Origin: an uncultured Opitutia bacterium
Lineage (GTDB): Bacteria; Verrucomicrobiota; Verrucomicrobiia; Opitutales; Opitutaceae
NCBI GenBank assembly: GCA_903900845.1
Contig: CAIUOU010000150.1
Span: forward strand, 1 to 47,123
Reading direction: 5' to 3'
Length of the DNA: 47,123 nucleotides
A program made the translations under genes and the position numbers. The stretch's first letter is position 1. Each line of letters begins with the position of its first letter. Shown piece after piece: positions 1 to 47,123 of the stretch. The notes beneath the pieces are model-generated. The model was not told where the DNA came from. It did not search any database and was given only the letters and a program-made list of their open reading frames with translations.

Positions 1-99
1 CTCGTCGGCGACCTCCGGGATGAGGCGACCTTTGCCTTCGTCTCCGAAGGAAATGCCGACGTCGGCGATCAGCTGACTGGTGAAGGGGATCAGGGACAT
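1..99 (-). CDS. purA: Adenylosuccinate synthetase, N-terminal fragment (cut by window edge)
   Basis: Read leftwards from the ATG at 99, the frame gives 33 residues beginning [15 protein letters not shown] and containing [17 protein letters not shown] is the N-terminal IMP/GTP-binding signature of adenylosuccinate synthetase, the enzyme joining IMP and aspartate with GTP in cytoplasmic AMP synthesis. The rest of the gene lies beyond the left edge, so length and later motifs cannot be checked. The usual WGDEGKGK is SFGDEGKGR here, so it may be a divergent subgroup. There is no obvious Shine-Dalgarno sequence. Family identification rests on this one motif and its N-terminal position. Confidence 0.72.
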
Positions 100-424
100 G
101 GTTGCCGGATGCAACCGGGCTCCGCATGCAACCCCGTTGCCGCGAAGGGAAAACGCGACGCCGCGGGCGAGGGCAATAGCAAAGGCGGCGCGCGGCGAGG
201 GATGAGGAAAAGCGGACGGGAGTACGGCCAACCGTGCGGAGCGAATCGTGCTCCCTCCGTTAATTCCCGAATAAGAAGTTGCCCACGGAAAACGCGGAAG
301 ATTCCGAAGCTTACCGGCTTTGCCCTTGGGGTAGCCGCGGACCATGTTGTGATTCGGACGGCCGAAGGCATGACTGAACCGCCCCGCGTGTTTCACCACG
401 GATTTCGGCGGTCGCGCCGGCGAC
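100..424. other. Intergenic region, 325 bp, no gene
   Basis: This stretch lies between the 3' end of the AsmA-like gene and the 5' end of purA, both on the minus strand. The open frames across it look like random GC-rich frames without family features. It holds a short hairpin near 237-254 (GGAGC/GCTCC) and, at its left-gene-distal end, a degenerate interspersed repeat. The purA promoter should be here, but no convincing -35/-10 pair was found. Confidence 0.6.
331..407 (+). repeat. Degenerate interspersed repeat, copy 1
   Basis: This segment shares an ordered series of blocks with 8099-8205: GTAGCCGCGG, then ACGGCCGAAGGC, CTGAA, CGCC, CCGCGT and TTTCAC. The blocks are separated by differing lengths, so this is a diverged rather than exact repeat. 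No coding capacity or terminal repeats are visible. It resembles the non-coding interspersed repeats common in Verrucomicrobia genomes, but that family assignment is inference. Confidence 0.5.
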
Positions 425-3400
425 TCAGCGCAGCAGACCGCCCAGGCCCGCGCGCGCGATGATCTGCCAGAGGTTGGTCGTCACGCCGGAGGCGGTGCCG
501 CCGATGGTGAACGCGTCGCCCATCGTCGCGTAGCCCTTGTCGTCGAGCTCGCCGGAGAGCACGCGCGCCTCATTGAGGAGTTGCTGCAGGTAGCCTTTGC
601 CGCCCAGACGAAACTCGAACTGCAGCGGCCACAGCTCGAAGCCCTTGCCTTCCACGTACGTCACTCGCCCCTTGCCGGCGAGACGGGTGGTCGGCGAAAG
701 AAACTCGATGGTGTTCACATTGAGGTTCAGCGCGGCGTCGCGCTCCAATTTCACTGTCAGGCCGTCGAACTTCATTTCCTCCAGCTCGCGGCCGAGTTGG
801 CTCACCCCGCCCGCCGCGGCGGCCACGCGCTGCCCGCCGCCCGCCAGTGCGCCGGCGAGGCCGATCAACGCTGTGGCGGTGGTCACCGTCTCGCCTTTGC
901 GTCCCAGCGCGCGGAGCACGCCTTTGCTCCCCGTGACCTCGAAGCTGCCATAGGTGCGCTCGAGCAGGTGACCGGCGTTCAATCCGTTCCCCGCCAGCTT
1001 GGCGGCGACTTTGACCGTGGTCTCCAGCATCGGCTTTCCCTGGGGCGTCGCGGCCCGCAGAACCTCGCCGATCGCTATGCCCGTGATGTCGACGAGCCCC
1101 GTGAGCGCGTACGGTTGCGGCTGCACCGCGTTGAACGTGACGGCTGTGGCCAGCTTGAAGGGCTGGTCGCGGAAGCTGCCCTCGAGTCCGTCAAGGGATA
1201 GCCGTGAATCGGTGATCGTCGCGGCTCCCTTGATCGCTCGGATGGTGTAATCCTTGCCGTAGAGCACGCGCTTGAGGTCGACCTCGGCGCGCCCGGTGAG
1301 GCCCGACCAGAAGGGTTTCGTGTCGCGGGCGGGGCCCGCCGGCTTGGCGGGAGTGGTGGCCGCGGGGGCGCTGCGTCCGCCGGGGGCAGGCAAGGCGGGG
1401 GGGCGGTTCGGGCCGGCGGCCGGCGTGGTTTCGTTCGCGGGAGCGAGGCCGGAAAGGGCCTGCAAATCATCCACGACGAGATTGGCGCTCGTGAGGCGGC
1501 CTTTGAACGCGAGGCTCTTCTGGTCGGCGCCGCGGCCGAAGCTGCCTTCGACGAGCAAGTCGGACTTCCGCCCGCCCGCGGTGACGGTGAGGGGAGCCTT
1601 GAGGCTGCCATCCCCGTTCTCCTTCAGCGCCGCGGTCAACGAAAGGTCGACGTCGCCGAGTTCGCGCGGCGCGGTGCGGGTCGCGAGCGCGCGGGCGGAC
1701 ACGACCGCCGAGGCGTTGAGATGCTTGTCCGCCGTGACATCGAAGGTGGCCGTCACGCGGCCGCGGCCCAGATTGGCCAGACCGGTGAGCGCAGGTTGCC
1801 GCAGCAGGGCGCCGGCGTCGGCCTCCAGTTTCCCCTTGGCCGACACGGCCGGAGGTTTGGCGGCGGTCTTGAGTTCCCCGGCGGCCTTGAGGTTGAGCAA
1901 CGGGGTTTCGCCCTGCCGGATCTCGAGGGTGCCGATCTCATAGGAAAGCACGCCCTGCCGCAGCTGCGCCGCAAGCGCGGCGGTGAGATCGGCGCCCTGC
2001 ACCAGCGGCTTGCCGTCGAGGCTCGCGGTCACTCCGCGCAGCACGAGCGGTTCGGTGATGCGCAGCGCCACATCCTCCTTGGAGCGTAACGTCACTTCGA
2101 GCGCGGTCCCCGCGAACTCCCCGGCGATTTTAGAACCCGCGACGTAGGGCTCGGCCCATGCGAGCGGCACCGCGCCCATACGCACGCGGGCGGTTGGAGC
2201 GTCCGGTTTCTCCGAAGTGATCGCGCCGGACTTGGTCTCGGCGCGCAGGCCTTGCAGCAACTCCACCGCCGCAAGCAGCCGGTCGCCGTCGCGATTGATC
2301 ACGGCCTTCGCTTGGGTGAGCTGGAGGGTATCGGCCTCATGCCGTCCGTCGGCCTGGAGGTCGACGGTCAGCGGGCCGGGATCAAAGGCGAGGAAGGGCT
2401 TCGCGAGCGTCACCAGTTTGGCCTGCAGTTTGGCGCCGAAGCGCGCGGTGGGTTTCGTGGCAAGGCCCGCGATATCCGCGCTCGCCTCGCCCGACATGCT
2501 GTCGCCGGTGGTCATCGAGAGCTTCAGGTCGGCGAGCCGCGCGGTCAGCCGGGTCGGGGTGTAGTCGATGGCCGGGGCGACCGACAGGGTTATATTTTCG
2601 AGCAGCGCCTTTCCGGTCCCGTCGCGCACGGTCAGCCCGGCGAGCGTGAGCGGCGTGGTGGATCGCAGCCTCACGCGGCTGCCGTCGGGCTCGCCCTCGA
2701 TCGCAAGGGAAACGGAAAGGGTCCCGCTTTCGATCCTCATCGGGGCGAGCGACGGCTGCGCCCAGGCAACCGGGACCGCCTCGAGTGTGAGCCGGGCCGC
2801 CTCGGCGCCCGGGTTCGGGAGCGATACTTGGCGATCCGTGAGCCGGTAGACCGCCTTCTGCAGCAGCTTGATACCGGCGAAGGTACGGCCGTTGGCGTCG
2901 GCCACGTCCACGGAGAACGCGCGGATTTCCGCGATCCCCTCGGCCACGGCGCCGTCGAAGCTGGATTTGACACCGATTGCGCCAATTGCCCCGAGGGCGG
3001 GCGAGAGTTTGCCGAGTTCGGCCACGCGAGCCTCGAGGTTGCCGTTCGCCGCGGCCGCGCCCGCCGCCGGCTTCACCGAGTACTTGCCGCTGCCCGAAGC
3101 CGCCACCTCGGGCAGACCGAAACCAGCCAGCAGCGCGGCAAGCTGTTCGCTGCGCAGGGCGATCTCCCAATTACCCGCCACTTCCCGCGCCGCGGCGGTG
3201 AAGCGCGCCTTGGTCGAGACCAATTGCTCGCTCTTGCCGTTTCTGAGCAATGAAAGGGCGGCCGTGTAATCCTCATCCCCGCCGGATCCGCGGGCGACGC
3301 GTCCGGTGAGCTTCACCGTGTCGGCGGGAATGCCCGCGCCCTTCGCGGCTGCTTCCGCCTCGAGGTCAGCGGCCTCGATGGCGCGCCCCGTGCCGATGGT

Positions 3401-4096
3401 CACGGTCAGCGTGCCGGAAGATTTCACGGCTGTGACGGTGGCATCCTTGCGCGCGTCGGCGTAGTCGATCTTCCACTCCAGCCGGCCCTTCGCGCCGGTC
3501 TTCAGGTCCTCGCCCCGGAGTTCAAAGCTGGTCCGCTGCCCGTCGGGCAGCAGGGCGTTTCCGGCGGCGGAAAGGCGCCGGACCCGCAGATCGACCGGCA
3601 GCTGGGCCGCCTTCAGCAAACCCTCGAATTCAGCGGGTTTTTCCCCGCCGGGCTTGGCGGTTGCGCCGGATTTCGCCGCGGCGCGCTGTTCCGTGCCGGC
3701 GGCTTTACCGGCGTCGCCGCGGCTGGAGCCTTGCGGGGCGGGTGACTTGCCCGGCGCGGCGGCCGGGGCGGACCGCAGATCGACGGCGATGCCCTTCACG
3801 TCGATCTCGTCGAAGTCGATCATTCCGCCGGAAAGATAAGCCCACGCGGAGTAGCGGGCGGAGACCTCGCCAACTTCGAGCGCGAGACCGGGTTGCTTCA
3901 GCTTAACCCCGCGGACCGTGGCGGAGGACAAACCCGCCGCGACCTCGCCGACCTCGAGATCGAGGCCGGGCTGGCCCGCGAGGGCCTTGCGCACGGCCCA
4001 GGTCTGGAAACCCGAGCTGAGCGCCACCGCGCCGGCGATGACGACCAGCGCGAGCAATGAACCGAGGGCTATGACGACGATCTTCGCGGCTTTCAT
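425..4096 (-). CDS. Large AsmA-like inner-membrane-anchored protein
   Basis: The predicted protein has 1223 residues starting [19 protein letters not shown] at the ATG at 4096; a further in-frame start at 4138 would add 14 residues. Residues 5-27 form one hydrophobic membrane segment. The rest is a long series of beta-rich repeats rich in Ala, Leu, Thr and Gly, typical of the AsmA superfamily, whose members bridge the periplasm and are implicated in phospholipid transport or outer-membrane homeostasis. Two Ala/Pro/Lys-rich linkers interrupt it, near residues 110-160 and 880-925. The C-terminal 250 residues ([19 protein letters not shown] onwards) look most like the AsmA C-terminal domain. It stands alone between purA and the sulfatase operon. 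Specific function is unknown. Confidence 0.7.
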
Positions 4097-4247
4097 GGAT
4101 AAACTGACACCAGTCCTCCCAACCGGTTGCCCCGACAAGTGAAAATCCCGCCTCCTCCCGAGTTTCGCGGATTACCTGATCCATAAGTCTTGTTCCGCGC
4201 CGCCCGCTCCTGGGGCGCGGGCTGCGGATCCCTCCGTGGAGCCTACG

Positions 4248-5594
4248 TCACTTGCCCGCGGCGGGGCCCTGCCACGGGACGGTACCACCGCGCTGGATAT
4301 GCAGCGCGAGGCGGGACTGGAGCTCGCGCGCGACGCGCTGGTTCTGCGCGAACACGTTGGTCTTCTCCTGCGGGTCCTCGCGGAGGTTGTACAGTTCGAG
4401 CGGGGAATAGGGAGTGTTCTGCAGCAGCTTCCAGTCGCCGCGGACCAGCGCGTGGTAATCGCGCCCGCCGTACTGCGGACCGCCCTCGCGGCGCACGAAG
4501 TAGAGCTCGCGCTCGGCGGCCGGAGGTGGCGCCCCGCGCAGGATCGGCAACAGGCTGACCGCGTCGGTGTCCGCCGGGACCGGACGGCCGGCGCCATCGA
4601 GGCAGGTGGCGAAAAGGTCGAAGACCTGGCCGGCGTATGCGCTTTCCGTGCCGGGCTTGGCCACGCCGGGCCAGCGAACGATTAAGGGCACGCGCAGACC
4701 GCCGTCGTAGTGGCTCTGTTTTCCGTCGCGCCACGGTTCGTTGAGGTTGGCGTGTTGCAGTGATCCGCCGTTGTCCGAGCTGAACGCGACCATCGTGTTC
4801 CCTTCGAGGCCGGTCTCGCGAAGCGTCGCCAGGACGCGTCCGATGCCGTCGTCCATGTGCTCCACCAGCGCGACCGTGGCTGCGCGCGCGGCCGTCAGGC
4901 CCGGGTTCCGCTCCTTCACACGGGCGAGCCAGTCGGCGGGCGGCTCGATGGGGGAGTGAGGGGCGTTGTAGGCGAGATACAGGAAGAAGGGCTGGCGGTC
5001 TGCGGCACGCGCGCGGAGCTGGTCGCATGCCCAGTCCGTGAAGAGATCGGTGGCGTGGCCCTGTGGGGTGATCACGGCGCGGTCGCGCCGGAGGTAGTTG
5101 TTCCCGTGGCGCAGGTGTTTCGTGTAGCTGTCCATCATGTCGCCGAGGAAGCCGTGGAAAAAGTCGAAGCCGCGTTCGTTGGGCGTGTTCGGTGCCTCCA
5201 AGCCGAGATGCCATTTGCCGATCACCGAGGTGTGATAGCCGGCCGGCCGCAGAAGATCTCCCAGGGTGGGGATGCCCGGAGCGAGATAACCCCAGGAGTT
5301 GGCGGGAGCAGTCCGGATCACACCGGGCACTCCCACCCGGTCCGGAAATCGACCGGTGAGCAGGGCCGCGCGGGAGGGAGAGCACACGGTGCAGTTGGAG
5401 CGCATCGCGGTGAAGCGCATGCCCCCGGCCGCGAGGCGGTCGAGATGAGGTGTGCGCGAGTCCGCTTCCTTCCGGTATGAACCTAGATCGGCGTACCCGA
5501 GGTCGTCGGCGAGGATGATGATGAAGTTCGGCCGCTGGGCGGAGGCCGGCAGGCAGATGGCGGCGACGAGGGTGAACAGGATGGGTAGGCGCAT
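4248..5594 (-). CDS. Secreted arylsulfatase-type sulfatase (S1 family)
   Basis: This 448-residue protein has a Sec signal peptide at about residues 1-19, ending in PASA before QRPNF. It carries the type I sulfatase features: metal-binding ADDLG (29-33), the formylglycine motif C71-S-P-S-R and IGKWHLG. SSDNGG further on supplies the second metal site. It should hydrolyse a sulfate ester in the periplasm or outside the cell after Cys71 is converted to formylglycine. The substrate cannot be read from sequence. It is the last gene of a minus-strand run, 45 bp after the PfkB kinase, which is preceded by an MFS transporter. That context suggests uptake and phosphorylation of the sugar released by desulfation. 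Confidence 0.93.
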   Translation of the reverse strand: MRLPILFTLVAAICLPASAQRPNFIIILADDLGYADLGSYRKEADSRTPHLDRLAAGGMRFTAMRSNCTVCSPSRAALLTGRFPDRVGVPGVIRTAPANSWGYLAPGIPTLGDLLRPAGYHTSVIGKWHLGLEAPNTPNERGFDFFHGFLGDMMDSYTKHLRHGNNYLRRDRAVITPQGHATDLFTDWACDQLRARAADRQPFFLYLAYNAPHSPIEPPADWLARVKERNPGLTAARAATVALVEHMDDGIGRVLATLRETGLEGNTMVAFSSDNGGSLQHANLNEPWRDGKQSHYDGGLRVPLIVRWPGVAKPGTESAYAGQVFDLFATCLDGAGRPVPADTDAVSLLPILRGAPPPAAERELYFVRREGGPQYGGRDYHALVRGDWKLLQNTPYSPLELYNLREDPQEKTNVFAQNQRVARELQSRLALHIQRGGTVPWQGPAAGK

Positions 5595-5639
5595 GGCGGA
5601 ATGACCGTTGATAAGCAGGGCAGAGGATGAGGCCGTCTC

Positions 5640-6515
5640 TCAGGCCGCGGGCTCGGGGAACTCCGCGATCCCGGGATGGGCGGCGTTGGCGGCGGCATAC
5701 GGCAGGGCGCGGCGCACGGCGGAGTCAAGCGTGTCGCCCCGTTGGTACAGCGCGGCGAGCACGCAGGCGAACAGGACGTCGCCGGAGCCGGTCGGGGAGA
5801 CCTCGGTGACCTGCGGCGGTGGGAAAGTGCGTTCGCCGTCGGCATCGCGGACGCGCACCGGGCCCGGGCCATCGGTCAAGATCCAGCGTGTCCGTTGCGG
5901 GGCGAATTCCGGGTGCGACGGTTCCGGCAGACCCGCGAGTTCCTGCGCGTTGATTTTCACGAGATCCGGCCCGAGCGTGACGAGATCGGCCAGCGGGGTC
6001 CCGTAGGTGTCGACCGCGAGGATGCCGCGGCGCACCCAGCGGGCGATCGTGTCCCGCAAAGGCTGGAGCGCGGGTGTAGCCCAGCCGGGCAGGCTGCCGC
6101 AAACGGCGAGCACGGTGCCGGCGGGCTGGGCTTCAAGGAAGGCCGCGCACGCGGCGGCCGCCGCCGCGTCGGGCGGGACATCGGGCCCGAGGAAGGTCGT
6201 CTCTGGACGGTTGGTGGTCCGCACCACGGTTCCGACGCGAGTCGATCCGCCCGTGCGGAACAGCCGGTGGTGGAAGCCGCGGGCTTGGAGCCAAGCCTCG
6301 CACTCGTCGCCGGTGGCGCCGCCGGCGAAGCCCAGCGCGACGTGGGGCGCGCCGAGGCGCCGGAGCATCCGCGCGACGTTGATGCCCTTGCCGCCGACCT
6401 GGAACGATTCCGTGCGCGCGCGCTGCGTGCGGCCGGGCTCCCAGGCCTCGAAGTCCAGGGTGCGCTCCGCGAGGAGGTTGCCGGTGAGCGTGAGGATCAG
6501 CGGGGCGGGATTCAT
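5640..6515 (-). CDS. PfkB-family sugar (phosphate) kinase, 1-phosphofructokinase-like
   Basis: The start ATG at 6515 gives 291 residues beginning MNPAPLILTLTGNLLAERTL. It overlaps the upstream transporter stop in an ATGA, which supports this start over longer upstream frames. PfkB features include the N-terminal GGKGINVARML substrate-binding motif near residue 40 and the C-terminal SPTGSGDVLFA signature with the catalytic Asp. The protein is closest in layout to the FruK/LacC subgroup, which phosphorylates fructose-1-phosphate or tagatose-6-phosphate with ATP, but ribokinase-like substrates are possible. Its coupling to an MFS importer instead of a PTS hints at a free sugar substrate. The sulfatase follows 45 bp downstream. 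Confidence 0.85.
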   Translation of the reverse strand: MNPAPLILTLTGNLLAERTLDFEAWEPGRTQRARTESFQVGGKGINVARMLRRLGAPHVALGFAGGATGDECEAWLQARGFHHRLFRTGGSTRVGTVVRTTNRPETTFLGPDVPPDAAAAAACAAFLEAQPAGTVLAVCGSLPGWATPALQPLRDTIARWVRRGILAVDTYGTPLADLVTLGPDLVKINAQELAGLPEPSHPEFAPQRTRWILTDGPGPVRVRDADGERTFPPPQVTEVSPTGSGDVLFACVLAALYQRGDTLDSAVRRALPYAAANAAHPGIAEFPEPAA

Positions 6516-7915
6516 CGCGGGTCGCGTTGAGCGCGGTAAAACACGTGGTTCACGAGGAAGCCGAGACCGAAGATACCGCTGAGCGTGCGGATGTTGCGCA
6601 TCGCGCCGAACACCATCGTGAGCGGACTGGCGCGCGGTTCGCGCACGCGCAACAGCAGCGCGCAGCCGAGGAGGGCGAGCGCGGGTTGGACGAGAAAGCA
6701 CACGTGATGAACCGCGAATGGATCTGACCACCGCGCGAGCGCCCAGGTGAGGACAAAACCGCCGGTCACCGGAGCGACGGCCGCGAACAGCGACGTGACG
6801 GCAAGGTTGAGCCCGATGGCGAGATTACGCGCCTCAAGGGGCAGCAGGCGCAGCAGCAGGGTGAACTGGCCGAGGATGAAGCCCGCCCCCGTCGCGCCTC
6901 CCCAGATCCACATCGCGTAGAGCAGGTTGCGGTTCTCGACCGTGAGGAAGCACCAGGCGAAGTTTTGCACCTGCCAGAGGATGAGCGAGACCGCCATCAC
7001 GGGCCGGTTGCCGAAGCGGTCGAGCAGGTGGCCCCACGCCGGCAGGGAGAGCGCGCCGCTCAATTGCGCCAGTGTGGCGAGCAGGCCGACGTCGAACGCC
7101 GACAGTTCGAGCTGCTCGAACATGAACACATGGTAAAACGGGCCGAAGCAATTGGCGGCGAACGACCACACCGCGCCGAACGCGATGAAGACAAGCAGCG
7201 AGCGCGCCGCTAGCACCAGCCGCAGTTGGTCGCCAAGCGCGCTCGGCTCCGGAGGCGGGGCGCGCCGCGCGCGGGTCGGGCTGATCCATTGCCAGCGGAG
7301 CGAGAACACGCGCATGACGCACGCCCCGGCGATCAGCGCCTGGAAGACGGGGATCGCGTAGTCCCACTTCGCCAGCGACCAGCCGGCGACGAGCATGAAG
7401 ACCAGCGTGGAGAACTGCAGTGTGCCGTTGCGGCGGCCGAAGTACTTCCCGCGGATGCGGTACGGCACCCATTCCTGGATCCAGGCGTTCCATGACACGC
7501 CCGCCACCGCGCCGAAGCAGCTGGTGACAAGGAACCAGACCGAGAGCCAGATTCCGGCCGCTCCCGCTTCGCCACGCGGGATAAACGGCAGCATCACACC
7601 AAGCACCGCCCAGCTGGCGAGGTGCAGCACCGCGGCGCCGACGCAGATCACCTTGGGCGGACGCCAGCGCGCGAGGAGCCCCGCGATGAAGATCTGGAGG
7701 AAGTTGCCGAGGAAAGGCAGCGCGCTGATCAGTCCGATGGTGGTCTTCGGCAGGTCGTAGGCCTTGGCGACCAGCGCGGTCATGAAGACGTTCACCGGCA
7801 GCGACATCGTCACGATGGGCATCGCCATCACTCCCTCCGCCGTGCACAGCCGCAGCGACCGCAGGAGGTCGGCTTTGTGCTGTTGGGCGTTGGCGCGCGA
7901 GGTGGCGGCGTTCAC
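6512..7915 (-). CDS. MFS transporter
   Basis: The predicted integral membrane protein has about 12 hydrophobic segments and a typical major facilitator length of 467 residues. I chose the GTG at 7915 (VNAATSRANAQQHKADLLRSL) because the 35 residues upstream of it in the same frame look random and overlap a repeat region. MFS features include RGKYFGRRNG in the loop after the early helices and WGHLLDRFGNRPVM in the second half. The gene is translationally coupled (ATGA) to the PfkB kinase, and a sulfatase follows. It is probably a proton-driven sugar importer supplying the kinase. The actual substrate is unknown, and the start is less certain than the family. Confidence 0.85.
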   Translation of the reverse strand: MNAATSRANAQQHKADLLRSLRLCTAEGVMAMPIVTMSLPVNVFMTALVAKAYDLPKTTIGLISALPFLGNFLQIFIAGLLARWRPPKVICVGAAVLHLASWAVLGVMLPFIPRGEAGAAGIWLSVWFLVTSCFGAVAGVSWNAWIQEWVPYRIRGKYFGRRNGTLQFSTLVFMLVAGWSLAKWDYAIPVFQALIAGACVMRVFSLRWQWISPTRARRAPPPEPSALGDQLRLVLAARSLLVFIAFGAVWSFAANCFGPFYHVFMFEQLELSAFDVGLLATLAQLSGALSLPAWGHLLDRFGNRPVMAVSLILWQVQNFAWCFLTVENRNLLYAMWIWGGATGAGFILGQFTLLLRLLPLEARNLAIGLNLAVTSLFAAVAPVTGGFVLTWALARWSDPFAVHHVCFLVQPALALLGCALLLRVREPRASPLTMVFGAMRNIRTLSGIFGLGFLVNHVFYRAQRDPR

Positions 7916-8052
7916 GCCGGCTTGGTGCGTCAACCGTGCTGGACCGGCAAGGGCAATTGGCCCGGACCGGTTGCGGAGTGCCGGGGCTGCACTGCAGGAT
8001 TTGCCCTCGAGCCCGTCCACTTGCGTCGGCCTGAAAGTCTCTGGTTTGGAGC

Positions 8053-8205
8053 AACCACGGATGGACTCGGATTAACACGGATTCAGCCCGGCTCGGGTGT
8101 AGCCGCGGCTGCCAGTCGCGGATCATGAGGAGGGCCCGACGGCCGAAGGCGTTGCTGAATCGCCTCCGCGTTCTTGACCGCGTATTTCACAGATAGCGCG
8201 GATAG
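8053..8205 (+). repeat. Degenerate interspersed repeat, copy 2
   Basis: The segment contains AACCACGGAT, GATTAACACGGATT and TTTCACAGATAGCGCGGAT, a style of degenerate 'cacggat' repeat. Its middle part (8099 onwards) shares GTAGCCGCGG, GACGGCCGAAGGC, CTGAA, CGCC and CCGCGT in order with copy 1 at 331-407. A 16-base stretch at 8096-8111 (GGTGTAGCCGCGGCTG) also occurs exactly at 16051-16066. It occupies most of the gene-free interval 7916-8335 between the divergent transporter and glycosylase remnant. No transposase or terminal inverted repeats are visible. Confidence 0.5.
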
Positions 8206-8335
8206 GTCAGAGCGGCGTCCGGCGTTTTGGAAAGAACGGAGGGAGCGAGTGATTTTAAATAAAAAGGTCTGGAGGGTCGCGAAGGCGGTGGCGGGTATTC
8301 CGCGGGAACTGCGCGGTTCCGAAACTCGCGGCACG

Positions 8336-8928
8336 GTGCTCCGCTTGTCCCTGCCGGTAGTTTCACCCGCCTACCTCCAGCGCCGCGCCACGGTCGCGCA
8401 GGCGCGCTGGCTGCTGGGCAAGCACCTCGTATGGCGGCACGTCGAAGGCCGCAGGGAGGCGCGTGTCATCACCGAGACGGAGGCCTTCGACGGTGAGCGT
8501 GACCTCGCGTGTCACGCCCGCGTTGGCCGTACCTCCCGAACTGAGGTCATGTATGCGGCTGGGGGAGTGTGGTACGTCTACCTGTGCTATGGCGTGCACG
8601 AGATGTTGAACCTCGTGGTCGGCCCGGCCGACTGGCCTGCGGCGTTGCTGAAAGACTCCGCGGTTTCGGGGGCGTTTCCGGTCCGGGGTGGGGGACTCGG
8701 GCCCTCGGCATCGGACGCCATCTGAATCGCGCGGCCGCGTGCGACCCACGCTCCGGGAGGTGGATTGAGGACCGGGGCGTTCGAGTTGCACCGCCAACCA
8801 TCGTGGCGGGACGGCGCGTGGACGTTAAGTTCGCCGGACTGGTTTGGGCGGCGAAGCCGTGGCGCTTCAGGCCGAACTCTGGTCCGCGAGGTGGGCCTGC
8901 GCAGCCGCTAGGACGAATTCGGGGCTGA
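8336..8928 (+). pseudogene. Frameshifted DNA-3-methyladenine glycosylase (AAG/MPG family)
   Basis: One frame (start about 8336, GTG or the nearby TTG at 8345) encodes the N-terminal two thirds of an alkyladenine DNA glycosylase. It includes ITETEAFDGERDLACHAR with the catalytic Glu and GRTSRTEVMYAAGG, followed by VYLCYGVHEMLNLV. That frame then runs into unrelated sequence and stops at 8725. The family's C-terminal part appears in the next frame as SGPGWGTRALGIGRHLNR and IEDRGVRVAP, then WAAKPWRFR, ending at the stop at 8928. About 15 residues normally found between these parts (the RALEP...MRERR region) are missing. An internal deletion that also shifts frame, near 8650-8670, explains this. 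The base excision repair function is probably lost. The 3' end overlaps the convergent glycosyltransferase gene. Confidence 0.82.
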
Positions 8929-9814
8929 GCGCCGAAAGGTCGGCGCCGGCTTGCAGCACGCGCACCAACGGCGAAGGCGGGGCCCAGGTCGCGGGCTCGG
9001 TGGGTCCAAACAGCAGCAGGCACCGGGCGCCGCAACCGGCCGCGAGGTGGCTGATGCCGGAGTCATGTCCGAGAAACAGCCGGCAGTTGGCCAGCTCCGC
9101 GACGATTTGCTCGAGGTTTTTCCCTCTGAGGGTGGTGAAGCCCGCGGTCGCGTTTCCAGCGGCGTCCCAGTAGGGGACCTCGGCTTCACCGAGAATGAAA
9201 ACCGATCGAACCGGGAGTTCGCGGGCGACGCGGAGCCAGTTCGCCAGCGGCCAGTTCTTCCGCGCCGAGCCGCTGCCGGGGTGAATGAAAATGGTGGAAT
9301 GTTCCCGCGAGGCATTCGCCGCGGTGGCGATCGGGTACAGGAGCGGTCCGGGGTGCAGGCTCAGCGGGGCGAGAGCGGATTGAAAATGAGCGGCCGCTGG
9401 ATCGCTCCCGGGCGGGGGCAGCGCCGGCGCCTCCACGAAGACCTGTCCTTTGCGTACGGGAAAATGCCGCCGCAGCGCGCCGTCCGGGTCAGACCAGAAG
9501 TTCACCACGAGGTCGAAGGCGGCTAGCCACGCGCCTAGCGACGCCGGTAAAGGGTCCGTTCCGTGCAAAGCCGCCCAGCGACCTTCATGCTGCGAAAAAA
9601 GCTCCGCGATCAAGCCCCGGTTGAGCGCGAGTTGCCCCGCGGTCGCGTTCCCCACGAGGGTGATGCGCGCCCCTGGCCAGCGTTCGCGCAGGCGCGCGAG
9701 CGCGGGCAGCGTCACGACTAGGTCGCCGAGCGCGCCTCCTCTAAGGACGAGAATCTTGCGCCTGGTCGGCGAGGTTGGGTTGGCGCCCAAAACGGGTGGG
9801 ACTGACCGGAACAT
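8867..9814 (-). CDS. Glycosyltransferase family 9 (heptosyltransferase-like)
   Basis: From the ATG at 9814 the protein is 315 residues, MFRSVPPVLGANPTSPTRRK; the frame stays open upstream but overlaps the ligase gene. GT-B family 9 features are ILVLRGGALGDLVVTLPAL at the N-terminus, IFIHPGSGSARKNWP at the start of the second domain, and LFLGHDSGISHLAAGCGAR with FGPTEP. Such enzymes move ADP-heptose or related sugars onto the lipopolysaccharide core at the cytoplasmic membrane face. It lies 67 bp after the exonuclease-ligase gene on the same strand, with no functional link apparent. The donor sugar cannot be assigned. Its 3' end overlaps the glycosylase pseudogene by about 60 bp. Confidence 0.85.
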   Translation of the reverse strand: MFRSVPPVLGANPTSPTRRKILVLRGGALGDLVVTLPALARLRERWPGARITLVGNATAGQLALNRGLIAELFSQHEGRWAALHGTDPLPASLGAWLAAFDLVVNFWSDPDGALRRHFPVRKGQVFVEAPALPPPGSDPAAAHFQSALAPLSLHPGPLLYPIATAANASREHSTIFIHPGSGSARKNWPLANWLRVARELPVRSVFILGEAEVPYWDAAGNATAGFTTLRGKNLEQIVAELANCRLFLGHDSGISHLAAGCGARCLLLFGPTEPATWAPPSPLVRVLQAGADLSALSPEFVLAAAQAHLADQSSA

Positions 9815-9881
9815 GGAACGAGGCAGGTTGGGTCCCGAACGACGGACTGACCAGCGCGCAACCGCGTCCTCGGTACGCCGT

Positions 9882-12596
9882 TCAAGCTGGGGTGGCCGGC
9901 GCCCCGAAGGAACCGACGGCGAGTCGGCGACAGGTGGCCAGGGTGTCGATGTCGGCGGGCGTTTTGTCGATCCGGATGCGGGCGATGCGGGGGAAACGCA
10001 GCGCGAATCCGCTGTCGTGGCGGTCGCTCGGCTGGATCGAGTCGAAGGCGATCTCGAGGACGACATCCGGCACCACGATCCGGCGGCGTCCATTTTCCTC
10101 GAGCGTACGCTCAAGGAAATGGGCGGTTAGCCGCGCGATCTCATCGTCGGTGAGTCCAGAGTACGCCTTGCCCACGGTGAGTAGGCGTCCGGTGGCGTCG
10201 TCGCGGATCGCAAAGGTGTAATCGCTGAGCACGTCGCGCCGGCGACCGTGGCCGAACTCCACCGCGACGACCACCACGTCGAGGGTAGCGGCCGCCTTCT
10301 TCAGTTTCAGCCAGGCGAGTCCGCGTCTCCCCGGCGTGTAGGGGGTGGTGGGATCCTTGGCCATCAGGCCCTCGTTGCCACGCGCCTTGGCGGCAAGGAA
10401 CGCGGCCTCGATTTCCACGGCGTCGGCGGCTTCGCGGCGCGGTGCGACCGTGAGGGAAACCGTGGGGCCACGGCGCGCGAGCGAATCGAGGGCGGCGCGG
10501 CGTTCCCGCAGCGGATTTCCAAGAAGGGAAACACCGTCGAGCCAAAGGAGATCGTAGGCGCAGAACGAGACCGGCACTTCCGCGCCAAGGAAGAAGTCGT
10601 CGCCCTTGCGCCCAAGGCGGCGCTGCAGTTCGGCGAAGGGCAGCGCCCGGTCATCTCGCCAAGCGAGGAGTTCGCCGTCGAGGATCACGTCGGCGGCCAG
10701 ATCCGCGATGGTCTGTGCGAGTTCGGGAAACTGCGCCGTGATCCGATTCAGGTCGCGTGAGTAGAGCTCCACGCGTGCGCCCTGCTTGTGCACCTGGCAG
10801 CGGATCCCGTCGTATTTCTCCTCGAGCCAGACTGGTGCGCCAAGGCGCGCGAGGATCGCTTCGGCCGTCGGTTCGGGACTCGCGAGCATGAACTGCAGGG
10901 GGTGGAAGACCTTGAGCTGGATTTCCGGCAATCGGCCGGTCCGGGCGGCGCGCGTCACCGCCGCGAGGTCCCCGCACAGCATGTTCGCCTCACGCACCGA
11001 TTCAGGCGTGCATCCGGTCGCGAGCGCGATCGCCTCCTCGATCAGGCCGTCCTTCAGGCCGATGCGCAGGTCGCCGGTGACAAGCTTCACGAGGTATTTC
11101 GCCTCCCCGGGCTCTAGGCGCCGGAGCAGGGCGGCGGTCCGCTCGAGTTTGCCCGAGGGCGCCCGTTCCTCGGCCACCGCGGCGAGAAAGGCCGCCAGGT
11201 CTCCGAGGGAGACGGGCGCGCCGTGCGCCTGGCGGCCGGCGAACATCGCGGCGGTGGCGTCGCCCGCGTCGGGAAAACGCCGGAACTGCGCCCGGTATTC
11301 CGCCTCACCAAGACCGGCGGCTTCGAGCACCGCGCGCTTCAGGAGCGCCCAGCCCAGTCCGAGCTTGCGGCCGTCGCTCTGCGGGAAAGGGCGCGCGCTG
11401 AAGAACACCGCGGCGTCCCCCGCCGCGTCCTCCGGCAGCGCGGCCAGATAACCGGCGAGCAGCTCCACCTTCCTCGTACGCTGCGCGGCCGCGTGGATCG
11501 CGTCGGCGGTCCCGGTGAGCCGGCTCAGGGCTTCCGGGGTCGCGGCGACGGCTTTCTCCGAAGCCGCGGGTGCCGGCGAAGGGGCTGTGTCCCGGGGCGC
11601 GGTGGACGGTCGTGTGATATTCAGTTCCAGCTGGTTTTCCTCGCCGATCGCCCAGGACTCGATGCCGCGCTCGCGCAGGGTCGCGGCAAACTCCCGAGCG
11701 AAGCCGTGGAGCGTGAGCACGCGACGTGGGTTGACCGCTTCCACAAAGCGCAACAGGTCGGGAAAGTCGGCGTGGTCGGAGAGCGGAAAGGCCGCGTCGC
11801 ATTGGTACCGGAAGGTGGCGTTGGGATCCATCGCCCAGCCGGTGATCGCCGCGGTGCGCCGGCGGGGGATTTTCCGGAGGAAAGCGGACGCCCTCGACTG
11901 CGGCGGGCAGATCACGACGTGACCCGGCGTCTCCGCGGCGTCGAAAGCGCGGTGCGGTGGGAGCGCGACCCCCAGTTCTTCGTAGATGCGGGTGAGGCGG
12001 AGTGTTTGCGGGTGGAGCATCACGGGCAGCCGGGCCTCCGCGAGGCCGCAAAGCAGCTCCTGGCTTTTGCCCAGGCTGTAGCCGAAAAGCACCGGCACAT
12101 CGCCGTCGGCCAAGGATGCGTGGCAAAACGCGGCGACATCCGCGAGCACCCGCTCCGTCGGCGGAAACACGTACTGCGGGCGGCCGAAGGTGGTCTCCAT
12201 GATGACCGTGTCGGCGTGCGGCGTCGTGCAATTCTCGGCCGAGCGGCCCGGTCGAAGTTTGAAATCGCCGGTGTAAAGGAGCGAGCCGAGCCGCTCGTGC
12301 TCGAGCAGGCACTGGGCGGAGCCGTGGATGTGGCCCGCGGGATGGAGCGTGACTGTGGTCGACGGATCCAGGCGCTCCGTCTGGCCGAACGGCAGCACGT
12401 GCTCGACGCGTTGTGCGGGCAGCCGTGCCTGCATGAGACGCGATGTGCCGGCCGAGCAGAGGACCTCGCCGTGCGCGGCGAGATGGTCGAAGTGCGCGTG
12501 AGAGACGAAAGAACGCGGCCGCGCGTGGTGGGCGTCGAGCCACCAGCCGACCTCGGGCAACCAGACACCTGAGTTGAACTCAACCTGCCATGACAT
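9882..12596 (-). CDS. Fused beta-CASP exonuclease and ATP-dependent DNA ligase
   Basis: One 904-residue frame from the ATG at 12596 (MSWQVEFNSGVWLPEVGWW). Residues 1 to about 330 are a metallo-beta-lactamase/beta-CASP domain with H33-A-H-F-D-H38, as in the ligase-associated DNA damage response exonuclease. A Pro/Ala-rich linker covers about 330-360. The rest is an ATP-dependent ligase: a helical DNA-binding region, then WLEEKYDGIRCQVHK, in which K594 is the adenylation lysine. DGELLAWRD, EGLMAKDP and LAWLKLKK (motifs IIIa, IV and V) follow. In many bacteria these are separate neighbours together with an Lhr-type helicase and a phosphoesterase; neither of those is here. The fusion probably joins end trimming and sealing in one repair enzyme. 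Confidence 0.9.
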   Translation of the reverse strand: MSWQVEFNSGVWLPEVGWWLDAHHARPRSFVSHAHFDHLAAHGEVLCSAGTSRLMQARLPAQRVEHVLPFGQTERLDPSTTVTLHPAGHIHGSAQCLLEHERLGSLLYTGDFKLRPGRSAENCTTPHADTVIMETTFGRPQYVFPPTERVLADVAAFCHASLADGDVPVLFGYSLGKSQELLCGLAEARLPVMLHPQTLRLTRIYEELGVALPPHRAFDAAETPGHVVICPPQSRASAFLRKIPRRRTAAITGWAMDPNATFRYQCDAAFPLSDHADFPDLLRFVEAVNPRRVLTLHGFAREFAATLRERGIESWAIGEENQLELNITRPSTAPRDTAPSPAPAASEKAVAATPEALSRLTGTADAIHAAAQRTRKVELLAGYLAALPEDAAGDAAVFFSARPFPQSDGRKLGLGWALLKRAVLEAAGLGEAEYRAQFRRFPDAGDATAAMFAGRQAHGAPVSLGDLAAFLAAVAEERAPSGKLERTAALLRRLEPGEAKYLVKLVTGDLRIGLKDGLIEEAIALATGCTPESVREANMLCGDLAAVTRAARTGRLPEIQLKVFHPLQFMLASPEPTAEAILARLGAPVWLEEKYDGIRCQVHKQGARVELYSRDLNRITAQFPELAQTIADLAADVILDGELLAWRDDRALPFAELQRRLGRKGDDFFLGAEVPVSFCAYDLLWLDGVSLLGNPLRERRAALDSLARRGPTVSLTVAPRREAADAVEIEAAFLAAKARGNEGLMAKDPTTPYTPGRRGLAWLKLKKAAATLDVVVVAVEFGHGRRRDVLSDYTFAIRDDATGRLLTVGKAYSGLTDDEIARLTAHFLERTLEENGRRRIVVPDVVLEIAFDSIQPSDRHDSGFALRFPRIARIRIDKTPADIDTLATCRRLAVGSFGAPATPA

Positions 12597-12778
12597 CCGG
12601 CGACTGTTGCGCGCCGTGCCCACGGCTCAAGCGGTGCCACGCGAAAATCGGGGGCTGCGCGCCGAATTGAAGGCAGGCCTCAGTCCGCCACCGCCCCGGG
12701 CCCAACGGAAACTCCTCCTCGGACCCCGCATCGTCGGCCATCCGCCCTCGAACCTCCGCAACGTAGTGCTCCCCCGCC

Positions 12779-12847
12779 GCTTAAACGTTCTACGCCCTGA
12801 CCCCATCGGCATCCCTCCACAGGGGTCAGGGCGTTGAACGTTTAAGC
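12779..12847. repeat. REP-like inverted repeat A
   Basis: Two 26-bp arms (12779-12804 and 12822-12847) pair with a single mismatch around a 17-bp loop. The repeated unit begins GGGGTCAGGGCGTTGAACG and ends in TTTAAGC. In this copy the GGGGTC ends face the loop. Units beginning GGGGTCAGG are often linked to IS200-like REP-associated transposases; no transposase lies in the window, so that link is inference. Confidence 0.85.
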
Positions 12848-12983
12848 ACCGAAATTTGACCATGTGAGCGACCGCGGAACGGAAGGCTCTTTGCGAATAT
12901 GTACAGAATAATAATGATCAGGCTCTTGCGATTTAATGCAGCGTCCCGATTCGGTAATCCCGCCTCGGGTCGGCCCGGTGAGA

Positions 12984-13048
12984 GGGTCAGGGCGTTGAGC
13001 GTTTTTTGGGGAAATTAGCCTCGGCCAAACGCTCAACGCCCTGACCCC
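12984..13048. repeat. REP-like inverted repeat B
   Basis: Perfect 21-bp arms (12984-13004 and 13027-13047) share GGGTCAGGGCGTTGAGCGTTT, one or two bases different from repeat A, around a 22-bp loop. Here the GGGTC ends point outwards, the reverse of repeat A. As a result 12822-13048 is itself bounded by inverted copies of the same unit, like a small non-autonomous element of about 227 bp. Confidence 0.85.
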
Positions 13049-13129
13049 TTAGGGATGGGTACACGCCCAAAGACCTGACGGCGGCTCTCTTGGAGCAAAG
13101 CGATGGTTTTGATACTCCGGAATCCGGGA

Positions 13130-13405
13130 CTATCGGAACGGGGACAGCAGGGCGGCGAAGGTGATCAGGAGGACAACGCCGGTCAGCCACCAGAGCCAGT
13201 GCAGGCCTGCGGGGCCGGAGGGGCGATTGTTCTGGGACCCGGGTTCTTCAGGATCGGTATCCGGCAGGTCTAATCCGTCGTAAACCGAGGTCTCGCGCCA
13301 GCCGGTGCGTTCGTCGGCGCCGCACTCCGGGCAGGCGTGCGCACGCGGTGGGATTTCGGTGCCGCAATTGGCGCATTCGGAGGGCGGGGCGCTCCGGTCA
13401 GGCAT
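13130..13405 (-). CDS. Small zinc-ribbon membrane protein
   Basis: This 91-residue protein starts at the ATG at 13405. It has an N-terminal zinc ribbon, C11-A-N-C14 and C25-P-E-C28, a polar acidic middle section, and one C-terminal membrane helix at about residues 70-88 (HWLWWLTGVVLLITFAALL). It overlaps the stop of the AI-2E-type permease gene by 8 bp, so the two are co-transcribed and probably translationally coupled. Zinc-ribbon/transmembrane proteins of this size are common and mostly uncharacterised. A role in assembly or regulation of the upstream permease is possible only by context. Confidence 0.8.
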   Translation of the reverse strand: MPDRSAPPSECANCGTEIPPRAHACPECGADERTGWRETSVYDGLDLPDTDPEEPGSQNNRPSGPAGLHWLWWLTGVVLLITFAALLSPFR

Positions 13406-14546
13406 TGTGGGCGGGTAAATACTTACGTTTCCCGAGCCGCCACGCCGTGACCACGAAGGCGGTTAGAGGAATCGCAAGGAGCATACCGAGAACGCCGCCG
13501 AGGGCCGTGCCCCAGAAGAAAACGGCCACAATGATCGTCACCGGGTGCAGTCCGGTTTGGCGTCCCATGATCCTGGGGGTGAGGAACCAGGCCTCGAAGC
13601 CTTGCACGGCCACCTTTACCCCGAGCACCAACGCCACGAGTTGCCAACCTCCCTCCGGTTGGAAGAACGCCAGCGGCAGCGCGAAACCGAGCCCCACGAT
13701 CGTGCCGAGATAGGGGATGATGTTCAGGATCCCAAGCGCGAGGCCGACGAATAGGCCAAACTTCAGCCCGATCAGCGAAAAGCCCGCGGCGAGCAGCACC
13801 CCCATGCAGAGCCCAATGAGCAGTTGCCCGCGGAAAAACGCCTCGACGATACCGATGAACTCGTCGACCAGGAACACGACGTCCTCCCGCACTGACGGAC
13901 GCAGGAAGGTGAGTTGCCCCGCCAGCCCGCGCGTCGGATGGTCGCGGGCAAGTAGGAAGAAGAAGAGGTAAACCGGCACGAGGGCGAGGTGGGTGACGAA
14001 CGCGGCGGTACCCGCCAGGGCCTGCAGTGCCGCCCGCATGGACGGCACGGCTTGCGCCACGAGGGCCTTGGCCTCCGGCGCCGCGCCCTCCGCGATCTGG
14101 CGCACCGCCGGCCGCGCGAGTTGTTCCTGCAGCAGCGTCATCCATGCTGGGTAACGTTCCCCGGTGAACTCCACCGCCCGATGCCACAACGTGGGAAGGT
14201 AGGCCACGAGGTCGATCAGCTGGGTGACCAGCGGTGGAGTGAGCACGAAAAAGACCGCTCCGGCCGCGAGGGTGAACAAGCCGTAGAGCACCACGACCGC
14301 CGTGAGACGCCGTCCGCGCAGACGGTGTTCGAGGCCTGAGACCACCGGCCGCAGGATCAGCGCGAGGACTCCGGCGGCGGCGAGCGGCCAGAGCACGTGC
14401 GAGAAGTGCGCCAGCAGCCGGCCGAGAACATGAAAGGCGGCGACCAAGGCGGCCGCCCCGGCCAGTAGTGCCAGCACGGTGAGCGAGCTGCCGATCAGCC
14501 GGCGTTGTCCGGGGGTCAGCAGCGAAGGCGGTGTTTCCTCAGGCAC
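13398..14546 (-). CDS. AI-2E family transporter (PerM/YdiK-like permease)
   Basis: The 382-residue protein starts at a GTG (14546; MPEETPPSLLTPGQRRLIG). It has about eight hydrophobic segments with a long soluble region between the early and late groups, as in AI-2E transporters. Family motifs are LNIIPYLGTIVGLG and LTPRIMGRQTGLHPVTIIVAV, then LGGVLGMLLAIPLTA near the C-terminus. Family members export AI-2 or act as Na+/H+ antiporters; many have no known substrate, and no luxS is in the window. It is the first gene of a pair with the overlapping zinc-ribbon gene and is separated from the gene upstream by a strong terminator hairpin. Confidence 0.9.
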   Translation of the reverse strand: MPEETPPSLLTPGQRRLIGSSLTVLALLAGAAALVAAFHVLGRLLAHFSHVLWPLAAAGVLALILRPVVSGLEHRLRGRRLTAVVVLYGLFTLAAGAVFFVLTPPLVTQLIDLVAYLPTLWHRAVEFTGERYPAWMTLLQEQLARPAVRQIAEGAAPEAKALVAQAVPSMRAALQALAGTAAFVTHLALVPVYLFFFLLARDHPTRGLAGQLTFLRPSVREDVVFLVDEFIGIVEAFFRGQLLIGLCMGVLLAAGFSLIGLKFGLFVGLALGILNIIPYLGTIVGLGFALPLAFFQPEGGWQLVALVLGVKVAVQGFEAWFLTPRIMGRQTGLHPVTIIVAVFFWGTALGGVLGMLLAIPLTAFVVTAWRLGKRKYLPAHNA

Positions 14547-14609
14547 GGAATTGGGGAGGGCTGGTTTTCAGTGACTCGACCGGTTGGCGGCGCGACGCCC
14601 TGAAAGCAA

Positions 14610-14639
14610 ACGCCCCGCGCGGAAGCCGCGACGGGGCGT
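14610..14639 (-). terminator. Terminator of the coiled-coil protein gene
   Basis: ACGCCCCG (14610-14617) pairs with CGGGGCGT (14632-14639), and CGCGG/CCGCG extends the stem inwards to 13 bp with one bulged A and a 3-nt loop. On the minus strand it is followed by TTTGCTTTC. It lies 24 bp beyond the stop at 14663. Confidence 0.75.
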
Positions 14640-14662
14640 GGCCGGGGCGCTGGACAGAGGGC

Positions 14663-15562
14663 TCACTTACCAGGGGCGGGCCGGGTCGGCGAGCTCAACG
14701 GCGGGGCCGGCGGAGCGGCCGGTGCGGCCGGAGCAGCCGGATTGGCGGACGCGGCCTGCGGGGCGGCGGCTTGGATCTGCTGCAGGCGCTTGTCGATCTC
14801 GGCCATCTTCGCGACGAGCTGCTCCTCGACCTTCTTGCGGTCGGAGCTGGTGACGATGCTCAGGCTGGCGGCGTCTTTGACGACGTTGGCGGGCAGGGAA
14901 AGCAGGCGGGTGATGATGCCCTGGTCTTTGAAGGAGCTGAGGTAGAGCGCCGTGATCTCGTGGGATAGCTTGAGGGCGTCCTGCGCGACCGCCTGGGTCT
15001 GCTGGAGGTTGTTGTTGAGCTGTTGGTTTCTGGCCAGCTCGGCGGTGAGGACGTTGCCGATCTGGTCGGAGATGCGCTGGCTGTACTGGGTTACGGACTC
15101 GCGGGTAAGGTTCTGGTCGCGAGCCATCTCGGCGAGGATGGGTTGGATGCGCTCGGCCATGCGGCCGGACACCTTGTCGACCTGCTCGGTCTGCTGGCGC
15201 TCGGCCTCTTCGGCGGATTTTGGCAGCGGGTTGAACGGCATCACCTTCTTGGCGATCGCCTCGGCGAGGGCGTTCATCCGCTCCGTATTCAGTTTTTGGA
15301 GCTCTTCATCGGTGCGGAACATGTCGGCCTCGCGCTTCGCGATGGCGTCGCGCAGCAGCTTGTTCGTGGACTCGATCTGCTTGCGGTTCTCCTCTGACGC
15401 CGCCTTCAGCGCGTCGTTGGCCTCGCGGAGCGGGGCGAGCTCGGTTTGCTGGCGGGCGGCCATCTGCGTGACGGTCTGTTGGTGGAGCCAGAAGGCGCCG
15501 CCTATGACCAGCAGGGCGGTGAGGAGCACGGCCGGGAGTTGTTCGGTGAATTTCTGCCACAT
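14663..15562 (-). CDS. Coiled-coil inner-membrane protein of unknown function
   Basis: The 299-residue protein starts MWQKFTEQLPAVLLTALLVIG. It has one membrane helix near residues 10-27, then a long charged helical region with heptad-like spacing (about 30-235, rich in Gln, Glu, Lys and Ala). The C-terminal tail of about 40 residues is made of Ala-Pro repeats (AAPAAPPAPPLSS). The N-terminus should be anchored, with the coil in the periplasm or cytoplasm; the Pro/Ala tail may reach into the cell wall. I do not recognise a named family. A purine-poor GGTGGGA-type sequence precedes the start, and a terminator follows. It is divergent from the small gene at 15687. Confidence 0.7.
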   Translation of the reverse strand: MWQKFTEQLPAVLLTALLVIGGAFWLHQQTVTQMAARQQTELAPLREANDALKAASEENRKQIESTNKLLRDAIAKREADMFRTDEELQKLNTERMNALAEAIAKKVMPFNPLPKSAEEAERQQTEQVDKVSGRMAERIQPILAEMARDQNLTRESVTQYSQRISDQIGNVLTAELARNQQLNNNLQQTQAVAQDALKLSHEITALYLSSFKDQGIITRLLSLPANVVKDAASLSIVTSSDRKKVEEQLVAKMAEIDKRLQQIQAAAPQAASANPAAPAAPAAPPAPPLSSPTRPAPGK

Positions 15563-15686
15563 GGTGGGAGGTGGTGTTGGTGGTTGGTGGATGCGCGGAA
15601 GCTAGGGGGGTGGCGTTGGCGGACGCAACGCCGGCCTGCGCCGGTTTTGCGGTTGTTTCGGAGAAAGTCGGACGCACGGTGGCGAC

Positions 15687-16022
15687 GTGAGCCTGAACCG
15701 CTGCGAGCAACGCCTCTTCGACTACCTGCAAGCCCAGCGGGATGAACGACAGCATTGGCAGCAAAAAGTGCGGTCGGCCCTGAAGGATTTTCCGGACGAG
15801 CATGCCGCCTCCTTGCGCCTGGAGGCGGATCTCTGGCGCTACTATCTGGAACGGAGTGCGGTGGCGGCACCGTTCAAGCAGGCGGCGGTCCACGAGGGCT
15901 TGGGTCGCACGAGCATGCGAAATCTAGCCGAGTTGCTTCTACGCCTCTGGACGGAGCCGCGTCTGAAGCCGAAGTCGAAGCCTCCGGACGGAGATATCGG
16001 AGGGGACCTTTTTCTTAAGTAG
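15687..16022 (+). CDS. Small soluble protein of unknown function
   Basis: The frame gives 111 residues from the GTG at 15687 (MSLNRCEQRLFDYLQAQRDERQHWQQKV). It is highly charged and predicted mostly helical, with no membrane segment and no metal motif. EQRLFDYLQAQRDERQHW and LEADLWRYYLERS suggest a conserved helical protein rather than a chance frame, and its frame shows the high GC3 expected here. I do not recognise the family. It is divergent from the coiled-coil gene, with 124 bp between them for two promoters. A weak hairpin with a T-run (GCTAC/GTAG then TTTTTT) directly follows the stop. Confidence 0.65.
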   Translation: MSLNRCEQRLFDYLQAQRDERQHWQQKVRSALKDFPDEHAASLRLEADLWRYYLERSAVAAPFKQAAVHEGLGRTSMRNLAELLLRLWTEPRLKPKSKPPDGDIGGDLFLK

Positions 16023-16211
16023 CTACTGGGTAGTTTTTTAAACTATATCTGGTGTAGCCGCGGCTGATGCCTCGGACGCTTCGTTCAGGTTGTTCGTTCG
16101 CCTCTTTTTTCCGCTGCAGTCGCCCATGCCGCCCGAAAAATCTCCAAAAAAGTGGGTGGGCCACTGGAACTTTCCGGCGCCTGTGGTTTCTTAGTACATA
16201 CAGACTTTCTC

Positions 16212-16293
16212 CTCCGCTTAGCGGTGGAGAATTGGGGTAAGTAAGAAAGCAATGGGCGGACCGCTTAGGGGTAGGCGGTCCGCCCTCTTTTTT
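16212..16293 (+). ncRNA. Candidate small RNA or 3' element, copy A
   Basis: A small hairpin (about 16212-16229, CTCCGCTTAGCGGTGGAG) is followed after 24 nt by a perfect 11-bp stem with the loop TTAGGGGTAG and a U-tract. The same order, spacing and loop sequence occur at 28199-28275. On the plus strand the nearest gene ends at 16022, so this could be the tail of that transcript or an independent small RNA. No promoter was convincingly identified. Confidence 0.35.
16254..16293 (+). terminator. Strong rho-independent terminator
   Basis: GGGCGGACCGC (16254-16264) pairs perfectly with GCGGTCCGCCC (16275-16285), followed by TC and six T residues (16288-16293). The T-run fits plus-strand transcription. 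cysI converges from the other side and may also use the stem, although on the minus strand it is followed only by ATTGCTTTC. Confidence 0.85.
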
Positions 16294-16323
16294 CCGGTTT
16301 GAAAAAAGTCCCTCCAACCTGGC

Positions 16324-18048
16324 TCAGGCGGAGGCTTTGGCCTCGTGGAAATCCCGGGGTGTTCCCGTCGGCGTCACGTACCCCGCGCGCACCGTGAAGT
16401 CCCCGAAATGCTCCCCCGGGTTCCGCTCGGCGGCGTAACGTTGGATGATCGGTCGCAGGAGTCCCGCGATCTCGGAGTCGACCACGTTGGCGCGATAGAG
16501 GGTGTTGAGCCGCGAGCCGTCGAAAGCCGCTCCGAGGTAGAGGTTGTACTTGCCCGGGGATTTCCCGACCAGGCCGATCTCCGAGAGGAAGGGACGACCG
16601 CAGCCGTTGGGGCAACCGGTGACGCGGAGGGTGACGGCATCCCTCGCGAGGCCCGCCGCGGCGAACTCGCGCTCCAGCTCGGCGACGATTTCGGGCAGGT
16701 AGCGTTCGCTTTCGGCGAGGGCGAGGCCGCAGGTCGGCAACGCCACGCAGGAGAGGGCGTTGAGCTTCAGGCCAGAGGCCTCGTTCGCGGTGTCGAGCCG
16801 GTGACGGCGGAGGAGCGCATCGATGCGCGGACGGTCGCCGGGCGAAACGTTCGCGATGATGAGGTTCTGGTTCGCGGTGAGGCGGAAGTCGCCTTGGTGC
16901 ACGAGGGCGATTTCGCGGAGGGCGGAGCGCAGCGAGTAGCCCGGTTCGTCCTTCACGCGTCCGCTTTGGATGAAGAGCGTGAAATGGGAGCGGCCGTCGT
17001 GGCTCTCCGTCCATCCGTAGCGGTCGCCATTGGAGGTGAACGCGAACGGCCGGGGCTCGCCGAGGGCAAAGCCGAGGCGTTTCTCCACCTCGCCTCGAAA
17101 CCAGGCCACACCGCGGTCGGCGATCGTGTACTTGAGGCGGGCGTGCTTGCGATCGGTGCGGTCACCGAAGTCTCGCTGCACGGTGACGACCTGCTCAGCC
17201 ACGGCGACCGCTTGGTCCGGCGTGCAGAAGCCGAGCACGTCCCCGATCCGCGGGTAGGTCTCGATCTGATTGTGCGACATGCCGAGGCCGCCGCCGACGG
17301 TGACGTTGAAGCCGGCGAGACGTCCGGCGGCGTCGGTCACCGCGATGTAGCCGAGGTCCTGCGAGAAGACGTCGACGTCGTTGCTCGGCGGCACCGCGAT
17401 GCCGATCTTGAATTTCCGCGGCAGGTAGGTGGCTCCGTAGATCGGTTCCGACTCCGGCTCGCCGCCGCCCACGATTTCCTCGCCGACCCACAGCTCGTGG
17501 TAGGCGCGGGAGCGGGGCAGGAGGCGCTCGCTGATCGCACGCGCGGTGGCGTAGACCTCGGCGTGCAGGGCCGACTGCGCTGGGTTGGGGTTGCACATCA
17601 CGTTGCGGTTCACGTCCCCGCACGCGGCGATGGTGTCGAGGAGCGCGCGGTTGATGCCGTTGATCGTCCGCCAGAGGTCGCCCTTCAGGACGCCGTGGAA
17701 CTGGAAGGCCTGCCGGGTGGTGAGCTTGAGCGTGCGGTTGGCGTAGGTGTCGGCGAGGGCATCGAGCGCCAGCCATTGCCCCGGGCTGCAGACGCCGCCC
17801 GGGACGCGGACGCGGGCCATGAACGAAAAGGCCTTCTCCTTGCCCTCGCGGCGGCGCTCGTTGCGCAGGTCGCGGTCGTCCTGGGCGTAAATGCCGTGGA
17901 ATTTGGTGAGTTGCGCGCTCTCCTCCGTGATGCCGCCGGTGCTGTGGTCGGCGAGGTCGCGCAGGATGTTTCCGCGCAGGAAATCGCTGGAGGCCTTGAG
18001 GTGCTCGTTCTTGTGGGGCGGCTTGGCGGTGGAGGATTCGAATGACAT
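16324..18048 (-). CDS. cysI: Sulfite reductase hemoprotein subunit (CysI type)
   Basis: This 574-residue protein reduces sulfite to sulfide with six electrons. It shows the two siroheme-binding half domains: TKFHGIYAQDDRD and LTTRQAFQFHGVLKGD in the N-terminal half, NRNVMCNPNP following, and the second half near 300-400. The four ligands of the [4Fe-4S]-siroheme centre are in place: C434-X5-C440 (SCVALPTCG) and C479-X3-C483 (GCPNGCG). The sequence resembles the NADPH-linked CysI type more than ferredoxin enzymes, but no CysJ flavoprotein is nearby, so the electron donor is open. It is the last gene after cobA and the chelatase, 12 bp downstream of the latter. Confidence 0.95.
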   Translation of the reverse strand: MSFESSTAKPPHKNEHLKASSDFLRGNILRDLADHSTGGITEESAQLTKFHGIYAQDDRDLRNERRREGKEKAFSFMARVRVPGGVCSPGQWLALDALADTYANRTLKLTTRQAFQFHGVLKGDLWRTINGINRALLDTIAACGDVNRNVMCNPNPAQSALHAEVYATARAISERLLPRSRAYHELWVGEEIVGGGEPESEPIYGATYLPRKFKIGIAVPPSNDVDVFSQDLGYIAVTDAAGRLAGFNVTVGGGLGMSHNQIETYPRIGDVLGFCTPDQAVAVAEQVVTVQRDFGDRTDRKHARLKYTIADRGVAWFRGEVEKRLGFALGEPRPFAFTSNGDRYGWTESHDGRSHFTLFIQSGRVKDEPGYSLRSALREIALVHQGDFRLTANQNLIIANVSPGDRPRIDALLRRHRLDTANEASGLKLNALSCVALPTCGLALAESERYLPEIVAELEREFAAAGLARDAVTLRVTGCPNGCGRPFLSEIGLVGKSPGKYNLYLGAAFDGSRLNTLYRANVVDSEIAGLLRPIIQRYAAERNPGEHFGDFTVRAGYVTPTGTPRDFHEAKASA

Positions 18049-18060
18049 GAAATAGAAGAA

Positions 18061-18831
18061 TCAGTCGGTGGCGGAGGAGAGCGACCGCCGGATGGCGGCG
18101 GAAAGAATCGCGGTCACTTTGGGGTGGTCGCCCACCAGCGCGGTGCGGTGGCAACGGGCCGGCGAGGAACGACAGATCTCCTCGATGTCGCCGCCGGGGC
18201 CCGCGTGGCGTCCCGGGGATAGAAACAGTTGCGCCACGATGACGTCGCGGTCGGCGAAACCCGGGTTCGCGAGCAGATGCTCGAGCAGGGGAGGGTGCTC
18301 GCCCTCCATCGAACAGGGATGGACGGACCGGCGCAGAAGAGCCGCCGCATCGGCGGCCACCCGATCCCGGAGTCCGGCCGAAGACGAGGAGGGCCCGCCG
18401 TGATCCACGAGCACGATCGGTGCATCGGAAGCGGTGGCGGGGGAGGTTTGGCGCACGCGATCGGCGATGATCGATGCCAGCGCGCCGCTCTCGGCGAGGC
18501 CTGGGGTGAAATTGAGGTCGAATCCCCCTGACTCCGCCTGCAGCAACTCCAGATCCCGCCGCAGCGCGGATCCGATCGCTCCCTGCGGGCTGATGAAGAA
18601 AGGAACGAAGAGGAAGGAATGCGCGCCGTCGTCCACGTGGCGGCGGACGAACGGAGTGAGGGTCTCGCCGGGACGGTCCCCGAGGGCGGCGGCCGGCACG
18701 CGGTCGCTGTGTTTCCAGGAGACCGGATGGATGTTCACGCCGGTTTGATCTGAAAGCGCGAGTGCAAGCGCGCGGAGCCGCAGGTGGGCCGCAGCCTCCA
18801 GCGAACCATTGTCGATCAGCGCGATGATCAT
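18061..18831 (-). CDS. CbiX/SirB-like sirohydrochlorin chelatase
   Basis: From the ATG at 18831 the protein has 256 residues and two CbiX-like halves. The start is shared with the cobA stop (TGATG), indicating coupling. CbiX-type chelatases insert Fe or Co into sirohydrochlorin using two histidines. The C-terminal half has both, in VDH144GGP and LSPGRH209AGPGGDI. The N-terminal half has Asn8 (ALIDNGS) and Ala (FFISPQGAIG) at the corresponding places, so it is probably structural. Position between cobA and cysI strongly suggests iron insertion for siroheme. A cobalt role cannot be excluded from sequence. Confidence 0.82.
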   Translation of the reverse strand: MIIALIDNGSLEAAAHLRLRALALALSDQTGVNIHPVSWKHSDRVPAAALGDRPGETLTPFVRRHVDDGAHSFLFVPFFISPQGAIGSALRRDLELLQAESGGFDLNFTPGLAESGALASIIADRVRQTSPATASDAPIVLVDHGGPSSSSAGLRDRVAADAAALLRRSVHPCSMEGEHPPLLEHLLANPGFADRDVIVAQLFLSPGRHAGPGGDIEEICRSSPARCHRTALVGDHPKVTAILSAAIRRSLSSATD

Positions 18832-19694
18832 CAGGACAGAACCGGCAGGTCGCGTTCGACGGCTTGCGCGGTGAGAGACGCCAGCCGGGCCGGGGTGCGG
18901 ACCGCTTCGCCGATGATCACGATGGCGGGTGCACCGAACCCCGCGCGTTCCGATTCCAGCGCGAGACGGCCGGCGGTGGAGACGAATTGGGTTTGGCGCG
19001 GGGTGGTGGCGTTTTGGATGACGGCGGCTGGTGTATCCCCGGAAAGGCCTCCCGCCTGAAGGCGGCGCAGGATCGTTTCGAGGTTCTTCATTCCCATGTA
19101 GACGCACAGTGTCGCCCCGAGACGGCCGAAGTCCTCCCAGCGGATCGCGCCCTCCGTTTTCGTCGGGTCCTCATGGCCGGTGAGAAAGACCACCGCGGAG
19201 GCGACCCCCCGCTGGGTCAGGGGAGTGAGGGTTGCCGCGGCCGCGGCGAGACCGGCGGTGACCCCCGGCACGACTTCAAACCCGATACCGGCCTCGGCGA
19301 GCGCCTCCGCCTCCTCGCCGCCACGGCCGAAAATGAACGGATCGCCGCCCTTCAGGCGTACCACGTCGTTGCCGGCCAGCGCCTCGGTGATCAGGAGGGA
19401 CTCGATCTCCCGTTGGGGGCTGCAAAAACCGCCTCCCTGCTTTCCAACGTAGACACGTCGAGCTGAAGCTGGCGCGAGATCGAGTATCTCGGGCGAGACC
19501 AAGTGATCGTGGGCGATTACCGTCGCTGACTGAATCAGCCGCACGGCGCGAATCGTCAGCAAGTCGGCTGCTCCGGGGCCCGCCCCCACGAGAAATATAC
19601 GACCAATCCGGCCGTTTGAAGGCGTGAGCGGGCGAATAATTAAACCAGGACGGATATTCTCTGAGTCTTTGGTAAACGGTACTTTGAAATTCAT
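18831..19694 (-). CDS. cobA: Uroporphyrinogen-III C-methyltransferase (SUMT)
   Basis: This 287-residue enzyme methylates uroporphyrinogen III twice with S-adenosylmethionine, giving precorrin-2 for siroheme. Motifs are GRIFLVGAGPGAADLLTIRA (SAM-binding loop), VVRLKGGDPFIFGRGGEE, and VVPGVTAGLAAAAATLTPLTQRG. About 28 residues precede the domain (MNFKVPFTKDSENIRPG); this extension is more AT-rich in codons than the rest. It is the first gene of the cobA-chelatase-cysI unit and is divergent from cysH. Fused CysG-type dehydrogenase/ferrochelatase domains are absent, so precorrin-2 oxidation must come from elsewhere or from the neighbouring chelatase. Confidence 0.94.
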   Translation of the reverse strand: MNFKVPFTKDSENIRPGLIIRPLTPSNGRIGRIFLVGAGPGAADLLTIRAVRLIQSATVIAHDHLVSPEILDLAPASARRVYVGKQGGGFCSPQREIESLLITEALAGNDVVRLKGGDPFIFGRGGEEAEALAEAGIGFEVVPGVTAGLAAAAATLTPLTQRGVASAVVFLTGHEDPTKTEGAIRWEDFGRLGATLCVYMGMKNLETILRRLQAGGLSGDTPAAVIQNATTPRQTQFVSTAGRLALESERAGFGAPAIVIIGEAVRTPARLASLTAQAVERDLPVLS

Positions 19695-19835
19695 AAAAAG
19701 TAAAAAACTAAAGAACTAAAATATCTTGCGCCGGGCGGTGCTGGTACCTGAAATTAAATCTTCAGTAATGATTGCATGATTTGTCAGGATTCCCGCTAAA
19801 GCCTCAACAACAAATTTCGCAGCCGATCGTCTTTC
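19695..19835. promoter_or_regulatory. Divergent promoter region of the sulfur assimilation genes
   Basis: This 141-bp region between cobA and cysH is conspicuously AT-rich for this genome. It contains an imperfect palindrome at 19748-19765 (CTGAAATTAAATCTTCAG; outer five bases exact) and a direct repeat ATGATT-GC-ATGATT just after it. Both are candidate operators. The likely binder is the Rrf2-type regulator encoded at the end of the right arm, by analogy with CymR control of cysteine genes. Promoter hexamers were not confidently placed. Confidence 0.5.
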
Positions 19836-20540
19836 ATGTCCCAGTGCGCCGATTTCCAGCCGCCTCCAACTTCATTGCCTGTCCCCACTCCGGCCGAACT
19901 TCAGGTTCTGAACTTCCAACTCCATAGCCTGTCCCCGACGGAGATCGTGGGTTGGGCGCTGCGTCGGGCCGGTGCCCGGGCGATCGTTTCGACCAATTTC
20001 CGCCCTTACGAGGCGGCCCTGCTCCACGTGGTGGTCCGGGAAAAGCCCGATATCCCCGTTTTGTGGGTCGATCATGGTTACAACCGCCCCGCCACCTACC
20101 GCCACGCGGAGGACTTGCGGCAAAAGCTAGGCCTGAACCTGAAGTCCTACCTGCCGCGCCTCACCGCGGCCCACCGCGACGCGATCGAGGGTCCGGTGCC
20201 GTCGACCGACGACGAGGGGGCGCTCCGCCGGTTCAGTGCCCGCATGAAGATTGAGCCTTTTCAACGCGGCATGCGTGAACTCGCCCCCACGGTCTGGTTC
20301 ACCGCGCTCCGTCGTGTGCAGAACCCGGGCCGCGCGGGTCTCGACGTCGTCTCCCACGACCTCAACTTCGGCACCCTCAAGGTCAGCCCGTTCTTCCATG
20401 CGAGCGACGCGGAGATGGACGCCTATCTCGCCGCGCACGACCTGCCGAACGAGTGGGATTACTTCGACCCCGCGAAGGCCGACGAGAAACGGGAATGCGG
20501 TTTGCACGCCGCCTGGGGTGCCAGAGCGGTTCCGGTCTGA
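19836..20540 (+). CDS. cysH: Phosphoadenosine phosphosulfate (PAPS) reductase
   Basis: The 234-residue cytoplasmic enzyme reduces PAPS to sulfite with thioredoxin or glutaredoxin. Recognisable parts are the adenine nucleotide hydrolase-like fold (IVSTNFRPYEAALLHVV, VLWVDHGYNRPATYRHAEDL) and the C-terminal ECGLH at 220-224 with catalytic Cys221. The paired CC...CXXC cysteines of iron-sulfur APS reductases are missing, so PAPS is the expected substrate and an APS kinase is needed. No cysC is in the window, and CysN is not fused to one. The first gene of the right arm, it starts 11 bp before cysD. No strong ribosome binding site is visible. Confidence 0.92.
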   Translation: MSQCADFQPPPTSLPVPTPAELQVLNFQLHSLSPTEIVGWALRRAGARAIVSTNFRPYEAALLHVVVREKPDIPVLWVDHGYNRPATYRHAEDLRQKLGLNLKSYLPRLTAAHRDAIEGPVPSTDDEGALRRFSARMKIEPFQRGMRELAPTVWFTALRRVQNPGRAGLDVVSHDLNFGTLKVSPFFHASDAEMDAYLAAHDLPNEWDYFDPAKADEKRECGLHAAWGARAVPV

Positions 20541-20550
20541 GCGGTTGGTG

Positions 20551-21462
20551 ATGATTTCCATGCCGAGCTACCACCTCGACCACCTGCAACACCTCGAGAC
20601 CGAGGCCATCCACATCCTGCGCGAGGTCGCCGGGGAGTTTGAGCGTCCCGCGCTGCTTTTCTCGGGTGGCAAGGACTCGATCTGCCTGCTGCGCCTCGCG
20701 GAGAAGGCCTTCCGTCCCTCCGAGTTGCCGCTGCCGCTGCTCAACGTCGACACCGGGCATCATTTTCCGGAACTGAACGAGTTCCGTGACCGGCGGGCCG
20801 CGCAGCTCTGCGCCCGGCTGATCGTACGCACAGTGGAGGACGCGATCGCGCGCGGGATCGCCCTGCCCGCGCCCGGCGAGGTGAGCCGCAACCGCCTGCA
20901 GATCCCCGCGCTCCTCGCCGCGATCGAGGAGTTCCGTTTCGACTGCTGCATCGGCGGAGCGCGCCGCGACGAGGAGAAGGCCCGCGCGAAGGAGCGCTTC
21001 TTCAGTTTCCGCGACGCGTTCGGCCAATGGGACCCGAAGAACCAGCGGCCGGAGATCTGGAATCTCTACAACGCGCGCCTCAACCCCGCGGAGAACATGC
21101 GGGTGTTCCCGTTGAGCAATTGGACGGAGCTCGACGTGTGGGAGTACATCCGCCGCGAGCGCCTCGAGGTTCCCTCCATCTACTTCAGCCATGCACGGCG
21201 CTGCGTGCGGCGCGGCGGGCAGTGGCTGCCGGTCAACGATCTTGTGCCGCCGCGCCCCGCCGAGGAGGTCCGGGATCTGGTCGTGCGGGTGCGGACGATC
21301 GGGGACATCATCAGCACCGGGTGCGTCGAGTCGCGCGCCGCGACCGTCGACGACATCATCGCCGAGATCGCCGCCGCGCGTGTGACCGAGCGCGGTTCCC
21401 GGGCCGACGACCGCGCCTCCGAGGCCGCGATGGAGGACCGGAAGAAGGCCGGTTATTTCTGA
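20551..21462 (+). CDS. cysD: Sulfate adenylyltransferase small subunit
   Basis: The 303-residue protein with CysN makes adenosine 5'-phosphosulfate from ATP and sulfate. I chose the ATG at 20551 (MISMPSYHLDHLQHLETEA); the frame remains open upstream through cysH but that is another reading frame of a real gene. A second ATG at 20560 is also possible. SGGKDS (38-43) is the PP-loop, with NVDTGHHFPE and GARRDEEKARAKER following, then the conserved C-terminal MEDRKKAGYF. The length matches the usual 300. It lies 10 bp after cysH and 19 bp before cysN. Confidence 0.95.
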   Translation: MISMPSYHLDHLQHLETEAIHILREVAGEFERPALLFSGGKDSICLLRLAEKAFRPSELPLPLLNVDTGHHFPELNEFRDRRAAQLCARLIVRTVEDAIARGIALPAPGEVSRNRLQIPALLAAIEEFRFDCCIGGARRDEEKARAKERFFSFRDAFGQWDPKNQRPEIWNLYNARLNPAENMRVFPLSNWTELDVWEYIRRERLEVPSIYFSHARRCVRRGGQWLPVNDLVPPRPAEEVRDLVVRVRTIGDIISTGCVESRAATVDDIIAEIAAARVTERGSRADDRASEAAMEDRKKAGYF

Positions 21463-21481
21463 GCCCGCGCGCGTTTCCACC

Positions 21482-22825
21482 GTGGACACCCAAAAAAATC
21501 CCGCGCCCGTCACCGCACGGCCGCCACCGGTCGACATCCTGCGCTTCAACACGTGCGGCAGCGTCGACGACGGAAAATCCACCCTCATCGGCCGTCTCCT
21601 GTACGACTCCAAGTCGCTCATGGAGGATCAGATCGAGGCGCTGGAGCGGTCCGCCGACCTCACCGGCGGCGGAGGTATCAACCTCGCCAACCTCACCGAC
21701 GGCCTACGCGCGGAGCGCGAGCAAGGCATCACGATCGATGTGGCCTACCGCTACTTCGCGACGCCGCGGCGCAAGTTCATCATCGCCGACACCCCGGGCC
21801 ACGTGCAGTACACGCGCAACATGGTCACGGGCGCCTCGACGGCGAACCTCTCCATCGTGCTGGTCGACGCCCGCGCCGGCGTCATCGAGCAAAGCCGCCG
21901 TCACACGGCGATCGCCGCGCTTCTACGCATCCCGCACCTCGTGGTGGCCGTGAACAAGATGGATCTCGTCGGCTGGAGCGAGGAGCGCTTCCGCGAAATC
22001 CGCGCGCAGTTCGAGGAGTTTCTTCCTCGTCTCGGCATCCAGGACGTCACCTTTATCCCGATGAGTGCCCTCAACGGGGACAACGTCGTCGATGCATCGC
22101 CGCACACCCCTTGGTACCGCGGCCCCACCCTGCTCGGTCACCTTGAGACGGTGCACGTGGCGAGCGACTGGAACCTCGGCGGCCTGCGACTGCCGGTGCA
22201 GTGGGTCAACCGTCCCAACCGTCCCCGCGACGCCGCGTGGCACGATTTCCGCGGTTACAGTGGTCAGATCGCCGGCGGGGTTTTGCATCGCGGGCAAGAG
22301 GTCGTGACGCTGCCCTCCGGTGTTATCACGAGGGTGAAGGAGATCTGGACCTACGACGGCTCCGTCGAGGAGGCCTTCTGCCCGCAGTCGGTCACGGTGG
22401 TGCTGGAACACGATGTCGATCTCGGCCGCGGTGGCATGGTGGTCGGCCGTGACCAGCCGCCGGGCGCCGGTTGCGACCTCACCGCTCGCGTGTGCTGGAT
22501 GCACCCGCGGGTGCTGCAGGCCGGTCGGAGGTTTCTGCTCAAGCACACTGCTCAAACTGTGCCGGTGGTCGTGCCCGAGCTGTTGAGCCGCCTAGATCTC
22601 GCGACTTTGGAACCGGCCTCGGCGCCGTCCGCGCTCGCGATGAACGACATCGGCGAGATCCGGCTGCGTACCGCGCAGCCGCTGTTCTTCGACGCCTATA
22701 CCCGCAACCGCCTCACCGGTTCGTTCATCCTGATCGAGCCGGGTACCAACGCCACGGTCGCCGCCGGGCTGTGCGGCGAGCCGCGGGAGTTTGTTCGACC
22801 TGAGGGCGCCGAGTATGCCATCTGA
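21482..22825 (+). CDS. cysN: Sulfate adenylyltransferase GTPase subunit
   Basis: The GTG at 21482 gives a 447-residue EF-Tu-like GTPase that drives APS formation by CysD. Motifs are GSVDDGKST (26-34, G1), EREQGITIDVAYRYF (switch I), DTPGHVQYTRNM (G3) and NKMD (G4), followed by two beta-barrel domains. Its size fits CysN alone; the CysC kinase domain that some homologues carry at the C-terminus is absent. The Rrf2 regulator starts 6 bp after its stop, so the four genes form one operon. Confidence 0.95.
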   Translation: MDTQKNPAPVTARPPPVDILRFNTCGSVDDGKSTLIGRLLYDSKSLMEDQIEALERSADLTGGGGINLANLTDGLRAEREQGITIDVAYRYFATPRRKFIIADTPGHVQYTRNMVTGASTANLSIVLVDARAGVIEQSRRHTAIAALLRIPHLVVAVNKMDLVGWSEERFREIRAQFEEFLPRLGIQDVTFIPMSALNGDNVVDASPHTPWYRGPTLLGHLETVHVASDWNLGGLRLPVQWVNRPNRPRDAAWHDFRGYSGQIAGGVLHRGQEVVTLPSGVITRVKEIWTYDGSVEEAFCPQSVTVVLEHDVDLGRGGMVVGRDQPPGAGCDLTARVCWMHPRVLQAGRRFLLKHTAQTVPVVVPELLSRLDLATLEPASAPSALAMNDIGEIRLRTAQPLFFDAYTRNRLTGSFILIEPGTNATVAAGLCGEPREFVRPEGAEYAI

Positions 22826-22831
22826 TCCGCG

Positions 22832-23245
22832 GTGAAGGTATCCGTACAGGTCGACTACGCTTGCCGGGTGATGGCGGAGTTGTCGCGCCTGCACGGGAGC
22901 GGCGAGCTGGCGCGCATCGAGCACCTCGCCGAGATCGAGGCGGTCCCCGCCAATTTTCTCGGTCAGATCCTGCTCAAGCTGCGCAACCACGGACTGATCC
23001 GCAGCCGGCGGGGTAGCCGCGGCGGCTACACCCTCGCCCGGCCGCCGGAGGAGATCTCCGTCCTGGATGTGCTCATCGCGGTCGACGGGCATTGCCTCCA
23101 GCTCAGCGGCAACCACTCCGGCCGGAGCGGGCGCCGTATGCGGCAGGTTTGGACGGAAATCGCCGCGGATATCGAGGCGAAGGCGCGCGCGGTCACGTTT
23201 GACCAGATCGCGTCCCGCGAGCCCGACACGATGTACTACATCTGA
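22832..23245 (+). CDS. Rrf2-family transcriptional regulator (CymR/IscR-like)
   Basis: The GTG at 22832 gives 137 residues with the Rrf2 winged helix: VDYACRVMAELSRL, AEIEAVPANFLGQILLKLRNHGLI and SRRGSRGGYTLARPPEEISVLDVLIAVDG. The three closely spaced cysteines that bind the IscR/NsrR iron-sulfur cluster are missing; only isolated cysteines remain. It is therefore likely a cluster-free CymR-type regulator, and CymR represses cysteine and sulfur genes through the CysK/O-acetylserine signal. Its place as last gene of the cysHDN operon, close to cysE, supports control of this regulon and of its own synthesis. The 3' end overlaps the convergent MOSC gene by 10 bp. Confidence 0.88.
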   Translation: MKVSVQVDYACRVMAELSRLHGSGELARIEHLAEIEAVPANFLGQILLKLRNHGLIRSRRGSRGGYTLARPPEEISVLDVLIAVDGHCLQLSGNHSGRSGRRMRQVWTEIAADIEAKARAVTFDQIASREPDTMYYI

Positions 23246-23739
23246 GCGGGGCTGCCGGCCGGATCGCGCCGCAGCCAGCCGTCGCTCAGCACCCGGCACC
23301 GCAGTCCACCTCGTGAGCGCAGCCAGGCCTCGGCACCCGGGCCGAGGGCGTCGTTCATCCAATAACAGGGCCGGCATTCCTCGACCCCTTCGAACTCCAC
23401 GCCCTGCAGCGTGAAACGCCGGCCGATCCAGTTGTTCAGTTCCGCGCCGGCGGTGATGACATTGCGACGGAGCGCCCCCGGGGAGGCGTCGCGCAGGCCC
23501 AGCTCACGCCGGAGATCCTCGAGCGTTTCCTCGGCGAAGAACGTCACCTGCCCGCGATAATCGGGCCGGTAGCCGAAAAAGCGGTCTCCGCGCAGTCCGC
23601 GGCCCGCCACGCATTCCACGGAGTCGGCCTCGACCGTTGGGTGGTTACCCGCGGGCTTGCCGTGTCGGCCGAAGAAGTTGTGCCCCGGGGAAATGAAGAT
23701 GCGCCGCACCTTCCAGCCGGTCGCGTCGGGGTGGCTCAT
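23236..23739 (-). CDS. MOSC domain protein
   Basis: This 167-residue protein consists of a single MOSC domain: GLRGDRFFG, VTFFAEETLEDL, LRRNVITAGAELNNWIGRRF and GVEFEGVEECRPCYWM. MOSC proteins carry or transfer sulfur, as in molybdenum cofactor sulfurase C-termini and YiiM-type hydroxylaminopurine detoxification. The CRPC pair contains the candidate sulfur-carrying cysteine. No molybdenum enzyme is nearby. The start at 23739 overlaps the cysE stop by an ATGA, so it is translated with serine acetyltransferase. A sulfur-related role is inferred from that coupling. Confidence 0.85.
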   Translation of the reverse strand: MSHPDATGWKVRRIFISPGHNFFGRHGKPAGNHPTVEADSVECVAGRGLRGDRFFGYRPDYRGQVTFFAEETLEDLRRELGLRDASPGALRRNVITAGAELNNWIGRRFTLQGVEFEGVEECRPCYWMNDALGPGAEAWLRSRGGLRCRVLSDGWLRRDPAGSPAQM

Positions 23740-24671
23740 AGGCCGCAGTCGTGCGGATGCTCCGGTCCGGGGCCGCGGCCCACCAGCGAGTCGTCCGCCG
23801 CGCGCGACCTCACCACGAGGTTGTCACCCTTGAAGTAGGCCACCGAGCGCTCCGGGACCGATCGCATCAGCCACACGTTGGATCCGATGATGGAGTGGCC
23901 TCCGACGCGGGTGTCGCCGCCGAGGATCGTCGCGTGGGCGTAAATGGTGACGTGATCGCCGATGTCGGGGTGGCGTTTCACGCCCTTCACCGGGTTTCCC
24001 GCGGGATCGAGGTCGAAGGACTTCGCGCCGAGCGTGACGCCCTGGTAGAGTTTCACGTGGGAGCCGACGGTGGCGGTCTCGCCGATGACGACGCCGGTCG
24101 CATGGTCGATGAAGAAATGGGTTCCCAGCCGGGCACCGGGGTGGATGTCGCAACCAGTGCGCTCGTGACCGTACTCGGTGAGCATGCGTGGCAGGAGGGG
24201 CACACCGAGGTGGTAGAGCACATGGGCGAGCCGCTGGAGCGAGATCACCAGCACGCACGGGTAGGCGAGGATGATCTCCTCCACGCTGCGCGCCGCGGGA
24301 TCGCCGGCGTAGGCGGCGTCGACGTCGGTCTTCGCCAGCGCGCGCACGCCCGGGAACTGACGGAGGAAAGCGGTCGTCACCTCGCGGGACCGGCTCGGGG
24401 CGTCCGCGGTCCGGGCAAACCGCAGGCACTTCTCGACCTCCGCGAGGAGCCGGCGGTCGATCCGGGCGAGGAGACCGTCGACCAGAAGGGGCAGACTCTC
24501 CTCGGTGGGCGCCGACTCCTCGAAGTACCCCGGGAACAGCAGGTGCATGCAGTCGGCCGCGAGCTGGTTCACCGACTCCTGCGAGGGCAGGTTCACGCCG
24601 TCGACGTGGTTGATGCCGCCCAGGCTGCGGTAGGAGGCGAGGAGCTCGGCCTTGATCGGGTCCAGGTGCAT
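23736..24671 (-). CDS. cysE: Serine O-acetyltransferase
   Basis: The ATG at 24671 gives 311 residues (MHLDPIKAELLASYRSLGG). The enzyme acetylates serine with acetyl-CoA to O-acetylserine, the carbon acceptor for sulfide. The N-terminal helical domain is long, as in EpsC/plant-like forms. The left-handed beta-helix follows, with DIHPGARLGTHFFIDHATG and VVIGETATVGSHVKLYQGVTLG, which contain the catalytic Asp-His. It lies within the sulfur island, converges on the cysHDN-rrf2 operon through the MOSC gene and is divergent from phoH. Feedback inhibition by cysteine is expected from the family, but the C-terminal tail is not diagnostic. Confidence 0.94.
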   Translation of the reverse strand: MHLDPIKAELLASYRSLGGINHVDGVNLPSQESVNQLAADCMHLLFPGYFEESAPTEESLPLLVDGLLARIDRRLLAEVEKCLRFARTADAPSRSREVTTAFLRQFPGVRALAKTDVDAAYAGDPAARSVEEIILAYPCVLVISLQRLAHVLYHLGVPLLPRMLTEYGHERTGCDIHPGARLGTHFFIDHATGVVIGETATVGSHVKLYQGVTLGAKSFDLDPAGNPVKGVKRHPDIGDHVTIYAHATILGGDTRVGGHSIIGSNVWLMRSVPERSVAYFKGDNLVVRSRAADDSLVGRGPGPEHPHDCGL

Positions 24672-24811
24672 GCGCGGGTGGAGACTCGGCGCGCGGCGAT
24701 GCGGATTCAAGCGCGGGCGCCGGGAGTCACGATCCGGTGACGGTCGAAATCCGGAATGGACAACCACGGCGGTCCGCCCTCAGTTGTTCACAGGTTACCC
24801 ACAAACCACCG

Positions 24812-26350
24812 ATGGAAACCCACCGTGGGGCGAAGGCCCCCCTCTCGCGGTTGAAAGTATCGGCCAAGGTTAAGACCTTCGTGCTAGACACGAATGTCCT
24901 CCTCCACGACCCGCAGTGCGTCTTCAAGTTTGAGGACAACAACCTGGCGATTCCCGTGGAAGTGCTCGAGGAGCTCGATGCCATCAAGGCCGAGCAGTCG
25001 ACCGAGCGGGGACGCAACGCCCGCCGCGTCCACCGCATCCTGCAGGAGTTGCTCCCCGACACCCGTTCGATGCACGAGGGCGTGGAGCTTGAGAACGGCG
25101 GCACGCTTTCGATCATCATCAACCCCTACCTCGCCGATCCCTCGGCCCGTTCCCCGGCACTCGACCGGCTGCGGGCGGTGCTGCCCGATCTTTCGAAGAA
25201 GGATAACCGCATCATCGCCGCCGCGCTGTTCGTGCAGGAGAGCTATCCGCCGCCGACGATCCTCGTGACGAAGGACGTGAACGTGCAGCTCAAGGCACGG
25301 GCGGTTGGCCTTGAGTCGGAGGATTACCTCAACGACAAGGTTCCGGCGGCCGACGATGAGTCGAGCTATCGCGAGATTCCGGTCACGATCTACGAGTTGC
25401 AGCGCTTCTGCTCGGAGGGAGCCTTCGAACTCGGGAAGGAGGCGGCGAAGGCCCTCTACCTAAATGAGTACGTCCTGCTGCGTTCCGACGAGGGCAAGAC
25501 AATGCCGGCGCGCTACAGCGGCGACGGCTCGGTGCGGCGCCTGCGGCTGCCGGATTTCGTGAAGGCGCCGGGCGGTATCCCGATCCGCGCGCGCAATCTG
25601 GAGCAGCAGTTCTTCATGGACGCTTTGCTCGATGACGGCATCGCGATCGTCACGTGCTTCGGGAAGGCCGGCACGGGCAAGACCCTGCTCTCGACCGCCT
25701 GCGCGCTGCACCAGACGCACGAAGACCAATCGCGCTACGACGGGGTTTCGATTTCCCGGCCGGTGATCGCGTTGGGCAAGGACATCGGATTCCTGCCTGG
25801 CTCACTCGAGGAGAAGATGAAGCCGTGGCTGCAACCCTACCACGACGCGCTGGAGGTACTGATCCCCTCCAAGCCCCCGAAGGACCCCCAGTTCGCCGCG
25901 AAGAAGGTAGCGAAGAAGAAGCACAAGAAGCACGATGCGCATTTCCTGTCGTCGATGGCCTCGCCCCAGCCCGCGCACGCCTCATCGTCGGGCGGCGGAA
26001 ACGGTCCGGTGGTCAAACCCTACGAGCGTCTGCTGCGCAGCGGTATGGTGGAGATCGAGGCGCTGGCCTTCATCCGGGGGCGTTCCATCGCGCGGCGGTT
26101 CTTTATCCTCGACGAGGCGCAACAGCTCACGCCGCACGAGGTGAAGACCGTTATCACGCGCATCAGCGAGGGTTCAAAGATCGTGCTGATCGGCGATCCC
26201 GCGCAGATCGACAACCCCTACGTCGACTCGCGCAGCAACGGTCTCGTCTATTGCCACAACCGCCTGAAGGGCCAGTCGATCGCGGCCCACGTGAAGCTCA
26301 CCAAGGGCGAACGCTCGCGTCTCGCCGAACTGGCCGCCGATCTCCTTTAG
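24812..26350 (+). CDS. PhoH-family ATPase with N-terminal PIN domain
   Basis: The ATG at 24812 gives 512 residues; an upstream GTG at 24737 would add 25 without domain content. The N-terminal PIN nuclease domain has VKTFVLDTNVLL (Asp26), VEVLEELDAIK and SKKDNRIIAAAL with TKDVN. The C-terminal PhoH ATPase has GKAGTGKT (284-291, Walker A), RFFILDEAQQLTPHE (Asp434, Walker B) and ITRISEGSKIVLIGDPAQID. Such PhoH2-type proteins are RNA helicase/RNases. A Lys/His-rich then Ser/Gly-rich insertion (about 354-400, KKVAKKKHKKHDAH) separates Walker A from Walker B, and could bind RNA. The gene is divergent from cysE. Confidence 0.93.
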   Translation: METHRGAKAPLSRLKVSAKVKTFVLDTNVLLHDPQCVFKFEDNNLAIPVEVLEELDAIKAEQSTERGRNARRVHRILQELLPDTRSMHEGVELENGGTLSIIINPYLADPSARSPALDRLRAVLPDLSKKDNRIIAAALFVQESYPPPTILVTKDVNVQLKARAVGLESEDYLNDKVPAADDESSYREIPVTIYELQRFCSEGAFELGKEAAKALYLNEYVLLRSDEGKTMPARYSGDGSVRRLRLPDFVKAPGGIPIRARNLEQQFFMDALLDDGIAIVTCFGKAGTGKTLLSTACALHQTHEDQSRYDGVSISRPVIALGKDIGFLPGSLEEKMKPWLQPYHDALEVLIPSKPPKDPQFAAKKVAKKKHKKHDAHFLSSMASPQPAHASSSGGGNGPVVKPYERLLRSGMVEIEALAFIRGRSIARRFFILDEAQQLTPHEVKTVITRISEGSKIVLIGDPAQIDNPYVDSRSNGLVYCHNRLKGQSIAAHVKLTKGERSRLAELAADLL

Positions 26351-26382
26351 CGGCGCGACGCTGGCGCCGGTCACTGCCGCGG

Positions 26383-26814
26383 CTACGGCATCGTTTTCAG
26401 CCCGGCTGCCTGGGCCAGGGACCGCTGGTTGGCATCGAAAGAGAGGAAGACCTTCGCGCTGAGATGAGAGGCGGCCGCCACGTGGAGGATATCGAAGGAG
26501 CGGTGGCCGGCGACCGCGGTGTGGGCGGCCGATAACCGCTTCGCCTCGTTCACGACCGAGGTCAGATTGGTCTGGTCCAGTAGCAGGCGGCCGCTCGCGA
26601 GGTCGGAGTCAAAGGCGGCCAGGATCTCCGCTCCGGCCGTCGCCTGGAGAACTTTTCGGAAAACGCCGAAGCTAACGGCATTTCGCAGCTCGTAATCGTT
26701 CAGTGGCGTGAGCGTCAGAGGGGCGGAAAGTTTCGTCACTAACGCCAGCGCGCGGTCGGTGTGCGCATCCCGCCCGTAGAGCGAGAATAGGAAGCTGGTG
26801 TCGCAACAGACCAC
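26383..26814 (-). CDS. PIN-domain toxin (VapC-like)
   Basis: The 143-residue protein begins MVCCDTSFLFSLYGRD with acidic Asp5. Further PIN features are PLNDYELRNAVSFGVFR (second acidic residue) and RSFDILHVAAASHLSAKVFLSFDANQ (third and fourth). PIN toxins cut RNA with Mg2+, often initiator tRNA or rRNA loops. It follows its antitoxin after 7 bp on the same strand and converges with phoH, 32 bp away. The length is typical. The RNA target is unknown. Confidence 0.88.
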   Translation of the reverse strand: MVCCDTSFLFSLYGRDAHTDRALALVTKLSAPLTLTPLNDYELRNAVSFGVFRKVLQATAGAEILAAFDSDLASGRLLLDQTNLTSVVNEAKRLSAAHTAVAGHRSFDILHVAAASHLSAKVFLSFDANQRSLAQAAGLKTMP

Positions 26815-26821
26815 GGGACTC

Positions 26822-27073
26822 TTAGCGACCGCCCTGGCTTTCGGCTAGCAGCGCCGCGGCGTCTGCGGCGTTCAAGCGCGGCAGGGCCGACTTGTTCATG
26901 CGTTGCGCTGCGCTCTGCCGCCAATCCACGCGGCCCGACTGCTTGGCGGGCTCGGGCACTAGCCGGGCGATCACCCGGCCTCGCCGGCTCACCGCCACCT
27001 CCTCGCCCGCCTCGATCCAGCCGAGCAGGCGCGTGTAGTGGTTGCGAAGGTCGCGAACAGTCGCGGTTTTCAT
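26822..27073 (-). CDS. Phd/YefM-type antitoxin
   Basis: The 83-residue protein MKTATVRDLRNHYTRLLGWIEAGEEVAVSRRGRVIARLVPEP matches the Phd/YefM DNA-binding fold. The C-terminal tail (about 45-83) is polar and Ala-rich, suitable for wrapping the toxin. It directly precedes the PIN toxin and probably represses its own promoter with it. A perfect palindrome ends 2 nt upstream of its start codon, strongly suggesting an operator. Phd-type antitoxins paired with PIN toxins are well known. Confidence 0.88.
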   Translation of the reverse strand: MKTATVRDLRNHYTRLLGWIEAGEEVAVSRRGRVIARLVPEPAKQSGRVDWRQSAAQRMNKSALPRLNAADAAALLAESQGGR

Positions 27074-27075
27074 TG

Positions 27076-27110
27076 TGCTACAAAAATGTAGCAGCGCGGG
27101 GACTTGTCAA
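27076..27110 (-). promoter_or_regulatory. Toxin-antitoxin promoter with operator palindrome
   Basis: TGCTACA-AAAA-TGTAGCA (27076-27093) is a perfect 7-bp inverted repeat just upstream of the antitoxin ATG at 27073. On the minus strand a consensus -35 TTGACA lies at 27110-27105. A -10 spaced 16-18 bp away would fall on the A/T core of the palindrome. Transcription would then begin within a few bases of the ATG, giving a leaderless or nearly leaderless mRNA. Confidence 0.65.
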
Positions 27111-27127
27111 TCGCCCCATCTGACCCC

Positions 27128-28072
27128 TCACCGGCTCGCCCCGGCGACTGCCGTCGGGACGGCGTAGAGCGAGGTGCGTGCCGTCATGAACAGCGTGCGG
27201 CCGTCGGGCCCGCCGAAGCAGAGGTTGGCCGCCGCCTCAGGGAGGATAATCCGGCCGATGCGTTTTCCGTCTGGTCCGAAAATCTGCACGCCGTCGCCGC
27301 TGCTCGTCCAAACCCGGCCGGCGGTGTCCACGCGGATGCCGTCGGGCGCACCTTTGTCCAGGGTGCAGAACACCGCGCCGCCGGAGACCGTGCCGTCGGC
27401 GGCGATCTCCAGCGCTCGGATATGGCGGGGTTTTCCGGAATCGGCGACGTAGAGCTTCCGCTCGTCGGGTGAGAAGGCCAGGCCGTTGGGCTGGTCAAAA
27501 TCGCGGGCGATCGCCGTGGTGCGGCCGGTGCGCGGATCGTGGCGGTAGACAAAGTTACCTGGCTGTTCCTTGCCCACCTTTTGTTTTGTGGCGGGATCGG
27601 TCTTCAGGCCGTACTCGGGATCGGTGAACCAGAGGGTACCGTCGGATTTCACGACGACGTCGTTCGGGGAGTTGAGCTTTCGGCCCTCGAAGGAGTCGAC
27701 GAGGGTCCGCAAAGTGCCGTCCTTTTCCAGACGCGCGACGCGGCGACCACTGTGCTCGCAGCTAAGAATTCGGCCCTCGAGGTCGATGGTGTTGCCGTTG
27801 GTGTTGCGGCTTGGCGCGCGGAAGGTCGCGACACCGCCCGATGAGCTCCATTTCCGGATCTCGTCGCGCGGGATGTCACTGAAAATGAGGTAGCCGCCCT
27901 CCTTGATCCAGGCGGGTCCCTCGGTGAAGCCGAAGCCGCCGGCGAGTTTAGTCACTCTGGCCTCCGCCGGGATACAGCGGGCGAATTCCGCCGGTTGGGT
28001 CGCCTCGAAGTCGGCCGCGCACCCGAGCGAAGAGAGGAACGTCACGATGATTATTTTGGCGGGGTTTTTCAT
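27128..28072 (-). CDS. SMP-30/gluconolactonase-like exported protein
   Basis: The 314-residue protein has a signal sequence MKNPAKIIIVTFLSSLGCAADF with a possible lipobox (SLGC, Cys18). It is followed by a six-bladed beta-propeller of the SMP-30/Gnl/LRE family. Family motifs are GFTEGPAWIKEGGYLIFSDIP (metal-binding Glu), RNTNGNTIDLEGRIL, LNSPNDVVVKSDGTLWFTDPEYGL and FDQPNGLAFSPDE. Members hydrolyse lactones such as gluconolactone with a divalent metal. The exported form suggests a role in extracellular sugar breakdown. It stands alone between the toxin-antitoxin pair and thrH, and the plus-strand element at 28199-28275 is upstream of it. Confidence 0.88.
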   Translation of the reverse strand: MKNPAKIIIVTFLSSLGCAADFEATQPAEFARCIPAEARVTKLAGGFGFTEGPAWIKEGGYLIFSDIPRDEIRKWSSSGGVATFRAPSRNTNGNTIDLEGRILSCEHSGRRVARLEKDGTLRTLVDSFEGRKLNSPNDVVVKSDGTLWFTDPEYGLKTDPATKQKVGKEQPGNFVYRHDPRTGRTTAIARDFDQPNGLAFSPDERKLYVADSGKPRHIRALEIAADGTVSGGAVFCTLDKGAPDGIRVDTAGRVWTSSGDGVQIFGPDGKRIGRIILPEAAANLCFGGPDGRTLFMTARTSLYAVPTAVAGASR

Positions 28073-28198
28073 GGGTAAAGGTATGCAAAAAACTGGTGGA
28101 TAGGTATTTAAGAATACATTAAGCTTTCGTTCCGACGGCGCCCCGCGGTTTTTTTCGAAAAACTTCGCGGCTTTTGAACGTTCGAGGACCGGGGGCGT

Positions 28199-28275
28199 CT
28201 ACCTCTTGGTAGTTCAATGGTTTGCTTGGTGTTAGGTGCGAGGGCCGCCTAGGGGTAGGCGGCCCTCACTCTTTT
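28199..28275 (+). ncRNA. Candidate small RNA, copy B
   Basis: A short hairpin CTACC-TCTT-GGTAG (28199-28212) is followed after 27 nt by a perfect 10-bp stem with the loop TAGGGGTA and a U-tract. The architecture matches 16212-16293. No plus-strand gene precedes it for well over 1 kb; both neighbours are on the minus strand. A terminator in this orientation therefore implies an unannotated plus-strand transcript from within 28073-28240. A T-rich quasi-palindrome (28143-28170) lies just upstream. Length and start are unknown. Confidence 0.4.
28240..28275 (+). terminator. Terminator-like hairpin with conserved loop
   Basis: GAGGGCCGCC (28240-28249) pairs perfectly with GGCGGCCCTC (28258-28267), followed by ACTC and TTTT. 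The loop TAGGGGTA is the same as in the hairpin at 16254-16285. The minus strand lacks a T-run here, so it fits poorly as the terminator of thrH. Confidence 0.7.
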
Positions 28276-28310
28276 CCGGTATCGGAACCCGGCAGCGACC
28301 GCTCCGGATC

Positions 28311-28913
28311 TTACAAGCAGCCGGTGATGCGCTGCAGCAACTCGTCGTAACGCTCGAGGGCGGGGAACCGCGGGAACTCACGCACGACGTTCTCCGGCGC
28401 GTGGAACAGGAATCCGTGGTCGGCCTGACCAAGCATCGTGGTGTCGTTGTAGGAGTCTCCGGCCGCGATCACGCGGTAGTTCAGGGCCTGCAGCGCTTCG
28501 ACCGCGCGCCGCTTCTGATCAGGCAGTCGCAGGCGGTAGCCCGCGATCCGGTCGTTCTCCACCACTAACCGATGGCAAAGCAGGGTGGGCCAACCCATGC
28601 GGCGCATGAGCGGCTGCGCGAACTGCTCGAAGGTGTCGGAGAGAATGATCACCTGCGTGCGACGGCGCAGCTCCGCGAGAAAGTCGAGCGCGCCGGGCAA
28701 CGGCTCCAAGCCGCCGATCACTTCCTGGATCCGCGAGAGCGTCACCCCGTGCCGGTCCATGATGCCGATGCGGTAATTCATCAGCTTGTCGTAGTCCGGT
28801 TCCTCGCGGGTGGTGCGCCGCAGCTCCGGGATGCCGGTGCGCTCGGCGACGGCGATCCAGATCTCGGGCGTGAGGACGCCCTCCATGTCGAGGGTGACGA
28901 TGCTTTGCTTCAC
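28311..28913 (-). CDS. thrH: Phosphoserine phosphatase / homoserine phosphotransferase
   Basis: The GTG at 28913 gives 200 residues (MKQSIVTLDMEGVLTPEIW), close to the usual 205; longer upstream frames run into the neighbouring gene. ThrH is an HAD enzyme that removes phosphate from phosphoserine and can transfer it to homoserine. The nucleophile Asp9 is in LDMEGV, VIILSDTFEQFA supplies motif II, and VIAAGDSYNDTTML supplies motif IV. It begins 16 bp after the DJ-1-type gene, which follows glnS, so the three are likely one transcript. A link to serine supply for CysE is possible but only by proximity. Confidence 0.92.
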   Translation of the reverse strand: MKQSIVTLDMEGVLTPEIWIAVAERTGIPELRRTTREEPDYDKLMNYRIGIMDRHGVTLSRIQEVIGGLEPLPGALDFLAELRRRTQVIILSDTFEQFAQPLMRRMGWPTLLCHRLVVENDRIAGYRLRLPDQKRRAVEALQALNYRVIAAGDSYNDTTMLGQADHGFLFHAPENVVREFPRFPALERYDELLQRITGCL

Positions 28914-28929
28914 AGGATTTTCCGTAGAG

Positions 28930-29649
28930 TCACTCCAGCCACGGCTCCTCGGGCTTCGGCGTCGCCTTTGGTCCGGCATCGAGTTCCGCGGCGGCGCGTT
29001 TGCTCGCGTCCAGCCGGCGCTCCATGAAGGAGGCCATGCGTTCACGCGACTCGGTTACGACCTCTGCGGGGGCATGATGCGGCGTGCCGCTCCAAAAGGG
29101 AGGGCTGGGCTCGTACTCCAGCGCGAGCTGGATCGTCTGCGCGGTTCGTTCGTCGACGGTCTGCGCCACCACCTGGAGCGCGAAATCCAGCCCGGCCGTC
29201 ACACCCGCGCCCGTGATGCGATTGCGGTCCACGACGACGCGCGAGTCCTGCGGTTCCGCACCGAACAGGCTGAGTTGGTCGCGCGACGCCCAATGGCAGG
29301 TTGCCTGGTAACCCTTGAGCAGGCCGGCCGCTCCGAGCAGCAGCGAACCGGTGCAAACCGACGTGATCCACTTCGCCTTGGCCGCTTGGTCGCGCAGAAA
29401 ACCCAGCACCTCGAAATCATCCATCAGGTCGACCTGGCCCGGACCACCCGGGACGCACAGGACGTCGAGCGGCGGGCAATCCGTGAATGTCATCGTCGGT
29501 TGCAGCCGCAGCCCGCGGTCGCTGTCGACCGGATCGAGGAACTTCCAAATGAGGTGAACCTTCGCTCCCGGGATGCGCGCGAACACCTCGAACGGCGCCG
29601 TGAGGTCGAGCTGGGTGACCTTGGGATAGAGCAGCAGTCCGATTTCCAT
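28930..29649 (-). CDS. DJ-1/PfpI family protein (isonitrile hydratase-like)
   Basis: The 239-residue protein MEIGLLLYPKVTQLDLTAPFEVFAR has the class I glutamine amidotransferase-like fold. The nucleophile elbow is SVCTGSLLLGAAGLL with Cys99, followed by ATCHWASRDQL. This arrangement is typical of the isonitrile hydratase (InhA)/DJ-1 subgroup, whose members hydrate isonitriles or act as glyoxalases and chaperones. The C-terminal 40 residues form a charged helix and a Pro-rich tail. It lies 20 bp after glnS and 16 bp before thrH. The substrate is not determinable. Confidence 0.85.
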   Translation of the reverse strand: MEIGLLLYPKVTQLDLTAPFEVFARIPGAKVHLIWKFLDPVDSDRGLRLQPTMTFTDCPPLDVLCVPGGPGQVDLMDDFEVLGFLRDQAAKAKWITSVCTGSLLLGAAGLLKGYQATCHWASRDQLSLFGAEPQDSRVVVDRNRITGAGVTAGLDFALQVVAQTVDERTAQTIQLALEYEPSPPFWSGTPHHAPAEVVTESRERMASFMERRLDASKRAAAELDAGPKATPKPEEPWLE

Positions 29650-29669
29650 GGGGTGAACGTACTCGCGGC

Positions 29670-31475
29670 TTAGCCCTTGCCGGCGGGCTTCGCCCAGGTG
29701 TCCTTCAGGGTGATGGTGCGGTTGAAGACGAGCGCACCGGGACGGCTGTCCTTGGCATCAGGCGTGAAGTAACCGAGGCGCTCGAATTGAAACGGCTCGC
29801 CCGGCCGGGCGGCGGCAAGCGAGGGCTCAAGGCGGGCGCGCACGGACTCGAGCGAGCGTGGGTTCAGGTGGCGTTGGAAATCATCCGTGGCGCCGGGCTC
29901 GGGTACGGTGAACAGCCGGTCGTACAACCTCACTTCGGCCTCGATGCTGCGATCGGCGCTCACCCAATGGATGGTTCCCTTAACCTTGCGGTCGGCGTCG
30001 GGATGACCCGCGCGGGTCGCGAGGTCGGCGGTGCACCGGAGCTCGGTCACGTGGCCGCCGGCGTCCTTCACGACCTCGTCGCAGCGGATGATGCAGGCGT
30101 ACTTCAGCCGCACCTCGCCGCCGGGCTTCAAGCGGAAGTATTTCGGCGGCGGCACCTCGGCGAAGTCATCCTGCTCGATGTAAACCTCGCGGGTGAGCGC
30201 GATCTCGCGGGCGCGGGGTGATGGGTCCTGCGGGTTGTCGACCGCGCGGCAAGTCACCGCGTCCCCGGGGGCGATGTTCGTGAGCACGACCTTGACGGTA
30301 TGGAGCACCGCGAGACGGCGCGTGGCCGCGGCGTTCAGCTCCTCGCGGACGGCGTGCTCGAACAGCGCGACATCGGTCACGCTTTCATACTTGGTGACAC
30401 CCACGGTGGCGGCCAGGCGCCGGATCGCGGCGGCGGGTACGCCCCGGCGGCGGGCGCCGGCGAGCGTCGGCAGGCGGGGGTCGTCCCAGCCCGCGACGGC
30501 GCCGTCGTTCACCAACTGCAGCAGACGGCGCTTGCTGAACACCATGTAGCTGATGTTGAGCTTCGCGAATTCGTACTGGTGGGGAAGGGTCCGCGGCAGC
30601 TCGAGGCTCTGCAAAATCCATTCGTAGAGTGGGCGGTGCACCTCGAACTCTAGCGTGCAGACGCTGTGCGTGATACCCTCGAGGTAATCGCTCAGGCAGT
30701 GGGCGAAATCGTACAGCGGATAGATGCACCACTTCTGGCCGGCGTGATGGTGCGCCGTGTGGCGGATCCGGTAGAGCAGGGGATCGCGCAGCCAGATGTT
30801 GGGCGAAGCCATGTCGATCTTCGCCCGCAGGCTGCATGCACCGTCGGGAAAGTCGCCCGCGCGCATACGCGCGAACCGGGCCAGGTTTTCCTCCACGCTG
30901 CGTTGGCGAAAGGGCGAGTCCTTGCCGGGGTGGTCGGGCGCGCCGCGGTAGGCTTCGGTCTCTTGCGGCGAGAGGTCGCACACGTAGGCCTTGCCGCGCT
31001 TGATCAGCTCCACCGCGTAGCCGTGGATCTGCTCGAAGTAATCGCTGGCGAAGAACGGCTCGGCGTCGGCTCCCGGCGCCGAGGCGGCGAGATGGAAATC
31101 GGGCCTGCCGTTGACCGTGCCGGCGGCGGGCGCGGCGCCCTTGGGTTTGAAACCGAGGCAATGGTCCGCCCAGCCCTCGATCAGCCAGCGGACGTCCCGG
31201 GTGATCGACTCCACGTATTCGGAGTCCTCCTTGACCGGGTTGGTGTCGTCGAAACGCAGGTGGCAGACGCCGTGGTTCTCGCGCGCGATGCCGAAGTTAA
31301 GGCAGATCGACTTGGCGTGGCCGAGGTGGAGGTAGCCGTTGGGCTCGGGCGGGAACCGCGTGACGATCCGCGCGTGGCGTTTCTCGGCGACGTCGCGGGC
31401 GACGATATCGCGGATGAAGTCGCTCGGGGCAGGTGGGGCTTCCGGCGCGGCGTTCGCGGTGGGCTCGGCTGACAT
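29670..31475 (-). CDS. glnS: Glutaminyl-tRNA synthetase
   Basis: The ATG at 31475 gives 601 residues; six further residues are possible from 31493. This class I synthetase charges tRNA-Gln directly. It shows PPEPNGYLHLGHAKS (HIGH motif 50-53), RFDDTNPVKEDSEYV and VFSKR (312-316, KMSKS equivalent; Lys315). The anticodon-binding beta barrels follow from about residue 340. An insertion of about 30 residues rich in Ala, Pro and Gly (genomic 31056-31150) sits before FFASDYFEQIHGYAVELI, compared with the E. coli layout. It heads the glnS-DJ-1-thrH run. Presence of GlnRS implies direct glutaminylation rather than GatCAB alone. Confidence 0.96.
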   Translation of the reverse strand: MSAEPTANAAPEAPPAPSDFIRDIVARDVAEKRHARIVTRFPPEPNGYLHLGHAKSICLNFGIARENHGVCHLRFDDTNPVKEDSEYVESITRDVRWLIEGWADHCLGFKPKGAAPAAGTVNGRPDFHLAASAPGADAEPFFASDYFEQIHGYAVELIKRGKAYVCDLSPQETEAYRGAPDHPGKDSPFRQRSVEENLARFARMRAGDFPDGACSLRAKIDMASPNIWLRDPLLYRIRHTAHHHAGQKWCIYPLYDFAHCLSDYLEGITHSVCTLEFEVHRPLYEWILQSLELPRTLPHQYEFAKLNISYMVFSKRRLLQLVNDGAVAGWDDPRLPTLAGARRRGVPAAAIRRLAATVGVTKYESVTDVALFEHAVREELNAAATRRLAVLHTVKVVLTNIAPGDAVTCRAVDNPQDPSPRAREIALTREVYIEQDDFAEVPPPKYFRLKPGGEVRLKYACIIRCDEVVKDAGGHVTELRCTADLATRAGHPDADRKVKGTIHWVSADRSIEAEVRLYDRLFTVPEPGATDDFQRHLNPRSLESVRARLEPSLAAARPGEPFQFERLGYFTPDAKDSRPGALVFNRTITLKDTWAKPAGKG

Positions 31476-31603
31476 AAGCCGCGACCGTGCCATGCGCCCA
31501 CCTGGGAGGCAACGATGCAGTTGGCCGGCTCCGTCGTTCCGGCCTCTACCGTCTCACATGGGGAAGGGTTTTTTCCGCCCAGCCGCCGAAACCCACCGCG
31601 GGC

Positions 31604-31633
31604 TTGACGCTCCCAGCGGGCCGGCGCTTCATG
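31604..31633 (+). promoter_or_regulatory. Possible tRNA-Arg promoter
   Basis: TTGACG (31604-31609) and TTCATG (31628-31633) are separated by 18 bp and end 13 bp before the tRNA. The -35 is good and the -10 is poor, so this is tentative. Confidence 0.3.
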
Positions 31634-31646
31634 CGCTTCGGTCGTT

Positions 31647-31721
31647 GCGAGTGTAGCACAATGGATAGTGTAGTGGCCTCCGAAGCCATTGATCCGGGTT
31701 CGACTCCCGGCATTCGCACCA
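31647..31721 (+). tRNA. tRNA-Arg (anticodon CCG)
   Basis: The cloverleaf can be drawn by hand. The acceptor stem GCGAGTG pairs with CATTCGC using one G-U. The D arm contains TAGCACAATGGATAGTGTA, and the anticodon stem GTGGC/GCCAT encloses CTCCGAA with anticodon CCG at loop positions 3-5. The T arm is CCGGG-TTCGACT-CCCGG. The 3' CCA is encoded. It reads CGG codons. It is divergent from glnS. Confidence 0.95.
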
Positions 31722-31869
31722 CCTCCCGGCGATCGCAACGGATCCCCGGCGGCTGAACGGAGGATGGCCCGCGGAAATCACGGAATGACCTCCCGGATTT
31801 GCAGTTCCGAGCACGGTGCTCCATGGGCTCTTCTGCCGTTCTGTGAACGGTCTCTCCGGTGCCGGCCCG

Positions 31870-33300
31870 CTATTTCTTCGCGTTCTTGCCCGGCGTCTCG
31901 TCGCGGGGAGTCCAATCCGCGGATTCCGAGCGGGCGGTCTTCAGGTAGGCGTCGATGCGGGCGGCGATCTCGGGGTGCCGGGCGGCTACATTCTCCTTTT
32001 CCGCGATGTCATTCTGAAGGTCGTAAAGGGCGACAGGGGCGGAGCGTGAGCGCTCACGGATGCCCTTCCAGCGACTCTGGTAGAGGGCGGCTTGGGTGAA
32101 GCCGCGCTCGTGGAACTCCCAGTAAAGAAACTCGTGCGCCGCTTGACGCGCAGCGCCGCGGAGGGTCGGCGCGAAGCTGATGGAGTCGAGTCCGGTCGGA
32201 GCGGCGACGCCGGCCAGTTCCGTCGCGGTCGCGAACCAGTCGCCAAAGTACGCGACATGGCCGCTTATGGCGCCCGGTTTGACGGTGCCCGGCCACCAGG
32301 CGATCGCGGGCACGCGTATGCCGCCGTCGGTGAGGCTGCGCTTGGTGCCGTTGAACGGACCCGAGGGCTGGAACCGGGACAGGTCGTGGTTGCTCTCGTT
32401 GTGTGGACCGTTGTCGCTGGTGAAGATCACGAGGGTGTTCTCGGCGAGGCCGAGTTGCCGGAGATGCGCGAGCATACGGCCGACATAGCCGTCCATGCGG
32501 GATATCATCGCCGCCTGACCTTTGTCCTGTTCGGACCAGTCTTTGGCCGCGTAGGGTCCGAAGTCGGGCACGTGCGCGCCGTTCTTAAGCTCGCGGGTGC
32601 GCTCGTTGTTGGCATGCGGGATGATCATGCTCCAGTAGAGGAAGAACGGCCGTTGCTGGTGGTTGGACACGAACTTCAGGGCCTCGTCGGTGAACAGATC
32701 ATCGGCGAACAGTACCGCATCCGTGGCGTAACCGGCGCCGGGGACGGACCCCACGGGCGTGACCTTGTTGGGGAGGGAGATGCGGTCCTCGTTGCGCCAC
32801 AGGAAGTCGGGGAAGTGGTTGTGCGCGTGAGTCTGGTTGAGGAAGCCGAAGAAGTAACCGAACCCATGGCGGCGGGGCAGACCACCGGCGGCGGCGCCCA
32901 CGTCCCCGAGGCCCCATTTGCCGATGAGTGCCGTGGCGTAACCGGCGGCCTGCAGCGCGCCGGCGACCGTCGTGTCGCCCTCGCGCAGGGCTTGGGCGGC
33001 CGGGTTGACTGTGCCGGCGTTGCCGCGCACGCGCGTGCGCCCGTGGTGGCGGCCGGTCATCAGCACGCTCCGGGAAGGGGCGCAGACGGTCGCACCCGCA
33101 TAGAACTGGGTGAAGCGCAGCCCCTCCTGCGCCATCCGGTCGAGGTGGGGGGTGGAAATGACTTTCTGGCCGTAGGACCCGAGGTCGCCGTAGCCGAGGT
33201 CGTCGGCCATGATCCAGATGAGGTTCGGCGGGCGCGCGGGGGCGGCGAGGGCGGCCAGCGGGCTCAGCAGGGCGAGAGTAATCAGCAGGCGGTGGTTCAT
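31870..33300 (-). CDS. Secreted sulfatase 1 of the array
   Basis: This 476-residue type I sulfatase has a signal peptide to about residue 20 (SPLAALAA). Its features are MADDLGYGDLGSYG (metal site), the formylglycine motif C73-A-P-S-R followed by SVLMTGRHHGRTRVRGN, IGKWGLG, and TSDNGPHNESNHD near the second metal site. GKWGLG replaces the more usual GKWHLG, so the catalytic-site His of that motif is a Gly here. Overall it is closest to broad arylsulfatase A-type S1 subfamilies. The C-terminus is Lys-rich. It is the last gene of the left transcript and starts 12 bp after sulfatase 2. The sulfated substrate is unknown. Confidence 0.92.
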   Translation of the reverse strand: MNHRLLITLALLSPLAALAAPARPPNLIWIMADDLGYGDLGSYGQKVISTPHLDRMAQEGLRFTQFYAGATVCAPSRSVLMTGRHHGRTRVRGNAGTVNPAAQALREGDTTVAGALQAAGYATALIGKWGLGDVGAAAGGLPRRHGFGYFFGFLNQTHAHNHFPDFLWRNEDRISLPNKVTPVGSVPGAGYATDAVLFADDLFTDEALKFVSNHQQRPFFLYWSMIIPHANNERTRELKNGAHVPDFGPYAAKDWSEQDKGQAAMISRMDGYVGRMLAHLRQLGLAENTLVIFTSDNGPHNESNHDLSRFQPSGPFNGTKRSLTDGGIRVPAIAWWPGTVKPGAISGHVAYFGDWFATATELAGVAAPTGLDSISFAPTLRGAARQAAHEFLYWEFHERGFTQAALYQSRWKGIRERSRSAPVALYDLQNDIAEKENVAARHPEIAARIDAYLKTARSESADWTPRDETPGKNAKK

Positions 33301-33312
33301 GGCGGGTGGGTA

Positions 33313-34779
33313 TCAGTCAGACTTGGCCTTCTTGCCGGCCTTGGCCGGCGCGGCGCCGGGGGCGGGCGGGGTGTAGCGTGGATTGCGCTCCGCGGGAATC
33401 AGCGCGCCGGTGTCGTTGATCCACGCGAGCATCCGGCCGAGCATCTCGTCGCGCTTGGCCGGATTGCTGCGCGCGAGGTCGTGGCGCTCGCCGAGATCGG
33501 TGGTCAGGTCGTAGATCTCGACCGCGCGGTTGGAGTCGAGCCGGTCGCGCCCGCCGTCGAGCCGCCACTCCTCGTGGAAAAGGTGCAATTTCCAGCCGCC
33601 CTCGTTCATGACCGTCACCGGCCGGGTGCGGAAACCGTCGCGCATGTCGATGTCGCGGCCGCGGATCACGGGCTGGTTGAGGTAACCCGGGAAGTGCCAG
33701 TAGATCGCGCGGCGTCGGAGTGCGCCGTCGCCGCGCAGCAGCGGCAGCAGCGATTCCCCGTCGAGGACCTTGCCAGCGGGGACGGGAGCGCCGGCGGCGG
33801 CGAGAAACGTCGGATAAAGATCGAGGTTGATGACGGGAGTGTCTGAGCGGCTGCCGGGCCGGGTCACCGCGGGCCAGCGCACGATGAAGGGCTCGCGGAT
33901 ACCGCCCTCGTAGTAGCCGCCCTTGTTGCCGCGCAGGGGTTCCTGTGACGAGGCCTGGGTGCCGCCGTTGTCACTCGTGAATACCACGAGCGTGTCGCGT
34001 TCCAGCCCGAGCTCCGCGAGTTTCGCGAGCAGGATACCGACGCCGGCGTCGAGATCGTACAGGCACGCGGCGTAAAGCGGGTTGCCGTGCTGGGCGCCGG
34101 GCTTCTTGCGCTTGAACTTCTCGAGGCTCTCCGGGCGCGCGTCGAGGGGCGTGTGGATGGAGAAGTGCGGCAGGTAGACGAAGAACGGCCGGTCACGGTT
34201 TTTCTCCATGAACTCGCAGGCGCCGCGGGTGAGGGAGAAGACGCCCTTTGGATTGGCCGGGTCGGAGACCTTGGCGTCGCTCCAAGTGTGGTAGGCCTGG
34301 TGGACGGTGTCGAAACCCTGCTCTCCGGGTTCGGCGCCCTCCGGGCCGTCGAGGTGCCATTTTCCAAAGATGCCCGTCGCGTAGCCGGCGGCTTTGAGGG
34401 CGTCGGCGACGGTGATGTTGTCCTTGGCCAGCCCGCTGCGGTTGGGGATCGGGACGAGCCGCTGGTGTTCCTTGGGGCCGCGGTCGGTGCTCTGCACGGC
34501 GTACACGTGGTGGCGGGGGGAATAGTTGCCGGAGAGGAGGCAGGCCCGGCTGGGGGCGCAATTACCCGCGCCGGCGTAGCCGGCGGTGAACACCATGCCC
34601 TGGGAGGCGAGCCGGTCGAGGTGGGGCGTCTCGTGGAAATCACTGCCCTGAAACCCGACGTCCTTCCAGCCGAGGTCGTCGGCGAAGATCAGCACGATGT
34701 TGGGCGGCCGCGTGGAGGCGGCAAAGGCGGCGGACGCGGTGGCAAGGGCCGCGAGGAGAACAAGGGCGGTGTTTTTCAT
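33313..34779 (-). CDS. Secreted sulfatase 2 of the array
   Basis: The 488-residue protein has a signal peptide ending near residue 21 (ATASAAFAAS). ADDLGWKDVGFQG and the formylglycine motif C74-A-P-S-R identify the S1 fold, with FGKWHLDGPEG and TSDNGGTQASSQEPLRGNKGGYYEGG further on. The last 17 residues are a low-complexity Pro/Ala/Lys tail (PAPGAAPAKAGKKAKSD) outside the fold. It is 9 bp downstream of sulfatase 3 and 12 bp upstream of sulfatase 1. Layout resembles the arylsulfatase A/N-acetylgalactosamine-6-sulfatase group, but that resemblance does not fix a substrate. Confidence 0.92.
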   Translation of the reverse strand: MKNTALVLLAALATASAAFAASTRPPNIVLIFADDLGWKDVGFQGSDFHETPHLDRLASQGMVFTAGYAGAGNCAPSRACLLSGNYSPRHHVYAVQSTDRGPKEHQRLVPIPNRSGLAKDNITVADALKAAGYATGIFGKWHLDGPEGAEPGEQGFDTVHQAYHTWSDAKVSDPANPKGVFSLTRGACEFMEKNRDRPFFVYLPHFSIHTPLDARPESLEKFKRKKPGAQHGNPLYAACLYDLDAGVGILLAKLAELGLERDTLVVFTSDNGGTQASSQEPLRGNKGGYYEGGIREPFIVRWPAVTRPGSRSDTPVINLDLYPTFLAAAGAPVPAGKVLDGESLLPLLRGDGALRRRAIYWHFPGYLNQPVIRGRDIDMRDGFRTRPVTVMNEGGWKLHLFHEEWRLDGGRDRLDSNRAVEIYDLTTDLGERHDLARSNPAKRDEMLGRMLAWINDTGALIPAERNPRYTPPAPGAAPAKAGKKAKSD

Positions 34780-34788
34780 GGCGGCGGC

Positions 34789-36267
34789 TCAGCGGATTTT
34801 CTGGTCGGGAAGTTCCTTCTTGATGCCGGCGTCGAGCGGCATGCGGTCGTTTTCCGGCGTGAGGCCGACCTCGCGCATGGCCGTGAGCAGCTCCCGTTGC
34901 ATCTCGGCGACGACCCCGGCGTAGCGCGGGTGGTCGATCAGGTTGCGGCGCTCCTCGGGGTCGAACTCGATGTTGTAGAGCTCGGCCTGGTGGCGGTCGG
35001 CACCGCCGTCGCCGTGCGGGGAGCGGGAATATTTCCAGGACTCGGTGCGGACGGCGCGGACGTTCGGAGTGTAGGGAAACTGCTGCTCGTAGTTGTAGTG
35101 GTAGAGCCACGATTTGCGCCAGGACGGGTCGCCCTCGCGCACGAGGCGCTTCCAGGAGCGGCCGTGGATGCCGGCGAGCGCGGGTGCGCCGGCGAGTTCG
35201 AGCAGGCTGGGCGCGACGTCGACCGTGAGCACCTGCTGGTCGATCACCTTGGGGCGATCGGTCGGCGTGAGGCCGGGGAAGCGCACGATCTGCAGGATGC
35301 GGATGCTGGGCTCGTGGGCGGTGCGTTTGTCGACCATGCCGTGCTCGCCGTTGAGGATGCCGTTGTCGCTCATGTACACGACGATCGTGTCGTCGAGCTC
35401 GCCGCGTTCGCGGAGGAGCGCGTGGAGCCGGCCGACGCTGTCGTCAACCGACAGGATCGTACCCCAGTAGGCGCGGGTCATCGCCTCGAAGTCCTTCACG
35501 GCGGCGGGTGAGTCGTCGGGGAACTTCTTCCGCCAGTCGAACAGGGGGCCGTAGATGCCGTGCCAGGTGTGGAGCCGCTCGCGGATCCACGCGGGCTTGT
35601 CGTCCAGCATGAAAGCCGTCTCCGGGTACGGCACCGGCACCTGGGCGAACGTCCGTTCGTACTTCGGCTCGGGGAAATAAAAGCTGTGCGGCGCCTTGTG
35701 GCCGATCATGAGCAGCCACGGCTTGCCGTCGCGCGGGCGGCGCAGCCACTCCTCGGCCAGGTCGGTCACGACATGCGTGTAATAGCCCTTCACCACCTCG
35801 CGGCGGCGGCCGTTGAGGTTGAACTCGGTGTCGAAGTACTTCCCCTGGCCCTTGTGGGTGACGAACCAGTTGAAGCCCGGCCGCGGCTCGTCGTTCTCCT
35901 CGCCCATATGCCACTTGCCGATGTAAGCGGTGTCGTAACCGGCCGCCTGCAGCACGCGCGGGAAACTCTGCAGCGCGGCGGGATACTCGGTGAAGTTGTT
36001 GGTGACGCCGTGCGCGTGGGCGTAGAGCCCGCTCAGGATGCTGGCGCGGCTCGGTGAGCACAGCGACGTCGTGCAGAAGGCGTTGCGGAAGTGCACGCCC
36101 TCGCGGCCGAGGCGGTCGATGTTTGGCGTCCGCAGGTGCCGGTGTCCGGCGAGCGACAGGGCGTCCCACCGCTGGTCGTCGGTCAGGATGAACAGGATGT
36201 TCGGACGCTTGGCGGGCGCGGCAAGGGCCAGGGCGGGCAGGAACAGAAAGAGGAGCAGGCGCTTCAT
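34789..36267 (-). CDS. Secreted sulfatase 3 of the array
   Basis: The 492-residue protein has a short signal peptide ([19 protein letters not shown]). It carries [16 protein letters not shown] at the metal site, the formylglycine motif C70-S-P-S-R with [17 protein letters not shown], and [24 protein letters not shown] and [10 protein letters not shown] follow. The TDDQRWD start and the AHAHGVTNN segment resemble N-acetylglucosamine-6-sulfatase or heparan-type S1 enzymes more than arylsulfatase A. It is first in the left transcript, since a terminator-like hairpin separates it from sulfatase 4, and it should have its own promoter in 36268-36297. Confidence 0.92.
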
Positions 36268-36287
36268 GGGGGAAGGGGTTGGGCGAC

Positions 36288-36324
36288 GGAAAACAACGCG
36301 CCGGCGGCTGGCAACCGCCGGCGC
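36288..36324 (-). terminator. Terminator-like hairpin splitting the sulfatase array
   Basis: GCGCCGGCGG (36298-36307) pairs perfectly with CCGCCGGCGC (36315-36324) around a 7-nt loop. On the minus strand it is followed by GTTGTTTTCC. It lies 27 bp after the sulfatase 4 stop and before the sulfatase 3 start. Confidence 0.7.
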
Positions 36325-36351
36325 GGGCTGCGCGAGGGCGCGGACGGAATT

Positions 36352-37896
36352 TTACTGGGGTATGGGGTCGCCGCGGCGGACGGTCTTGCCCTCCCACACC
36401 GCCTCGTCGGTCTTGCGATCGTAGGTGAGTACGCGGTTGGCGCTGCCGGGAGCCGGAGGCAGATCGACCTTCGGGAGCCACTTGCGGTGCTCGGCCGCGA
36501 TGGCGGCGAACTCGGGGCGACCGATCACGTTGGTCCACTCGCGCGGGTCGGCGTCGTGGTCGTAAAGTTCCTCGGTGCCGTCGGCGTAGCGGATGTAGCG
36601 CCAGCGTTCGCTGCGGATGCCGTGGTTGCCCTGGTTGTGGCTGGTGATGGCCGGGCGCTCGCGTTTCGCGGCGGCGTTGCGGAGCTGCGGCACGAGGCTG
36701 AGGCCATCGAGGTCGCTGCGCGCCGGCAGACCGCAGAGCTCCACGAGCGTCGGGTAAATGTCCATGAGCTCCGCCGGTTGACGTGATCGGCCGCCGGGGG
36801 AAACGCCCGGGCCGGCGAAGACGAGCGGCACGCGGGTGCCGTTGTCCCAGAGGGTGTTCTTGCCGGTGATGCCCTTCTCGCCGAGGTGCCAGCCGTGGTC
36901 GCCCCAGAGCACGATGACGGTGTTTTGCGCGAGTCCGGCCTCCTCGAGCGCGGTCATGATGCGGCCCACCTGGGCGTCGACGAAACTGGTGCACGCGAGG
37001 TAGGCGCGCACGAGGTTGCGCCACTGGTTGTTTTCGCGGACCCACTTGAGCCGCGGCTCTGGCAGGTTCCAGTGCAGGTACCATGAGAACCGCGGGGTGT
37101 CGGCGCGGTCGTCCTCCTTCACCGGCGGCAGCACGCTGTCGTCGTCCGGATACAGATCGAACCACTTCTGGGTCGCGTAGCACGGCACGTGCGGGAGGAA
37201 AAACCCCGCGCTGAGGAAGAACGGCTGGTCCTTGGGGGCTGACTTGATCTGTTCAATCGCCCAGCTCGCGACCTGGTAGTCGCCCTTGTCCTCGTCCCTG
37301 TGGGGGAACACGCCCCAATCCATGAGCGGGTTGTTTCCCATCGGCGTATCGCCGATCAGCTTCTTCTCGGGCCGAACGCCCACGCCGGGGTTGGGCCCGA
37401 TGACTTCGAATTCCCTCGGCGCGCCGACCGCGGCGGGGACCTTGGCGTTCTTACCCTTGGCTTTGCCGCCGGCGCCGGGGGAACCCGCGCCACCGTGGTA
37501 GATCTTACCCGCGGTGAGGGTGCGGTAACCGTTGGCCGCGAAGTGCTGCGGTAGCGCGACGCGGTCCTTCCATTCGGGGAGGGTGCGGAACCACGGCGCG
37601 AGGCCGTAGATGCCGGTGGTGGTGGGCCGCAGGCCTAGCATGATGCTCGTGCGCGACGGGTTGCAGAGCGGCGCGTTGCAGTGCGCGTTGAGCATCGTGG
37701 TGCCGCGCGCGGCGAGGCGATCGATGTTCGGCGTCTTGGCCATCGGGTGGCCGCCCATGTGACCGATCCAGTCGTTCTGGTCGTCGATCGCGATGAAGAC
37801 GACGTTGGGGCGGCGCGCCGGCTGATCGGCCGCGGAGGTGACCGCGGACGCAACAACCGGCAGGAGGCTAAGGAGAAGCTTTCGCGGGGTATTCAT
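36352..37896 (-). CDS. Secreted sulfatase 4 of the array (iduronate-2-sulfatase-like)
   Basis: The ATG at 37896 (MNTPRKLLLSLLPVVAS) gives 514 residues with a signal peptide; an in-frame ATG two codons upstream is possible. IDDQNDWIGHMGGHPMAKTPNIDRLAARG and the formylglycine motif C78-N-P-S-R with TSIMLGLRPTTTGIYG are typical of the iduronate-2-sulfatase-like subgroup, as is AGKIYHGG. WGDHGWHLGEKG supplies the second metal site. A Gly/Lys/Ala-rich insertion (AGGKAKGKNAKVPAAVG) sits after AGKIYHGG, next to the active site. It is last in the right transcript, before a terminator-like hairpin. Confidence 0.92.
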   Translation of the reverse strand: MNTPRKLLLSLLPVVASAVTSAADQPARRPNVVFIAIDDQNDWIGHMGGHPMAKTPNIDRLAARGTTMLNAHCNAPLCNPSRTSIMLGLRPTTTGIYGLAPWFRTLPEWKDRVALPQHFAANGYRTLTAGKIYHGGAGSPGAGGKAKGKNAKVPAAVGAPREFEVIGPNPGVGVRPEKKLIGDTPMGNNPLMDWGVFPHRDEDKGDYQVASWAIEQIKSAPKDQPFFLSAGFFLPHVPCYATQKWFDLYPDDDSVLPPVKEDDRADTPRFSWYLHWNLPEPRLKWVRENNQWRNLVRAYLACTSFVDAQVGRIMTALEEAGLAQNTVIVLWGDHGWHLGEKGITGKNTLWDNGTRVPLVFAGPGVSPGGRSRQPAELMDIYPTLVELCGLPARSDLDGLSLVPQLRNAAAKRERPAITSHNQGNHGIRSERWRYIRYADGTEELYDHDADPREWTNVIGRPEFAAIAAEHRKWLPKVDLPPAPGSANRVLTYDRKTDEAVWEGKTVRRGDPIPQ

Positions 37897-37921
37897 GGGC
37901 AAGTGGGTAAAAGAGGGCAGC

Positions 37922-39250
37922 TCAGTCCTTCACGGGCGCGCCCTTGTGGTTGGCGAGGTGCTCGGGGCGGGCCCTGGCGTAGCGGTCGAGCACGGCCTGC
38001 AGCCGGCGCGACTCGTCGCCGGCGGCGCCGGAGAGGGCGGCGGTGTGCAGCGGTTTTTCCTCAAACGGATCCTTCACGAGATCGTAGACGGTGCCGTCGC
38101 GGTAGAGCTTCAGGGTGCGGCCCTGCGCGAACTCGAACGTGGCGTCGCGGCCGCCGTTCCGCGCGTACCAGAGATAATACGAGCCGCGCGGGTTGCCGGG
38201 CAGGCCGAGTAGCTGCGGCAGGAAGGTTTGTCCGTCGATGCCCAGTTCCGCGGGCACGTTGGCGCCGGCGGCCTCGCACAGCGTGGGCAGGAAGTCGGCG
38301 CTGCAAACCAGGTCGGCGTTGACGCGGCCGGCCGGGATGCGGCCGGGCCAGTTGGCGATGAGGGGCACGTGGTTACCGCGCGCGGTACGGGTGCCCTTGC
38401 CGCCCTTGTAATCGGCGCCCTTGAAGCGCGACGTCACCTGCACGCCGGTGCCATTGTCACCGGTGAACAGGATGAGGGTGTTCTCCCGCAACCCGAGTTC
38501 CTCCAGTTTCGCGACGAGGCGCCCGACCATCTTGTCCATGTACCCGGTCATGTCGGCGAAGTGCTTCACGTCGCGCTGCTGCTGCTCGCTCTTGAGCTTG
38601 GGATCCCACGCCTGGCTTTCGGGCGTCGCCTGGAACGGGTCGTGGGTGAGGATCATCGGGTAGTAGAGGAGGAACGGCCGTGCGCGATGGCGGGTCACGA
38701 AATCGAGCGCGAAGTCGTTGATCAGCTTCGGGCCGTACTCGCCGTTCGTGAAATCGATCTCCCGGCCGTTGTGCTCGAGCCCGGGATTGGCGTAACGCGG
38801 CGGCCGGCGGGTGTGCTGCCAGAGGTAGGACTCGTCGAAGCCGAAATGCCGCGGGAGGCCGGGGTCCTTGCCGAGCTGCCACTTGCCGCAGATGCCGGTC
38901 GTGTAGCCGGCGCGCTGCAGCAGGTGGGCGAACGTCACGGCCTTCGGGTCAAGCAGGCCGAACTCGACGTAGTTCCTGATGTTGTAGATGCCCGTCATCA
39001 GCTGCACGCGGGTGGGCGTGCAGAGCGGCTGCACGAAGCAGCGCTCGAAGCGCATGCCGGTGGCGGCGAGGCGGTCGAGGTTCGGCGTGCGGTAGGATTC
39101 GCCGCCGTTGGCGGTGACGCACTCGTAGCCGAAGTCGTCGGCCATGATCAGAATCACGTTGGGCTTCCGCTCGGCGGCGGCGGAGAGAGGCGCGATGGCG
39201 CCGAGCGCGAGCAGGACTGCGGCGAACCGCATGGAGCGCGGGTTTTTCAT
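37922..39250 (-). CDS. Secreted sulfatase 5 of the array
   Basis: The 442-residue protein has a signal peptide (to about residue 25, LSAAA). MADDFGYECVTANGGESYRTPNLDRLAATG is followed by the formylglycine motif C77-T-P-T-R with VQLMTGIYNIRNYVEFG. The fourth position is Thr instead of the usual Ser, still within CXPXR. CGKWQLGKDPG and TGDNGTGVQVTSRFKGADYKGGKGTRT follow. Its start overlaps the stop of sulfatase 6 as ATGA, so the two are coupled. Sulfatase 4 follows after 25 bp. Confidence 0.92.
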   Translation of the reverse strand: MKNPRSMRFAAVLLALGAIAPLSAAAERKPNVILIMADDFGYECVTANGGESYRTPNLDRLAATGMRFERCFVQPLCTPTRVQLMTGIYNIRNYVEFGLLDPKAVTFAHLLQRAGYTTGICGKWQLGKDPGLPRHFGFDESYLWQHTRRPPRYANPGLEHNGREIDFTNGEYGPKLINDFALDFVTRHRARPFLLYYPMILTHDPFQATPESQAWDPKLKSEQQQRDVKHFADMTGYMDKMVGRLVAKLEELGLRENTLILFTGDNGTGVQVTSRFKGADYKGGKGTRTARGNHVPLIANWPGRIPAGRVNADLVCSADFLPTLCEAAGANVPAELGIDGQTFLPQLLGLPGNPRGSYYLWYARNGGRDATFEFAQGRTLKLYRDGTVYDLVKDPFEEKPLHTAALSGAAGDESRRLQAVLDRYARARPEHLANHKGAPVKD

Positions 39251-40827
39251 GGGGCGGCGACGATCGGGGCCCAGAGACCCTCTTGGACGATGGGGGGTGT
39301 GCCGGAGGCCGGATGCGCGGCCCGGGCGGCCTCGCGCAGGCGGCGTGAAAGGTCGGCCACGTTCGCGGCGTGGGCCGGGTTCTCCGCGAGATTGGTGAGT
39401 TCCCGCGGGTCGGTATCGTGATCGTAGAGCTCGCGGCCGCGCCGGCCCTCATCCCACTCGGTGTAGCGCCAGCGCGCGGTGCGCAGGCTGTAGCCGGGAA
39501 AACGGTTGCCCCCCGCTTGGCCGGCCTTGGCCGCGGGCGCGGCGGGGGGAGTCGCGGCCGCCGCCTTGGCGCGGCGCTTGCCGCCCGCGGGTGCCGCGGC
39601 GCTCGCGGCGCCGGCGCTGCGCATGACCTGGGTCAGCGCCCACCCGCGACCGAGCGCTCCGGGATCGCGCAGCAGCGGCGTGAGGTCCTGTCCCTGCAGA
39701 TTGGAGGGCGCCGCCACGGCGGCCAGCGAGGTCAGGGTGGGGTACAAGTCGATGTGCCCGACCGGCGAGGCCGCCGCGCCGCCAGCCTTGGCGACGCCCG
39801 GCGCCACGATCAGCAGCGGGACGCGCGCGCTTTCCTCGAAGAGGCTCTGCTTTTGCCAGAGCCCGTGTTCGCCGGTGTGGTAACCGTGGTCGCTGGTGAA
39901 GACGATGATCGTCTTCCGGGCCAGATCGAGCCGGTCAAGCGCGTCAATCACGCGGCCCACCTGCGCGTCGAGGAAGCTGATGCTCGCGTAGTAGGCCTGG
40001 AGTGCCTGCCGGCGCAGGTCGTCGGTGAGCGCGTCCTGCTCCCGCTTGTAGCTCATCAGGCCCGGAGCGGGGATGTCGGCCTGGTCCTCCTTCACCCCCT
40101 GCACGATCCGCATCTTCTCCAGCGGATAGAGGTCGAAGTACGGTTTGGGCGCGACGTAGGGCGTGTGCGGCCGGAAAAAACCGACGGTGAGGAAGAACGG
40201 CCGTTCAGGCTGGCGGGCGCAGCGTTCGAGCACCCATTCCGCGTCGGTGGCCATGAGGCCGTCGGTGTGGAGCAGGTCCCCCTTGGGCGAGGCGTACCAG
40301 CTGAGGGTGCCGCCGAACTGTCCCGGGGTTAAGCTGAAGATCCTCGGATGCTCCTCCAGGCGATCGACGCCGGCGGGGTTGAGGCCGAGCTCCCACGAGG
40401 CGGGATCGTCATGCCCGACGGTGCCGATCGAGTTCGGCACATTGTAGTGGTAGGCCTTGCCGATGCGCGCCGCGAACCAGCCTTGTTGGCGGAAAGCCTG
40501 CGGCAGGCTGGGCTGCGCCGGGATGGTTTGCCGGAAAATCTGCGAATTCTGGTAGATACCCGTGCTGTCGGGGTAGAGCCCCGTGAGCATCGAATTGCGG
40601 CTCGGCCCGCAGAGCGGGAAGGCGCAATAGGCGCGGTCGAAGCGCACGCCTCGCGCCGCGAGCCGGTCGAGGTTCGGCGTGCGGGCTACCGGGTCGCCGT
40701 AACAGCCGAGCAGGTTGTTGAGGTCGTCGGCGATGAGGAAGAGGACATTCCTCCTCTCGGGCGCGGCGCCGGAAACGGCGGTTGCGGTGACGGACAGCAG
40801 GAGCGCGAGCAGCGCAGACGTTCTCAT
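39247..40827 (-). CDS. Secreted sulfatase 6 of the array (iduronate-2-sulfatase-like)
   Basis: The ATG at 40827 (MRTSALLALLLSVTATAVSG) gives 526 residues with a signal peptide. IADDLNNLLGCYGDPVARTPNLDRLAARG, the formylglycine motif C73-G-P-S-R with NSMLTGLYPDSTGIYQN, IGKAYHYN and SDHGYHTGEHGLW place it in the iduronate-2-sulfatase-like group with sulfatase 4. An Ala/Pro/Lys-rich insertion of about 35 residues (AGGKRRAKAAAATPPAAPAA) lies in the C-terminal subdomain. It is the first gene of the right transcript and overlaps sulfatase 5 by ATGA. Confidence 0.92.
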   Translation of the reverse strand: MRTSALLALLLSVTATAVSGAAPERRNVLFLIADDLNNLLGCYGDPVARTPNLDRLAARGVRFDRAYCAFPLCGPSRNSMLTGLYPDSTGIYQNSQIFRQTIPAQPSLPQAFRQQGWFAARIGKAYHYNVPNSIGTVGHDDPASWELGLNPAGVDRLEEHPRIFSLTPGQFGGTLSWYASPKGDLLHTDGLMATDAEWVLERCARQPERPFFLTVGFFRPHTPYVAPKPYFDLYPLEKMRIVQGVKEDQADIPAPGLMSYKREQDALTDDLRRQALQAYYASISFLDAQVGRVIDALDRLDLARKTIIVFTSDHGYHTGEHGLWQKQSLFEESARVPLLIVAPGVAKAGGAAASPVGHIDLYPTLTSLAAVAAPSNLQGQDLTPLLRDPGALGRGWALTQVMRSAGAASAAAPAGGKRRAKAAAATPPAAPAAKAGQAGGNRFPGYSLRTARWRYTEWDEGRRGRELYDHDTDPRELTNLAENPAHAANVADLSRRLREAARAAHPASGTPPIVQEGLWAPIVAAP

Positions 40828-40925
40828 GGGGTTCGAGGGGCGATTCATTCGCACCCCCCGCGAGACGCCGAAGCAAGCCTCGAAGCTACGCGCTCGCGCG
40901 GGAACGCGCGCGGTGGCCGGACGCC

Positions 40926-41567
40926 TCAGGGTTTGATCGTGACCCGGCGGATGATGACCGGCGTGACCGGACTGCTGCGCGCGCCGTCCATGCCCTGGTT
41001 CATCGGCAATTCGGCGACGGCGTCCATCACCTCGAATCCGCGCACCACTTTGGCGAAGATCACGTAGGCCGGCGGCAGGCGGTAGTCCTGATGCATGATG
41101 AAGAACTGGCTGGTGTTGGTGTTTGGGCCGCGGTTGGCCATCGCCACGACACCGCGCCGGTAGCCCGCCTTGTAGAGCGGGGAGTCGGGCCGGATCTCGT
41201 CAGGAAAGGTTCCGCCCCACGCGCTTTGCCCGCCGCGGCCGTCCCCGAGGGGATCACCGCCCTGCAGCATGAAGCCCTTCACCACGCGGTGGAAGGTCAG
41301 GCCGTCGTAGTAGCCGTGTTCGGCGAGCAACCGGAAGTTCTCCACCGCCTTGGGCGCGGCGTCCGGCATGAGCTCGAGCTCGATTTCGCCCTGGTCTAGC
41401 TTCAGGACCGCGTGGCGGCCCCCCGAGCTTTTCGCGCCGGCGGGCACCTTGGGATTACCCGCCGTCGCGGCGCCCGGGGCTTCGCCTCCCCGGGGTTTAC
41501 AGCCGAAGCCCCCGAGGAGGGCGGCAAGAACGAGCAGGCAGGTGATCGCGCGGACGGTGCGAGGCAT
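40926..41567 (-). CDS. Lipoprotein peptidyl-prolyl cis-trans isomerase (cyclophilin)
   Basis: The ATG at 41567 (MPRTVRAITCLLVLAALLGGFGC) gives 213 residues with a lipoprotein signal peptide and lipobox Cys23. The cyclophilin domain has ENFRLLAEHGYYDGLTFHRVVKGFMLQGGDP and MANRGPNTNTSQFFI, with active-site Arg, Phe and Gln in TFHR and QFFI. It helps fold periplasmic or outer-membrane proteins. It begins 53 bp after the AsmA-like gene and probably belongs to that transcript. A CGCGCG-GGAA-CGCGCG hairpin (40895-40910) follows the stop, without a clear T-run. Confidence 0.92.
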   Translation of the reverse strand: MPRTVRAITCLLVLAALLGGFGCKPRGGEAPGAATAGNPKVPAGAKSSGGRHAVLKLDQGEIELELMPDAAPKAVENFRLLAEHGYYDGLTFHRVVKGFMLQGGDPLGDGRGGQSAWGGTFPDEIRPDSPLYKAGYRRGVVAMANRGPNTNTSQFFIMHQDYRLPPAYVIFAKVVRGFEVMDAVAELPMNQGMDGARSSPVTPVIIRRVTIKP

Positions 41568-41620
41568 GCGGCCAGTTTGATCACGAAGCCGGCGAGTCAA
41601 GTCACGCGCCGGTCTTCCCT

Positions 41621-44347
41621 TCACGGCTTAGGCGGGACGGGCGGCGTCGTCGGGGGTGTTTCCGTGATCGAGCGGAGCAGGTTGGTCGGACCCATCACGA
41701 GCGCCCAGGCGGGTTTCTCGAGGGTGCCGGTGAGTTTCACCTCGAGGGCCGCGGAGAGCGGTGTGAGCACGGCGCCGACCACGGACTTGATCACGTTGCC
41801 GCTCTCCTGGAAGGGGAACACCTTGGCGTTGAAGTTGAGCTCGTTGCGGCCGAGCGTGAAGTCGCCGTAAGCGTCGATCGCGGAGTTGGCGCCGCGCAGT
41901 TCGACTTTGGGGAACAGGAGCCGTTGACCGTCGATGCGGAAGTTGCCGCGTGCCTCGGTGAAGCGCAGCGAGGTGAACGTGAAGAGTTCCGAGAGCAGCC
42001 CCAGGAGGGGAACCTCGCCGAGGCCGGCGCCGCGCAGCACGGCGTTGCCTTCGCCCTTGTAACTGAACGGATCGTCGGGGCGCCCCTCGCCGGAAGCGGC
42101 GACATCGAGCCGCACGTTCGCCCGCTCCTGCACGAAGCGGTCGGGTCGGGGCGGCGGCTCGCCCCGGCGGCGTGCGAGGAACGCCTGCAGCGTGCCGGCC
42201 GCGCGGCCCAGCGCCGCCTCCTCGATCGCGACGTTGAAGCCGAGCCGCCGGCCCTCCCCGCGACCCCACAGTCGGGCGTTGCCCGTCGCCGTGCCGCCCG
42301 CGAAGTCGGCCCCGAAGCGTTCCACGGCGATTTCCTCGCCGCGCATCCGCGCGGTGAAGGTGGCGTCCTCCAGCGGGAAATCGTGGAAACTGAAGGCGCC
42401 GGTCGTCTCCACCGCGAGGTCCAGCCGGTTGGGGGCGGGTGAGGCTGCGGTCGGACCGTGGAAATGCCCGCCGGCCCGGATTCGGGGAGGATTGACGGCT
42501 CGGAACGGCGCAAGCGGCGCGCGGCCGATGTCGCCCAGCAGGCCCGCCACCGCCGGCAGCCCGAGCGTCGAATCCGCCTGGAACTCGAGCGATGACCAAT
42601 CCGCCCCGGGCACTGCACGGAAGGTGAAGTTGCCCTGCACCGCCCCGTCGCCCTGGGCCCCGAAAAGCTCGAGGCCGTCGACGAAACCGGGGCGGATCAG
42701 CAGCCGCGTCCGCACCCGGTCGAGCGCCACGCCGCGCACCACCGGGCGGTCGGATACCGCGGTCACGAAGACGCGCGCGAGCCGGCCGTCCCGCCAGCGC
42801 CCGGCCACCTCCACGCTTGCCTCGGGAGGCGCGGCGGGGAACTCGAGTTGCCGGAAGAAGGCGGGCCACCACGGCCCGAACCAGCGGCCGATGTCGAGCG
42901 GCCGCAGCCGTCCCTCGAGCAGAAAGCGGAAGTCCCGGGTGCGCAGGTCATACTCGTAACTGCCCCGCGCGAAGTTCTCCCCCACGCGCGCGTAGGCTTC
43001 GGGGGCGTGGAAACGGCCGGGTTCCAATTCCACGCGCGCCCGCCCGTCCTCCATGATCACGCCGAAGGAATTCATGCGCGGCACCTCCACGCGCGCCGTC
43101 AGCCGCTCGAAGTTCCAGCCGTTCCCGAAGCGCGCCTCCGCGGCGTCCACGTGCAGCGCGTCAAAGGAGTAGAATCGCCGCACGTCGACGCCGGTCCGCC
43201 GGCTGATCACGTCGAGCATGCGGGGCGAGATCGAGCCGGAGAACGCTGCTTCCGCGCGCCCCGCCAGCGGGTCGACGTGGCCGTTCGCCACCAGCGGCTC
43301 GTCCAGCAGGCGCGCCGCGGTCCGGATCGAAAGCAAGGGCCAGGATCCGCCCTCGACCCAGGCCGAGATGGCTTCCGCCCCGAGGTCATCCACCTGCAGC
43401 CGGTCCAGCGTCACCCATGCCTGCTCCGGCCGCCGCGTGAGGGAGAGGGCGCCCGGCAGTTCCACGCGCAGGCGCTCGGCGCGGGTCCCGCCGGGAAGCA
43501 GCACTTCCCCGGCCACGAGGCGGACCTCTTCGACGGGTTGTTCGCGGGGGAAGGTCATGGTCGCCGTCGCGACGAGGTCGCGCGCTGTCGCCCCGGCCGG
43601 GACGGGTAGCGCGGCCTCGCGGGCGAGTGCGTGCACGCCGAGGGCGACGCCGCCGCCGGCCGCCGGCGCCATGCTCAGGTCAAGCCGCGGCTCCCGCAGC
43701 CGCGCGAGTTCACCCTGCCATTCGAGTCCGCGCCGGCAGATCTCGGGAAAACGATCCACCACCAGTTCCGACCAAGGCAGACGGCGGGTCCGGTCGGCGG
43801 GCGGGAGCGGTAGGGCGCCGTGGGCCGTGAAGGTAAGCCCGGCGCTGCGGCCGGTGAGGCGGTCGATGCGCAGTTCCTGGCGGCCGGGAGTGAGCACGAG
43901 GTCGAGGTCGGACAGCAATTCCTCGCCCCGCCCGGAGCGCGTGAGCTGCCCCGGGGCCTCGAGCACGGCGCCGGTGACGCGGATCTCGACCGGTTCCACC
44001 TCGCCCGCGAGCAGGGAGGTGCGGTCGAGGCGGAGGTAAAGCGCCCCGATGCGCAGCACCGGATCGGCGAAAGCGGGAAGATGAAGCCGCGCGTTCTCCA
44101 CGAGGATGCGGCCGGTGGGGTCGAACGTGGTGGCTCCGACTGTGAGCCGCAGGCCCGAGGCGGCGATGCGGTCCTCCAGCCGGCGCAGGATGAAGCCCGG
44201 AAGCGCGAGTTGCCGGGACGTGGCGACCCAGACCTGCGCGGCGATGAGCAGGGTGAGCGCCAGCCAGAGGCTCCAAAGCGTGAACGAGCCCGCGCCGGAA
44301 AAAAGCGCGCGGACGGCCTGCGCGCACAGCTTGAGCCAGGCGGGCAT
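41621..44347 (-). CDS. Second AsmA-like envelope protein
   Basis: The 908-residue protein has one N-terminal membrane helix (residues about 22-43, TLWSLWLALTLLIAAQVWVATS) and a long beta-rich periplasmic body. The C-terminal 150 residues (KGEGNAVLRGAGLGEVPLLGLLSELFTFTS, FRIDGQRLLFPKVELRGANSAIDAYGDF, LGRNELNFNAKVFPF) match the AsmA/DUF3971-like C-terminal region. Such proteins form periplasm-spanning bridges implicated in lipid transfer or envelope biogenesis. It differs in length and sequence from the AsmA-like protein at 425-4096 and lacks its Ala/Pro linkers. It starts 12 bp after the DUF4340 gene, placing it in the GldG-DUF4340 operon. Confidence 0.72.
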   Translation of the reverse strand: MPAWLKLCAQAVRALFSGAGSFTLWSLWLALTLLIAAQVWVATSRQLALPGFILRRLEDRIAASGLRLTVGATTFDPTGRILVENARLHLPAFADPVLRIGALYLRLDRTSLLAGEVEPVEIRVTGAVLEAPGQLTRSGRGEELLSDLDLVLTPGRQELRIDRLTGRSAGLTFTAHGALPLPPADRTRRLPWSELVVDRFPEICRRGLEWQGELARLREPRLDLSMAPAAGGGVALGVHALAREAALPVPAGATARDLVATATMTFPREQPVEEVRLVAGEVLLPGGTRAERLRVELPGALSLTRRPEQAWVTLDRLQVDDLGAEAISAWVEGGSWPLLSIRTAARLLDEPLVANGHVDPLAGRAEAAFSGSISPRMLDVISRRTGVDVRRFYSFDALHVDAAEARFGNGWNFERLTARVEVPRMNSFGVIMEDGRARVELEPGRFHAPEAYARVGENFARGSYEYDLRTRDFRFLLEGRLRPLDIGRWFGPWWPAFFRQLEFPAAPPEASVEVAGRWRDGRLARVFVTAVSDRPVVRGVALDRVRTRLLIRPGFVDGLELFGAQGDGAVQGNFTFRAVPGADWSSLEFQADSTLGLPAVAGLLGDIGRAPLAPFRAVNPPRIRAGGHFHGPTAASPAPNRLDLAVETTGAFSFHDFPLEDATFTARMRGEEIAVERFGADFAGGTATGNARLWGRGEGRRLGFNVAIEEAALGRAAGTLQAFLARRRGEPPPRPDRFVQERANVRLDVAASGEGRPDDPFSYKGEGNAVLRGAGLGEVPLLGLLSELFTFTSLRFTEARGNFRIDGQRLLFPKVELRGANSAIDAYGDFTLGRNELNFNAKVFPFQESGNVIKSVVGAVLTPLSAALEVKLTGTLEKPAWALVMGPTNLLRSITETPPTTPPVPPKP

Positions 44348-44359
44348 CGGTGGCCTCGG

Positions 44360-46336
44360 TCAGGGTTTCCGCTCCGGCGGGGGCCCGGGATCGCGCGGCC
44401 CGTGCGTGAGGGTCCAGAGCGCGTCGATCAGGGGCTGCTCGGGCACGAAGATCGTATCGAGTTCCCGAATGCCCGCGAACTGCTGGTTCCCGCCGGTGCG
44501 CTCGGTGAGCAGGAGCGTGGTCACGTTGGTCTGCTCGGCGGCGGCACCCGGCACGGCGACGGTGGCCTGCAGCTGGAAACGCCAGGGCCGGTCGTCGCCG
44601 GCGGCGGTCACCTGCGCGGTGAAAGGACCCGGTAGATAACGGCTGGCGCGCAGCGCGCGGAACGCGGCGGCCGCCGCCTTGAGGGCGGCCGGGTCGCCGC
44701 GCGGGGTGAGCGGTTCGCCGTCGGCCCCGAACTCCGCCTCGGCGAGCGGCTGGTCGGAGCCGGTCTCGGTGAGCCGGAGGCGGCTCACGCGGGCGTTGGC
44801 GGGCAGCGGGTCGATGACGGCGCGGTGACGCCAAGCGGAAGGCGCGAGCGGCAGTTCGTCGATGATCTCGCGACCGACGGCATAGATGGAGTTGCCGGGC
44901 TCGTTGGCCGTGCCCAGGCGGGCGTACACATTGCGCCTCACATCCGTGCCCAGCCGGAGGACGACCGGGGCCGGTTCGCCGGCGACGGTGAGCGTGACCT
45001 CGCGCAGCGGGCGGTTGAATCCCCATTCCTCGAGGTCGGCGCTGGTGGGGGCGTCGCTTTGGAATTTCTGCGCTCGCAGGCCGTTAAGCTGGCTCACGAG
45101 CCGCGCGAGGGCGGCCGGATCGGCCGGCAGGGTGCGGGGACCGGCGGGTCCCTCGCCGCGCTGGACAACCTGCCAATCCCGCTGGGCCTCGCGCCCGTTT
45201 CCAGCTGGCGCGTCGACGAGCCGGCGCAGGTCGCAGGGCACCGCGTTGGGCTGGACGGGTGAGGCGAGCGAGACGGCGGTGATTTTCGCCGGATCAAGGT
45301 CCACGAGCAGGCGTTTTTCCCGGAGGCTCTCCTGCGCGGTGCGCAGCGTCTCGAGCAGCGCCGCCGGCACCTCGACGGTGAACAGGGCGTTGCGCCCCTC
45401 GAGCTGGGCGTGGAACTCGGTGGCGGCGCGCGGGCCGGGTCGCGTGCCCGCGGGCGGGGCCACCGGTTCGCCGAGAAAGAGTGTTTCCAGCCGGCCGTTG
45501 CCCTCGAGCGCGATCCGCAATCCCGGGGCGGCCGAGGGCGCGGTGGCGGGGCCGGTCGCGGGGAAGGATTTCGCGCGCAGGGCGTTCAACTCGTTGATCG
45601 CGAGCTCGAGCGCCGGGCCGCTCGCCCGGGCGCTCACCGGCGCGTCGAACATCCAGCGCGTTCCCTCGCGGCGGATGCGCACGCGCACCCCGGCGCCGCC
45701 GGTCTCGCCGGGCCGCGGCGCGATCTGCACCCCGAGGGAGCGCGTCTCAAACCCCCGGATGGTCAGCAGTCCGTCGGCCCGCAACTGCTCGGCGGGCACG
45801 TTCAGGCTGTCGGCGAGGCCGCGGTTCACGACATGGATCCGCGAGCCGTCGGGCGAGAGCACGTAGAGCCGTTTGTTGTCGGGTGTGGCGTCGCCGATGC
45901 GCAGCACAGTGGTGCGGGGGCCGGCGGCCCCGGCGGGAGCGTCGCCCGAAGTGAAGGAGACGGTCAGGCGCGGGCGCTCGAGACCGAAGTCGGCGATGGA
46001 CTGCCGGTTCTTCGCGAGGTCGGCGACGGCGAAGCTGGTCTCATGCTCGAGGAGCTGGAGCGCGTGCAGGATGGCGTTCACCGCGTGGGGGTTCGCGGGC
46101 CAGCGATCGAGCGGCCGGGTGAGGAACCACGCGTCGCGTTCGCGGGCGAGGGCAAAGCCGCCGCCCACGGGGGGCGTGAGCTCGAGCGTGCGGATGTTCG
46201 CGGTCTCGGGCCCGAGCACCAGACGGCGCGCCTCGCGGGAGGCGGCCTCGGTGCGCCATTCGCGCTCGAAGCGGAAGATGAAGAAAAACAGCGCGACGTT
46301 GAGGAACAGGAGGGCGAGGGTGACTTTCGTGCGCAT
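44360..46336 (-). CDS. DUF4340 protein
   Basis: The 658-residue protein begins MRTKVTLALLFLNVALFFFIFRFEREWR with one membrane helix at about residues 5-21. It is otherwise a repetitive beta-rich periplasmic region. The arrangement ELTPPVGGGFALARERDAWFLTRPLDRWPANPHAVNAIL is characteristic of DUF4340, which usually follows a GldG-type gene and an ABC exporter (GldA/GldF-like). The biochemical role is unknown. It starts 12 bp after the GldG-type gene and ends 12 bp before the AsmA-like gene. Confidence 0.85.
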   Translation of the reverse strand: MRTKVTLALLFLNVALFFFIFRFEREWRTEAASREARRLVLGPETANIRTLELTPPVGGGFALARERDAWFLTRPLDRWPANPHAVNAILHALQLLEHETSFAVADLAKNRQSIADFGLERPRLTVSFTSGDAPAGAAGPRTTVLRIGDATPDNKRLYVLSPDGSRIHVVNRGLADSLNVPAEQLRADGLLTIRGFETRSLGVQIAPRPGETGGAGVRVRIRREGTRWMFDAPVSARASGPALELAINELNALRAKSFPATGPATAPSAAPGLRIALEGNGRLETLFLGEPVAPPAGTRPGPRAATEFHAQLEGRNALFTVEVPAALLETLRTAQESLREKRLLVDLDPAKITAVSLASPVQPNAVPCDLRRLVDAPAGNGREAQRDWQVVQRGEGPAGPRTLPADPAALARLVSQLNGLRAQKFQSDAPTSADLEEWGFNRPLREVTLTVAGEPAPVVLRLGTDVRRNVYARLGTANEPGNSIYAVGREIIDELPLAPSAWRHRAVIDPLPANARVSRLRLTETGSDQPLAEAEFGADGEPLTPRGDPAALKAAAAAFRALRASRYLPGPFTAQVTAAGDDRPWRFQLQATVAVPGAAAEQTNVTTLLLTERTGGNQQFAGIRELDTIFVPEQPLIDALWTLTHGPRDPGPPPERKP

Positions 46337-46348
46337 GGCGTTCGGTTC

Positions 46349-47123
46349 TCAGGAGCGGCGGGTCCAGTACACGAGGAGGCCGAGGAGAAGGGTGGCGCCG
46401 GGCACTCCGAGGAGCACGGTGTACCGCAGCCGCGCGAAATCGGCCGCGCTGAGCGTGAGCTGGAACTTCTCCACCGGCCGCGGCGGGATGCTCAGCTGGC
46501 GGTCGCGGTCGACGGTCCAGTTCACGGCGTTCAGGAAGATGGCCAGGTTGCCTTGGTCGACCCGGCCGTTGGCCACGAGGTCTCCGGTGCCGAAGACGAC
46601 CAGCTTGCCGCCTCTCACGCTGAAGGGGAGGTTGTCGCGCACGGCGAGGCGCTCGGAGGCCACGATCACCCCGAGCCGGTCGGCGGGGTCCATCCCGGGC
46701 AGCGGCCGCGTGTCGATACCCGGATCATAGCGCGGGATCTGGCCGTTGCGGAAGCTGCGCTCACCCCAGGCGGTGCGCGAGGTCGCGGCCAGCGTGACGG
46801 TGTTCAGTCCGCCCCCGAGCGAACGGCCCGGGTCGGGGATCACCGTGCGGGCGACGCCGAGCCGCAGCGCCATCGTGCCGTAGTCGATCAGCAGCTGGGT
46901 GATCGGATGGCGCGCGAACGCGCGGATGATCAGGTCCCCGTTCTCCGCGATGTTCTCCGGGCCCTCGTCGGCGATCACGTCGTCCTGCACCAGCACGCCC
47001 CAGTCGAGCAGCAGGTCGTCGAGGCCGAGCGAGGCGACCGGCGGGCCGGGCGCGAGGAAGAGCAGCAGGCGGCCGGCCTCGGCCCCGAGGTACTGCCGGA
47101 GCAGTTCCTGCTCCTCGCGGGAA
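46349..47123 (-). CDS. GldG-type ABC-associated protein, C-terminal part (cut by window edge)
   Basis: The frame is open to the right edge and continues beyond it; an internal Met near 46996 is not the start. At the edge the frame reads SREEQELLRQYLGAEAGRLLLFL, then LDDLLLDWGVLVQDDVI, typical of GldG/ABC-type uncharacterised transport proteins. It ends with a membrane helix (YTVLLGVPGATLLLGLLVYWTRRS). GldG partners an ABC ATPase and permease (GldA, GldF in gliding bacteria); those genes would be upstream, outside the window. The DUF4340 gene follows 12 bp on. Here the partnership with AsmA-like and isomerase genes suggests envelope transport. Confidence 0.82.
   Translation of the reverse strand, partial: SREEQELLRQYLGAEAGRLLLFLAPGPPVASLGLDDLLLDWGVLVQDDVIADEGPENIAENGDLIIRAFARHPITQLLIDYGTMALRLGVARTVIPDPGRSLGGGLNTVTLAATSRTAWGERSFRNGQIPRYDPGIDTRPLPGMDPADRLGVIVASERLAVRDNLPFSVRGGKLVVFGTGDLVANGRVDQGNLAIFLNAVNWTVDRDRQLSIPPRPVEKFQLTLSAADFARLRYTVLLGVPGATLLLGLLVYWTRRS

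Follow-up and report, generated by a model that had tools for sequence, protein, structure and literature searches.

The window analysed here, the whole stretch of 47,123 nucleotides, is one contig (G000:C150) of a 4.4-Mb draft genome. Between an SMP-30/gluconolactonase-like gene (27128-28072) and thrH (stop codon at 28311-28313), both encoded by the minus strand, lies a hairpin of 12 perfect pairs (GAGGGCCGCCTA, a GGGG loop, then TAGGCGGCCCTC), approximately 43 nt past the thrH stop. On the plus strand the stem is followed by a T-run sequence (ACTCTTTT / ACTCTTTTCC), while the minus strand beyond the stem reads GCACCTAACACC and has no T-run. The nearest plus-strand gene found upstream, a PhoH-like one, ends at 26350, 1.9 kb away. 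These data confirm what the initial annotation had noticed at this place, namely a hairpin with its T-run on the plus strand, both flanking genes on the minus strand and no preceding plus-strand gene for over 1 kb.

The number of terminators returned by a generic scan of 27000-29500 is not above chance (2, against a mean of 2.0 and a standard deviation of 1.4 in shuffles), but a perfect 12-pair stem is unusual: the window has one, its longest, and 20 windows shuffled by dinucleotides gave two between them. Besides this stem the window has a single perfect hairpin of at least 10 pairs, at 36297-36325, with 11 pairs and a CTGGCAA loop and no adjacent T-run. Both strands around the stem fold better than shuffled sequences (z = -3.15 for 28073-28285 of the plus strand and -4.29 for 28073-28310 of the minus strand), so the folding energy does not decide the strand of the RNA; it is the T-run, the promoter-like pair described below and the comparison between genomes that assign it to the plus strand.

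Among the neighbouring genes, the region 26383-27073 of the minus strand holds a PIN-domain gene beside a Phd/YefM-like gene (24.9 bits, where Pfam requires 29.8), an arrangement of the toxin-antitoxin type. Plasmid records gave 421 matches, of which the 20 listed overlap the SMP-30 or DJ-1 genes and not the RNA.

Anatomy and conservation of the predicted RNA

Table 1. Elements of the predicted small RNA gene in the window.
Feature	Positions	Strand	Basis
-35-like element TTGAAC of a putative ECF-type promoter	28174..28179	+	pair in all 157 distinct copies
-10-like element CGTCT	28196..28200	+	same pair comparison as the -35-like element
Predicted small RNA, about 68 nt	28208..28275	+	R1 model match, promoter, T-run
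Near-invariant G/U-rich core GGTTTGCTTGGTGTTAGGT, 19 nt	28219..28237	+	alignments A1 and A2
Terminator stem-loop, 12 pairs, GGGG loop	28240..28267	+	sequence, shuffles, covariation
Intrinsic-terminator T-tract (TTTT), separated from the stem by four bases	28272..28275	+	sequence

The start of the predicted RNA follows from the promoter position and is uncertain by some 4 nt, and its end follows from the T-run. An unannotated plus-strand small RNA had been proposed for 28073-28240; the RNA gene itself, ending at the hairpin and independent of thrH, is upheld by our analysis, whereas that extent has to be revised, since the promoter-like pair at 28174-28200 moves the predicted start downstream and the hairpin would belong to the transcript. 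Judging by the sequence, positions 28073-28207 are probably promoter and spacer, outside the RNA.

The covariance model R1 matches the window at 28207-28274 with an E value of 5.6e-19, though the window's copy is one of the 25 used to build the model. The predicted 68-nt RNA folds with z = -2.8, and its core is unpaired in the centroid fold and partly paired in the minimum-energy fold. The core is invariant across the 66 rows of A2, and of the 25 rows of A1 only L019, which has a C, and L021, which lacks the last T, deviate from it; this invariance is somewhat overstated, as the copies were gathered partly by the core, and core variants exist among loci outside both alignments. The T-runs differ in length among the copies aligned in A1. 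The window's copy represents a short form, and the commoner long form carries an extra 5' hairpin. The GGGG loop of the terminator is found in 24 of 25 short-form copies versus none of 132 others, a restriction which common descent may explain in part.

In A1 five of 15 predicted pairs are changed on both sides, all of them within the terminator stem. Among 66 long forms, hand-picked from 95, changes on both sides are seen at all 14 pairs tested, five predicted pairs within the invariant core having been omitted as never varying. Paired cells make up 91.9% in this alignment versus 79.2% after shuffling, and the covariation score is 0.617 versus 0.359 in shuffles, none of 500 being as high, and at most 0.257 in slid versions; all five measures exceed all 500 shuffles and the slid versions, with a bias in favour of the structure, which was derived from the same alignment as was tested. 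In both alignments the structure is retained through compensating changes, and the comparison of sequences indicates that the anatomy of an RNA gene is kept by selection here.

Genomic context and distribution

In a BLASTN search of 28073-28290 against 57 relatives, matches with E < 1e-10 were obtained in 14 other genomes, all of the same genus, and they extend from approximately 28195 to the T-run or cover most of that span. The neighbourhoods of 137 distinct loci were mapped by a simple home-made gene caller, with one representative per cluster named by profile search. Within 600 nt, 59 of these loci have a lysine 2,3-aminomutase-like gene and 25 a SIMPL gene; TonB-receptor genes fall into two clusters, one found near 23 loci and the other near 11. 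SMP-30 stands beside nine loci, in six of which the opposite neighbour is PurL-like, and thrH is adjacent in two only, the window and its nearest relative. This distribution bears on a rival explanation of the hairpin, which would be a mere terminator of thrH, possibly a bidirectional one, with no RNA gene at all. Its location shortly after the thrH stop codon, with a minus-strand gene on either side, and the minus strand that folds at least equally well would agree with such a role, but the strand of thrH has no T-run, a conserved promoter-like pair and core adjoin the hairpin, and most of the SMP-30-flanked loci have a PurL-like gene as their other neighbour. In relatives the element stands next to other genes and hence is not a terminator of thrH; we reject this explanation as extremely improbable. 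On the evidence of the promoter-like pair, the conserved body, the covarying terminator, and the occurrence in many genomes with differing neighbours, an autonomous plus-strand small RNA gene with an intrinsic terminator is a well supported prediction.

Within the family, R1 finds matches in 205 of 252 genomes and 41 of 49 genera at an E value of 0.01, a count which includes 25 genomes whose best E is above 1e-6; with a best E of at most 1e-6, as counted from the match table, there remain 180 genomes and 32 genera. Among the weak matches examined, the one in G210 is apparently an ordinary gene terminator and the one in G154 a true copy. In the complete genome G029 the copy lies at G029:C1:2408044-2408111. 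Many genomes of the family have two or more matches, some of them in tandem, approximately 160-250 bp apart. Tandem RNA genes at L077, L078, L080, L086, L095 and L097 lie ~160-205 bp apart, and in several tandem pairs the -35 variant differs between the two copies (TTGAGCA versus TTGAACG), which may hint at two related activators. In named genome contigs a 20-nt core was present in at least 119 stretches, 118 of which are labelled Verrucomicrobia, Opitutae, Opitutaceae or by genera that we take to be members, and one 'bacterium'; the names of the family and the order used here were deduced from these labels.

Across the order, R1 matches 81 of 372 genomes at E 1e-3, including 23 outside the family, all weak. 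Of the 18 useful loci retrieved, 13 are from outside the family; 12 of these look like ordinary gene terminators, and the thirteenth, L254, is truly related, though diverged, and shares the promoter. In its family, f11, 20 of 43 genomes contain the pattern TTTGAACG-N15-CGTCTAT, with 34 matches altogether (none in the reversed control), often in pairs; inspected by eye, each of the 31 distinct matches listed leads into a body rich in G and T and then a GC hairpin. Class-wide, the strict promoter yields 11 matches in 9 of 384 genomes (2 in the control), of which four correspond to f11 pairs already known and five (L348-L352) lie ahead of a G/T-rich RNA; L346, which alone falls outside the order, is apparently inside a protein gene, and L347 is ambiguous. 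A composite pattern of promoter plus GTTTGTNGTT, which misses the short form of the window, occurs in 73 of 372 genomes and 29 of 100 genera of the order (control 0), namely in families f1, f4, f8, f11, f16, f18 and f21, and has no match in the large, well-sampled families f2, f19 and f20. Other families have a different core (AGTTTGTTGTTTG, CTAGTTTGTAGTTTG). According to these sequence patterns, diverged relatives with the same promoter, a G/U-rich body and a terminator are present elsewhere in the order, outside the family.

The promoter-like pair and the sigma question

All of the first 25 copies aligned have TTGARC and CGTCT, with a gap between GARC and CGTC of 16 nt in 24 and 17 nt in one. 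When the comparison was extended to 157 distinct copies, a TTGARC/CGTCT-like pair above the score threshold was found upstream of every one, one case being doubtful, versus 104 of 785 shuffled upstream regions; the spacer is 16 nt in 146 copies, 17 in 10 and 18 in one. An exact TTGARC is present in 114 copies and an exact CGTCT in 129; TTCAACG, TTGAATG and CATCT are the chief variants. The distance from the pair to the core varies from 21 to 61 nt (89 in the doubtful case, L151), so that the promoter is regarded as a separate unit. Promoter-like signals of its own are thus kept with the RNA, as a matter of sequence presence and not of activity.

The strict form, TTGARCG-N15-CGTCT, occurs once in the window's genome, at this RNA (2 in the reversed control). 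In 17 genomes of the genus it has 45 matches, 20 at RNA genes and 25 elsewhere, and the latter number stays below the 35 obtained with the reversed pattern as control, giving no sign of a protein regulon for the strict promoter in these genomes. The pattern suggests that the strict promoter is devoted to these RNAs; protein genes may have looser versions of it. As candidate sigma factors, 17 Sigma70_r4_2 matches were collected from the window's genome, some of them LuxR-type regulators by eye, and the motif in the upstream regions of the candidate genes scores no better than background: the best score is 9, reached or exceeded by 62 of 300 random window stretches, in a test that covered 16 of the 17 loci and in which some frames are probably not the sigma gene.

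Promoters of ECF sigma factors typically combine GAAC with a CGTC-like -10 box some 16 nt apart. The boxes found here resemble this pattern, and CGTCT is unlike TATAAT, both of which argue against a promoter of non-ECF type, where another activator or class of sigma factor would read TTGARC and CGTCT. Such a promoter would agree with the resemblance of TTGARC to the sigma-70 -35 box as well, with the sigma candidates of the own genome, none of which has the motif above background, and with the strict motif exceeding control solely through RNA genes in the searches made; we consider it unlikely, though deserving attention. It might be suggested, quite tentatively, that Opitutales reserve a single sigma-type promoter almost exclusively for a set of sibling small RNAs. 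These would form an arm of a stress response made up of RNA alone, which would work without Hfq and would have been retained in several families of the order as the RNA bodies diverged.

Proposed function and relation to known RNAs

Known RNA families were rejected for this locus, since there was no Rfam match at or above gathering: in Rfam 15 the best score for 27950-28420 is 17.8 bits versus a gathering threshold of 94, and on the loci of eleven relatives three matches pass, two tRNA and one TPP, none of this kind. The accessible part of the open-access literature on small RNAs of Opitutaceae, Opitutus terrae and Verrucomicrobia gave no report of this RNA. We therefore regard it as a new RNA family of a known kind, small regulatory RNA. 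Catalogues contain few regulatory RNAs from these lineages: a review (PMC9029176) gives 8 small RNA families for the Planctomycetes-Verrucomicrobia-Chlamydiae group as a whole.

The presence of relatives in several families of one order makes a regulator probable. We propose, with a probability of roughly 0.55, that it is a base-pairing regulatory RNA with an ECF-sigma-type promoter, acting in the manner of FoxI/FoxJ or MicA/RybB, and doing so without Hfq. An alternative ECF-type sigma factor would start transcription at about 28208 upon a stress or envelope signal, and the RNA would terminate at about 28275. Its exposed G/U-rich core would pair by short complementarity with C/A-rich stretches near the starts of several mRNAs and alter their translation or decay. 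Hfq (PF17209) was found in none of the 57 relatives, own genome included (the controls gave a match in 5 of 14), so the pairing would proceed without Hfq or with another chaperone.

The searches for targets found none. A 13-nt complement of the core has 48 matches in the 57 genomes and 4 in the reversed control; of the 30 retrieved, 24 are RNA genes (L277, missed by the scripted promoter test, was scored as RNA by its sequence) and six are not (L268, L269, L272, L278, L292, L297), and at least 14 of the other 18 lie at RNA-gene matches. No long complementary target site for the core exceeds control level in the 57 genomes. The start regions of 546 nearby genes show no preference for the core, with a mean duplex energy of -18.3 for it and from -18.1 to -20.4 for shuffled cores; these tests have little power for short seeds.

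The constancy of the core is stricter than is usual for base-pairing seeds and could point to a protein ligand. An RNA which holds a protein (an RNA-binding regulator, RNA polymerase or a chaperone) by the core or the GGGG loop, as CsrB or 6S do, instead of pairing with mRNA, would account for the near-invariant core, for the lack of long complementary sites above control, for the tandem copies and for the GGGG loop that persists in short forms despite differing stems. Repeated GGA motifs of the CsrB type are, by eye, absent, the fold has no long rod like that of 6S, and no Rfam family was matched; moreover, a core that changes from one family to another fits a shifting seed better than a fixed binding site, and we find this function rather improbable. 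Far less credible is a small peptide encoded by the transcript, here ATGGTTTGCTTGGTGTTAGGTGCGAGGGCCGCCTAG of 11 residues: an ATG-to-TAG frame does exist in this copy and several short forms, but in many copies the ATG is replaced (by ACG, AAA and others) and the frame is lost, and third codon positions vary as little as the first two, so that the peptide was rejected.

The base-pairing reading has its closest parallels in several known systems. MicA, RybB and MicL of enteric bacteria share with this RNA an intrinsic terminator and a close upstream promoter of ECF type, putative in the present case; MicA and RybB are about 70-80 nt long, near the ~68 nt predicted here. All three work with Hfq, which was not found in the relatives searched here, and no Rfam match links them to this RNA. 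In GcvB, too, the likely seed is an unpaired stretch rich in G and U that would pair with C/A-rich leaders of mRNAs, but GcvB is longer, Hfq-bound and controlled by GcvA, and no Rfam match links it to our RNA. Helicobacter pylori, the host of RepG, is not known to have Hfq. RepG targets a low-complexity stretch of an mRNA leader (PMC8295292), and differs from our RNA in pairing sequence, promoter and phylum. FoxI and FoxJ are sigma-E-dependent small RNAs of Fusobacterium nucleatum and, according to PMC11005410, their genes are likewise short and read from a promoter of an ECF sigma factor, which is proven for them and proposed here, with sibling RNAs under one promoter type and a conserved seed-like stretch. 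Their seed is a C-stretch, in contrast to the G/U-rich core, and the sigma factor and targets (fomA) are proven there and only proposed here (PMC11005410); no sequence relation between them and this RNA is claimed.

The RNA, strongly matched in most genomes of the family and placed under a promoter whose listed matches in a second family, f11, all lead to RNA genes, would give direct access to a likely stress response of little-studied bacteria, and also to the action of small RNAs where Hfq is missing.

A second, unrelated conserved small RNA gene is predicted in the window at 16166-16291 of the plus strand, with a promoter-like GGAAC-N15-GTTTC (16166-16190), a 5' hairpin, TTGGGGTAAGTAAGAAAGCAATGGGCGG and a terminator with the same loop, AGGGGTA; the 22 distinct copies aligned, including the window's, were chosen partly by this loop. 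Its best Rfam score is 26.5 bits, with gathering at 90. At L309 (G028:C4) this second RNA apparently stands under the promoter type of the first, TTGAAAC...GCGTCTTAC, as if promoters had been swapped between the two RNA families.
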